From assembly GCA_949282725.1 (NCBI GenBank), contig CASDPP010000001.1:124001-188000 (forward strand): 64,000 nucleotides of DNA. The letters are read 5' to 3'. The position numbers and the translations under genes are program-made. This DNA is from an uncultured Mycoplasmataceae bacterium (GTDB taxonomy: Bacteria; Bacillota_I; Bacilli_A; Mycoplasmatales; Mycoplasmoidaceae). How positions within the stretch are numbered: position 1 is the stretch's first letter; each line of letters starts with the position of its first letter. The notes below the pieces were generated by a model that ran no database searches, was not told the origin of the DNA, and worked only from the letters and a program-made list of their open reading frames with translations. This document shows positions 1-64,000 of the stretch, piece by piece.

Positions 1-30
1 TAATTTAAATTTTAATTCATTATTAAGCAT
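1..30 (-). CDS. Possible start of a downstream gene, cut by the window edge
   Basis: An ATG on the minus strand at 28-30 overlaps the stop of the next gene upstream (23-25) and stays open to the window edge, reading MLNNELKFKL. A short start/stop overlap is the usual arrangement between co-transcribed genes in this window. Ten codons are too few to identify a product, so this is a weak call. Confidence 0.3.
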   Translation of the reverse strand, partial: MLNNELKFKL

Positions 31-661
31 AAAAAATTCTCTTTATTCTTAATAAAGAAACATAAACAACATAATTATCAATTGATGAAAAAGTTACTGT
101 AGTTTCTTTATTTCAAAATTTTATTTCTTTTGAATTAAATTCAAAGTTATCTAATAAATTTAGATTGAAAGTAAAAAAATTTTTTTCATCAAGATAAAAA
201 GTAATATTTTTATTAGAAATAAATATTTCTCCATTATTAAAATTTGAATTTCCTATTTTTACTGAAACAAGTTTGTATTTAAAATAGACATATTCATTAT
301 TTTGTAGATTAAAAGGAACAAGAAGTTTTTTTAAATTTCTTTCTTTAGCAAACATAACTGAAAAAGCATGTAATACAAATTCTTCTTCATAAGATGTTAA
401 ATGATCTTTAATTTTTAATAATGTAAGAATTCGATCTAATTTATTAGTTAACGAAAAAGAATAACGAAAATTAAATTTGAATCAATTACGAAAAATATCA
501 AAACGGAATTTTAAAAATGCTTGGTCATATTTATAATCATAAAATTGAAATATTTTTCGGATATTAAAGAATGATAAATTGTTAAAATTATATTCACTAG
601 GAATGGTTTTTAAAAAAGCTTGATATTCTTTTTCATTACAATTTCTAACAAATAACTTCAT
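23..661 (-). CDS. Hypothetical protein, 212 aa
   Basis: Open for 212 codons when TGA is read as Trp (Trp at 113-115 and one more near 490). The N-terminal half is rich in Phe, Tyr and Lys with no clear signal peptide or membrane helix. The C-terminal third (about residues 125-200) alternates hydrophobic and polar residues, for example GEIFISNKNITFYL, which looks like a small all-beta PH/GRAM-like fold; that is inference only. It is divergently arranged with the gene at 682, about 20 bp away, so the two start regions share one short promoter zone. I do not recognise the family. Confidence 0.7.
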
Positions 662-681
662 AAAAAAATTATACTATTAAT

Positions 682-1110
682 ATGAAAATAAAAAAAAATA
701 ACACTAAACTGTTAAATAAAATTTTCTTTAATCATAGTTTAAGAAAAAACAAATTTTATCATAAAAATTTATATATTAATTTTCAAGAAACACCAATTAA
801 ATTAATTTGATGTAAATCATACAATGATTTAGAAAAATATTTATTTGGTTATAAAATTCATGATTTGAACTATGCAATTTATTTTCCGCATTTTACACAA
901 TTAGAAATTGAAAAATTAAATATTTCATGTGATATTGTAGGAACAGACTACAGTCAAGAAACTGTTTTTTTTAAATCATACAAGAGAGATGATAAAATAT
1001 CTTTTTTCAATCAAAAGATAAAAAACTTAATTTTTTTACCAGAAGGAACAATCGATCATCACAATATTTTTTTTAATACTATTATTGGAACGAAAGAAAA
1101 AATGAGTTAA
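682..1110 (+). CDS. Hypothetical protein, 142 aa, weakly DUF192-like
   Basis: The ATG at 682 opens a 142-codon frame with one TGA (Trp) near residue 44. The segment ending in IFLPEGTIDHHNI resembles the C-terminal beta-strand and LPAGTI motif of DUF192 (COG1430) proteins, and the overall length fits that family, but the rest of the match is weak. No signal peptide is obvious. It is divergent from the gene at 23-661 and convergent with the glycosidase-like gene that ends at 1121. Function unknown. Confidence 0.65.
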
Positions 1111-1120
1111 TTAAAATTAA

Positions 1121-2422
1121 TTAATTCATTAGTTTTTTAAATGGATATTTAATTTTTCTTTCTTTTGTTAATATTTTCTTTCAATAATAACCAGATTTTT
1201 TAATATTTCTCATATGGTCTTTTTTAATTTCTATAAAACCATAAGTTATTTTAAATCCAGTTAGATGTTCGTATGAATCTAAAATAGGACTATATAAATA
1301 TCCAAAGCATTTTGATTTATTTTTTATTAAATCAATAAGAACATTTAAGTGTTCTTTGAAATAACTAATTCGATAGCTATCTTGAATAATTCCTTGTTGA
1401 CATTTAAATATTTTTTCATTTTTAATTCCTAATCCGTTTTCAGTAATTAATCAAGGAATGTTTTTTCAATATTTTTTTATTCACTTAGCAATAATTTTTA
1501 AACCATTTGGATAAATTTCAGTAGATGTATGGGTATTGATTATAGAGTTATTGCTTTTGTATCAATCAAAAGATAAAATGTTTAATTGGTTTTTTTTAGA
1601 TATAGATTTAATTCTTGAAGGATGATAATAATTAATACCAACAAAATCTAGTTTAGTGTTTTTAATTAATAATCAATTTGAATTATTTATCTGTGGTAAT
1701 AATTGATTTTGTTTTATTATTTTCAACAAATGAGAATTAATTTTTCCACAAATCATTAAATCTGCTAATCCTAAATTATATATTAAGTCATATAAATGTG
1801 ATGTTTGTTTATCAGATTTTGTTTGAGAAATAGCAGGATAAAAATTAAATGAATTACCTATTTTTTTGTTTTTATAATTTTTTTTAAAAAATTGAATTAT
1901 TTGTGTGTTTAAATAACCAATGTTACAAGCAGTCATTAAATATTTTTTAAAATTTTGTTTTGATAACGAATGTAAATGGTAATTAAAATCACAATTTGTT
2001 ACATAAAACATTGGATTATTAAAAATAATTAAATAATCATAATAAGCACTAAATTTTTTTATGACATATTTTGCATAAATTAAAAACGAATCAATAACTT
2101 CTTGTGAATTAAATCCATTATATTTTTTTATAGCTCATTCTGGTAAATCATGATCAGATAATGTTAAAATAACTTTAATTTTTAATTTTTTTAAATATTT
2201 TAAATAATTAAGATAATATTTTTCTTTTTGTTTATTTATTTTTTTTTCATCTGGAAAAAGTTCGGATCAATCAATATTTATTTTTAATGAATCTAAACCT
2301 ATTCAACTAAAAGTATCTAAATCTTTTTTTCAATATTTATTATGAGCAACAATACTATTGTTAACTTTATGAGAAGATATTGATCCACCTAATAAAAATG
2401 ATTTTGGTATTATTTTATACAT
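1121..2422 (-). CDS. Degenerate glycoside hydrolase family 1 protein (6-phospho-beta-glucosidase-like), 433 aa
   Basis: The GH1 outline is visible along the whole length: N-terminal FLLGGSISSHK (normally FLWGGATAANQxEG), a strand with INIDWSELFP (normally YRTSIAWTRIFP), LSDHDLPEW (normally LHHWDLPxW), and a C-terminal DSYEHLTGFKITYGFIEI (normally DNFEWxxGYxxRFG). The nucleophile motif ITENG is intact (Glu328). The acid/base motif TFNEP reads IFNNP, so the catalytic Glu is Asn136, and the sugar-contacting Gln and His of the N-terminal motifs are also changed. Its start is 2 bp downstream of the permease stop, so it is the last gene of the ABC operon. Family membership is clear; glycosidase activity is doubtful. 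It may be a binding protein or may act with an external nucleophile. Confidence 0.8.
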
Positions 2423-2423
2423 A

Positions 2424-4400
2424 TTATTTAAAATCTATTCTAAAATAAAAAATAAAAACGAAACACATAATAATAACCGATATAAATAATCAGAAAATCA
2501 TAACTTGATCAGAAGATAAAATCTTTTTAATTATAAAATTAGATGATGTTCTAATTGCATTAAATCCATATAACTTATTTGTTAAAATGTTTAAAGAAAA
2601 AGTTGAATCTGCTGTAGGTAAAGAACCTGTTCATTGTTTTGGTTTTACAAAACCTTCATGATTTTTAATTTTTTCTATTAATGGATTAATAACATTTGAA
2701 AAGAAACGGTATAAAGTTCCAGATGATTCTTGATTATAGTTTCTCATAGGTTGATCTGATTCAGGTCCAAATAAAAAACGATATGTATCAAAAAATTCAT
2801 CAGTAGTTAAGGTTTTGTTGTTATATCATGTTCAATTTTTTTGGCCAAAATCTTGTTTTAAATGATAAATAAATAAATTATCTGTAGATTCATTATCATT
2901 TCATTCAGATCTAAACATTGTTAATCGATCAATATCATTATAAAATAATGAATAACAATCTTCAATTAAGTTATAAATAATTTTCATATAACAAAGAGAA
3001 AATTCTTTATTTGTTAAATTTTCGTATTTTAAATGATAAATTCCTTCAAAACCACTACTTGCAATTTCTTCATTGCTTTCATAATAATGAATAGCGTTAC
3101 ATAAGAAATTTAAAATATCTAGAGCAAAGCTATCTATATCTAAAGATTCATTTTTTAATATTTTTTGAAATAGTCTTGATCTTAATTGACCATATTCTTT
3201 GCACCCACCAACATATTGTCCTGATTCATTTTGATGTTCGATAATTGGACTAGATAATTTAATAACATTGTAATCATAAAATTTTGATGCAATTAAGTTT
3301 TGATCTTCAATAACAAAACGGGTGTTACTATTACATCCGATAGATTGATATATAGAATAATATTGAGTATCTAGACCTAACAAATAATATACAAAAATGT
3401 TATCTTTAAATCCAACATAAAACATCGGTTTAAAATTATTATCAATAATTTGCGGATCATTAACATCAGCAAATATTTGATCTTGTTCAGTTAAAACATA
3501 ATTAACATTAGAATTAAGGCCATATGAAGAATAATACGCATCATTGATAGAACCTAAATCAAATAATCTGAATAATGACGCTAATTGTGTTCCAATATCA
3601 ATGTAGTTATACATTTGTAATTTAGAACCTTTCATTGATAGATCATTAATGTTTTTTGTATTATCGACATAAATTTCAGTACGGTCATAAATTCCATCAT
3701 CCATATAAAGCATTGTACTTATTTCATCTTCTTTGCTTCTAAAGTAATTGGCATTTACAATATCATAACCATATTTACTATTACTAATATCTTCTGGTGT
3801 TTTTCTTAAAATAGTAATTCCTGTAGAAATTAATTGAAGTAAAAGAGCTAGTCCTGTAGTAATAGTCATCATTCCAATCTTTTTCAAAAAGATACTAAAA
3901 ATAATTCCTATTGATCCAAATAAAATACACACAATAAATAGTCCTAAAAAAATAGATACTTCTAGTTGTCAGAATTCATTAATTTTAATTCCATTAGTAT
4001 TGTTGATTGGATCATATCAGCCAAAAGATAAAACCAACAAACACATAATAACTGAACTAATACTGATAAACAAGCAACACGTTAAATAAGTTAAAAATTT
4101 TGTTAAAATTATAGTTGTTCGATTAATTCTTTTTGAAACAATAAGTAAGTCTGTTCCATCTTCTTGCGAATTTTTAAAAATAAAATAAACACAACAAACA
4201 GCATAAGAAGCAATTAGAATTACACTAATACCATTTAAGTTTGCCATTTGGTTAGTTCATAAAAATAATGGACTAATATTTGCAGCTAAAGGAATAATAA
4301 TTAAAATTGTTAAATAAAAAATTCAAATGATAGCAGCATTTACTCAAATTGATTTATTTTTAAGAACTATTTTTAGTAAGAAACGATAATAACTAGACAT
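2424..4400 (-). CDS. ABC exporter permease B with large extracellular domain, 658 aa
   Basis: The start MSSYYRFLLK is followed by four or five hydrophobic helices in the first about 200 residues. A long hydrophilic stretch (about residues 210-610) follows, then one last helix near the C-terminus (VMIFWLFISVIIMCFVFIFY). This is an ABC-2-like membrane subunit with a big outward domain between helices. The N-terminus aligns with permease A (5469-7634): both have RFLLK near the start, then ISPL/INPL, a cytoplasmic loop EDGTDLLIVSKRINR versus EDVDLLISSKPITK. The two permeases are therefore duplicates and probably form a heterodimer with the ATPase encoded between them. Substrate unknown. Confidence 0.85.
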
Positions 4401-4403
4401 AGA

Positions 4404-5456
4404 TTATTTTTTTGTAGTTTCACTCATTGTATCTACTGAACCTTTAACAATTAATTTCTTGTAAACTTGTTCAAGAGTAGGTTTTTGTTTAGAAAACTCT
4501 AAAATCGTTATGTTGTTTTTACTACATCATTTTTGAACATTAGTTAGATCTGACTGTTTTTTTAAATAAGCATGAATTTCGTTTGTTTTTTTAATGTATG
4601 AACAACTAATTTTATTATTTCTCAAATAATTTACTAATTTATTTTCATTAGAACTTAATTTAATTAAATAATAAGAAAAAGCATATTTTTCTAATAGTGT
4701 AGTTTTATCTCCTGAGTAAACTATTTTTCCTCCATCTAGAATTGTTGCAGAATCAAAATAAATATCTAGTTCTGCTAATACGTGCGAAGAAATAAAAATG
4801 GCTTTACCTTTTTTATTTAATTTTTTTAATTGATCAAAAAATTCAAATCTTGATTTTGGATCAAGGTTAGCAACCGGTTCATCCATAATAATTAAATCTG
4901 GATCATGTATTAACGCTTGAGCTAATAAAATTTTTTTCTTTTGTCCAGAAGAAAAATCATTAGGTGATTTATGACGTAAAGATCACATTTTTAATTCTTT
5001 TAATTTCGAATCTGCATATTTTACTGCATCAGATTTTTTAACACCAGAAAGCATTACCATTCAAGTTAAATATTCACGAGCAGAAAACTTATCAGGAAAT
5101 TTAGCAGTTTCAGGAATATAACCTATTTTCTTTTTAGCTTCTTGACGATTATTATTAATTCCTTCAATTAATACTGTTCCTTGTCATTTGTAATATGCAC
5201 CAATTAAACTTTTAATAGTTGTTGTCTTTCCAGCTCCATTAGCACCAATAAATGCATGAAATTGACCAGCATATACATTGAATGATAGATTATCAATAGA
5301 AGGTTTTTTCTTTCTATAATAATATTTAGTTAAATGTCTAACAAATAAAACGGGTTTATTTTCCATTTGTTTGTATTCGTTAATATCTTGTACAAAATAT
5401 TTTTTATATTTTGAAAATAAATGAGGTTTTTTAATTTTAAAATTATTATTTTCCAT
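4404..5456 (-). CDS. ABC transporter ATP-binding protein, 350 aa
   Basis: Complete nucleotide-binding domain. Walker A is GANGAGKTTT (about residues 73-82), the signature is FSSGQKKK (a variant of LSGGQ), and Walker B with the catalytic Glu is LIIMDEPVANLDP, followed by the H-loop FISSH. An N-terminal extension of about 35 residues precedes the domain, and about 110 residues follow it, as in ATPases of ABC-2 exporters. The gene lies between two paralogous permease genes with gaps of 12 bp and 3 bp, so all three belong to one operon and one complex. Exported substrate cannot be read from the sequence. Confidence 0.93.
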
Positions 5457-5468
5457 ATTATATTAATA

Positions 5469-7634
5469 TTATTTTATATCAAATCTTTTTAAAATTATTA
5501 AGACAGATATAGATAAAATTAAATCAATTCCTAGATAGCTTATTATTAGAATGTTGGTATTAATAATATTTTGTGTGTCGTATTCAAACCCTAAATAAGA
5601 TGAAAAAAAAGTTTGTGATGAACTAGATAATAAATTTGCAACATTAGATAAATATTTTTTACTATCAAAATCTAATGGGTCTAAATAATTTTTCCCTTGA
5701 TATTCATATGTGTTTTTAGTATCAAATCCATATTTATCATTATTTAATGAAAAATTAAACAATAATGAATAAAAGCCAATAGCAGAACTATCATAAAATA
5801 ATTTATTAGGTTCAACATTATTATTGATTTTTACCAACGGAAGAATTAAAGGGTGAGAAATTAATGGATTAGCAATTGTATATTGATCAATATTAGTTGC
5901 AAAAGAGTTTAATATTTTATTAAAATAATCAAATATTTTTTCTTGTGAATTGCTAAATTTTAAATTTTGATAAACTTTTGTCGCTAAATAAAGTTTAAAT
6001 TTCAAGCATTCAATTGCTAATTTTGAATTATCATTGATGTCTAATGATAAATATTGATTAGTTTGACTGTTTTTTATCTTGTTTAATAAACAAAAATGAA
6101 TATATTGATATAAAGGAAAACCATCAGTTTTTGTAAATTGAATAGTTGATTGTGGATTAGAAACATTGGTCAACTTAAAAGCTTCAGAATTAAAATTAAT
6201 AAAATAATTAAATGTGTGTGAATCATTATTTGAAAAAGGCTTATCATTAATTTCTCATGAATTTTGACTAGCTAATAAACCCATTGGTAATTTATATTGA
6301 TACTGAGAATTATCATCATATCGACTAAAAATTATTTCATCTTGTGAATTTAATAAAAGATCAAAAAACTTTCTTTCATTATCATTTAATTCAAATTCTT
6401 TTAATTCTAAGTATTTAATTAATGCATCTTTTGATTCATATAATTGAGCAATAGCTTTTACTGATTTATTGCCTAATAAAGAATCAATACTAACCGAAGA
6501 AATTTGATTTGATTGGGAACCTAATGTATAAAAATTAGAATTTAAAAAAGATTGATTTTGTAGATTAGTAAAAAAATATGATGTATAAGTTTGCTGATTT
6601 GCTACATTTTCTTCACTTATATAAGGAATAGAATTGTAGTTAGGATACATTAAAGGAAGAGTTTTAGTTTGAAGTGTTTGATATTTATTTGCAATAAATG
6701 AATTTTTAATTGTGTATTTACAATTTCTATCAGAACCAAACCCTGAGGCACTAACTTCGTGGGCAAAATTATCAAGAGCAAATATGTGAGATAATTGTTG
6801 AATATGAGTGTTAAAGTTTAGATAATTTGGAATTTCTCAACCAGATTTATTGTATTGTTCTCAGCCAGTTTTAATATCATTAAAAATGTTTTCTACACCA
6901 CCTGGTGTAGTAAGATCAGAAATTAATTGTTCTTGATCCATATTAGCATCTAGTAAATAAGCATAATGATGAAATTGATTATTTGTATCTAAATATGTAG
7001 TTGTGGTAATTTGAGAAGTTTTATGTTGTTCAAAGTAAAAATCTATAGGAGTTTTAAAAATTGTTGAATATGAAACTATACATCAATAAATTGTGAAAAT
7101 CACAGTAAAAATCATTGGACTAATAAGAGTTCATACTTTATTTAAAAATAATGCAGCAATTGTAGAAATAAAAGAGTAAAAAGATAAAATTATAAATGTT
7201 AGAAAAAATAACATTAAAACTATTGATCAACATTCATATGTTGATAATTGATTAAATAAAAAAGAAATAAACCCCAATAAAGATGTGATCAAAGATACAA
7301 TTATCACAACAAATATTAAGGTAATAAATTTACAAAAAACAAATTTATTTTTTGTAATTGGTTTTGAAGAAATTAATAAATCAACATCTTCTGAATTTTT
7401 GTAAATTGGAAACACAAACATCGCAGAATATATTGATGCAATATAGCAAATCATTAGTTGAATATTTAAAATAGGAGTCGATCATATTTGCAATGGATTT
7501 ATTGAACTAAAATAGGGAATGATAAATAAAAAAAGTGAAATAGTAAAAAGATATAAAATTGTACTAATTCATGCAAATTTATATTTAATAATACTTTTTA
7601 ATAAAAATCTATGATATGTTCAAAAAATTTTCAT
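5469..7634 (-). CDS. ABC exporter permease A with large extracellular domain, 721 aa
   Basis: The start at 7634 gives MKIFWTYHRFLLKSIIKYKF and is followed by hydrophobic helices over about the first 200 residues. A hydrophilic region rich in Asn, Gln, Ser and Tyr spans about residues 200-690, and the C-terminal helix is ILIISYLGIDLILSISVLII. Several in-frame TGA codons are read as Trp. It is first in the operon permease A-ATPase-permease B-glycosidase-like and is the paralog of permease B. The large domain between the helices probably lies outside the cell. Its function is not recognisable. Confidence 0.85.
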
Positions 7635-7710
7635 TTTTATAGATTTTATGAATTAAATAATTATATATTAAAACAATGTGAATGAAATAAGATAAATTAT
7701 ATTTTAACTC

Positions 7711-9392
7711 TTATTTTTTCTTTTTAATTTTAACTGTTATTTTTTTCTTTCTAGTAGCGTATCAAATGATGAATGCAATAGCTAAAATGACAGGAATACC
7801 TAAAACAATTAATAACCCTAAAATTAATGGAATATTAGATTTAGATGGTTCTGGTTCAGGTTTGATTGATTCATTTACTACAAAAGTAATTGGGGCAGAC
7901 TCAATAGATGTTTGTAGATCATTTGTAGCTTTTATTTTAAATTTGTAAGTTCCTATAGCACATTGATCAGTTCATGATAATAATCCTTGATTATCAATTG
8001 TTAATCATTCTGGTTTTTCTCCTTCAGTCATTACTATTTCTCATTTTGTAGCACTAAATCCTGCAATTGTAGTATATTGTTCAGAGCCTGTAGATTTTTC
8101 ATCAATATTTATTAGTTCTTTACCTGATACACCAATTATTTCAACTTGATCAGCATTAAAACCAAAATTTGGTGTAGAAATATATTTATTTTTAGTTGCT
8201 TCAGATAGAACATAAACTTTACCTGTTAGTGTTGGTTGTCAATCTAAGCTGAATGATGGTGGTGTTTCTGATAAGAAATATAGATTATCTAAAGTAATAC
8301 TAGAAAAAGATCATTCTTTGATTGTAGTTACCTTATTAGGTATTACTAAATCTCCTGTTAAATTTTTGCAATTAAGAAAAGAATTTACTCCAATAGTAGT
8401 TAAACTTTTAGCATTAGATAAATCTAAAGAGGTGATGTTTGTATTTCGAAAAGCACCAGCACCAATACTAATTAAACTTGTAGCATTAGATAAGTCTAGT
8501 GAGGTGATGTTTGTATTTTGAAAAGCATAATCACCTATGCTTGTTACACTAGATGGAATCAACAAATCTCCTGTTAGATTTGAACAACCAATAAAAGCAC
8601 TTTGGTCAATAGTAGTTAAACTTGTGGCATTAGATAAATCTAATGAGGTAATGCTTGTATTAACAAAAGCGCGACTACCAATACTAGTTAAACTTGTAGC
8701 ATTAGACAAATCTAGTGAAGTAATTTTAGATAAACCAAATGCTACGTTACCAATACTTATTACACTAGATGGAATTACTAAATCTCCTGTTAGGTTTTTG
8801 CAAGATAAAAAAGCATAATTTCCAATAGTTGTTAAACTCGTGGCTTTAGATAAATCTAGTGAAGTGATTCCCGCATTTTTAAAAGCACCACCACCTATTA
8901 TTTTCACACTAGATGGAATCACTAAATGTCCTGTTAGTTTTGAACAATCTTCGAAAGCTGACCTTTGAATACTTGTCACACTAGATGGAATTCTTGAATT
9001 TTCTATTTGTAATAGATTTGAACAATTACGAAAAGCAGCATATCCAATAGTAGTTAAACTTGTAGCATTAGATAAATCTAAGAAAAAAATGTTTGTGTTA
9101 TTTTCAAAAGCATTATCTCCTATTTCTGTGATATCTGAATCTACTATTAGTTGATAAAAGCCTGTTGCTGAAACAAATCCAGTAATTGTTGTTCCATCAA
9201 CTGTAACAGTTATATCTCCCATTGTTCTTTGTTCTTCGTTAGTTTGGTTAAAAAAGTAGTTATTTAATGTAGTACTATTTTCAGTAATAACTTTTTGTGT
9301 GTTTGATATTGATTATTAAATCCAATACCAGCTAAAGGACTTAATAATGTTAATGAACTTAATAATTTGTTAATTGTTTTGATTTTTTTCAT
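7711..9392 (-). CDS. BspA-like leucine-rich-repeat surface protein with frameshifted signal peptide
   Basis: From MGDITV (9222) to the stop at 7711 the frame is open for 503 codons. About ten LRR_5/BspA-type repeats (SLTTIGxxAFxxCxNLTGDLVIPSSV and ITSLDLSNAT) are followed by a putative Ig-like (He_PIG-type) domain with EWLTIDNQGLLSWTDQ, a Pro/Glu linker, a C-terminal helix and a Lys-rich tail. The signal peptide MKKIKTINKLLSSLTLLSPL starts at 9392 but is one frame away. Compared with the two paralogs at 39837-41006 and 41097-42560, one T is missing from the run at 9302-9304; adding it restores a continuous protein. As read, only a signal-less product from an internal start could be made. A sequencing error in the homopolymer is possible. 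Confidence 0.85.
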
Positions 9393-9406
9393 ATTTTTTT
9401 GATCTA

Positions 9407-9445
9407 TATAAATATTTTAACAAAAAAAAAAAAAAAAAAACGCAA
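9407..9445 (-). promoter_or_regulatory. Promoter with 19-nt homopolymer tract upstream of LRR gene 1
   Basis: On the coding strand the order is TTGCG, then 19 T (A-run 9422-9440), then G, then TTAAAAT (candidate -10 at 9414-9419), then the start codon about 20 nt on. The same arrangement with 18 T precedes the paralog at 41006. A length-variable tract in the -35/-10 spacer is the known basis of on/off switching in the vlp genes of Mycoplasma hyorhinis. That it works here is inference. Confidence 0.5.
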
Positions 9446-9490
9446 ATGGGGTGGATAAAAAAAAGTAAAAACTGTTTTTTTATCTATAAA

Positions 9491-10324
9491 TTACATAATT
9501 GCTTTTAATTTAGAAATTATTTTACTTTTTGATAGCTTATTTATTTGTTCAATTAAATTGTTACGATAATTATTTATTTTTTTATTTTCTTTTATTGAAT
9601 ACGATCATTGGAGTGAATACAATAAAGAAAGGAAAATTAATTGAATTATTTTTTGATATTTTATTTTTATAAAACAACTAACGATAAAAATTTTAATTTT
9701 TGAAATATTTATTTCTCTTAAATAATTAACAATATCTCATTCAGGAATATTTAGTCTAGCATATTCAAAATCAATAAATAATATTTTTCCTTTTTTATTT
9801 GTTAATATGTTGTCAGGATTTATATCATTGTGACTCATTACTAATCTTTTATCATCAAAAAACATTTTAACAAGATACTTATAAATATTTTTTTGTTCTA
9901 ATGTTAAATTTGCTTTATTAATATATTGAAAAAAATCATGTTTTAAAATTTGATTATTTAATTTATGTGATTTATGAAATAAATCAATTTCTTTTTTTAA
10001 CGATAAAATAAACTTTATACTTTTTGATTGTTTCTTAGTTGGGTTTTTTCCTTTAGTTCAAATCTTAATAGCATCACCTGTAAATTTGTCAAAAAAAAGA
10101 TATTGATCTAATTGATTTATTGATTTTAAAAATAAGTATTCATTTTTACGATCAATAAAATCATTATTAGAAATTCTTACTAAATATGATTCATTATCGG
10201 AAGTTTTAATAAATAAGTTTGTATTTGTATAACCAGCATGGATGAAAATTGTTTTTTTAATATCAAGTAAAGAATAATTAGTATTTTTTAAAAAAATATT
10301 AATTGCTTTTTTCTTTATTGTCAT
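9491..10324 (-). CDS. Aminoglycoside/choline-kinase-like phosphotransferase, 277 aa
   Basis: Protein-kinase-like fold of the APH/choline kinase family. The catalytic loop HNDINPDNIL (Brenner motif HxDxxxxN) and the metal-binding LFIDFEYA lie at about residues 165-200, and an N-terminal lobe has the strand YLVRISNNDF with the likely ATP-binding Lys/Arg region. Related proteins in mycoplasmas are annotated as choline kinases (LicA) and may phosphorylate choline or a sugar for membrane lipid decoration. It sits 5 bp upstream-to-downstream from the YitT-like gene (10330), so the two are probably co-transcribed. The substrate is not decided by the sequence. Confidence 0.82.
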
Positions 10325-10329
10325 GAAAA

Positions 10330-11676
10330 CTATTTTGTTTGGTTCTTAACATTAATTTTTCCATCAATGTCAGATAATAAATAAACTGTGGTAAAACAAT
10401 TAGGGTCAAGTTTGTGAATGATATCAATAAATAAAGGAACTTCTACAACTTGCATAACAGCTTCCAAAATTGTTTTAGAATTATTTGTAAACCCACCAGT
10501 TCCTTTTGTAAAAGTAACAGGACGATAGTAATTGATATTTTTTAATAATTTGATTACTTTTTTTTGTGAATTAGAAGATGATAAATAAATTTGTACTGAT
10601 GCAAATTTTTGTCATGGAAATAAGAAATTAATAATTGTTCCATGTAATAAAATTCACAAGAATGATGCAAATAGATTAGCAGTTAAAATATAATGTCATG
10701 AAACAAAAGGGTTGCCTTTTATATCCGGATCAATAGTAATTACTTGTCCGTGATATGTTAGTTGATCTAAAGATCCATAAATTACACCAGGCAAATAACT
10801 ACCGACAAGCACCCCTAAAAACATCATTAATGAATTAAAAACAATGATAAAAAAACCAATAGGTTTATTTTTCTTTTGTGAAAAATAAATAGAAATAATA
10901 TCACTTCCAGCTGTTGAAGCACTTAATGAGAAAATGATAGAATAAATAACACCTGAAAATAAAGAATAAATTATTGAATAAATTATTAGTTCAAATGCAG
11001 CAGAAACATTGTTCAAATTTAAGTAAGTTCATGAAAAATCTGAACTATTTTGACTTGCATACATTTCAGTTCAAATAAAAATATTATGTGTAGAATCAAA
11101 TCCAGGAACAACATAATTAGCAAAAACAATTGATTGAATGTTATATTGTGATAATCATTGATTTACTGTAGACGTACTACCAAAAATTGTAATGGTATCA
11201 AAACCTGGAATTAATGTTCATAAAAACCCTGAACATTGATTTGTGATTAAAAAAACTGCTGAATAGATTGCAAATTTTTTATTTATTTTATAGTATGCAA
11301 AAATTAAAATTGGAATATTAACAAACAAATAACTAAATCAAAATAAAAAGTTATAAAGTTTATCTGCACCATCATCTGATAACGAATGAAACATTTTTGT
11401 TGTTGCATAAACTAATCTTGCTACACCTTGTAAAAACGCACCTATACCACCGATATATAACCCTGTTGATTCAACAAGAATTAGTGTGATAAAAGATAAA
11501 AACATTCCTAAAAAAATAACAATAAGATACTTAATAGCCGGTTTTGTTACACCATAAAATCTTGAAAATTTTAAAATCGAAGATTTATATTTTGCTTGTC
11601 TAATTGAATTTTCAGTAAAATGGATTTTTTTATTAGAATTATTTATTAAGCTATTTTCTATTGTGTTGTTTTCCAT
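10330..11676 (-). CDS. YitT-family (DUF161/DUF2179) membrane protein, 448 aa
   Basis: Several membrane helices start with YLIVIFLGMFLSFITLILVE near residue 65. A conserved loop TGLYIGGIGAFLQGVAR is the family hallmark (a Gly-rich segment after helix 1). A second half carries SASTAGSDIISIYFSQKKNKPIG, and a C-terminal soluble DUF2179 domain of about 90 residues ends with VYLLSDIDGKI. It is a paralog of the gene at 29836-31098. I chose the ATG at 11676 (MENNTIENS); an earlier in-frame ATG would overlap mnmA, which is divergent and starts 38 bp away. Transport function is undefined for the family. Confidence 0.85.
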
Positions 11677-11714
11677 TATGTAATAAAATAATATAATAAT
11701 TATATTCATAATAA

Positions 11715-12813
<1,099 letters not shown>

Positions 12814-12821
<8 letters not shown>

Positions 12822-14088
12822 AGTTATTATTACCTTTTAAAAAATCAGTTAATAATTCTTCATATTCTTTTGTTTTTTCTTTATTGTCTGATTTTTTGTT
12901 TTCTAGATCATTTTGAGTTTCTTTTGAATTTTCAAAATTAATATCAAAAACATCATCATATTTATTTTCATTATCTGTTTGTTTTTCGTAGTATAGTGAA
13001 GAGTAATCTACTTCTTTATCAGAAGCAATTAAAAAAGATAAATGAATATTTTTTTGTTCACTATATTCAATTCCAGTAATGACTGAAATATCTTTGTTGT
13101 TTGATATATCTTTAAAAATTTCTCTAATATCTGCAGCAATAGTTACAGGAGTTTGACTATTAATTGTAGCGTTAGCTAAAACTTTAATAGCATTTTGTAA
13201 TTTTACTTGACTATATGAAGATTTAAAAGCCGCATCTATTGCATTTTTTAAATATCCTTTTGTATATTCACCTTTAAATTCTAAAGATGTTGCATTAAAT
13301 TCATGACAGTTCAAAAAGAAGTTTTTTACATCTGCGAAATCAATGTTCATTTCAGTTGAACAATTAACAATATCAATTATTTCACCAATGATAGAAGTAA
13401 TTTGTTGATTTGATTTATTAAATGCCTCAATAAAGCTAATTGTTGAGTTTTTTGAATTAGAAATAATTAAATCATTGCTAATAATAGTTACACTATTACA
13501 ATGTTTTTTTAATTCTTTTAAACTTGCTAAAGCATTTTGATAAATTTTGTTTCCTTCAGCTGTAATTGACGGCAAATTTACAATACCAACTGTAATAATA
13601 TTTAATTCTTTTGCTATTTTAGCAATTTCAGGAGTAGAACCGGATCCTGTTCCTTTTCCTAAACCAGCAATTAAAAATAATAAATCAGTTCCTTTTAATG
13701 CTTCTTTAATATTTTCTGAGTCTTCTTCAACGGCTTTTTTACCAATTATTGGATTTTCACCACTACCAGCTCCTTTTAATAATTTTGACCCTAAACAGTA
13801 TAAGTTTTGTATTTTAGAAGATGACATTTTTTGCAATGATTTAACATCTGTATTTAGCGCATATAGTCCTACATTTTCAGCTCATGATCTATTTTGAACC
13901 ATATGTTTAATTACATTACATCCAGCACCACCTATACCAAACACTTTAATATCAAATGAGCCTGTGGTAGATTCTAATTGATCTAAATTGTTTAATAATT
14001 TATTGCCATGAATTTTTACGTTTTCTTGTTTTTGTTCAGTTGTTTCCTTATTATTTATAATATTATCGATTTGTGATTTGTTTTCCAT
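12814..14088 (-). CDS. ftsZ: Cell division GTPase FtsZ, 424 aa
   Basis: Tubulin-like GTPase that forms the division ring. Nucleotide-binding GIGGAGCNV lies at residues 51-59, the tubulin signature at 142-153 reads GLGKGTGSGSTP, and the MNIDFADV motif near residue 250 matches the conserved NVDFADV. The signature normally has GGGTGTG, so one Gly is Lys here. A 45-residue Gln/Asn/Lys-rich N-terminal extension and an acidic C-terminal tail replace the usual tails. A strong Shine-Dalgarno (AGGAGG, 7 nt before ATG) lies inside the end of the FtsA-like gene. Last gene of the division cluster. Confidence 0.95.
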
Positions 14089-14089
14089 A

Positions 14090-15307
14090 TTAACCTCCTA
14101 ATTTTGCAGATAATCTTGTTGAAATAATTCCAAATTTAATTAAAATTTCATTTTTTAAGTTTTGATTGTTAATTTTTTGTGATATGAATGGATCAATACT
14201 ATATTTAAAATTACTATATTTTTTAACTAAATTATTATATAAAATTATTGATCCAAAAATATTATTAATATTTTTGTTAGTTGCTCCAATAAAATTAGAA
14301 ATAGGAATATCAATATTAACATTATTTTTCTTAATGTAAGTGAAATATCTTACATCAAAGCTGTTTGAAAAGATATTAATGTTAGCTTGTTTCTTATTTA
14401 AATTTTCTAATTCAACTGAAATAACATTTGAATAAATCTTATCTAAAAAATTATTCAATAAATCTTTAATTGTATTAAAAACATCAGTTACATAATATTT
14501 TTTAACATCACAGAAACTATTTTTTAATAAACTAAAAATATTTGTATTTTTTGCTAAAATTTGATTGTTTGAATAGAAATTAAAGATTAATTTTAAATAT
14601 TCATCTCATTGAAAGCTTGAATCCAAATCTATGTATTTTGTTAAAATTTCTTTTAACTGTCTAGCTCCAATGTTGTAATTAATAGTTTTAATTAAATTAT
14701 AATTATTAAAAAAATTAATTTTTGAAACATCTTGTTGAATGTCAATTGAAACATCAAAAGGTTTGTTTTCATAATTTAAATTAGTTGTTAAACTATTATT
14801 TGTAATTAATAGAGGAGTTATTTTAAGTTTATCGCATAAATATTTTGTTAAATTAGCAATTTTAGAATCAATAAAATAGCAAACACATTCTAGATCATTA
14901 TTAAGTTCTATTGATTCAGAATCTATTTTTTTATTGATTGAATCAAAATAAACCAATGAACAATTATCTTTTTTTATGTTATTTTTAATAATCGTTCATA
15001 AATCTTTTTTATTAAATGTTCCTTTTAAATCAATAGTTCTTTTTTCAATATCCAAAGATAAGTCTTCAAAATTAATTACATATCTTTTAATATTAGTTGA
15101 AACAAATTTGTCAACTTTACTTAAAATTTGTGAAAGATTAGTAACTGCTTGCTCAAAATCAATAAATTGATAATCATTATCAAATATTTTAATAGGAAAT
15201 TTATTGTGATATAAAACATTAAAATCATCCTTTACATCCGATACAAGGATACGAACATGATTTTTTGAGAACGAGATAGTTCCAATGACATTTTTTAAGT
15301 TATACAT
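14090..15307 (-). CDS. FtsA-like divergent actin-fold protein of the division cluster, 405 aa
   Basis: Position between rsmH and ftsZ and the length match the poorly conserved FtsA-like protein of mycoplasma division clusters. Actin-like features are faint: the N-terminal strand VIGTISFSKNHVRILVSDVK, a middle LIKTINYNIGARQLKEIL that resembles the FtsA segment before helix 2C, and a C-terminal FIGATNKNINNIFGSIIL. No ATP-binding motif is convincing. Its stop is 2 bp from the ftsZ start and its own start is 3 bp from the rsmH stop, so translation is coupled. Assignment rests mainly on context. Confidence 0.72.
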
Positions 15308-15309
15308 AT

Positions 15310-16239
15310 TTATTGTTTAATTACTCCTCTTAATTTTGCACTTCGTGCACGATTATTATTTTTAATTTCTGTTTCTGTTGCTATAATTGGTTTTTTGTTG
15401 AGTACCGTAAACTCGATTTTTTCATTCATTATTGGGACTTCGATAGGAATTTTTGAATTAGATATTTTATTAAAGAATTGTTTAACTATCCGATCTTCTA
15501 ATGAATGAAAACTAATGATGAGCATTTTTCCCGAAGGGTTTAAATATTTAATTGCTTCTTTTAAAAATTTTTTTAAATTATTAAGTTCATCATTTGTCGC
15601 AATTCTTAATGCTTGAAAATATTGTCTAGCTGGATGTTTGTGTTTGAACAATTCTTTTTTATTAACAGCTAATTTAATAATATCTACTAATTCCAATGTA
15701 TTTTCAATAGGATGTTTTTGTCTAACTTCTATTATTTTGTTAACAACAAATGAAGGGTTTTTAATTTCCCCATATTCTTTAAAAATTTTGATTAATTCAT
15801 TTTTTGATCAACTATTAAGAATATCAAAAGCATTTAGTTTTTGAGTTTGATCCATTCTCATATCAATTTTTCCATTTAAATGATAACTAAATCCTCTTTC
15901 TGGATTATCAAACATTGGACTAGACACCCCTAAATCTAATAAAAAACCATCAACTTTTTTAATATTTATTAAATTTAGTATTTTATCAATATTAACAAAA
16001 TTATCATTTATCAAAACAACATTTTTATTATTTATAAATTTATTTCTTAAATAATTAATAGCATCTTTGTCACAATCAATACAAATTAATAGACCGTTTT
16101 TGTTTAATTTATCTAATATCGCACTAGCATGACCGCCTCTACCAGATGTGCAATCTACATAAACACCATTAGGTTTTACATTCATTAATTTAATAGTTTC
16201 TTCTAAAAGAACAGGTTTATGTAAATTATTGTTGATCAT
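15310..16239 (-). CDS. rsmH: 16S rRNA (cytosine1402-N4)-methyltransferase RsmH, 309 aa
   Basis: Methylates C1402 of 16S rRNA with S-adenosylmethionine. The N-terminal HKPVLLEETI, the SAM-binding VDCTSGRGGHA (residues 28-38), DGFLLDLGVSSPMFDNPERGFSYH and the C-terminal NNRARSAKLRG are all family hallmarks. One TGA is read as Trp near residue 144. Its start overlaps the mraZ stop by 14 bp. Second gene of the mraZ-rsmH-ftsA-like-ftsZ operon. Confidence 0.97.
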
Positions 16240-16657
16240 CGTCTAACCTTTCAGCAATTGATTCATAAATCTTATCTGTAGATTTTTTAAAGTTATAGTA
16301 TGTTTCTTGATCTCAAATTTCTAATTTATTTCCCAAACCAATTAAAACAACATCTTTTTTGATGTTAACTTCTTTTAATATAATTTCTGGAATTAAAACA
16401 CGGTTAGCTTTATCTATTTTTAATTCATTTGCATTAGCTAATAATTGACGAATAACAATTCTTGAGTCTTTTTTATTTTGACTTAATCTTAATAAACTGT
16501 CAGAGAATTTTTGGAAGTTATCTACAGAACGTAATTCTAAACATCCATCAAAACCTTTAGAAATAACAATAGAACCACCTAATATTTTTGTTATTTTAGA
16601 TGGTAAGCATAATCTATTTTTATTATCTAATGTGTGTATGTATGTACCTAATAACAT
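16226..16657 (-). CDS. mraZ: Transcriptional regulator MraZ, 143 aa
   Basis: Starts MLLGTYIHTLDNKNRLCLPSK and contains a second half with LKIDKANRVLIP; these are the two AbrB-like swapped-hairpin repeats of MraZ with DxxxR motifs. MraZ binds DNA repeats upstream of its own gene and controls the division cluster. The ATG at 16655-16657 was chosen because the homology begins there and repeats for MraZ binding lie directly upstream; the longer frame to 16702 lacks family support. First gene of the division operon. Confidence 0.95.
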
Positions 16658-16692
16658 TCCCACAATCTCCCACTTTGATACATTTATTATAC
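16658..16692 (-). promoter_or_regulatory. mraZ promoter and MraZ-type operator
   Basis: Coding strand reads AAAGTGGGAGATTGTGGGA at 16658-16676: two TGGGA boxes exactly 10 nt apart, the spacing known for MraZ operators. A -10 box TATAAT sits at 16687-16692, just upstream, so the repeats lie at the transcript start and double as ribosome-binding region. Autoregulation by MraZ is known in other bacteria; here it is inferred from the repeats. Confidence 0.75.
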
Positions 16693-16734
16693 AATAAACC
16701 AAAAAAAAACAAAAAAAATTTAAAAAAAAATAAA

Positions 16735-16757
16735 ATACCTATATTACATATAGGTAT
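16735..16757 (-). terminator. Intrinsic terminator after pepA and the small membrane gene
   Basis: Perfect inverted repeat ATACCTATAT-TAC-ATATAGGTAT (10-bp arms, 3-nt loop). On the minus strand it is followed by a long T-rich stretch, which fits termination of the operon that ends with the 39-residue gene, just before the mraZ promoter. Confidence 0.7.
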
Positions 16758-16778
16758 ATTTTTAAAAAAAATTTTTTA

Positions 16779-16898
16779 TTATTTAACAAAAATTAAAACT
16801 AAAATCATTGCTGTTAAACAAATAACAGCAATAATTGATAAAATTATTACATTTAAAATTTTTCTTTTTTCAGAAACAACCACATTTTTTCTTTTCAT
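16779..16898 (-). CDS. Small single-helix membrane protein, 39 aa
   Basis: Starts 2 bp after the pepA stop and reads MKRKNVVVSEKRKILNVIIL, then AVICLTAMILVLIFVK: a basic N-terminus followed by one hydrophobic helix of about 22 residues. It is followed by a terminator hairpin, so it is the last gene of the pepA transcript. Topology would be N-terminus inside. It is not a recognisable SecE. A short coding frame of this quality in the right place is likely real but is unproven. Confidence 0.5.
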   Translation of the reverse strand: MKRKNVVVSEKRKILNVIILSIIAVICLTAMILVLIFVK

Positions 16899-16899
16899 A

Positions 16900-18174
16900 T
16901 TATTTTTGATTTTTAATAAAGTAATATAATGTTTTTAACATTACTGGACAAGGCGCATTTTTTTCATATTCAGAACTTGCTGCAATATCTAAATGAATAA
17001 AATTTATCGGATCAGCAAAAATATTAATAAATGTAGCTGCTACAGATGAACCAGCGGCACGAGATAATTCTGAATTAATATAATCAGCAATATTTGATTT
17101 TTCTAACAATTTTTTATATTCTGGATGGAATGGCATATTTCAAACAAATTCTCCAGCTAAATTTGCACTAGATTCTAATTGTTTATATTGTTCTTTATTA
17201 GTGGTTCAAATAGGTGTAATAACATCCCCAAAAGCTATTTCAACAGCTCCTGTTAATGTTGCAATAGTTAAAATCGTATTTGATTTTAAATTATTTTTTG
17301 CATATGAAACAGCATCAGCTAAGATTAATCTTCCTTCAGCATCAGTATTTGTTATTTCAATAGATGTTTTTTTATCATATGAATGATATATATCACTTAC
17401 CACAAAAGAATTTTCACCAATATCATTATTAGCTAAAGGACAAATAATTGATACATTTGCTTTTAATTTATTTTTAATAATTGCTAATAATGCTCCTATT
17501 ACTATTGCCGCTCCAGACATATCATATTGCATGCCTTGCATATATTGAGACGGTTTTAGTGATATACCACCGGTATCAAAAATAATTCCCTTTCCAATTA
17601 AAGTAATTTTTTTCTTTTTTGGATCAGTATTGTAATTAATTACTAACATTTGTGGCTTAGAATCATTTTTTGAACCTTTTCCTACAGCTGTAATTAATTC
17701 AAAACCATTTTTTTGTAATTCATTGAAATTAAATATTTTAGTAGTTAAATTTTTTACTTTGTTTTTTTTGATTTCTTTTAATACAATATCAATAAATTTT
17801 TGAGCATTTAATTTATTGTGTGGCAATAATTGTAAAAAACGACTAAAATTTTCAGCAGTTGCTAAACTATTTGCTTCATCAAAATATTTTTGAAATGATT
17901 TATCATAAATAAATTTACATGAATATATTTGATCTTTTTTTGTTTTATAGGATAAAACAGAAGTAAAAACTAAATGATATGATGAAATAAGTGAGTTAAT
18001 AAAAGGTGCAATAAGTGATTTATCAATTTTTCTTAGAAAATTATTTAAATCTAAATTAATATTTTGACCCTTATATTTTTTAAAAAATTTAATTAAATAA
18101 TAAGAAAACAATTGTGGGTCAGTAGTAGATAAATCTTTTTGTTCAAAAACTATTTTTTTCAATTTAATATCCAT
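16900..18174 (-). CDS. pepA: Leucyl aminopeptidase PepA (M17), 424 aa
   Basis: M17 zinc/manganese aminopeptidase. The catalytic core has LIGKGIIFDTGGISLKP (metal-binding Lys and Asp), MQYDMSGAA (second Asp) and the signature NTDAEGRL. The N-terminal 150 residues are divergent, as usual for the domain that shapes the hexamer. One TGA is read as Trp after VITPI. It releases N-terminal residues from peptides, useful for an organism living on imported peptides. Located between purD and the division cluster, same strand as both. Confidence 0.95.
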
Positions 18175-18204
18175 TAAAAAATTATAACAAAAAATTATTT
18201 AAAA

Positions 18205-19455
18205 TTATATTTTACCTATATCAGATCTAAATGATTTATTTGAATAACTTATTTTTTGAATGTCAGAATAGATTTTTTTTGAACAATCACTAAATGAATT
18301 TCCAATTGTTTGAATCGACATAACTCTTCCACCGTTTGTATAAAAGATATTATCTTTTTTACTAACCCCACTATAAAAAATGTTACATCTAATATGTTTA
18401 GAAATTTTAATTGGCAAGTTCTTTTTAAATGAAACCGGATAACCTTTTGAAATTAAAACAACATTCATTGATTTTTTCTTTGAAAAATTAATTTTAGTAT
18501 TTGATAATTTATTACTTAATGAAGCATTTAATAAATCATAAAAATCAGTATTTAATAAAGGTAAAATTGATTGTGTTTCAGGATCACCCATACGCATATT
18601 AAATTCTAGTACTTTTGGTCCTTTTTTGGTTAACATTAAACCAAAAAACAAAAATCCATTAAAAGATAGTCTATCTTTTTTTAATCCTTTTATTGTATTA
18701 GTTAAAATTTCTTTTTTAAAAATTTCTTCATGTTTTTTTGTGTAGTAAGGATTAGGACAAATCGCCCCCATTCCACCTGTATTAGGGCCTTTATTGTTAT
18801 CAAAAACTTGTTTATAATCTTTTGCTGAAACAAGTGGCACAATCATTTTTTTATCTACTAAACAAATAATTGATGCTTCAACGCCTTCTAAATATTGTTC
18901 AATAACAACTTTATTATTTTTAGTATTAAAAATATTTTTTACTAGAAATTGATCAATTGTATTTTTTGCTTCTTGATAGTTTTGGCAAATATTAACACCT
19001 TTTCCAGCAGCTAAACCATCACATTTAATAACAATTGGAAATTCTACTTTTTTTAAATAATTAATAGCTTTTTGCGAATTAGTAAATGTTTGGTATGATG
19101 CTGTAGGAATTTTGTGTTTAATCATAAATTTTTTACAAAAATCTTTTGATCCTTCAAGCATAGCAGCTTTTTTATGAGGACCAAATATTTTTAATTTATT
19201 TCTCTGAAATAAATCTACGATCCCATTTATTAACGGAACTTCTGGTCCAACAACAGTTAATGAAATTTTGTTTTTTTTAGCAAAAGATAATAATTCCTTT
19301 TGATCAGTAATGTTTATTAATTCACATTTTGGTGTTAAAACCATTCCGGAATTTCCTGGAGCAATATAAACTTTATCTACTTTTTTTGATGTTGACAGCT
19401 TTCATGCTATTGTGTGTTCTCTTCCACCTGAACCTATTACTAAAACTTTATTCAT
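18205..19455 (-). CDS. purD: Phosphoribosylamine-glycine ligase PurD, 416 aa
   Basis: ATP-grasp enzyme for step 2 of purine synthesis (phosphoribosylamine + glycine + ATP to GAR). The N-terminus is MNKVLVIGSGGREHTIAWKL. The ATP-grasp domain has KCDGLAAGKGV, EGVEASIICLVD, NTGGMGAICP and the metal site VLEFNMRMGDPETQ. Length matches the family (about 420). TGA is read as Trp in the first 20 residues. It is the last gene of the purine operon, 4 bp after purH. Confidence 0.96.
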
Positions 19456-19459
19456 AAAA

Positions 19460-20971
19460 TTAGTGTTTAAAATGTCTTACTTCAGTAAATACCATGGCGA
19501 TTTTATGTTCATTACATGCTTTAATTGATTCTTCATCTCTAATTGAACCACCTGGTTGAATAATAGCTTTAATTTTATATTTAGCTGCAATATCCACAAC
19601 ATCTCTAAATGGAAAAAAAGCATCGGAAGCTAAAACAGTTGGTTTTTTAGCTCTTTTTAATGCATCTTCGGTAGGTCAAACACGATTAACTTGACCACCA
19701 CCAATTCCTAAAATAACTTTATTATCAGCTACAACTATTGCATTAGATTTTACATGTTTTACAACTTTCATAGCAAAAATTAAATCATCCATTTGTTTTT
19801 TAGTTGGTTTAAGTTTGGTTACAACTTTATATTTTTCTTTTGAAGCAACATCTTCTGATTGAACCAAAATTCCTCCATCAACAGAAACTAGTGAATGTTT
19901 ATTTGTAGGTTTTGTAGTGAATTTTAAAACTCTCAAGTTTTTCTTTTTACATAAAATATTTAAAGCTTCTTTACTAAAGCCTGGAGCAGCAACAATTTCT
20001 AAAAATAACTTAGACAGTTCGTTAGCAGTTTTACCATCAAGAATATTATTAAAGGTTACAATTCCTCCAAAAATAGAAATAGGGTCAGTTTTATATGCTT
20101 TCATATACGCATCATAAACAGTTTTTCCAAGTGAAAAACCACACGGTGTATTATGTTTTAATACACAGCAAGCATTTTCTTTTTTATCAAATTCACAAAC
20201 AGCTTTTCAAGCTACATCAACATCTTTGAAATTGTTATATGATAGTTGTTTTCCATTAAGAATTTCAAAACTATTCATTGATCCTTTTTGAGTAGTTGAT
20301 TCATAAAAACAAGCGGTTTGATGTGGATTTTCTCCATATCTTAAATCCATTTTTTTACGATATGAGACTGATAAAAAATCATCATATTCATTTTCAGTTA
20401 AAAAGTTACTAATAGCAGCATCATAAGCAGAAGTTAAATTAAAAACTTTAGCTGCTAACATTTTCTTTGTTGAAAATGAAATTGCTTTATTTTTTTCATA
20501 TTCATCTATTATTAATTGATAATCTTTAGGATTTGTAATTACTGTAACATCTTGAAAGTTTTTAGCTGCTGATCTTAACATAGTTGGACCACCAATATCT
20601 ATAAATTCAACTTTTTGTTCAAAAGTTAATTTTTCTTTTACTTTTTCAAAAAACGGATATAAATTAACAACAACAAAATCAATTAATTCAATACCTTGTT
20701 TTTTTATTTGTTGTAAATGATTTTTATTTTTTCTAATAGCTAAAATACCACCATGAATTTTTGGGTGCAATGTTTTAACACGAGAATCTAACATTTCAGG
20801 AAAATTAGTAAATTTACTTAATTCAATAACATCAATTTTGTTTTGTTTTAAATGTTTATAAGTTCCACCAGTAGAAATAATTTTAATATTATTTTTTTGA
20901 AAGAATTTAGCTAATTCAACTATTCCGGTTTTATCAAAAACACTTATCAATGCATATTTATTATTTTTCAT
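19460..20971 (-). CDS. purH: Bifunctional AICAR formyltransferase/IMP cyclohydrolase PurH, 503 aa
   Basis: Catalyses the last two steps to IMP. The N-terminal MGS-like cyclohydrolase domain has [18 protein letters not shown] and [10 protein letters not shown]. The AICAR transformylase domain has [28 protein letters not shown] (the KHxxPCG catalytic motif), [20 protein letters not shown]-type segment and DAFFPFRD. I placed the start at 20971 (MKNNKY), preceded by GGGGGT as ribosome-binding site, rather than the ATG 12 nt earlier. It begins 2 bp after the purN stop. Confidence 0.96.
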
Positions 20972-20973
20972 TT

Positions 20974-21573
20974 TTACCCCCATATAATTTTATTATTAAT
21001 AATTTTATAATTATTAATTAAAATTTTTTTTAAACTTGATACAAGAAGTTTATGTTCATATTTTAATAATTTTTTTTGTAAACTATTTGGTGTATCTTTT
21101 GAATTAACTTTAATTGATACTTGATCAATAATCGCCCCTGTGTCAATTCCTTCATTAACAAAATGAACAGTAGCTCCTGTATATTTAACACCAGAATTTA
21201 TTACCGCTTTATGAACATGTATACCATACATTCCTTTACCACAAAAAGACGGAATTAATGAAGGATGAATATTAATAATTTTATTTTTATATTGCTTCAA
21301 TAAATCACCTTTTAAAATTGATAAGTATCCCGCCAAAACTATTAAGTCTACTTTAGAATTTTTAAGTTGTTTAATTAATTGTGAAGGGGCAAAATTTTTA
21401 TCATTAATAATTGTAGGAATATTATTTTTTTGTGCTCTTTGTAATCCAAAAGCTTTTTTTGTACTAGAAACAACAAGAACTATTTTAAATAACTTAGATT
21501 TTTTTGATTCATCAATTAATGTTTGTAAATTAGTTCCAGATCCACTAATAAAAATAGCAATATTTTTTAACAT
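20974..21573 (-). CDS. purN: Phosphoribosylglycinamide formyltransferase PurN, 199 aa
   Basis: Uses 10-formyl-THF to formylate GAR (step 3). The N-terminus [16 protein letters not shown] binds phosphoribose, and the active site has [18 protein letters not shown] (Asn and His of the NIHPSLLPxFxG motif) and [19 protein letters not shown] (catalytic Asp). Length is normal. It depends on folate, so a supply of formyl-THF is needed. It lies between purM and purH in the operon with 2-3 bp gaps. Confidence 0.96.
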
Positions 21574-21576
21574 ATT

Positions 21577-22584
21577 TTATTTTCTAATTAACTGAATATT
21601 AGATTCATTTGGTTTTTTTGTTTCAATTGAACCAATTAAATATGCTTTTTCTTTCATTTTAGCTAAATCAGCAATAATTTTTTTCACATCTTTTTGATTA
21701 ACACATAAAACAAAACCAATTCCCATGTTAAAAATGTTATAGTATTGATCAAAATCTTTTTTATTTTTATCTAATAAATTAAAGATTGGATCAGGTTTAT
21801 ATGAATTTAAATTAATTACACATTTTAATTTAGAATTATTTAACATTCGAGGAACATTCTCAATAAACCCACCACCAGTAATATGGCTCATTCCTTTAAT
21901 TTCGTATTTTTTTAATAATTCTAAAACTGGTTTAACATAAATTTTTGTAGGAGTTAATAATTTTTTTCATAATTGGTTCATTTTTGAACTAAACATTTTT
22001 CTTATTAAAGAATAACCATTAGAATGAAAACCAGAAGAACTAATACCTATTAAAGCATCTTTTGCTTTAATATTTTTGCCATTAATAATTTTATTTTTTT
22101 CTACTATTCCAACACAAAAGCCTGCTAAATCATATTTTCCAATATCATATACTCCTGGCATTTCTGCTGTTTCTCCACCGATTAATGAGCAATTAGACAT
22201 CAAACATCCATCGGAAATTCCTTTTACTAATTGTTCTGCTACTTTTGGATCTAGTTTACCACAAGCAATATAATCTAAGAAAAATAATGGTTTAGCACCA
22301 TGACATAAAACATCATTAGCACACATAGCAACACAATCAATTCCTACTGTATCAAATTTTTTATATCGACAAGCAATTTCAATTTTAGTTCCTACACCAT
22401 CAGTTCCTGATACTAATACTGGTTGTTTATAACCACTAGGAAGACTTACCATTCCTGCAAAAGAACCAAGATTATTTAAAACATATTTACTCATAGTTTT
22501 TTGAGCATGTTTCTTAATTAAAGAAACTGCTTGATAACCTTTTTCAATATTTACACCACTTTTTTTATAATCATTTGCTGCCAT
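21577..22584 (-). CDS. purM: Phosphoribosylformylglycinamidine cyclo-ligase PurM, 335 aa
   Basis: AIR synthetase (step 5). The start [20 protein letters not shown] is typical, followed by [15 protein letters not shown] (ATP/substrate loop), [47 protein letters not shown] and [13 protein letters not shown]. Length is normal for the family. The Shine-Dalgarno AAAGGAA precedes the ATG. Upstream gene purF ends 2 bp away. Confidence 0.97.
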
Positions 22585-22586
22585 AA

Positions 22587-24011
22587 TTATTCCTTTCGAT
22601 AGATAGCATATTTGCCATCAAAACATCCAGTACACATATTTTTATCATTTTTAATTGATGCAAATAAACCTTTTATACTTAAATATCCTAAGTAATCAGC
22701 TTTAATCATTTTTCTTACTTGTTCAACAGTATGTTTATGACCAATTAGTTCTTCATGTGTTGGGGTATCAATTCCTAAATAACAAGGATGTTTAACCATT
22801 GGACTAGCTGATAAGAAGTATACTTTTTTAGCTCCATGTTTTTTTAATGCTTGAATAATGTGAAACGAAGATGAACCTCTAACAATAGAATCATCTATCA
22901 AAACAATATTTTTATTTTTAATTGTTGCTTCAAGTGGATTTAGTTTAAAATACACATCTTGTTCACGTAACTTTTGTGATGGTTTGATAAATGTTCTAGC
23001 AATATATCTATTTTTAATTAAGCCAATTCCAAAAGGAATTTTACTTGCTTTTGCATAACCCATTGCGGCGTAGTTTCCTGATTCAGGAACAGCAATTATT
23101 AAATCAGCTTTTAGTGGATGTTCTTTGTATAATATTTCTCCTTGCTTAATTCTTGATTCATAACAGTTAATTTTATCGATTGTTGAATCAGGTCTAGCAA
23201 AATAAACATATTCAAAAATACATGATTTTTTTGGGCATGATTTTTGATAAATAATTGATTTAAGATTTAATTTTTTATCAATAATAATCATTTCGCCACG
23301 TTCAACATCTCTTATTAATGTAGCTCCTGTTGAAGAAAAAACACAACTTTCAGATGAAATAAAGTATGTATCAGTAGCATTTTTACCAATACATAATGGT
23401 CTAATTGCATATGGATCTCTTAAACCTATTAATTTATCATTAGATAATATTACTAAAGAATAAGCTCCAATAACTTCTTTTGTCATTTCAATAATTGCAT
23501 CTTCTAATGATTTTTTTTGTTTATCAATGTGATATGCAATAATTTTTAAGATTAATTCAGAATCTACAGTTGAAATAAATTTTACACCTAATTTTAAATA
23601 TTTTGCTCGTAGTGTTTTAACGTTAATTAAATTTCCATTATGAGCTAATGAAATATCACCTATTTTTGTTTTGACAACAAAAGGTTGCGCATTTTTAACT
23701 GTTTTAGAACCAGCAGTTGAATAACGCACATGACCTATAGAAGCATTTGCTTTTTCTTTAGATAAAAAGTTTAATATTTTTTGATTAAAGATATCTCCAA
23801 CATATCCATTATCTTTATGACAAATAATTTTTTTAGATTTTGTTAAAACACTAATTCCAGCAGATTCTTGTCCTCTATGTTGTAAAGCGAACAAACCACA
23901 ATATGATAACATAGCTGGATCATTATTATATGATTTACTAATACATCCAAAAACACCACAATGGTCTTTGAATTTTTCATCTCATTTGCTAAAAAGCTTT
24001 TTCAAATTCAT
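22587..24011 (-). CDS. purF: Amidophosphoribosyltransferase PurF, Fe-S type, 474 aa
   Basis: Commits PRPP to purine synthesis (step 1). A 17-residue propeptide precedes Cys18 in DHCGVFG, the N-terminal nucleophile after self-cleavage. [11 protein letters not shown] belongs to the glutaminase domain, and [13 protein letters not shown] is the PRPP-binding motif. Cysteines corresponding to the [4Fe-4S] ligands of Bacillus PurF are present: [13 protein letters not shown] (about residue 264), HPCYLGID and the pair in [10 protein letters not shown]. The start shares one base with the purC stop (TAATG). The Fe-S type ties this enzyme to the Suf genes at 33.8-38.2 kb. Confidence 0.97.
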
Positions 24012-24724
24012 TATTTTTTTCCTTTTTTTGACATTCTTTTGAAAACTTCTTGGTAAGCTTCAATTAAGTTACCTAAATTTCTACGGAAACGGTCTTTATC
24101 CATTTTATTTTTTGTTTTAACATCTCATAAACGGCATGTATCTGGTGAAATTTCATCAGCTAATAAAATTTTTCCTTTGCTATTTATTCCAAATTCAATT
24201 TTAAAATCAACTAAAATCAAATTAATTTTTTTGAAGAAAGAAATTAATAATTGATTAATTTTTTTAGTTAATGTATAAACAGTTTTTAATTGGGCAGGTG
24301 TAGCTAATTTTAAAGCTATAGCATGATAATCATTGATTAATGGATCACCAAGTTCATCGTTTTTGTAACAAATTTCAAAAATAGGTGAAACAAGTTTAGT
24401 TCCTTCTTTAATTGCTAATCTTTTTGAAATGCTTCCTGCAGCTATATTTCTTACAATAACTTCTAAAGGTAAAATTTTTACTTTTTCACATAATTGATCA
24501 CGTTCATTTAATTGTTTTATTAAATGAGTAGGAATTTTATTTTTTCCTAAATATTTAAAAATAACAGCTGATATTTGATTGTTTAAAATTCCTTTTGATT
24601 TAATACTTGCTTTTTTTTGTCCATTAAAAGCAGTTGCATCATCTTTATAATGAACGATTACTTGATTAGATTTATTTGTTGCATAAATTTGTTTCGCTTT
24701 TCCTTCATATAACATTTTATTCAT
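24011..24724 (-). CDS. purC: SAICAR synthase PurC, 237 aa
   Basis: Joins CAIR and aspartate (step 7). It begins [16 protein letters not shown], the conserved YEGKAK nucleotide-binding start, and continues with [24 protein letters not shown] and the active-site [14 protein letters not shown] (TGA as Trp). Length is typical of the short bacterial form. A good ribosome-binding site GGAGA lies 8 nt before the ATG. It lies 20 bp downstream of purE. Confidence 0.97.
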
Positions 24725-24744
24725 ATTAGTTATCTCCTTTGTAA

Positions 24745-25194
24745 TTAAAAATTTTTTTGCATATCTTCACGATATTTTTTTAATTGGTTTTTTAGTTTAG
24801 TATTTTTAAGAGCCATAATTTGGATTGCTAACATAGCAGCGTTAGTAGAATTATCAATACCAACTGTTGCTACCGGAATACCTTTTGGCATTTGGACAAT
24901 TGATAAGAGTGCATCTAAACCATGAATTGCAGCACTTATTGGAACACCAATTACTGGAATAGTTGTTTGTGAAGCAATTACTCCAGGAAGATGCGCTGCT
25001 AATCCTGCGGCAGCAATAATCACATCACATCCATTTTTGTTTAATAATTTAATTGTTTTTGATAATTTATCAGGTGCTCGGTGAGCTGATAAAATATGTG
25101 TTTTGTAAGAAACATTAAATTTTTTTAATGTCTCAAACGCTCCATTCATTTTAGGTGTATCACTTTCTGAACCGTAAATAATAGCTACTTGCAT
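24745..25194 (-). CDS. purE: 5-carboxyaminoimidazole ribonucleotide mutase / AIR carboxylase PurE, 149 aa
   Basis: Moves the carboxylate to give CAIR (step 6). Motifs are [14 protein letters not shown] (normally GSDSDxP), [11 protein letters not shown] with the catalytic His, and [12 protein letters not shown] with [22 protein letters not shown]. Class I PurE needs PurK to make N5-CAIR; class II uses CO2 directly. No purK lies next to it or anywhere in this window, so which class applies is open. Length is typical of the stand-alone protein. Confidence 0.95.
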
Positions 25195-25236
25195 ACTTTA
25201 AAATAATATTATATTTATATTAAATAATTTTAAAAA

Positions 25237-28200
25237 TTATTTTTTAGACTTTTTTTGAGTGAAATATTCAACACCAGAAACAAAAATTTTGGAATCGAAA
25301 TTACCTGGAATATTTTGATATAATCCTTGTTCATATCTTTCTGAATGTCCCATTTTACCTAAAATTAATCCATTTTCACTCGTTAAACATTCAATAGCAT
25401 AATTAGATCCATTAGGATTATAAGGCATTTTCATAGTTGGCTGATTATTTAAATCAATGTACTGAAAAGCAATTTGTCCATTTTTAATTCATTTATTTAT
25501 GTATTGTTGAGATGCTACTAATTTTCCTTCTCCATGAGAAATTGCTACATTTAAAACATCTCCAGGTTTTAAATTAGCTAATCACGGAGATTTATTAGAA
25601 CATAATTTTGTTCGAACAATTTGACTCATGTGATGATTAATATCGTTATATGTTAATGTTGGCATATCGTTTGACATATCAACAATTTTTCCATGAGAAA
25701 TCAATCCTAATTTAATTAACGCTTGGAAACCATTACAAATACCAATAATTAAACATTTTCGATCAATAAATTTATTAACAGCATCTTTTATTTTTTTATT
25801 TTGAAATATATTTACAATATATTTAGCTGATCCATCTGGTTCATCTGCCGCACTAAATCCACCAGGGAAAAAGATAATATGAGCTTTATTAATTTCTTGA
25901 ACTAATTTATTAATTGATTTTTTTAATTCCTGATCATTAATATTGTTAATCAATACCTGTTTAACAATTGCTGGTGTATTTGCAAAAGCTTTTTGTGAAT
26001 CAAATTCACAATTAGTTCCATTAAAAACAGGAATTACAACAATAGGATGAGCAACTTTTTTTGGATAATAAATTCTTTTGTTTGCTTTATATTCAGCAAT
26101 ATTTATTTTTTTATCTTCTTGTTGTAATTCAAAAGGGAAAACATTTTTAATTTTATCAGTTAAATATTTATAAGTTTTATCTAGTGAAACATTGAAATTA
26201 GAATGAACAATTTTTTGTTCAATAATTGTTTTTCCTAACAGTTCATAATTAGTATTTTTAAATAATGTTTGGTAATTTAAATTATCTGGTAATTCAATAA
26301 TAAATGATCCATACATTGGTTCAAATAAATTTATTTTTTTGTTAGAAAACTTAAATCCAATATTATTTCCTAAACACGATTTAGCAATAGATTCAATCAC
26401 GCCATTACTTTTAATTGTTGAAACAGATAGAACTTTATTAGATTTAATCAATTTATTAACAAATTGATAGTTTTTTATTAATTGTTTAGAATCTAAAGTA
26501 TCATCATTTAAACGATTTGTTTTTAGTAATACAACATTGGATTTTACTCTTTTAAATTCATTTGAAACAACGTTTTTTAAATCATATACATTGACAGCAA
26601 AAGAAATTAATGTAGGAATAACATCAATTTTTTCAAATGTACCTGACATAGAGTCTTTTCCACCTATTGCTCCTAAACCTAAATCTGATTGAGCTTTAAA
26701 TGCTCCTAGTAAAGCACTAAAGACACTACCTCATTTTTTCGGTTCGTTATTTAAACGCATGAAGTATTCTTGAAATGATAAATAAGTGTTTTTAAAATCA
26801 GCACCTAATGCAACTTGCTTATCAAGTGATTCAATAACTGCATAATAACCCATATGAAATTCACTTTGCAATGATAAGAAAGGGTTAAAACCATAAGTCA
26901 TACTACTTACAGTAGAAGAAGTTGAATAATCAAATGTAGGAATTTTTGCAACCATTCCTTCAACCGGAGTTAATTGATTAACACCACCAAAAGGCATTAA
27001 AACAGTATTTCTTCCAATTGTTGAATCAAACTTTTGAACTAATCCTAATTTTAAATCAGCATTTAAATTGTGTAATTTTTTTTCAACACTAGATAAGTTA
27101 GGAACTAATTTTGGAAAAGAAACTTTTTGATTATTTTCTACTTTTACAGTTACTTGTTGTGTAGCACCATTAGTATTTAAAAAGTCACGATCAATGTCGA
27201 CAATTAACTTTTTATTTCAATACATTCTTAATTTATTAGTGTTTGTAACTTTAGCTACTTCATATGCTTCTAAATTTTCTTCTTTTGCTAAATTAATGAA
27301 TTTTTTAGCATTAGATTTTGATACCACAACGGCCATTCTTTCTTGTGATTCACTTATTGCTAATTCAGTTCCTGTAAGCCCTTGGTATTTAGTTCTTACT
27401 AAATCTAAATTAATATCTATTCCATCACAAAGTTCACCAATAGCTACAGAAACTCCTCCAGCACCAAAATCATTACATCTAATAATTAATTTAGTTGCAG
27501 TAGGATTTCTAAATAGACGCATGATTTTTCTTTCTTCTACCGGATTACCTTTTTGTACTTCAGTAATAGCGGTTTTTAATGAATCTTTTTTTTGTTGTTT
27601 AGATGATCCAGTAGCTCCACCAATTCCATCTTTACCTGTTCTACCACCAAGTAAAATAACCACATCACCTACTTTTGGTTTGTTTCGATAAACATTTTTT
27701 TGTTCATTAGCAGCAATAACAGCTCCTGTTTCTAATCTTTTAGCTACATAACTTGGGTCATATAATTCATTAACTTGACCTGTAGCAAGACCGATTTGGT
27801 TACCATAAGCACTATATCCATCAGCAGCTTTAGTAGTAATTGTTTTTTGTGGTAGTTTATTAGGTAATGTTTTATCAATATCAACAGTTGGATCTGCACT
27901 TCCTGTTACTCTCATTGCTTGATATACATAAGTTCTTCCTGATAAAGGATCTCTAATAGCTCCCCCTAAACAAGTACTAGCTCCACCGTAAGGTTCAATT
28001 TCTGTTGGGTGATTGTGTGTTTCATTTTTAAACATCACTAAGTATTTTTTATTTCCTTTATCAGTTTTTACATCAACTTTAATTGAACAAGCATTAATTT
28101 CATCAGAAATATCTAAGTTCTTGATTAAATTATGTTTTTTTAAATATTTAGCATTTATTGTTGCTAAATCCATTAATGTAATTGGGCGGGAATTATTTGG

Positions 28201-28980
28201 ATATATTTCATTATGATAAGAAAGATATTTATGATAAGTATTATTTATTAAATCATTGTAATATTTTGAATTAATGTCAATTTTTGTGATATGAGAATTA
28301 AATGTTGTGTGTCGACAATGGTCTGATCAATAAGTATCAAAAATTCTTATTTCAGTTTCAGTAGGCTCTCTTTTAATTTTTTGAAAATATTTTTGTAACA
28401 TTAGAAGATCATCAATTGACATTGATAAATTAAAATCTTGTTTGAAAGATTCTAATTGTTTTAAAATGAATTTTGTAAATGATTTAATAATGGGAATTTT
28501 TTTATTAATAATAAAGTTATTTTGATATTTATCAAAATATATAGTAATTTCTTTAGAATCAATTGGATTAATTAAGTATTTTTTTATTTTTTGTAATTCT
28601 TTTGAATTAATATCTTTGTTTAGTAAATAAATTTTTGAAGATTTTACAAAAGGGATAGGTTTAATGTTGTTAATAAAAAAACAACTTTTAATCGCTTGAT
28701 CTCTTTGACTAAATTGTTCAGGTAATAAATCAACTCCAAATGATAAATATTTATTTAGATTAGGATTTTTATTTAAATAATATTCATCTACCATTGGTTC
28801 ACAAAAAATGGTATTAATAGTTTTTTTAAAATTTTGTTCAGAGATATTATTAACAAGATAACGATTTAAAACTTTAATTTTTTTTAATGATTTAAGTTTA
28901 AGAGTTTTTTTTAATTCATTAAATAATGATTTTGATTCAACATCAAATTGATCTTTTTTATATGTAAATAAGAAAAACAT
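25237..28980 (-). CDS. purL: Phosphoribosylformylglycinamidine synthase PurL, single-chain form, 1247 aa
   Basis: Converts FGAR to FGAM with glutamine and ATP (step 4). The linker motif WSDHCRHTTFNSHI (about residue 220), the ATP site FKNETHNHPTEIEPYGGAST, and GGVSVAIGEL belong to the synthetase part. From about residue 975 a fused class-I glutaminase follows: VIPVFNGTNCEFDSQKA, FFPGGFSAADE, CLIIGICNGFQALIKLG (Cys nucleophile) and ISHGEGK; the C-terminus has NPNGS and GKMGHSER. Four TGA codons are read as Trp. It replaces the three-gene PurS/PurQ/PurL set of Bacillus. First gene of the purine operon. Confidence 0.97.
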
Positions 28981-28994
28981 AAAAATACTTAGTT

Positions 28995-29025
28995 ATTATA
29001 TAGTATTTAATCTATTAGATTAAAT
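28995..29025 (-). promoter_or_regulatory. purL promoter with palindromic candidate operator
   Basis: A -10 box TATAAT lies at 28995-29000, 15 nt before the purL start. Directly upstream, at 29005-29025, is a perfect palindrome ATTTAATCTA-T-TAGATTAAAT (10-bp arms, 1-nt centre) covering the spacer and -35 region and overlapping the rbgA stop codon. No T-run follows on the minus strand, so it is not an intrinsic terminator. A repressor site for the purine operon is the inferred role; it does not resemble known PurR boxes. Confidence 0.5.
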
Positions 29026-29826
29026 GTTATTTATATCAAAACTAATCTTACCAATTTTACCAGTTTGAATCAAGTGATATAAAAAATTTATTGCTCGATC
29101 AAAATCATATTTATTATTAGGTAAAAAATATTTATTTTTTTGACACAATTCAATCAAAAAATCATTAAATGATAATTTATTTGATTTGAATAATTTTTGC
29201 ATTAAATCAGGATAATTTTTAATTAAATATTCATATCCAAACTTAACAACTTCATCTATTGGTAATAATTCTTTTTTAATACAACCAATTAATCCTAAAA
29301 TATAACCAACTTGATCATTATCAATTCTTTTAATTAAAACTCCGGGTGTGTCATTAATAAATAATGAATCATCAATTTTTCACAATGAAATTTTATTTGT
29401 TACTCCCGGATAGTTTCTTGCATCTAATCTTTTTTTATTAATTAAATAGTTAATTAACGAAGATTTACCAACATTCGGAATACCTACAACAATCACATTA
29501 AGTTTATATTTAACCAAACCTTTATTTTGATATTTTTTGATTTTTTCATCTAGTTTTTTATAAACAGCTTTAATTATTTCTTTTCTTTTATTTTTGTTAT
29601 TAATATCTACAAATAAAATATTCGGTTTTTCTTTAACATCACTTAAGTCTGATTTCATCGCAACATTTAAAATAGGTTTATTAAAAATTTTTAATAAATC
29701 TTGATTATTAGAACACTCTATTGCTCTTGCATCCAAAACATTAATAATTAGATCATATGTTTTCATTTGATCTTTTAATGTTTCCATGGTTTTATGCATA
29801 TGGCCAGGAAATCAGTTAATTGGCAT
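29020..29826 (-). CDS. rbgA: Ribosome biogenesis GTPase RbgA (YlqF), 268 aa
   Basis: Circularly permuted GTPase for late 50S assembly. It starts MPINWFPGHMHKTMETLKDQ, matching the INWFPGHM start of the family. G4 (MKSD in place of NKxD) precedes G1 GIPNVGKSSLIN and G3 DTPGV, with the RNY/PGVTN switch segment between them. A C-terminal helical domain follows. Length is slightly short (usual about 280). It is the last gene of the rpsP-trmD-rplS-yitT-like operon. Confidence 0.95.
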
Positions 29827-29835
29827 ATTAATTAT

Positions 29836-31098
29836 TTATTCAATAGATCCTTGTTGGAAGACTTGAATTTTTCCATCAATATCACTTACTTTATAAACAG
29901 TAATTAATGAATTTTCATCAATATCTCTTACATGGGCAATTAATTTAGGTAGTTCTGGCATCATACAAATAGTTGTTAAAATACTAGTCTTTTTTAAACT
30001 ATATGCACCTTGTGCTTGAATAATAGTTCCTGCATGAATATATTGGTCTTCATATAAATGAATTCTAATATCTTCAATTTTTGAAGAATAAATTTCTACT
30101 TTAACAGATTGATTTAACGGGAACAATCTTGACAATAAGAATGAGAATAAGAAAGTATTAAATAATGATGAAACAAAATTAGCACTTATTAAAAATTGTC
30201 AGTTTCAACATTCACTATATATAATTCCTGCTGAAAAATAAGAACCAAATAAAGATCCAACAAACATTGACAAAGTATTAATGATAAATAACGTTGAAGA
30301 GATATTCTTATTTTTCTTTGTTGAATAATAAATTGATATAAAATCTAAGCCAGCAGAACAAGAACCAATAATGTATAAAAGAGCATAGCAATATGAAGTA
30401 ATAATTCCAAACGCTATTGCATATAGCAATAGAAAGAAAGATTTTACAGAGTCGTGGTTAACATCAAAAATAATGTTTTTTTGATCGTTATAGTAATATG
30501 GAATAACATAAACGTGGTATTTATATAAAGGGTTATCTATTCCTTGGGTAACTTGAGCATCAGGAATTGATTTACCAAAAATAAAAATTTCATTAATTCC
30601 TGGAATCACTGAGGAAATTAAAAAACCAATTGCAACATTAAAAAATAAAAAAATAAAAGTTATTTTTGAAAAATTTTTACCAATTTTAAAATATGCAAAA
30701 ATAAATAATGGAACATTAAGAATAAAATATAAAACCCAAAACATGAAGTTATATAAAACTTCTGCTGAACTTTCACTCATTACTCCAAACTTACAAACAA
30801 TTGAATAAACAAATCTTGATAGCCCTTGTACAACCGCACTTAATCCAGAGTTGTATAGTCCAGTATTTTTTACTAAAAACTGAACAAAAAATGCCATAAC
30901 TATTCCTAATATTGCAGCAATAATATATCTTTTAGCATTAGAATAACTTGAATACAATTTAGAAAAAGGTAATCCTGCAAAATTAACCTTTCTTTCGTTA
31001 TATTTACCAACTTTAAAAGAATTTTTATAAGAATTTTTTAATAAAGAAGAATGATTTTTTTTACTTTTTTTCTTCTCTTTATCAGGAATAATTTTCAT
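29836..31098 (-). CDS. YitT-family (DUF161/DUF2179) membrane protein, 420 aa
   Basis: A basic N-terminus of about 60 residues is followed by hydrophobic helices. The first is IIAAILGIVMAFFVQFLV with the family loop TGLYNSGLSAVVQGLSR, and a later segment is SCSAGLDFISIYYSTKKNKNISS. The soluble C-terminal DUF2179 domain ends VYKVSDIDGKIQVFQQGS. It is paralogous to the protein at 10330-11676 over its whole length. It sits between rplS and rbgA (gaps of 3 and 9 bp), a neighbourhood where those two genes are normally adjacent. Function unknown. Confidence 0.85.
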
Positions 31099-31101
31099 AA
31101 A

Positions 31102-31464
31102 TTATTTTTTTGCTTGTTTAATTCTTGCTGATTTACCAGATCTTTTTCTCATATACGAAATATATGCTCTACGCACTTTTCCTTTTCTTAATACATCAAT
31201 TTTAATGATTAATGGAGAGTGGTATAAAAATGTTACTTCAGATCCAACACCATTGCTTTCTTTTCTAATTGTAAAAGTTTTGGAAATGTTTTTTCCTGAA
31301 ACTTTCATTACAATACCTTCATATTTTTGAACTCTAGTTTTATTTCCTTCAACAATTTTAACGTGAACTGAAATAGTATCACCAGAATTAAATTCAGGTA
31401 AATCAGAACGCATTTGTGTGCTTTCTAGTTCTTTTAAGAATTTTGCTTTATTTATTTTTGCCAT
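31102..31464 (-). CDS. rplS: 50S ribosomal protein L19, 120 aa
   Basis: Contains the L19 motifs FNSGDTISVHVKIVEGNKTR, RVQKYEGIVMKVSG and FTIRKESNGVGSEVTFLYHSP, ending with a basic RKGKVRRAYISYMR. Length matches the family. Its start overlaps the trmD stop by 17 bp and has a GGGAG ribosome-binding site. Part of rpsP-trmD-rplS. Confidence 0.98.
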   Translation of the reverse strand: MAKINKAKFLKELESTQMRSDLPEFNSGDTISVHVKIVEGNKTRVQKYEGIVMKVSGKNISKTFTIRKESNGVGSEVTFLYHSPLIIKIDVLRKGKVRRAYISYMRKRSGKSARIKQAKK

Positions 31465-32146
31465 TTTTAACTCCCTTCAAATATATTTTATATAAATCTT
31501 GTCTTTTTAATTTAGTTTTCTTTATTTGTTGATTTTTACGATATTCATTAATTTTTTTATGATTTCCACTTAATAGAACATCAGGTACAACGTGACCTTC
31601 AAAGTTTTTTGGTTTAGTATATATTGGATAGTCTAACAAACCTTTTGTAAATGTTTCAGAATCTAGGCTTTTGTTATTGATTACATCATCAATTAATCTT
31701 GTAATACTATCAAGAATTATTAATGCAGGAATTTCTCCACCAGTTAAAACATAATCTCCAATAGAAATAATTTCATCAACGTAGTGTTCTATTCTTTCAT
31801 CAAATCCTTCATAATGCCCTGCTATTAAAATAATGTGTTTATATTTTAACATTTTTTTAGCAGCTTGTTGATTTCAAATATTTCCTTGTGGTGAAAGTAG
31901 TATTACATGTGAATCTTTTGTTCTTATTGCTTTTAAGCAATCAACAATTGGTTGAAGCATTAATACCATTCCAGGACCACCACCATATTGATAATCATCA
32001 ACTTGTTTGTTTTTTTGTTTTGAATAATCTCTAAAATTAATTATTTCAATATCAACTTTTTTAGTTTTAATTGCATTTTTTATAATTGATTCATTGATAT
32101 ATTCTTTACAAACTTTAGGAAACAAAGTAAGAACACTAATTTTCAT
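31448..32146 (-). CDS. trmD: tRNA (guanine37-N1)-methyltransferase TrmD, 232 aa
   Basis: SPOUT methyltransferase that makes m1G37 in tRNAs for Leu, Pro and Arg codons, preventing +1 frameshifts. It begins MKISVLTLFPKV and carries DDYQYGGGPGMVLMLQP, LIAGHYEGFDERI (trefoil-knot SAM site) and IGDYVLTGGEIPALIILD. One TGA is read as Trp. The usual partner rimM is absent between rpsP and trmD. Confidence 0.97.
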
Positions 32147-32151
32147 TAGAA

Positions 32152-32496
32152 CTATTTTTCTGCTTTTTCTTCAACTTTTTTAGTTTTTTCAACAGATTTA
32201 GTTTTTGTAGTTTTTTTAGATTTTTTAGTTTTTTTCTTTGTTGATTTAGTACTTACAAATTCTTTTCAAATACCTTCTTTTTTAAAGATATTTAGAATAG
32301 TATCTGTTGGTTGGGCACCGTTAGAAAGATACTTAATAATTAAGTCTCTTTTTAAATTGTATTTTGATTTAAAAGGTTCGTAAGTTCCTAATAATTCAAT
32401 GTATTCACCATCTCTTTTAGAACGTGAATCTATGGCAACAATTCGATAGAACGGAGCTTTATGTTTTCCTAATCTCGTTAATCTGATTTTAACCAA
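32152..32496 (-). CDS. rpsP: 30S ribosomal protein S16, 114 aa, TTG start
   Basis: MVKIRLTRLGKHKAPFYRIV and a following LLGTYEPF, then a Lys/Thr/Val/Glu-rich C-terminal tail of about 35 residues beyond the core. The tail is lengthened relative to the about 80-90 residue family norm. The initiation codon is TTG (32494-32496), supported by a GGAGG site 8 nt upstream and by homology beginning there. First gene of the rpsP-trmD-rplS-yitT-like-rbgA operon. Confidence 0.96.
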
Positions 32497-32570
32497 ATTT
32501 TACCTCCAATTATTATTTATAAATATTTATTTATTATACATATAAACCGCTCTTTTATAAAAATAGTTAA

Positions 32571-32858
32571 TTAAATTGTATGTTGCTCAATAAAATTTTT
32601 ATCATTATCTTGTTTTTTTCATTCGTTTGAATCCCCATCTGGTTTTGCTACGATTATTTTATGAAAGTTTTTTTCATTAATTTTAATGTATCTAAATTTA
32701 GCATCTTTTGAAACTTTAGCAAAATCTTCTCTAATTACTACTTTTAACGACCCAACAAATCATTTATGATCCTTAGATATTTTAAATTCATCATCAAAAA
32801 CAATTGTGTATCAATTTTCACCTGTTTTTTTACTTTTACCACGATAAACTATATTCAT
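32571..32858 (-). CDS. Hypothetical protein, 95 aa
   Basis: Open for 95 codons with three TGA codons as Trp, starting MNIVYRGKSKKTGENWYTIV. Charged and soluble, with alternating beta-like strands such as FRYIKINEKNFHKIIVAKPD in the middle. It lies 15 bp downstream of the dnaI-like gene on the same strand, so it may be its operon partner. Family not recognised. Confidence 0.65.
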
Positions 32859-32872
32859 ATAACTATTATATG

Positions 32873-33760
32873 TTATTGGTTAACAATAACAGCACTATTA
32901 TTATTTGTAGTTTTTTTAATTAATTCAATAAAAATATCAATAAAATTTTTTGGGATTTTTTTATTAAGTAAAAAATATTTTTTTAGTTCATCAATTTTGC
33001 CATTAGAATGGAAAAAAGTTATTTTATCATACATTAAACGATGTTTAATGATTGGTAAAAAAACATTCAAATAAAATTTTTCATCAGCCGATTCTTGTGC
33101 TAAATCTAAAATAAATAAAACATCAACATTTTGATATTTTTCAATAACATTTGCTTCAGATAAAAAACTATCTCATTGTTTTTTGCATTGTTGATAAATT
33201 GAACGTGAATAAACAATTCCAACAGATTGATTATTTTTTGCAAAAAGTGTAGCTAATGAAGCAAAGATTCTTTCAGGAATAAGAGGTAAAGAACTTGTTA
33301 AAAAAATACCATTAACAGTATTATTTTTGCTTTCGACAATTGATTTATATGAATTAATTATTGATTTAATTGTGCTATTTTTTGTTTGATTAGTAATATT
33401 GATAAATTTTTCATCAAAAGCTTTTGGTCCAAGATCATTGAAAATTATTTTTGTTTGTCAATTTTTAGATAAATATTTTTTTGATTGTTTTGGACAATGA
33501 ATTTTTGATAATTCTAAAATTCCATCTTTTCTAATCAAAACTGTATGTAAATTATGATCATTAATACATTCTAGTCCTTCAAGATTTTGACAATCATAAT
33601 ATTCCTTGATTATTAAATCAATTCATCTGTGTCATTTTTTAAATTCTTCAAATGTTAAATTTAAATTATCACCAACGATTTGATAATCTTTAGATTTAAT
33701 TAAATCTTGAAACTTTTTTTCTAATTGAGTATTTAAAGAATTTAAATTCAGTTTATTCAT
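32873..33760 (-). CDS. dnaI: DnaI-like helicase-loader homolog with degenerate ATP site, 295 aa
   Basis: The layout follows Bacillus DnaI: an N-terminal zinc-type region with YYDCQNLEGLECINDHNLHT and LSKIHCPKQSKK, then an AAA+-like region. The strand before Walker A is NGIFLTSS (about residue 150), but the P-loop G-x4-GK(T/S) reads SSLPLIPER, with no Lys. Walker B is LFILDLAQES where DnaI has LMLDDIGAES. The following segment FLPIIKHRLMYDKITFFHSN matches the DnaI QxRM...TFFTSN region. The fold assignment is fairly good, while ATP binding looks lost. Divergent from sufC. Confidence 0.72.
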
Positions 33761-33854
33761 GTGAAAAAATAGTATAGATATTATACAAAAAATGGTTAAA
33801 AAAATTAATATTCTTAAAATTATTGGTGTAGTAAAAATAATATATAATATTATT

Positions 33855-34619
33855 ATGATTAAAACTTTTGAAGTCAAAAACTTAACATCTGTTATTGATA
33901 ATAATGAAGTTTTAAAAAACATTTCATTTTCATTAAAACAAGGAGATATCTTAGCAATTTTAGGACCAAACGGGTCTGGTAAGACATCACTTTTAAAAAC
34001 ACTTTTTTCTCATTTTTTATATAGAATAAAATCAGGAAAAATTATACTTAACAAAAAAGATATTACTAATCATTCGACTTATGAAAAAGCAAAAGACGGG
34101 ATGTTTATGTGTTTTCAAAATCCGATCGAATTAGAAGGTGTTAAATTAACAGATTTTTATAAATTAATTAGCCCTAACAAAAACAATTTTGCTTCTTTTT
34201 TTAAAGAAATGAATGATGAATTAAAAAAAGTTGATTTAAACTCTTCTTTTATCAACAAAGATATGAACTATGGTTTTAGTGGTGGTGAAAAGAAAAAAAA
34301 CGAAATCATGCAATTAGATGTAATTAAACCACAAGTTTTATTAATAGATGAAATAGATTCAGGGCTAGATCTTGATGCTATTAAAACAATTAGTAAAATT
34401 ATTAAAAAACACACACCAAACGCTATCACAATTATAATATCTCATAACATTGAATTTTTAAATTTAATTAAACCAAATAAATCTATTATTTTAGTTAATG
34501 GTGAAGTTGTTAAATCTGGTGATTCAAAATACATTAAAGAAGTTGCTCAAAAAGGTTTTAGTAATTTTAAATCATCAAAACGTGTAGAAATTGATTGCTA
34601 TGGAAAAAAAATTAAATAA
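33855..34619 (+). CDS. sufC: Fe-S assembly ATPase SufC, 254 aa
   Basis: ABC-type ATPase of the SufBCD scaffold. Walker A is LGPNGSGKTSLL, the Q-loop is MFMCFQNPIELEGV (typical of SufC), the signature is FSGGEKKKNEIMQ and Walker B is VLLIDEIDSGLDLDA; the H-loop His is in IIISHN. Length is normal. The ATG at 33855 is chosen because the homology starts with FEVKNLTS; an earlier in-frame ATG has no support. First gene of sufCDSUB. Confidence 0.96.
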   Translation: MIKTFEVKNLTSVIDNNEVLKNISFSLKQGDILAILGPNGSGKTSLLKTLFSHFLYRIKSGKIILNKKDITNHSTYEKAKDGMFMCFQNPIELEGVKLTDFYKLISPNKNNFASFFKEMNDELKKVDLNSSFINKDMNYGFSGGEKKKNEIMQLDVIKPQVLLIDEIDSGLDLDAIKTISKIIKKHTPNAITIIISHNIEFLNLIKPNKSIILVNGEVVKSGDSKYIKEVAQKGFSNFKSSKRVEIDCYGKKIK

Positions 34620-35217
34620 TTTTTTAGATTGACAAACAAATTATATTAATAGTAGTTTTAATAACAATGATAAATATTTTTTTATTGATACAAACACAAA
34701 AAGTGTAAGTAAAAAAGTTGATTTAATCATTGAAAAAAATCAGAAAATTAAATTGTTTTTATTTATTATTAATACAGGAAAAAATAAGAAATATGAAATT
34801 AACATTAATCAAAAAAATGACTCAGAATTTTTTTGTAATGTATTAGCAATTAATAGTAATGGGGCGATAACTGATATTAAATTAATAAATAAATCTTCAA
34901 AAAATACAATTAATGCTTATTGTAGTCAAGAATTTAAATGTTTTAACATTGATCAGATATCACAATTTATTCTTAATCCAATTTTAAGTATTAAAAATAA
35001 TACAATTAATGCTTTTCATAGCATTGATGTTGGATTTTTAGATAAAGAAAAAATATTTTATCTATCAACAAAAAAAATACCGAACAACGAGATATATCAG
35101 CTTCTTTTTAATTCATTAATTGCAGATATTAATTTAATTAAAGAATTAGATATGAATAGATACAACAAATTAAACTCAAAAATAAAAAATGTTATAAAAA
35201 ATTATGAACAAAACTAA
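34600..35217 (+). CDS. sufD: Short SufD-like scaffold protein, 205 aa
   Basis: It lies between sufC (20 bp overlap) and sufS (14 bp overlap), exactly where sufD is in Bacillus. The C-terminal half carries SufD-like strands and FHSIDVGFLDKEKIFYLSTK, with the family-type LSTKKIPNNEIYQLLFNSLI (SufB/D: LxSRGixxxxAxxLLxxGF). It has only 205 residues where SufD usually has about 400, and most of the beta-helix core is missing. Assignment relies on position and this C-terminal match. Confidence 0.72.
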
Positions 35218-36421
35218 TATCAAAAAACTATTCCCTTGGTTTCAAAAACATCCAGGATATATTTATTTAGATTCAGCAGCTACTAGTTTAAAGCCGCAAA
35301 CTGTGTTAGATGCAATTAATGATTATTATGTAAATTATGGAACTAATACCCATAATACAGATTCTCCTCTTGCTTATCAAACCAATGATTTAGCATTAAT
35401 CAAAATAAGAAATAAAATAGCTAAATTTTTTAACTGTTCTTCAGAGGAAATAATTTATACTTCAGGAGCAACAGAATCAATTTGTTTAATTGCTAACAGT
35501 TTATCATCAATTTTAAAAAAGAATGATGAAATAATTCTTTCTTACAATGAGCATTCATCTAATTTAATTCCTTGAATTAACTTAGCAAACAAAAACAAAC
35601 TTAACTTAGTTTATGCTGGACAACCTACAAGAGAATTAACAATTAATGATATTGTTAAAAAAATAACTAGAAAAACAAAATTAATTTCAATTGCTAATGT
35701 TTCTAATTTATTAGGTTATGAAATAAATGTTGAATTACTTGCAAAAAAAGTTAAAGCTAAAAATAAAAATATAATGATTTTAATTGATGCTGCACAATCA
35801 GCTCCACACATGAAAATTGATTTAAATAAATGAAAAATTGATTTCATGGCTGTTAGTGCTCATAAAATGCTAGGGCCTACAGGAATTGGCATATGTTACA
35901 TTAACAAAAAATGATTGGATAAGGTAACACCATTACGTTTAGGTGGTTCGATGAATAATATTATTAAGGAAAATAATTTTACCTATGCAGCTAGCCCATA
36001 TAAATTTGAAGGTGGCACTCCAAACATAGAAGGAATATTTGGTTTTGCTAAGGCAATAGATTTTTTAAATCAATACAAAATTAACAATATTAAAAAACAT
36101 GAAAAAGAATTAAAAAAATACGCAATTAAACAATTAAGTAAAATAAAACAAATAGAAATATATAACAAACAACAAGATTCAGGAATTATTTTATTTAATT
36201 ATCGAGGTATTCATTCACAAGATTTTAGTTCATATTTAGCATCTAAAAAAATTATCGTCCGTAGTGGAATGTCATGTGCTAAACTAACTAAATTTTGTTC
36301 AAAAGAAACAGGATATGTTAGAGCATCATTATATTTATATAATGATAAAAAAGATCTTGATACACTAGTAAAAATTATAAAAAATTTTAAGAAAGGAGAT
36401 GAAATAATTAATGTCATTTAA
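35204..36421 (+). CDS. sufS: Cysteine desulfurase SufS, 405 aa
   Basis: PLP enzyme that delivers sulfur from cysteine to SufU. The N-terminus has FPWFQKHPGYIYLDSAATSLKP in pieces, with ATSLKP; then IIYTSGATESICLIA, IDAAQSAPHMKID (PLP-contacting Asp/Gln) and VSAHKMLGPTGIG with the PLP-binding Lys. The active-site loop is RSGMSCAKL (SufS norm RTGHHCAQP) with the catalytic Cys. Length is normal. The stop overlaps sufU by 11 bp. Confidence 0.95.
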
Positions 36422-36845
36422 TCGAGATAAAGAATTTATGCGTCAAATAATTTTGACACATTACGAATCACCACAAAATAAAATTGATGAATCTAAAAAA
36501 ATGAATAGTTATGAATCATATAATAATAATTCTCCAAGTTGTATTGATAATTTAACAGTTTTTGTCAAAATAAAACAAAATAAAATTCTAGATGCAAAAT
36601 TTTCAGGTATTGGTTGTGCAATAGCAACAAGTTCAACTGATATTATTTTAAAAATGGTTAAAAATAAAACAATTAAACTAGCAAATGAAATAATTGATAA
36701 TTATTTAAATATGATTGATAGTAAAAAATATGATGAAAAATTATTAGGAGATTTATATGTTTTTGAAAATATCAATCAACAAATAAATCGAATTAGTTGT
36801 GCAAAAGTAGGAATAACAGCACTAAAAAAAGTTATTAATAAATAA
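36411..36845 (+). CDS. sufU: SufU sulfur acceptor, 144 aa
   Basis: Zinc-dependent sulfurtransferase partner of SufS. The ligand set is visible: Cys44 and Asp46 in SPSCID, Cys69 in SGIGCAIATSS and Cys130 in RISCAKV, equivalent to the Cys/Asp/Cys/Cys of Bacillus SufU. A strong GGAG ribosome-binding site lies before the ATG within the end of sufS. The 3-bp spacing to sufB supports one operon. Confidence 0.93.
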   Translation: MSFNRDKEFMRQIILTHYESPQNKIDESKKMNSYESYNNNSPSCIDNLTVFVKIKQNKILDAKFSGIGCAIATSSTDIILKMVKNKTIKLANEIIDNYLNMIDSKKYDEKLLGDLYVFENINQQINRISCAKVGITALKKVINK

Positions 36846-36847
36846 AT

Positions 36848-38170
36848 ATGATTTTTCCCAAAGGTTTAAACACAAAAATAATACATCAATTATGTAAGAT
36901 AAAAAATGAACCGGCATGAATGAAAAAAATAAGAAAAGATTCATACAATTTTTTCAAAACTAAAAAAAATCCATCTTGAGGTCCAGATTTAACTAAAATC
37001 AATTTTAATGATTACATATATTATGTCAATCCTTTAGATAGTCAAGAATATAAACAAAAATGATCTGAAGTTCCTAAAAAAATTAAAGACACATTTAAAA
37101 AATTAAATATTATTGAAGCTGAGGCAAAATATTTATCTGGAGTAAATAATCAATATGATTCACAAACTATATATCATAAGCTAGAACAAGAGCTTGAAAG
37201 TAAAAATGTAATTTTTACAAACATTGAAACAGCAATTAAAAAACATCCAGATTTAGTAAAAAAATATTTTAATAAAGTAGTAGATTATAAAGACAATAAA
37301 TATGCAGCATTAAACACAGCTGTATGATCAGGGGGAACTTTTTTATATGTTCCTAAAAATACTAAATTAGATCGTCCTTTGCAATCATATTTTAGAATTA
37401 ATACCAAAAGTGCAGGGCAATTTGAAAGAACATTAATTATTTTAGAAGAAAATGCTCAAGCGCATTATATAGAAGGTTGCACAGCTCCTATTTATGATAA
37501 GAACAACCTTCATGCTGCTGTTGTTGAAATATATTTACATAAAAATGCAAAATTTCGATACACAACTATTCAAAATTGATCAGAAAATGTTTTAAATTTA
37601 GTTACTAAAAGGGCACTGGTAAAAGAAAATGCTATCATGGAATGAGTTGATGGTAATTTAGGAAGTAACATTAATATGAAATATCCTGCATGTATTTTAA
37701 GTGGTGAAAATGCAATAGGTAAATGTATTTCAATTGCAATAGCTAAAAAAGGAATGATTCAAGATACAGGAGCAAAAATGATTCATTTAGCTCCAAAAAC
37801 AAGATCGCAAATTATTTCTAAATCAATAGCAACAGGTGGAGGAATTAGTAATTTTAGAGGATTAGTAAAAATTACTAAAAATGCTAAAAATTCTTATAGC
37901 GAAGTATCATGCGATACTTTGTTATTAGATAAAATTTCTCAATCAGATACTATACCAACAGAAATTATTAGTAATAATTCATCTATTTTAAAACATGAGG
38001 CAAAAATTACTAATATTGATAAAGAAAAAATGTTTTATTTAAACTCCCGAAAAATAGATGAAAAAACAGCTAAACAATTAGTAGTATTAGGTTTTATTAA
38101 AATTTTTTCAGATGAGCTTCCGATGGAATATGCGGTAGAACTTAATCGTTTATTAAAAATGTATATATAA
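36848..38170 (+). CDS. sufB: Fe-S scaffold protein SufB, 440 aa
   Basis: Core of the SufBCD complex. It carries [47 protein letters not shown] in part (the conserved GCTAP Cys), [18 protein letters not shown] and [20 protein letters not shown] near the C-terminus. It is about 25 residues shorter than the usual 465, mostly at the N-terminus. The last gene of sufCDSUB, followed at once by a terminator hairpin. Confidence 0.96.
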
Positions 38171-38196
38171 AAAACCACCAAAGTAATGGTGGTTTT
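38171..38196. terminator. Bidirectional intrinsic terminator between suf operon and tRNA-Thr
   Basis: Perfect stem AAAACCACCA / TGGTGGTTTT with a 6-nt loop, beginning at the sufB stop. T-runs on both strands allow it to end the suf transcript on the plus strand and the tRNA transcript on the minus strand. Confidence 0.85.
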
Positions 38197-38205
38197 ATTT
38201 TAATA

Positions 38206-38281
38206 TGGTGCCGTCTATCGGAATCGAACCAACAACCTACTGATTACAAGTCAGTTGCTCTGCCTATTGAGCTAAGACGGC
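38206..38281 (-). tRNA. tRNA-Thr (anticodon TGT), CCA encoded
   Basis: Cloverleaf on the minus strand: acceptor GCCGTCT/AGACGGC, anticodon stem ACTGA/TCAGT with loop CTTGTAA (anticodon TGT), T-loop TTCGATT, and a genomically encoded CCA at 38206-38208. It lies between the suf terminator and whiA. Confidence 0.95.
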
Positions 38282-38303
38282 TTATTAATAATTATATTAA
38301 AAA

Positions 38304-39212
38304 TTATATATTTTTTAAAAAATATAAATAGTGGCTCAAGCCTCCTTTAGTGATTTTTACATTATATTTTTCTTTAAAAATTTTTACTATATCATTTAAT
38401 GATGCAGAAGGGTTTTGTTTTCTAATTAAGCAAAACAATTGAAAATTTTTTGATTTTTTTTTAAATTCTGGAGAGCTAATAATTTTGTTTATTTGCTCTA
38501 TTTGATTAGATGAGGCAAATGAACGTTTTTTGATATTAGATATATCAATATTATTCAATCTATTCATTTGGTTTATTAAATCTCTAGATATTTTTTGATC
38601 TTCTAATTTAAGCATAGATTCATTTGCATTAATAAATTTTAAAAAATCAGATATATCTTGAACTCTTTTGATGTATAAAACAAACACTTTTCGACGCTTT
38701 ATTAATGAGATTGACAAATTAAGGGTATGAAAAATATTTTGAATTAATCTTGCATAAAATAATTTCTTTGTTCTTAATTCTAGATGATAAGTGTTTTTTT
38801 GTAATGATCCAATAGACCCACCACTTAAAAACGCACCAATTAAAAACCCTTTTTTATTATCTTTTGTGTTAATAAATTTAGTTTTTTTTTCATTTGTTAA
38901 TTGTAATTGCTTTTCAATAATATCAATGTTTTCGCTGATTGATATTTTAAAATCACGTTTTTTATTAAAATTATTAATTTTAGAATATAAAATATGATGT
39001 TTGATTTTAAATGTTTTTTGTATTAAATTAGAAATAAAACGAATAATAAAATTATATTGACTATATATTTCTAGTTTAATGCCATCAGAAGAAATACTAA
39101 TTTGACTATTGTTAGAAAAAAAAGATGATAAAATAGATAAAATAGTATTTTGTGAATATTGATTAGTACAAATTTCTTTTTTTATTAATTCACTAAAAGT
39201 AATTTCTTTCAT
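38304..39212 (-). CDS. whiA: DNA-binding protein WhiA, 302 aa
   Basis: Three regions of WhiA are visible: an N-terminal LAGLIDADG-derived part, the middle GFLIGAFLSGGSIGSLQKNTYHLEL in sections (family: AYLRGAFLxGGSV...YHLEI), and a C-terminal helix-turn-helix with NPSASLNDIVKIFKEKYNVKITKGGLSHYL in pieces. Length is typical. In walled bacteria it affects division and chromosome segregation. In mycoplasmas it is a regulator of ribosomal protein operons in one reported case. Followed by tRNA-Thr on the same strand. Confidence 0.93.
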   Translation of the reverse strand: MKEITFSELIKKEICTNQYSQNTILSILSSFFSNNSQISISSDGIKLEIYSQYNFIIRFISNLIQKTFKIKHHILYSKINNFNKKRDFKISISENIDIIEKQLQLTNEKKTKFINTKDNKKGFLIGAFLSGGSIGSLQKNTYHLELRTKKLFYARLIQNIFHTLNLSISLIKRRKVFVLYIKRVQDISDFLKFINANESMLKLEDQKISRDLINQMNRLNNIDISNIKKRSFASSNQIEQINKIISSPEFKKKSKNFQLFCLIRKQNPSASLNDIVKIFKEKYNVKITKGGLSHYLYFLKNI

Positions 39213-39215
39213 AGA

Positions 39216-39464
39216 TTATGATAACCCATCACTATAAGTTACACCAAAGGTAAAACCAATTCCGCATAATAAAACAACAATACTGACTAATAAAATAATA
39301 GTTGCTTTATTTTCAACTATTCATTTTATAAACCAATTATATTTATTTAATAAATTTTCACTAATAGGATTTTTATATGATTTTCATCATCAAATTAAAA
39401 GAGGTATATCTAATAAAAAACAAAATATCCCTACAATTAGGAATGCTATTTGTTGATTAGACAT
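39216..39464 (-). CDS. Small two-helix membrane protein, 82 aa
   Basis: Two hydrophobic segments, IAFLIVGIFCFLLDIPLLIWW near the start and IILLVSIVVLLCGIGFTFGV near the end, separated by a short charged loop with three tandem Trp (two TGA). It lies between ptsH (3 bp upstream) and whiA (3 bp downstream), so the three genes form one transcript. Family not recognised. Confidence 0.7.
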
Positions 39465-39467
39465 AAA

Positions 39468-39731
39468 TTATATTAATTTATTAACTTCTAAAGTTTTTTT
39501 AATAGCTTCAATAGCTTTATCTTCATCAACACCTTTAGCTTCAACGGTAATTTTACTATTTTTTTTAGCTCCTAAAGCCATTAAGTTAATTAATGATTTA
39601 GCATTAGCTGTTTTTCCATCTAGGATAATTTTAATTTCAGATTTGTATTTAGACGCTTCTGATGTTAATTTAGAAGCAGGTCTAGCGTGAATTCCGATAG
39701 GATCAATTATTTTTACAGTTAAACTTTTCAT
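39468..39731 (-). CDS. ptsH: Phosphocarrier protein HPr, 87 aa
   Basis: General component of the sugar phosphotransferase system. His15 in GIHARPASKL is the phosphorylated residue, and Ser46 in NAKSLINLMALG is the regulatory site phosphorylated by HPr kinase in Firmicutes. Length is exactly that of the family. Enzyme I is not in this window. First gene of a small operon with the 82-aa membrane protein and whiA. Confidence 0.97.
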   Translation of the reverse strand: MKSLTVKIIDPIGIHARPASKLTSEASKYKSEIKIILDGKTANAKSLINLMALGAKKNSKITVEAKGVDEDKAIEAIKKTLEVNKLI

Positions 39732-39836
39732 ATAAATTATTATATCTTAATATTTTATTTTGTATTGATCTTTTGTCTAAATTGAAAGAGATATACAAAC
39801 AAACAATTATTTTTATTAATTTTAGTTCACTATGTT

Positions 39837-41006
39837 TTAACTATTATTTTTTTTCTTTTTAGTAAAATATCAAATTCCAAATCCAACAGTTGCTAAAACA
39901 ATTGGAATACCTAAACCAAATACTAGACCTAAAATTAATCCTGTGTTTGATTTTTTTGGAGATGGTTCAGGCGGCAAGCCAATTTCTATTTGATCTTCGT
40001 TAAAACCGAAATTTGGTTCAGCTAGATATGCTTGTTTTGCTTGTTCTGATGGAACATATATTTTTTCGCTTATTGTTGGCTGTCAATTTTCATCAAATAA
40101 TGGTGGAGTTTCAGAAAAAAAGCATAAATTATTAAAAGAGCAACCATTAAATGCAAAAAGATTAATATTTTTTACATTTGATAGAATCTCTAAGTCTCCT
40201 GTTAGGTTTGAACAGTGAGCAAAAGCTTCTTGTCCGATGGTAGTTAGACTTGTGGCATTAGATAAATCTAGTGAAGCAATATTTTGATTATTTTTAAAAG
40301 CACCAATTCCAATACTTGTTATATTAGATGGAATCACTAAATCTCCTGATAGATTTGAGCAATTTCGAAAAACATAATCTTCAATAGTAGTTAAACTTGT
40401 AGCATTAGATAAATCTAGTGAAGTAATTTTTGTATATTGAAAAGCACCTCTTTCAATACTAGTTACTTTGCTAGGAATGACTAAATCTCCTGTTAATGGA
40501 CAACTATTAAATGCACCTTCTCCAATAGTTGTTAAACTTGTAGCATTAGATAAATCTAATGATGCAAGATTTGCACAACTTGAAAAAGCGCCACTATCAA
40601 TTTTTGTAATTGTAGACAAAATTATTAAATCACCAGTTAGGTTTGAACAATTATAAAAAGCATGATCTTTAACAATAGTTAAATTTGTAGCATTAGATAA
40701 ATTTAATGATGTTATTTGTTTATTATTTGAAAATGAATTCGCTGCAATTTCAGTAATATTTGAAGCGACTTCTAATGTTCCTTCTCCTTCGACATATCCT
40801 GTAATTACCGTCCCTTCAACAGTAACAGTAATATCTCCCATTGGTATCGACTCAGAGTTTGAATTAACATAGTTATTAAATGAAAAGCAGTTTTCAGTAA
40901 TAACATTTTGTGTGTTTTGATATTGATTATTAAATCCAATACCTGCTAATGGACTTAATAATGTTAATGAACTTAATAGTTTGTTAATTGTTTTGATCTT
41001 TTTCAT
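39837..41006 (-). CDS. BspA-like leucine-rich-repeat surface protein, 389 aa, intact
   Basis: The signal peptide MKKIKTINKLLSSLTLLSPL is in frame here. A stretch starting MGDITVTVEGT is followed by about eight BspA-type LRR units (ITSLDLSNATSLTTIGxxAF, NLTGDLVIPS), a conserved cap ending NFGFNEDQIEI, a short Pro/Lys linker, a C-terminal helix GLILGLVFGLGIPIVLATVG and the tail TKKKKNNS. Unlike the other two paralogs it has no Ig-like domain between the cap and the anchor. There is no lipobox Cys. Likely held in the membrane by the C-terminal helix with the LRR domain outside; adhesion is inferred. Confidence 0.92.
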
Positions 41007-41020
41007 ATTCTTTTGATTTA

Positions 41021-41058
41021 TATAAATATTTTAACAAAAAAAAAAAAAAAAAACGCAA
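41021..41058 (-). promoter_or_regulatory. Promoter with 18-nt homopolymer tract upstream of LRR gene 2
   Basis: Coding strand: TTGCG, then 18 T (A-run 41036-41053), then G and TTAAAAT with a candidate -10 at 41028-41033. It matches the upstream region of LRR gene 1 base for base except for one T less in the run and a few changes further out. A tract-length switch of promoter spacing is the inferred use. Confidence 0.5.
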
Positions 41059-41066
41059 GTGATATA

Positions 41067-41093
41067 AAAAAATAGGGAAAAACCCTATTTTTT
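41067..41093 (-). terminator. Intrinsic terminator after LRR gene 3
   Basis: Stem AAAAAATAGGG / CCCTATTTTTT with a 5-nt A loop, about 4 bp after the stop of the LRR gene ending at 41097 and before the LRR gene 2 promoter. The A/T flanks give T-runs on both strands. Confidence 0.75.
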
Positions 41094-41096
41094 TAA

Positions 41097-42560
41097 CTAT
41101 ATTTTAACTGTTGTTTTTTTCTTTTTAGTCAAATATCAAACTCCAAATCCTACCGCTAAAATAATTGGAATACCTAAACCAAGCGCTAATCCTAAAATCA
41201 GTGCTATATTTGATTTTTCTTCATTAACTTTTTCTACTGTTAAACTAATTGGAGCGGATTCAATTGATTTTTGACTATCATCTGATGCTTTAATTTTAAA
41301 TCTATAAATCCCTTTAACACATTGATTAGTTCAAGATAACAAACCTTGATTATCAATAGTTAATCATTCAGGTTGATCTCCTTCAAACATTACTATTTCT
41401 CATTTTGTAGGACTAAACCCTTCAATCACTGTATATTGTTCTAATCCAGATGTTTTTTCTTTTGTATTTATTATGAAATCTCCTTTTATACCAGTTATTT
41501 CCACTTTTTCTTCACTAAAACCAAAATTTTCTGCACTCAAATACGCTTGTTTAGCTGTTTCAGATGGAACATATATTTTTCCTGTTAATGTTGGCTTTCA
41601 ATTATCATATTCACTAGCATTAAATTTCGGAGGTGTTTCTGATAAAAAATATAGATTTTTTACATTGGTTATTCGAGATACACCTGAAAGTACTCGATCT
41701 GAAAATAACATATTTGGAACTTCTTTAACAGGAGAAGGAAAAATAAATTCATTTAAAACATTTGGAATAGCTGCAATTGCTTTTTCTCCAAATGAGATTA
41801 AATTAGTAGCATGAAGGAAATCTAAGGAAGTTATATATGTTTCGGCAAAAGCATAATTGTTTAATTTTGTAACTTCACCTGGAATTATAACATCGCCAAA
41901 AGCTAATGCTCCAGAAGCAACAGAATTATCATCTCATATTCCTGTTGATCCTGGAATTAAAACTTTTGCATTATCACCTAAATTTGTTGCTAATGAAAAA
42001 TTTTGATTAGTTTTTGGTGTTGCTACAAAATCATTAACAAAATCACACAATCCAAACGCTTCATAACCAATCGTTGTTAAATTTTCAGCTTCAGATAAAT
42101 CAATTGAAGTTATATCGGTTTCACAAAAAGCTCTATTTCCAATTTTTGTTACATTAGCAGGAATTTTTATATTACCTGTTAATTCTTTATGTCATAAAAA
42201 AGCACTATCTCCAATAGTTGTTAAACTTGTGGCTTGAGATAAATCTAATGATGTAATATTAGATCCAGATACAAAAGCACCTGAACCAATTTCATTAATT
42301 TGATCGTTTACAATTAGTGTCCCAACACCAGAAATATAATTAGTAATTTTTTTATATCCCATTTCAGTATCTATTTGTACATTAACAGTGATGTCTCCCA
42401 TTTCTACTTGTTCATTTTCTGTTGCATTAAGATAATTTTTTGTGTTTTCGGTAAGAACTTTTTGTATGTTTTGATATTGATTATTAAATCCAACACCTGA
42501 TAATGGACTTAATAATGTTAATGAACTTAATAGTTTATTAATTGTTTTTATTTTTTTCAT
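41097..42560 (-). CDS. BspA-like leucine-rich-repeat surface protein, 487 aa
   Basis: Same signal peptide as its paralogs (MKKIKTINKLLSSLTLLSPL), then MGDITVNVQ, about five divergent LRR units (ITSLDLSQATSLTTIGDSAF, ITSIDLSEAENLTTIGYEAF), the cap NFGFSEEKVEITG, a He_PIG-like Ig domain with EWLTIDNQGLLSWTNQ, the anchor helix NIALILGLALGLGIPIILAV and a Lys-rich tail. The repeats are less regular than in the other two. It starts about 40 bp beyond the 5S terminator and has no homopolymer tract; a plain TATAAT lies at 42578-42583. Confidence 0.9.
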
Positions 42561-42577
42561 ATTTGTCTGTTTTTATT

Positions 42578-42583
42578 ATTATA
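42578..42583 (-). promoter_or_regulatory. Candidate -10 box of LRR gene 3
   Basis: TATAAT on the minus strand, 18 nt before the start codon. No clear -35 box. Unlike the other two LRR genes there is no long homopolymer upstream. Confidence 0.35.
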
Positions 42584-42595
42584 TATCATTATATT

Positions 42596-42628
42596 ATAAA
42601 AAAAACAAGCTAATTTTAAAGCCTGCTT
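42596..42628 (-). terminator. rRNA operon terminator after 5S
   Basis: Stem AAGCAGGC / GCTTGTTT with G-U pairs and a 10-nt loop, followed on the minus strand by a run of eight or more T. It lies 9 bp after the 5S end. Confidence 0.65.
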
Positions 42629-42636
42629 TTTTATTT

Positions 42637-42745
42637 GCGTGGCACCTACTTATTCTCACATTGCTGCTACCTTCAGCTCCATAATGCTTAACTTCTGTGT
42701 TCGGTATGGGAACAGGTGTATCCATTAACGATATGAGCACCACAC
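42637..42745 (-). rRNA. rrf: 5S ribosomal RNA
   Basis: About 109 nt with the universal core CCGAACACAGAAGTTAAGC and complementary ends GTGTGGTG / near CACGC. It follows 23S by about 90 bp. Ends are approximate. Confidence 0.93.
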
Positions 42746-42747
42746 TA

Positions 42748-42778
42748 GATTGTTCGTTTAAGAATTCTATAAACAATA
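42748..42778 (-). repeat. 3' arm of 23S rRNA processing stem
   Basis: This 31-nt stretch is nearly the reverse complement of 45808-45837 in the transcript: 16 matched bases (TATTGTTTATAGAATT) and AACAATC at the far end, with a few mismatches between. The two arms flank 23S, as in RNase III processing stems. Confidence 0.75.
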
Positions 42779-42837
42779 TCAATTCTTTAGAATGTTTTAA
42801 ATCAACTTTGATAAATAAAGATAGATTTAATAAAAAG

Positions 42838-45735
<2,898 letters not shown>

Positions 45736-45807
45736 TTGTGATTATCTTTATTTTTAACTATGTAATGTTAAAATCTTGGTTGATTTTTAGACATTTTTAA
45801 GAAAGAT

Positions 45808-45837
45808 TATTGTTTATAGAATTTTCAAAGAACAATC
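45808..45837 (-). repeat. 5' arm of 23S rRNA processing stem with BoxA-like sequence
   Basis: Pairs with 42748-42778 across the 23S gene. The far part reads GATTGTTCTTTGAAAA on the transcript, matching the BoxA antitermination element of Gram-positive rRNA operons; the same words occur in the 16S leader at 47511-47527. Confidence 0.75.
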
Positions 45838-45857
45838 CTGAGAAGATTAATCCTCTC

Positions 45858-45871
45858 AAAACTAAATAAAA
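45858..45871 (-). repeat. 3' arm of 16S rRNA processing stem
   Basis: Transcript TTTTATTTAGTTTT is the exact complement of AAAACTAAATAAAA in the 16S leader (47503-47516), giving a 14-bp stem that encloses 16S. Confidence 0.7.
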
Positions 45872-45981
45872 CCCGACCATAAAATGTTACGTAAGAAAAA
45901 TAAAAAAAATTAAAACAAATTATTAATTTTATGGATTTATAAAATGTACACAAAATCGTGTTATGAATAAAATAACTCCGA

Positions 45982-47492
<1,511 letters not shown>

Positions 47493-47585
47493 AAATGACG
47501 GATTTTATTTAGTTTTCAAAGAACAATCACCTAACGCAGTTAGAGTTAGGTTTTTTTATTATACATCAAAAATGAAAAAACAAAA
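47493..47585 (-). promoter_or_regulatory. rRNA operon promoter and leader
   Basis: A TATAAT box at 47558-47563 (extended as TGATGTATAAT) is followed by a small hairpin CCTAAC/GTTAGG (47530-47550), a BoxA-like GATTGTTCTTTGAAAAC (47511-47527) and the 5' arm of the 16S processing stem (47503-47516). This is the only promoter-like site before 16S. Confidence 0.6.
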
Positions 47586-47665
47586 AAAATTTTTTAATTA
47601 ATATTCATATTAATTGATTTTTTAACTTAAAAAAACAAAAAACAAATCATTTAACTATATTATTT

Positions 47666-49939
47666 ATGATGAAAAAAATATTTAAAAAAATTTCTTTTTA
47701 CTTATTAAGTTTACCTTTAACAACAATTTTATCAGATCATACTAAAAACAACATTGTTATACTAAAAAATAATGATTCAGAAATAATTAAAACTAGTGTT
47801 ACACAATATAATGCACTACACTGGACTAATGCTTTTACATATAACATTGATAATTTAGAAACTAAACAAATAAATTTCAATCAAAAAATTAAAAATATTT
47901 ATGTTGGTTCAAATGTCAAATCTATTTCAGGTGATAAATTTTTAAATGAAATAACTCAAACAACTTCATATGATCTAAATGATGCTACCGGTTCATACAA
48001 TAACGCTAATAAGGATTATGATCGTTATGAAAGAGTTCAAGATTGAGAATATGAATATAAAACAAATTTAATTATTGATCCCAATGAAGTTAAATACAAT
48101 TGATCTTATACTCCTACACAACTATTTTTAAAAAACATAGAAATATGATCAAAAGGAACAAATTATAAAAAAATTAAAGGGAAAGTACAATTTAAGAAAG
48201 ATGATAATCAATCTTATATATATGATAAGGCATCTGATATTTCTTTACATAAAGGGTGAAATAAAGAACTAATTAATAGTTTTGATAATTTTTATGGTGT
48301 AGGTCAAACAAAACTAAAAGAATCACTATATTTTTATTTATTTAATAATTTTGTTTGTCGATATTTATGATTTATCCAAGGTGAAAAAACAAAAAATGAA
48401 TATTCTAAGATAAATATTACAAATGGGATAAACCCTAAAATTAAAAAATTTTCATTATCTGATTTTATTTGCTTGACTAAGCCTTCTTATATCGATAATT
48501 GTGTTTATTTACAATTTAATTATGAATTGTTTAATTTACTAAAAGATTGTCAAGATTCATTTATAAAATATAATTCTTTTAATTGATCTAATATTTCAGA
48601 AGAAAACAAACAATGATTTTATTTTCAATTAATTTTTTCAAAAATTAATAATGATAACATTGATAATATTTATCAGTGATTATTGCTAAATCCTAATGCA
48701 GATATTAATAGTAGAGAAGATTATTTAAACAAAAACATTTCAATTCATTACGAAATAGCTAAAAAGTTTAATATTTTACCAAGCGAAACAATATGAGATG
48801 ATTATCAAGAATTAATTAAAAAAACTTCTATTGATTTTAATTATAAAATATTAGATAAAAACACTAAAAAATGAACACCAAAACAAATAAAAGCTAATTA
48901 TGAATCATTACAAAAAGGGATAAAAATTATCATTAACAAAAATGAAAATAATAATTTATTATTGAAAATTGATAATATTAAATTTAATGAATTAATTACT
49001 AATGATTTATATATTTCAGAAGATAATACAAATCATTTATCTGTTAATAGTCATAATATTTGTTTAAAAGAAGATAATACTTATGAAATAAAAAAACCAG
49101 AAACAATAAATATTTCGTTTCAAAACATAGATTCAAAAATATTTAATAAATATTATTGCAGTCAAGTTTCTGATGAATTGATTTTATCAACATTTGTTAA
49201 AGTTGTTGATTCATATAATAACATTTTAGATGGTAATAGTTTAGAGCAAAACCAAACCAAAATTATCCGTGATGAAATTAATGGTCAAATAACATTAAAA
49301 TATAATTTTAATAATCAATGATATCAAAAAACTTTAAATAATTTTAAAAAGCCAGACTTAAGTATTTACAATTTTGATGCTTCTAAATATTCTAAAAATT
49401 TATTCCCTGAGCAAATTAATTCAAAAAATATTGTTAATATTTTAAGTTTTAATGATTTTGATATCGGTTTAATTAATGAAAAAAATTTAAAAATTGATTC
49501 TTATGATAATCTTAATGGAAAGGTAAATTTTACTTTTAATTATTTAAACCAAAAATACAATTATTCAATCATTAATTTAAATAAATACTACCTTATTAAA
49601 AATACGAATATACCAACAAAATATTTGAATCTGAAACCTAGTGAAATAGATTTAGAAACATTTAAAAAATATTTCATTAAAACATCAGATAGTTTTAAAT
49701 ACTTAACAAATTTAGAAATATCTTTAATAAAAAACGACCAACAAAGAAAACTAGATGCTAAAATTTGATATTATGATTATTTTTCAAATGAAAAAATGAC
49801 ACAAACATTTACATATTTTTTTAATAAAAAAATTTCCTGATTAAAAATTTCTTTTATTAGTTTAATCACACTAGGTTTAATAATTATTTTTTTAGATTTA
49901 ATTTACTGGAAAATAAAATTAAGCAATAATACCAAATAG
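47666..49939 (+). CDS. Predicted surface-anchored protein, 757 aa
   Basis: The N-terminus MMKKIFKKISFYLLSLPL is a signal or anchor helix without a lipobox Cys. About 700 hydrophilic residues rich in Asn, Lys, Ile and Tyr follow, then a C-terminal helix SWLKISFISLITLGLIIIFL and a short basic tail. Short beta-type modules recur: GKVQFKKDDNQSYIY, GQITLKYNFNNQWYQK and GKVNFTFNYLNQKYN; these resemble mycoplasma lipoprotein-associated repeat domains, but the match is weak. Many TGA codons are read as Trp. It follows the rRNA operon, divergently, and its last 21 bp overlap mtaB on the other strand. Function unknown. Confidence 0.8.
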
Positions 49940-51223
49940 ATGATTCTTTTGTAAATTAGTAATTTTTACTTTTAGTAATTTATTTGTTAAATTCTTTTTT
50001 GTTTTTACAAAAACCTTAAAAAAATATTCACTATGTCCTGATTGTATATTAGGATCGTTAGCTTTTTCAAATAAAACATGAACAGTTTTACCAATAAATT
50101 GTTTTTGATATTTATTCATGTTTTTTTCATTTAGCATAATCATTTTTTCCATTCTCCGTTGTTTTTCATTTTCAGAAACAATTTCATTTTTATTAAATGA
50201 ACTAATTGTTTTTTGTCTTATTGAATAAGGAAATAAATGTGCTCATGCAAAACTAATTTCTTTAAATCTTTCATAAGATATATAAAACTCTTTATCTGAT
50301 TCATAATCAAAACCAACAATATAGTCTGTGGTGATAGATGCAAGTGGATTTTTTAAACGAATATAATTAATAAGTTCTAAATATTCATTGTATTTGTATT
50401 TTCGATTCATCTTTTTTAAAACCACATCACTTGCTGATTGCAAACAAATGTGAAAATGTTGACAAAAAATATGATTATTTTCTGTTAAAAAATCAATCAT
50501 TTCTTTGTTAATTTGAAACGGTTCTAAAGAAGATAAACGAATTCTAAATTTTCCTTTTATGTTAGCAATTTTTTTCAAAAGATCAAAAAAACTAATTTTT
50601 TTGTCTTGATATCCTGCTAAATTTACTCCTGTTAAAACTATTTCCTGATAACCACCTTTGATAAGTGATTTAATTTGATTAATGATTTTTTTATGTTCCA
50701 AACTTCTTTGTCTACCTCTTAAATATGGAATTAAGCAATACGAACACATAAAATTACATCCATCTTGAATTTTAATAAAAGCTCGTGTGTTTTCTAAAAA
50801 TCCTAGACTATATAATTGTTCAAAAGATTTTTCTTTTGTAATATCTTTAATACAAATTATTTTTTTATTTTGGTATTTTTCAAGAAATGATTTAATTTTA
50901 TTCTTATAAATATTTCCGATTACTATTAATCTTTCATTATTTAAATGTTTAAAATAAGTTTTATTCCCTTGAGAAAAACACCCCATGACAACAACAATAG
51001 GATGTTTTTTTAATTTTAAAAATTTATTAACAAAATATTTTGATTTTTGATCAGCTTTGGCTGTTACAGAACAAGTATTTAAAATGACAATATCAGCATA
51101 ATCTTGATTTATTACTAAATTCGCTCCGCAATCAACAAGCTCATTCAAAATAGAATTAATTTCACATAGGTTTACACGACAACCTAAACTATGAATAAAA
51201 ACATTTTTATTTTTTATCTTCAT
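49919..51223 (-). CDS. mtaB: tRNA threonylcarbamoyladenosine methylthiotransferase MtaB, 434 aa
   Basis: Radical-SAM methylthiotransferase of the MiaB family. The N-terminal UPF0004 domain has Cys in FIHSLGCRVN, LNTCSVT and MGCFSQ (first Fe-S cluster). The radical-SAM CxxxCxxC is DGCNFMCSYCLIPYLRGR at about residue 148. LGCRVN and NTCSVTxxAD(x)K favour MtaB, which modifies t6A37, over MiaB. A TRAM-like C-terminal segment follows. I start at the ATG at 51223; a GTG lies 12 nt upstream. It overlaps the upstream membrane gene by 17 bp and the surface protein gene at its 3' end. Confidence 0.92.
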
Positions 51224-51719
51224 TTGTTTTCGCACTTTTTCCTTTTTTACGGTTTAAAAGACAGATTTTAATTTTAAATCTAGCATAAGTATTTAATGTA
51301 ATAGAAATTAAAATAACCCCCATACTAATTCCAATTAATATTCCAAAATAATAATCTGTTGTTAAAAATCTTAAAGCTTGATAAAAGAAAAATCAAAAGA
51401 TACCAAAAACAAAAGGGATAACATAAACTAATAATGAGCAATAAAAAATTACAAAGTATTTTTTAGGAACATGGGTTTTTTGGTAAACAAAATTAGTTGT
51501 TGAATAATATGAATAAATCGCAAAAAGAATCAATGATATAATCATTGAAATTAGATAAGGAATATAAAAAGACGAAGAAGATAAAATCTCTTTTTTAATT
51601 AAAATTCAATTTAAAACTATTCCAAACAAAAAAACAAAATAAGAGATTTTTAATGAAATATTAACTAAAACCTCTCTTAATGAATCAGTTGATTTGTTAT
51701 CGTCAGAAGTTATGATCAT
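51207..51719 (-). CDS. Four-helix membrane protein, 170 aa
   Basis: Four hydrophobic segments: ISYFVFLFGIVLNWILI, PYLISMIISLILFAIYS, YFVIFYCSLLVYVIPFVFGIF and FGILIGISMGVILISITL, ending in a Lys-rich tail. TGA is used for Trp twice. It lies between nusB (2 bp) and mtaB (17-bp overlap). Family not recognised; no catalytic motif seen. Confidence 0.75.
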
Positions 51720-51721
51720 AT

Positions 51722-52114
51722 TTATATTAATATTTTATCAAGAATCGCATTGATAAATGATTTTATTTTCGTATTAATATATCGATTAGCAGTAATTAAT
51801 GCTTGATCAATAATAATTTTTTTATCAGTTTTAATTGCATAAAACTCACAATAAGAACTAACTAACAAAGCTATAACAGTTTCAGGCAAACGATCAATTG
51901 TTCAAGTTTTAGATAAATTTTTAGCAATTAATTCAATAATTTTATCTTTGTTAGCAAGATAATACTCAATAATTTTCATTTGATTAGCATCAAATTCTTT
52001 TTCCTCATAAGCTTCTTTAAGAATAGCAGAATTAGTTTTTTTATTCATTAAACAAGAATAGGTAAATAAAAAAACATCAACTCTTTTTTCTCACTGTGTT
52101 TTTCGCTTAGGCAT
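51722..52114 (-). CDS. nusB: Transcription antitermination protein NusB, 130 aa
   Basis: Small all-helical RNA-binding protein that acts with NusA/NusG at BoxA of rRNA operons. The C-terminal part IDRLPETVIALLVSSYCEFYAI and IIIDQALITANRYINTKIKSFINAILDKI in pieces matches NusB (IxRxxxAILRLAxYE...xVxINEAxxLAKxF...xxxFVNGVLDKI). The N-terminus starts MPKRKTQWEKR. Position near efp and the Asp23-like gene matches Firmicutes. BoxA-like targets are in the rRNA operon at 45.8 and 47.5 kb. Confidence 0.88.
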
Positions 52115-52157
52115 AAATTTGACAAACAGGATTATAAAGATTTAGAGTAATATACAA

Positions 52158-52379
52158 TCAATATTTCAATTGTTTTTTTATGCTATTTATTTTTTCTAAA
52201 AAAGATTTATCTAATGAATAATTTTCAAGTTCAATATCAATAAATAATTTATTAAATTGATTTTGAATAGTTATTTTTTTAATGGTAATATTAAATTCAG
52301 AAGATAAAATTTTATTAATTGTTGAATTAATTATTTCATTAGAAATATTAATTGTTCCATAACGTGTTTTTTTATTCAT
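52158..52379 (-). CDS. Short Asp23/YqhY-like protein, 73 aa
   Basis: [20 protein letters not shown] and a following INKILSSEFNITIKKITI resemble the first strands and helix of Asp23/Gls24 family proteins (GxIxISxEVI). In Bacillus yqhY sits just before nusB, as here. It is about half the usual length. Its start overlaps the efp stop by one base (TAATG). Confidence 0.65.
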   Translation of the reverse strand: MNKKTRYGTINISNEIINSTINKILSSEFNITIKKITIQNQFNKLFIDIELENYSLDKSFLEKINSIKKQLKY

Positions 52380-52948
52380 TATTTTGTTCTCCCTTTATAA
52401 GTTCCATCACTAGAAGAAATGATAATTTTTTCTCCTTTTTTAATGAATTGTGGAACTAGTATACGAAATCCTGAAGCAATTCATGCGTTTTTTTGAACAG
52501 CTTGAACAGTATTTCCTTGTACAGCTTCTTCACAATCAATCACTTCACAAACAATTTGATCAGGTAATTGAACACCAAGAATTTCATCGTGATATTTTTG
52601 AATTTTTACATTTTGTCCTTCTGATAAAAAGTTTTTTTCTCATTCTAACTTTTTTTCATCAATTTCCACAGTTTCATATGTATTCATATCCATAAAGACA
52701 AAGTTTCCACCATCTTTATATGAATAAATCATATCAACAGTCTCTACTTGGGCTTTTTCTAATTTTTCACCTGTTAAAATTTCAACTGTAATTGAACCCG
52801 TTCTTAAGTTTTTACATTTACATTTAACAATTCCTTCTCTCATGGCTGTTTTGTTAAATGAGTTTTCAATAACTAAATATAAGTTATTGTTTCTAATAAA
52901 TGTGTTTCCTGGTCTTAAATCTTTTGCGTGATATATTTCTCCACTCAT
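52379..52948 (-). CDS. efp: Translation elongation factor P, 189 aa
   Basis: Relieves ribosome stalling at polyproline. The three-barrel layout is complete: the N-terminus with [53 protein letters not shown] and a C-terminal SDGTYKGR. The tip loop that holds the modified Lys (PGKGxAF in most EF-P) reads [10 protein letters not shown], so the modified position is Met with Arg next to it. A strong AGGAGG ribosome-binding site precedes it. It follows pepD by 8 bp. Confidence 0.94.
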
Positions 52949-52956
52949 ATTTCCTC

Positions 52957-54441
52957 CTATTTAAATCTTTCTAATGTTTTTAACAACGTTGAATATACAT
53001 TATTCAATGATTTGATACTAAATTCTTCATTAATACTGTGACAGAATCTAATATCCGGTCCGATACAAAAAGCATTAATTTCTTTTTTGTTTTTCTTTAA
53101 AATTGCTGATACTTCCAATCCACCTGCACAAGCTAATGTTTCGATTTTCTTTTTAACTTCTTTTTCAAATATTCCTTTGTAAAGATCTAATAATTTATTT
53201 TTTTTAGGAGACGGAGATCAAACTAAAACAATTTGTTCATTTTCAAATTTAGGATTTAATGGTTTAAATGCAGTTTTAGCAAAACGATATAGTTTATCAA
53301 TTCCTGAAACATATAACCCTCTAGTAAATATATGAACACTAAATTCATCTTTTGTTGTTTTAATTAAACCAATAGAGTTTGAACAATCAAAAATTTTATA
53401 TTGATCATTGTATGTTTTTGGCCCAACATAACAAGTTATCATTGAATCAATAATTTGATCAGAAATTTTTGGATCAATCGGAATAGATTTTGACTTGGTT
53501 TCTTTAACAGAAAAAGTTAAAGCTTTTTCTTTGTTGATAAATTCATTTTTAGTATCTTTAAATGATTGATTCAAAAGCTTAATAATGTTATTTTTATCTT
53601 TTGCTTTTATTGCAATGGTGCAGTTACAGAAAGTAGGAATAGCATTTGGAGCATTTCCTCCCTCAACGTCAACTAATAAAAGATCATATTTAGAACGAAC
53701 AATATCTAAATAATTAAAAGTTTCTACTATACAATTAATAATTTTCTTTTCAATATCTATTCCTGAATGTCCACCGTGTGCTTTATCAAATTTAAATTCT
53801 AGATAAGTAGTCTTATTTGAAGATTTGGTTCTTTTTATCTTACTTACAATATTACAATCTTTTGATCCGTTAGAGCCTAAATTTATTTGAGTTTCGTACT
53901 CAATATCTAAGTTAATTAAATAATTAGATTTAAAAATATTTTTTTCTAAGCTATTAGCACCACCCATTGTGGTTTCTTCTGCTCATGTAATTAAACATTC
54001 AATTGGACCTCTTTTAATGCTTTTGTTTGTTAATAAATCCATCATCATAGCAACAGCTAATCTATTGTCAGCACCAATTGATGTTCTGTCGCCTTTAACG
54101 ATGTCGTTGTTATGAATAGATAGTCTTAATTCATCTTTGTTAAAGTCAAATCCTTTTAATGATGAATCACTTACTAGAACCATATCAATATGTCCTTGAA
54201 AAGCAACAGAAGGAACTTTTTCATAACCTTTTGTTCCTTTAGCAGTAGCTAAAATGTTTCCTGATTTTAAAACTTTATAATTAACCTTATTTTTTTTGAA
54301 AAAATCAGTTAAATATTTAATTGCATCTTTTTCGTTTCCTCCACTTCTTGGATATCTAGATAATTCACCAAAATATTGTAAAACTTCAGAATGTGGAAAT
54401 TTTTTAGTATCTTTTATAAATTGATCAATATATTTTCCCAT
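52957..54441 (-). CDS. pepD: Aminoacyl-histidine dipeptidase (PepD, M20C), 494 aa
   Basis: Metallopeptidase of the M20C family that splits dipeptides. Motifs are [12 protein letters not shown] (metal His/Asp), [27 protein letters not shown] (catalytic Glu), [11 protein letters not shown] and [19 protein letters not shown] near the C-terminus. Length is normal. Two TGA codons are read as Trp. It is first in an operon with efp, the Asp23-like gene, nusB, the four-helix protein and mtaB, and is divergent from lon. Confidence 0.93.
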
Positions 54442-54526
54442 AAATAAATATAAAATAAAATAATATATCTATATTATACATGTAGTGAGATAAAAAACAG
54501 CACAAAAAAAGAAAATAAATAAAAAA

Positions 54527-54553
54527 TTAGCACTCTTTTATGTTTTGTGCTAA
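54527..54553 (+). promoter_or_regulatory. CIRCE element upstream of lon
   Basis: TTAGCACTC, a 9-nt spacer, then TTGTGCTAA. Consensus CIRCE is TTAGCACTC-N9-GAGTGCTAA; the left arm is exact and the right arm differs at two bases. It lies 25 nt upstream of the lon ATG. HrcA repression released by heat or stress is the known role. Confidence 0.88.
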
Positions 54554-54578
54554 AATAATATAGTACAAGACAAAAATT

Positions 54579-56918
54579 ATGATCAAACCATTATTAATTA
54601 CAAGAGGAATTGTTATCTTACCTCAACAAAAAATCGAAATTGAAGTTGGAAGACAATATTCAATTAACGCCTTTCAAAATGCAATTAAAAAAGATAAAAA
54701 AATAATCTTAGTTTCACAAATTGATCCACAGATCGAAGTACCAACAGCTAATGAAATTTACAAAATAGGTACTTTGTGTGAAATAGTTGATTGTAAAAAA
54801 TCTAATGATAACGAATCTGACGTTTCTTATTCTGTACAATTAAAAGGTCTTGAAAGGGTTTTAATTAATTCAATTAGCAATGAAGAAAAACATCTAGAAT
54901 TAGATGGTTATTCATGTGAATACAAAATAATAAAATTAACAATTGAAAACAAACAAAAATTGAAAAAAGAACTAAGCATCATTCGGAACTATCTAACTAA
55001 AAATGCAATTTCTTCAGATGTTTTAAAAACAATTAATGAATCAATTGATTCAATTGTTGAAAAAAACGAAAAAGATGAAGAATATTTAACAAAAATAATT
55101 GATTCATATGCTAATCCATTAATTACAAGTCAAATCGAAAGACAAAAATATTTAGAAACCACAAGTTTAAATAAATTATCTGAAATAGTTTTAAATTATT
55201 GTATGCCTAAATTAGAAAAAGAAAAAATTGATGCGGAAATAACAAACAAAATATCAGCAAATTTAGCTAAGCAACAAAAAGAATTCTATTTAAGAGAAAA
55301 AATAAGAACCATCAAAGATGAATTGGGAAAGCTTAATCCTAAAGAAGATTCAGTAAAAAATCTTAAAGAAAAAGTATTAAAAAATCCATATCCACAAAAT
55401 ATTAAAGATCGAGCTTTATCAGAAATCAGTAAATTAGATAGTATGTTTAATCCTCAAGAAGCTTCGATTACAAGGACTTATCTTGATTGATTATTAGATC
55501 TTCCATATTGACAACAATCAAAAGACAATAATAACTTAGTTAATGTTCAAAAAACATTAAATAATAGTCACTATGGACTTGAAAAAGTAAAAGAAAGAAT
55601 TATTGAATATTTAGCAGTTAAAACAAAATCTCCTAAATCTAAAGCACCAATTATTTGTTTAGTTGGTCCTCCCGGAGTTGGTAAATCAACGTTAGCTATG
55701 TCAATAGCTCAAGCTCTTAACAAAAAGTTTGTTAAGATGTCTTTAGGTGGTGTAAGAGACGAAGCTGAAATTAGAGGTCATAGAAAAACATATATTGGAT
55801 CTATGCCAGGAAGAATAATTAAAGGTATGAAACAAGCAGGTGTTAATAATCCGTTGTTCTTATTAGATGAATTGGATAAAATGGCTACAAGCACACATTT
55901 AGGTGATCCAGCAAGTGCATTATTAGAAATTTTAGATATTGAACAAAATAACAAATTTACAGATAACTATATTGATGAAGAATATGATTTATCAAATGTA
56001 TTATTTGTAGCCACAGCAAATTATCCAGAACAAATCCCCGCTCCGCTATATGATCGTTTAGAAATTATTGAATTAACATCATACACAGAAAGAGAAAAAT
56101 ATGAAATTGCAAAAAAATATTTAATTCCTAAAATTTTAAAAGATTCAACTGTTCCTGAGTCAGAAATTACATTTACTGAAAAAGCTTTGTATCAAATTAT
56201 TAGAAACTACACAAGAGAAGCAGGTGTTAGACAATTAGAACGTTTAATTAATACAATTGTTAGAAAACATATTGTTGCTACAAACAACAAAAAAGATAAA
56301 AAAGAAACAATTAATGAAGAAACAGTTTTAAAATACTTAAAAAAACCAATTTTTGATTTTAATGTAAAAGATACAAAACCTATTGCAGGAGTAGTAAATG
56401 GCATGGCTTATTCAACTGCTGGTGGTGATTTGTTGCCTATCGAAGTAACATACTTTAATGGTAAAGGTAATATTATTATTACTGGAAATTTAAGAGAAAC
56501 AATGAAAGAATCAGCGACTGTAGCATTAGGTTATGTTAAAGCAAACGCTAAAAAATTTGGTTTAGAACACATTGATTTTCAAAAAATAGATTTACATGTT
56601 CATGTACCTAGTGGAGGAATACCAAAAGATGGTCCTTCTGCCGGAGTGACGTTAACAACAGCAATTATTTCAGCACTATCAAATAGACCTGTACCATCAA
56701 ATATTGCTATGACAGGAGAAATTACTTTACGAGGTAAAGTTTTAATAATAGGTGGAGTAAAAGAAAAAGTAATTTCATCATTTAGAGGAGGTATAAATGA
56801 AATATTCATGCCAAAAAAAGATGAAGTATTTTTAGATGATGTTCCACCAGAGGTAAAAAATAAAATTAAGTTTCATTTTGTAGAAACATACGATGAAATA
56901 TATAACGTTATTTTTTAA
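54579..56918 (+). CDS. lon: ATP-dependent protease Lon, 779 aa
   Basis: Heat-shock protease. An N-terminal LON domain (residues 1 to about 190, MIKPLLITRGIVILPQQ) and a helical linker precede the AAA+ domain, with Walker A GPPGVGKST near residue 365 and the Walker B Asp in FLLDELDKM. The protease domain has catalytic Ser687 in KDGPSAGV and Lys728 in GGVKEK. Two TGA codons are read as Trp just before the AAA+ domain. Regulated by the CIRCE element upstream. Length is normal. Confidence 0.98.
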
Positions 56919-56983
56919 GTATAAAGAATAATTTGATTTTAGATATGATATAATTCTATACATGTCTAATCATTAATTAATTT

Positions 56984-57391
56984 ATGAAACTAGCATCAAA
57001 AGTATTTTTAATTATAAGTGTTGTTCTGAAATCTATATTTTGCCTTTTATGTTTAGTAGGAATCATAATAACTGCCGCTTCTCCAACAGCAAGTCAAGAA
57101 GGACAAGACATGATAGGAGTTTATGTTGGGTTTCTTGTTGGGTCAACATATTGCATAATTGGATTAGTTTTTGGAATAATTTCATTAATTTTTTTACGTA
57201 AAACAGATCAAGAAATAAAAGCAAAACAAACAACAGCAATTATTTATTCAGTATTAAATTTAATATTTACTGGATTTATTGGTGGACTAATGTTCTTATT
57301 ATATGTTCTAATAGATTTAGAAAACGTTGAACCTGAAACAAAAAGCAAACAAAAACAAAAAGTTGATAAAAAACAGAATTTAAAAAAATAA
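56984..57391 (+). CDS. Four-helix membrane protein, 135 aa
   Basis: Starts MKLASKVFLIISVVLKSIF. Hydrophobic segments at about residues 5-35, 45-70 and 80-110 give three or four helices, with a charged Lys/Gln tail (KSKQKQKVDKKQNLKK). A TATAAT-like box lies about 35 nt upstream. The last 12 bp overlap the rluD-type gene on the opposite strand. Family not recognised. Confidence 0.75.
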   Translation: MKLASKVFLIISVVLKSIFCLLCLVGIIITAASPTASQEGQDMIGVYVGFLVGSTYCIIGLVFGIISLIFLRKTDQEIKAKQTTAIIYSVLNLIFTGFIGGLMFLLYVLIDLENVEPETKSKQKQKVDKKQNLKK

Positions 57392-58321
57392 ATCTTTTTT
57401 AATATTCAATTTAATTTTTTTATTATTTAAATAATCTAAATCATTCGCCGGAGTTTTAAAATTAAAATATATTTCACTAGAAATTAATGATTGATATTTT
57501 TCAGTGTCTTTGTATTTAGCTAAATTATATTTTTTATCACCAAAAAGAGGATGACCGATATATTTAAAATGAGCTCTAATTTGATGTGTTTTTCCTGTAA
57601 TTAAATTTATTTTTAGCAAAGACGAATTATTATTTTCACTTATTACTTTATATTTAGTTTGAATAAATTTAGAATTTCTGCTAATTGGAGTATTAGTAAT
57701 TTTAACTATATTATCTTTTGCATTTTTAGTTAAATAGTTTTCTAACATGCCCTTTTTATTTTTAAATAAACCATGAACTTTAGCATAATAAGTTTTTTGA
57801 ATTTCTCTATTTTTCATTTTTTCATTTAGTACTTGTAATGCTTTGATATTTTTAGCTATTAAAACTAATCCAGATGTGTTACGATCAATTCTATTAACTA
57901 ATGCTGGGGCAAATTGATTTTCTGTTTCATGTTTTCATTCACCATTTCTAAAAAGATAATTCTTTACTCGATTAATTAATGTATCAGATAATGTTTTTTC
58001 ATCAGAATGTGTTAATAAATTAACAGGTTTATTAACAACTAAAATATTTTCATCTTCATAAATAATATCAATTGGTTTGTTTGATTTGACAAAATCATCC
58101 TTAATCTTTTTCTTTTTTAAGATATCATCAGGGAGATAAATTTGAATCACATCATTTAATTTCAATAAATAATCTTCCTTAGATTTTTTATTATTAACTT
58201 TTATATTTTTCTTTCTAATTGATTTATATATTAGTGATAATGGTAAAAAAGGATAAATTTTTCTCAAAAAATTATCTAATCTTTTATTAATATCGTTATT
58301 TTTAATTTTTATTTCTTGCAT
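57380..58321 (-). CDS. RluC/RluD-type 23S rRNA pseudouridine synthase, 313 aa
   Basis: An N-terminal S4 RNA-binding domain (INKRLDNFLRKIYP, and a following NIKVNNKKS) precedes the catalytic domain: ILVVNKPVNLLTH, then the active-site NRIDRNTSGLVLIAK (family HRLDxxTSGLLL, catalytic Asp), KTYYAKVHG and LLKINLITGKTHQIRAHFKYIGHPLFGD in pieces. One TGA is read as Trp. Which uridine it modifies cannot be decided between RluC and RluD. It overlaps the upstream methyltransferase operon by 2 bp spacing. Confidence 0.92.
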
Positions 58322-58323
58322 AT

Positions 58324-59094
58324 TTAATTAGTTAAATGATAAAGAATAATTCCACAAGAAACAGAAACATTTAATGAATCAACTTTTGTATTGATTGATG
58401 GTATTTTCACTAATAGATCACAAAATGAACTATCGACATTAGAAATCCCGTTGCCTTCATTGCCTAACATTAATGCAAAAGATCTCATTTTTTTTAGCTC
58501 ACTTAATTTCTTAGATTTATTTTCTAAAACAGTGCCAATTATTGGTATTTTTTTTCTTTTTAATTCATCAACTAAATTTGTTAAATTATTAATTTTTTGT
58601 GTAGGAATTGTTAAGTTATATCCCATAGATGATCTTATTAATTTTGGAGAATAAATATTAACAGAATTATTTGCAAAAAACACAGCATCAATTCCAAATC
58701 ATGCTGATGTTCTTAAAATAGTACCAACATTTCCTACGTCTTGTAAATTATTAAGAATTAAATATTTTTTTTGATTAGATAATTCAATAGGTTTGTTTTT
58801 CATTTTAAAAACTGCAATTAATCCATCTCCGTTTTCCAAAAACGAGAGCTTTTTATAGATATTTTTTTTGATTAAAATAAAGTTTTTATCTTTAATTTTA
58901 TTTGTAATTTTTGATTCATCTGATATTAATAAATAAACTAATTCAAATTTGTTTAGAATAAGAGTTTGATAAATTTTGTATGTTTCACAAACAAACAAAC
59001 TTAATTTATTTTGATAGGATGAATTGTTGATAAGTTTTTGAATAGTTTTAATCAACGTATTATTTGTTGAAGAAATTATTTTATTTTTTTTCAT
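58324..59094 (-). CDS. SpoU/TrmH-family RNA 2'-O-methyltransferase, 256 aa
   Basis: SPOUT fold with the three SpoU motifs: DVGNVGTILRTSAWFGIDAV (motif 1, TGA as Trp), LMLGNEGNGIS (motif 2) and DSLNVSVSCGIILYHL (motif 3). An N-terminal SpoU_sub_bind-like region of about 95 residues (VCETYKIYQTLI) contacts the RNA. The target may be 23S rRNA, as for RlmB/TsnR-like proteins. Stop is 3 bp upstream of the rluC/D-type gene and its start overlaps the end of the glycosylase gene. Confidence 0.92.
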
Positions 59095-59722
59095 ATGATG
59101 AATCGTTGCTTATTTTTCAAAGTATTAGTGACAGCAAACTCAAATTATTATTAAAATCACTTTTAATTTTATTAATTATAGAATTATTAAGCTCTTTAGC
59201 ACAATATAATTTTTTTATTCCGTTTTTAATTCCAAAATCATTGATAGGTAAAATATTTTTTTTATAATATGAAAAAATCATTAGCATATCAACAGTTCAT
59301 TTTCCCATACCTTTATAAGATGTTAAAATTTCATAAATAGTTTTATCATTACTTTTTTTCAATTTATCTAGTGATAACTTTTTAATCACTATATCTTTTG
59401 AAATTTCTTTAATCAAAACTATTTTTCTCAAAGGGATCCCAATATTTTTAAGCTTTTCTGAATTAATTTTTAACATATTCTTAGGAGTTATTTTTTTAAC
59501 TGTTTTGTTTAACTTTTCCCATATGCTATTTAAAATCTTACTGCTTATTTGTTGACTAATTATTGAATGTATTAAACATACATAATGATCTGGCATAACA
59601 CGAAAATAAAAAGGTTTATTTACATCAACAAAGTTTTTTATTTCGCTTTTTATATTGATAAGATTTTGAATTAATTCAGGATCGACTAATATATATTTAA
59701 AATATGTTTTTTTAAATAACAT
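59081..59722 (-). CDS. DNA-3-methyladenine glycosylase, AlkA-like HhH-GPD family, 213 aa
   Basis: Removes alkylated bases from DNA. The HhH-GPD segment is visible: SIISQQISSKILNSIWEKL, the hairpin LTSYKGMGKWTVDMLMIFS (TGA as Trp) and the catalytic Asp loop ILPINDFGIKNGIKKLY (AlkA norm FPxDDLGLRxAL). Length fits the short AlkA group. It starts 25 bp from purB in the opposite direction. Confidence 0.88.
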
Positions 59723-59747
59723 AAATTATTTTATAATCATATATTAT

Positions 59748-61049
59748 ATGATTGATAGATACAGTAGAAAAATTATTTCTGATCTTTGAACAGAAAAAAA
59801 CAAGTTTGAAACATATTTGAAAATTGAAATTTTATGTTTAGAAAAATGATCACAACTAAAAGTAGTTCCTAAAAAAGAATTAGATTTAATTAAAAAGAAA
59901 GCAAAATTTGATGTTGAACAAATCAAAAATATCGAAAAAGAAACAAAACATGATGTAATAGCATTTATTAAGTCTGTTAGTTCAAATTTAGGTAGCGAAA
60001 AAAGATGATTTCACTATGGATTAACTTCAACAGACATTGTTGATACTTCTAACGCTTATATTTATCATCAAGTTAATAAAATTTTATTAGATGATATCAA
60101 AAAATTTATAAATGTATTAAAAGAAAAAGCTTTAAAGTATAAAAAAACGCCATGCATTGGTAGAACTCACGGGGTTCATGCTGAAATCACTTCATTTGGA
60201 TTAAAATGAGCTTTATGATATGATGAAATGAATCGTAATTTAAAAAGATTTGTTGAAGCAGCAAAAGGAATTGAAACAGGGAAAATTTCAGGAGCAGTAG
60301 GGAATTATGCAAATAATTCTCCAGAAATCGAAGAATATGTTTGTAAAAAGCTTGGAATTAATTCAGCTAATATTTCAACTCAAGTTGTACAAAGAGATGT
60401 ACATTCTTATTATTTTGCAACATTAGCTTTAATTGGATCAACAATTGAAAAAATTGCTACAGAAATTAGAGGCTTACAAAGAACAGAAGCGAGAGAGTTA
60501 GAAGAATTTTTTGATGTTAACCAAAAAGGTTCATCTGCAATGCCACACAAACACAATCCTATTTCATCTGAAAACATGTGTGGATGTGCTAGAGTTTTAA
60601 GAGGTTATATGATAGCAGCTTATGAAAATAATGCTTTATGACACGAAAGAGATATATCTCATTCAAGTGTTGAAAGAATTATTGGTCCTGATGCAACAAT
60701 TTTGTTAGATTACATGTTAAATAGATATGCTAATGTTTTATCAACATTAACAATATTTGAAGAAAACATGAAAAATAATATTTATCTGACAAATGGTGTT
60801 ATTTTTAGTCAACGTGTATTAAGCCTATTAATAAAAAAAGGAGTAGCAAGAATGGATGCATATGATGTTGTTCAATCTTGTGCTGCAAAAGCGTATAAAG
60901 AAAAAATTAATTTTAAAGAACTTTTATTAGCAAATAAAATTATTCAACAAAAAAAGATTACAAAACAAGAACTTGAAACTTGTTTCACTTTAGATTTTTA
61001 TTTTAAATACGTTGATAAAATATTCAAAAAAGTTAAATTAATAAAATAG
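59748..61049 (+). CDS. purB: Adenylosuccinate lyase PurB, 433 aa
   Basis: Used twice: SAICAR to AICAR (step 8) and adenylosuccinate to AMP. The fumarase-superfamily signature [15 protein letters not shown] is present with the mobile-loop Ser, along with [24 protein letters not shown] and [14 protein letters not shown]. Length is normal. TGA is read as Trp several times. It is far from the purine operon but completes the route. Upstream of secG-rnr-smpB on the same strand. Confidence 0.96.
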
Positions 61050-61068
61050 CATATATAATAATATAAAT

Positions 61069-61305
61069 ATGTCAATTGCTTCAATTATATTTTTAGTTTT
61101 AAGTATTATTGCTCTAATTACTGGATTGATTTTATCAGGTTCAGGAACAACAGCAGGGCTTACAAATAATAATATAGGCCAAGACTTAGAATTATTTAAA
61201 AAAACAAAAGACCGTGGTTTCATTAAAATCATGCAAATGTTTATGTTTTTTTTATTAGTTATTTTTTTAACTTTATTGATAGTTTCGATATATTTCAAAT
61301 TTTAA
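61069..61305 (+). CDS. secG: Protein translocase subunit SecG, 78 aa
   Basis: Two helices (SIIFLVLSIIALITGLIL and MFMFFLLVIFLTLLIVSI) with the conserved SGSGTTAGL loop after the first, matching SecG in size and layout. Position before rnr and smpB is the standard secG-rnr-smpB order. Part of SecYEG. Confidence 0.9.
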   Translation: MSIASIIFLVLSIIALITGLILSGSGTTAGLTNNNIGQDLELFKKTKDRGFIKIMQMFMFFLLVIFLTLLIVSIYFKF

Positions 61306-61308
61306 TAT

Positions 61309-63441
61309 ATGTCACTAACAAAACAAGAACAAATAGTTATTGATATTGTTAAAAAAGAAAACGATCGGCCTATTCCTAGAAAGATTTTAATAAACAAAAT
61401 CTCATTTAATAATTTTTTTAAAAAATATGAATATAAAGATATTAATTTTTTAATATCATCTTTAGTCAAAAAAGGATTATTATTTGAAATAAAAAAAACT
61501 AAAAAAATTGTTTTATCTAAAAAAATTAACAATGAATTAGAAAATAATGAAAAGTATGAAGGAATGATAGCAATTAATTCTTCAGGTAATGGTTTTATTA
61601 CTAGATTAAATGAAGAAAAATCTAGTTGTTTTGTTTCAAAAATTAATTTAAATGGTGCACTTAATGATGATAAAGTACAATATCAAATACTCAAAACACC
61701 AGGTGAAAAAAACTTAAAAAATGCTATTATTACTAAAGTAATAGAGCGAGCTAAAAATACATTTGTTGGAATATTTAAAAAAACTAAAAATTCTTATTAT
61801 GTAGATTTAGATGACCAAAACAATTATTTATCAATAATTTTAGATGATATATCAGGACTTGTTGATGGACAAAAAATTTTAATTCAAGCTACTCATTATG
61901 ATAATGATAAAATTTTTGGATATGTAAGTAAAATTTTAGGTCATACCAATGATGTTGGTGTAGACATATTATCGGTTGTTTATGATAATGGTATAGAACC
62001 AGATTTTAAAGATGAAGTTTTAAATGAAGCAAGAAAAATAACTTGTATTGAAAAAAAAGACTTTGATGAAAGAAAAGACTTAAGATCATTACCAATTATT
62101 ACCATTGACCCAACAACTTCAAAAGACTTTGATGATGCAATATATGTAAAAAAGAATAGTGATTCTTTTGATTTATATGTTTCTATTGCAGATGTAAGTC
62201 ATTATGTCAAACAAAACACAGCTTTAGATAAATCAGCATATGAACGAGGATGTTCGGTATATTTAGTTGATCGGGTAATTCCGATGTTACCGCACAATAT
62301 TTCTGATGATATTTGTTCACTTAATCCAAATGAAGACCGATTAACACTAACGTGTCAAATGAAAATTGATTTAAAAGGTAATATCAAAAATATAGATGTT
62401 TATCCTTCTGTTATTCATAGTCACTTTCGTTTCACTTATGATCAAGTAAATGATTATATTGAAAATAAAAAATTTAATGTTCCAGTTAATAAAGAAATTA
62501 TAGAAATGATTAAAGATTCTTTAGAACTTCATAAAATTTTAGATCAAAAAAAATATCAAAACGGATACATAAATTTTAATACTCCAGAACCATTAATTAA
62601 AATTGATAAGAAAAACAGACCAATTGAAATTACTCAAAAAAAATCAGGTATTGCTCAAAACATGATAGAAAATTTTATGGTTAGTGCAAATGAATCTGTT
62701 ACAATGTTTGTTGATAAAATAAAACTTCCTTTTATCTATCGTGTTCATGATAAACCCATCAAAGATAAACTGATTTTATTTGCTAATGATGCAAAAAGAT
62801 TGGGATTTATCATTGAAAACGATTATGACAATATAACTTCAAAAGAAATATCACGTTGAATACAAAATAATAAATCTAATCCAAATATTAATTTAATTGA
62901 TATGATGCTTTTAAAATGCATGTCAAAGGCAGAATATTCTACAAATAACATCGGGCATTTTGGTTTAGCAATTAAACAATATACACATTTTACTTCACCA
63001 ATTAGAAGATATGCTGATTTAATAGTTCATAGAATATTATGAAATTTTGTTTTTAAACAAAATAAAATAGGAATTGATAAAGAAAAATTAGAAGAAATAT
63101 CAAAGAATATTAATCAAAAAGAAATTATTGCAGTAAAAACTGAAAGAGATGTTAATCAAATGAAATTTGCTGAATACATGTCTAATTTTATAGGAAAACA
63201 ATTTGAAGCAATAATTACTTCTGTAAATACTTTTGGGTTTTTTGTGCAATTAGAAAATATCATTGAGGGTTTAGTTAAAATTGAAAATATTGGTAATGAT
63301 TTTTATACTTTTGATGAAAAGACAAGAGTAATTTATGGCAATAAAACAAAACAAACGTTTTCTTTAGGTAAAAAAGTATTAGTAGAGCTTATATATGCTA
63401 ATAAACACACAAAGAAAATTGAGTTTAAATTAGTAAAATAA
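61309..63441 (+). CDS. rnr: Exoribonuclease R, 710 aa
   Basis: Processive 3'-5' exoribonuclease. A winged-helix start ([18 protein letters not shown]), cold-shock domains, the RNB catalytic domain with [15 protein letters not shown] (Asp cluster) and [12 protein letters not shown], and a C-terminal S1 domain with [18 protein letters not shown]. Length is normal for the Gram-positive form. In mycoplasmas RNase R is often the main exonuclease. It acts with SmpB/tmRNA, whose gene smpB is next. Confidence 0.96.
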
Positions 63442-63455
63442 TTTAAAATTTTAAT

Positions 63456-63896
63456 ATGAAAATATTAATTAATAATCGAAAAGCTAATTTCAACTATGAA
63501 ATTCTTGAAAAAATGGAAGCGGGAATCTCATTATTTGGTTCTGAAGTAAAATCAATCATTAAAGGAGATTGTTCAATTGATGAAGCGTTTGTAATTTTAA
63601 AAAAACAAGAAGCTTATGTAATTAACATGTATATTGCTCCATATTTACAAGCAAATATTAATAATCACGAACCAACTAGAAACAGAAAACTTTTATTGCA
63701 TAAAAATGAAATTCTAAAACTAGAATTAGAAATAAAAAAACAAAAGTTAGCATTAATAATTACTAAAGTTTACGTAGTTAAAAATAAAATTAAAATAGAA
63801 ATTGGTCTTGTTAAATCAAAAAAACAATGACAAAAGAAAGAAAAAATTAAAGAAAAAGACATTTTAAGAGAAACAAATAAATCTTATAAGATGTAA
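63456..63896 (+). CDS. smpB: SsrA-binding protein SmpB, 146 aa
   Basis: Binds tmRNA to rescue stalled ribosomes. It has the conserved EKMEAGISLFGSEVKSI and HEPTRNRKLLLHKNEI and a basic C-terminal tail (WQKKEKIKEKDILRETNKSYKM, TGA as Trp). Length is normal. It is 14 bp after rnr. The ssrA gene itself is not in this window. Confidence 0.96.
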
Positions 63897-63937
63897 ATAA
63901 TATCGGTTTTCAATATATAATAAAATAAATTAGCAAT

Positions 63938-64000
63938 ATGTCTAAAACAATAATATTAGAAACAATCATTGAAATTATCAAAGAATACGGTATCAATATT
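63938..64000 (+). CDS. Start of a gene cut by the window edge
   Basis: ATG at 63938 opens a frame to the window end, reading MSKTIILETIIEIIKEYGIN (first 20). It lies 41 bp after smpB on the same strand. The product cannot be identified. Confidence 0.45.
   Translation, partial: MSKTIILETIIEIIKEYGINI

Follow-up and report, generated by a model that had tools for sequence, protein, structure and literature searches.

Locus and encoded proteins

The window, by which we mean the entire 64-kb stretch of DNA analysed here, carries three LRR genes on its minus strand, and in two of them a pure T homopolymer lies in the promoter between a TTGCG box and the −10 element. The features on which the discussion is based are the following.

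7711–9222, minus strand: LRR gene 1, remaining frame of 503 aa with LRR_5, a C-terminal membrane helix and a Lys-rich tail
9264–9392, minus strand: LRR gene 1, 5′ part, a 42-aa open frame with a signal-like N-terminus, then a stop
9299–9304, minus strand: LRR gene 1, one-base deletion (AAA for AAAA) that shifts the frame after codon 30, from paralog comparison
9414–9421, minus strand: G-TTAAAAT, extended −10 (TG-T-TAAAAT) of LRR gene 1, its G invariant in 16 of 16 promoters
9422–9440, minus strand: T19 homopolymer tract in the promoter of LRR gene 1, read from the sequence
9441–9445, minus strand: TTGCG box, candidate −35 of LRR gene 1, TTG kept in 16 of the 16 tract promoters of the genome
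39837–41006, minus strand: LRR gene 2, intact, a BspA-type LRR protein of 389 aa
41028–41035, minus strand: G-TTAAAAT, extended −10 of LRR gene 2, from the sequence and the alignment of 16 promoters
41036–41053, minus strand: T18 homopolymer tract in the promoter of LRR gene 2, read from the sequence
41054–41058, minus strand: TTGCG box, candidate −35 of LRR gene 2, from the sequence and the alignment of 16 promoters
41065–41095, no strand assigned: intrinsic terminator hairpin TAAAAAAATAGGG-loop-CCCTATTTTTTTA, between LRR gene 3 and the gene 2 promoter
41097–42560, minus strand: LRR gene 3, intact, a BspA-type LRR protein of 487 aa, without a tract

Read along the minus strand, promoter 1 is TTGCG-T19-GTTAAAATATTTATATAGATCAAAAAAAT-ATG (9445 to 9390) and promoter 2 is TTGCG-T18-GTTAAAATATTTATATAAATCAAAAGAAT-ATG (41058 to 41004). 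An earlier note on this DNA had counted n=19 and n=18 for the two tracts, and both counts are exact for the one consensus assembly from which the lengths are read, in which a homopolymer may be one or two bases off. The sequence also bears out that the third LRR gene has no tract. The two promoters had further been described as otherwise equal, which is correct from TTGCG through ATG but does not extend upstream of TTGCG. Apart from T19 and T18, the A/T runs of the window are at most 9 bases long. A scan for consensus sigma-70 sites passed over the tract promoter because TTGCGT matches TTGACA at only three of six positions.

All three proteins score above the Pfam cut-off for LRR_5 (PF13306), with E values from 6e-21 to 1.5e-59. 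In this organism TGA is read as Trp. The three proteins have in common a signal-like N-terminus and a C-terminal hydrophobic helix followed by KKKK, as read from the sequence, and these two ends make a surface position likely. LRR gene 1, which stands behind the tract at 9407, is either a pseudogene or the victim of an assembly error at the frameshift. Between the 5S rRNA gene and the start of LRR gene 3 there are 77 bp, so that the tractless gene is placed directly behind the rRNA operon (42560–42640); it may share the transcription of the operon or use a TATAAT in the spacer. Also adjoining the rRNA operon is a 757-aa protein without a Pfam match (47666–49939, plus strand).

The terminator hairpin between LRR genes 3 and 2 has 13 pairs, and the alignment of the 16 promoters reveals a similar hairpin with a T-tail 5′ of most tract promoters. 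With such hairpins in between, each LRR gene probably has its own transcript and could switch alone. Terminator tails typically have long T runs, and the tract itself could thus be taken for the U-tract of the upstream gene's intrinsic terminator. However, 5′ of the TTGCG box there is another hairpin, GGG-loop-CCC, which has a T-tail of its own; no stem ends at the long tract, and in 16 copies the tract adjoins the −10 at one and the same position. We regard this explanation as having almost no chance of being correct and reject it.

Distribution in the genome

The genome consists of 593,293 bases in six contigs, and T runs of at least 13 were sought on both strands. There are 17 A/T runs of this length in the whole genome, and 16 of the 17 are found at promoters of the BspA-type LRR family. 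These 16 promoters share the module TTG(C/T)[G]-T15..21-G-TTAWAAT, situated 27–32 nt 5′ of the start codon, and the genes behind them begin MKKIKTINKLLSSLTLLSP or near-identically, with a signal-like N-terminus. Two of the promoters read TTGC-T16-GG-TTAAAAT, which has the same total length as the n=16 form, and another one reads GCTAAAAT. The 17th run lies where contig C2 begins, close behind an LRR gene; it has no TTGCG box and is cut by the contig end.

It should be emphasised that the case is based on the placement of the tracts and on the near-absence of runs of 10–12, not on an excess of long runs in general. Of runs of at least 13, the 17 that are seen compare with about 12.5 under a first-order model, while for runs of 10–12 only 4 are found against about 135 expected (21 runs of at least 10 in all), which means that long runs are depleted elsewhere in the genome. 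That the tracts lie at LRR promoters is not due to chance.

The N-termini of 32 members of the LRR family are recognisable, of which 16 have a tract, 13 have none, and 3 are cut at a contig end. The last three start 12–29 nt from the contig end, which is where a tract would lie. The reading frame is disturbed in at least 3 of the 16 genes behind a tract (C1:133392, C3:740 and C1:53532), and no clear relation between n and gene damage emerges among the genes compared, with n of 19, 17 and 20 in the three disturbed ones and a mean of 16.7 in 11 intact ones (p=0.064).

Tract length and promoter elements

Over the 16 promoters, n takes the values 15, 16 (five times), 17 (twice), 18 (four times), 19 (twice), 20 and 21. 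Among promoter pairs that differ by 1–4 substitutions per 40 flanking bases, n differs in 7 of 9. Examples are C3:740 and C3:2019 (1 substitution in 40 bases, n=17 and 18), C1:237869 and C4:4157 (2 substitutions, n=17 and 19), and C3:7683 and C6:1347 (2 substitutions, n=18 and 16).

Such differences would also be seen if the tracts had simply been copied together with the genes, by duplication or gene conversion of one module, in which case the variation in n would be old or assembly noise and would have no present function. The promoters and N-termini are indeed near-identical throughout the LRR family, homopolymers are prone to sequencing error, and all 12 contig ends lie in or adjoin LRR genes, which shows that the assembly is repeat-limited. 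What copying leaves unexplained, on the other hand, is the persistence of pure T15–21 in a genome that otherwise has no runs above 12, and analogous tracts are present at other surface genes of sister species (see below). We therefore consider copying alone to be quite improbable. As to the slippage-driven promoter switch that the earlier note proposed, the step from 19 to 18 by itself is no proof of it; the anatomy of the promoter does fit it, and the 16 family copies with n=15–21 and the sister species lend it strong support.

The elements that flank the tract are strongly conserved. All 16 promoters have the TTG, the G 3′ of the tract and several positions of the −10 in common, once the two GG variants are shifted by one base. 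From TTGCGT to TAAAAT there are n+1 nt, hence 16–22, and the commonest length, n=16, gives 17. An extended −10 of the form TG-N-TAWAAT is present in 14 of the 16 tract promoters, compared to 1 of 38 ordinary promoters, the latter having been collected from about 263 kb of the genome wherever a −10 could be recognised. An extended −10 of this type can work without a −35. In the same ordinary promoters, TTG at a spacer of 15–19 nt occurs in 7 of 38 against about 3.9 expected, so the enrichment of TTG in these promoters is at most weak. TTGCG is accordingly a candidate −35, with its TTG conserved in all 16 promoters, but this role is not established. We also find, from counts made by eye, that TATAAT is used by 9 of 13 tractless LRR promoters and by 4 of 16 tract promoters (p=0.027), which would be expected if the tract promoters depend on the upstream box.

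Occurrence in related genomes

Among 320 genomes of the order, the exact module is present in this one and absent from the 319 others. Within the genus, 27 of 36 genomes contain runs of at least 13, and LRR proteins related to the profile of the window family occur in 33 of the 36. In G022, T14–17 is placed between a TTGTGTCG-like box and the −10, before lipoprotein genes. In G047–G050, the tract is A15–22, with a TTGTTGC-like box on one side and a CGAGTATAAAT-like −10 on the other, and the gene starts some 30 nt further on.

An open reading frame with a signal peptide is present within 110 nt of 93 of 143 sampled tracts in sister species, compared to 115 of 514 runs of 7–8 at the same loci; this amounts to an odds ratio of 6.5 (p=7e-21), for a signal-peptide test that is a simple pattern and a sample that favoured tract-rich genomes. 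Many of the genes behind these tracts encode BspA/LRR lipoproteins. With the window-family profile, LRR proteins are found behind 14 of 21 tracts in G048, 6 of 15 in G050, 5 of 13 in G047, 5 of 25 in G022 and 4 of 7 in G018. With Pfam, LRR_5 is above the cut-off in 6 of the 9 sister-species tract genes that were checked and below it in a seventh.

Two orthologous tracts could be compared between G047 and G049, and both differ by one base (17/16 and 15/14) within flanks that are 93–98% identical. This is only suggestive of slippage, as an error of one base is possible. A conserved membrane-protein gene outside the LRR family has T25 upstream in one genome and T14 in another (L180 of G049 and L261 of G011). 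At four loci of G022 (L207, L209, L215 and L217), the T-tract promoter is followed by (CA)n in a short reading frame (MILNSLSHTHTHTH...), which brings unstable repeats of two types next to each other. A search for a second strain of the species gave none, the contig search matching just distant LRR proteins from gut bacteria, and a search of viral contigs was without any match.

Comparison with known systems

The closest parallel is the vlp family of M. hyorhinis, which has a poly-A tract in its promoters (Citti and Wise 1995, as described in PMC10502178 and PMC2268961). In both cases, a promoter homopolymer is associated with a family of surface-protein paralogs, here at 16 of the 32 N-termini. 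In vlp the homopolymer is found at every promoter of the family and each gene has its own transcript. The present tracts, on the other hand, are poly-T on the sense strand, the at least 16 copies are spread over the genome, and ON/OFF switching is a prediction. Instead of Vlp lipoproteins, the genes encode BspA-type LRR_5 proteins with a C-terminal membrane helix. They do not belong to the Vlp family, as the N-terminus has no lipobox cysteine, the proteins are of the LRR_5 type and the tract is poly-T. For M. arthritidis maa2 and M. mycoides vmm, indels in the spacer between −35 and −10 switch transcription on and off (PMC2268961, PMC10502178); these are single genes, vmm having a dinucleotide repeat, whereas a large LRR family is concerned here.

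The strongest precedent to the contrary is provided by the vpma genes of M. agalactiae, which more than any other case caution against deducing function from anatomy. They have a homopolymeric T-tract just 5′ of the −10 that is reported to play no role in switching, and their phase variation occurs by Xer1 recombination (PMC2268961). The position of the T-tract immediately 5′ of the −10 of a surface gene is thus alike in the two systems, although vpma has one promoter only. By analogy, the present tracts could be fixed promoter elements, that is, T-rich, stiff or curved DNA by the extended −10 that sets or raises the basal strength, with a length that drifts and does not switch anything. The 14 tract promoters with TG-N-TAWAAT, able to dispense with a −35, would fit such a role, as would the fact that ordinary promoters of the genome have no evident −35. 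However, TTG-C/T-G is conserved beyond the tract, as a partner element would be, n spans 15–21, and runs of such length are absent elsewhere in the genome. Moreover, sister species have poly-A at the same site, which means that the base itself is not what matters. Taken together, we find a fixed element unlikely.

Another relevant case is Ca. Mycoplasma (Malacoplasma) girerdii, which has 26–28 BspA-like LRR surface proteins (PMC5476646, PMC4206474). Like the present organism, it is a small uncultured mollicute with an expanded BspA-like LRR family, and length-variable repeats have been observed at several of the genes in metagenomic reads (PMC5476646). Those repeats are mostly dinucleotides that act via the reading frame, while here promoter homopolymers are involved.

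Proposed mechanism and implications

What the sequences establish is the position of the tract, its purity, its conservation, the spread of lengths among paralogs, the near-exclusive placement and a layout of the same kind in sister species. The interpretation that we favour, at a probability of roughly 70%, is that these promoters undergo slippage-driven phase variation, like those of M. hyorhinis vlp and M. arthritidis maa2. In the proposed mechanism, the T tract would constitute a slippage-prone spacer between the upstream TTG box and the extended −10, and replication slippage would alter n. Each change in n would shift the distance between the two elements, n=16 corresponding to the canonical 17, and transcription of the downstream BspA-type LRR gene would be turned up or down as a result. 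From the spacing alone, the ON state is predicted to be near n=16. Switching would take place independently at each of at least 16 promoters, and the outcome would be a population in which cells display random combinations of LRR surface proteins. What we infer here comprises slippage within the population, the ON/OFF effect, the n of the ON state, the surface exposure of the proteins and their role in host interaction.

In a wider sense, it is about an even bet that the genus steers its BspA-type LRR repertoires through promoter homopolymers of T or A, with at least 16 independently slipping promoters giving a combinatorial surface and with selection acting for instability and not for a particular base. 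This kind of switch is already known; what appears to be new is its scale, with at least 16 promoters in one small genome, its association with BspA-type LRR proteins, and the fact that it recurs in the genus with T or A. In the open literature, outside of which most subscription journals lie, no promoter homopolymer switch at mollicute LRR genes was found. If the mechanism is correct, one small genome holds at least 16 separate random switches on a single adhesin-like family. By the standards of mollicutes, this would be a large surface repertoire under the control of slippage, and it would extend transcriptional homopolymer switching to BspA/LRR proteins. Because tracts made of either T or A reappear in the genus, metagenome reads that already exist could serve to test natural populations for mixtures of lengths without culture, and the metagenomic-read approach used for Ca. 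M. girerdii is applicable to these tracts.

Two metabolic observations can be added. In the window, purE, C, F, M, N, H and D lie in one run with a single-chain PurL of 1247 aa (18205–28980, minus strand), and together with 59655–61049 on the plus strand the full de novo purine set is present, purB being apart from the main run. Such a full gene set is unusual for Mycoplasmatales. Elsewhere in the genome, a pyruvate/2-oxoacid:ferredoxin oxidoreductase domain (PF01855) is encoded at G000:C2:14386-15075; in mycoplasmas, this enzyme has been called unique to Ca. M. girerdii (PMC5476646).
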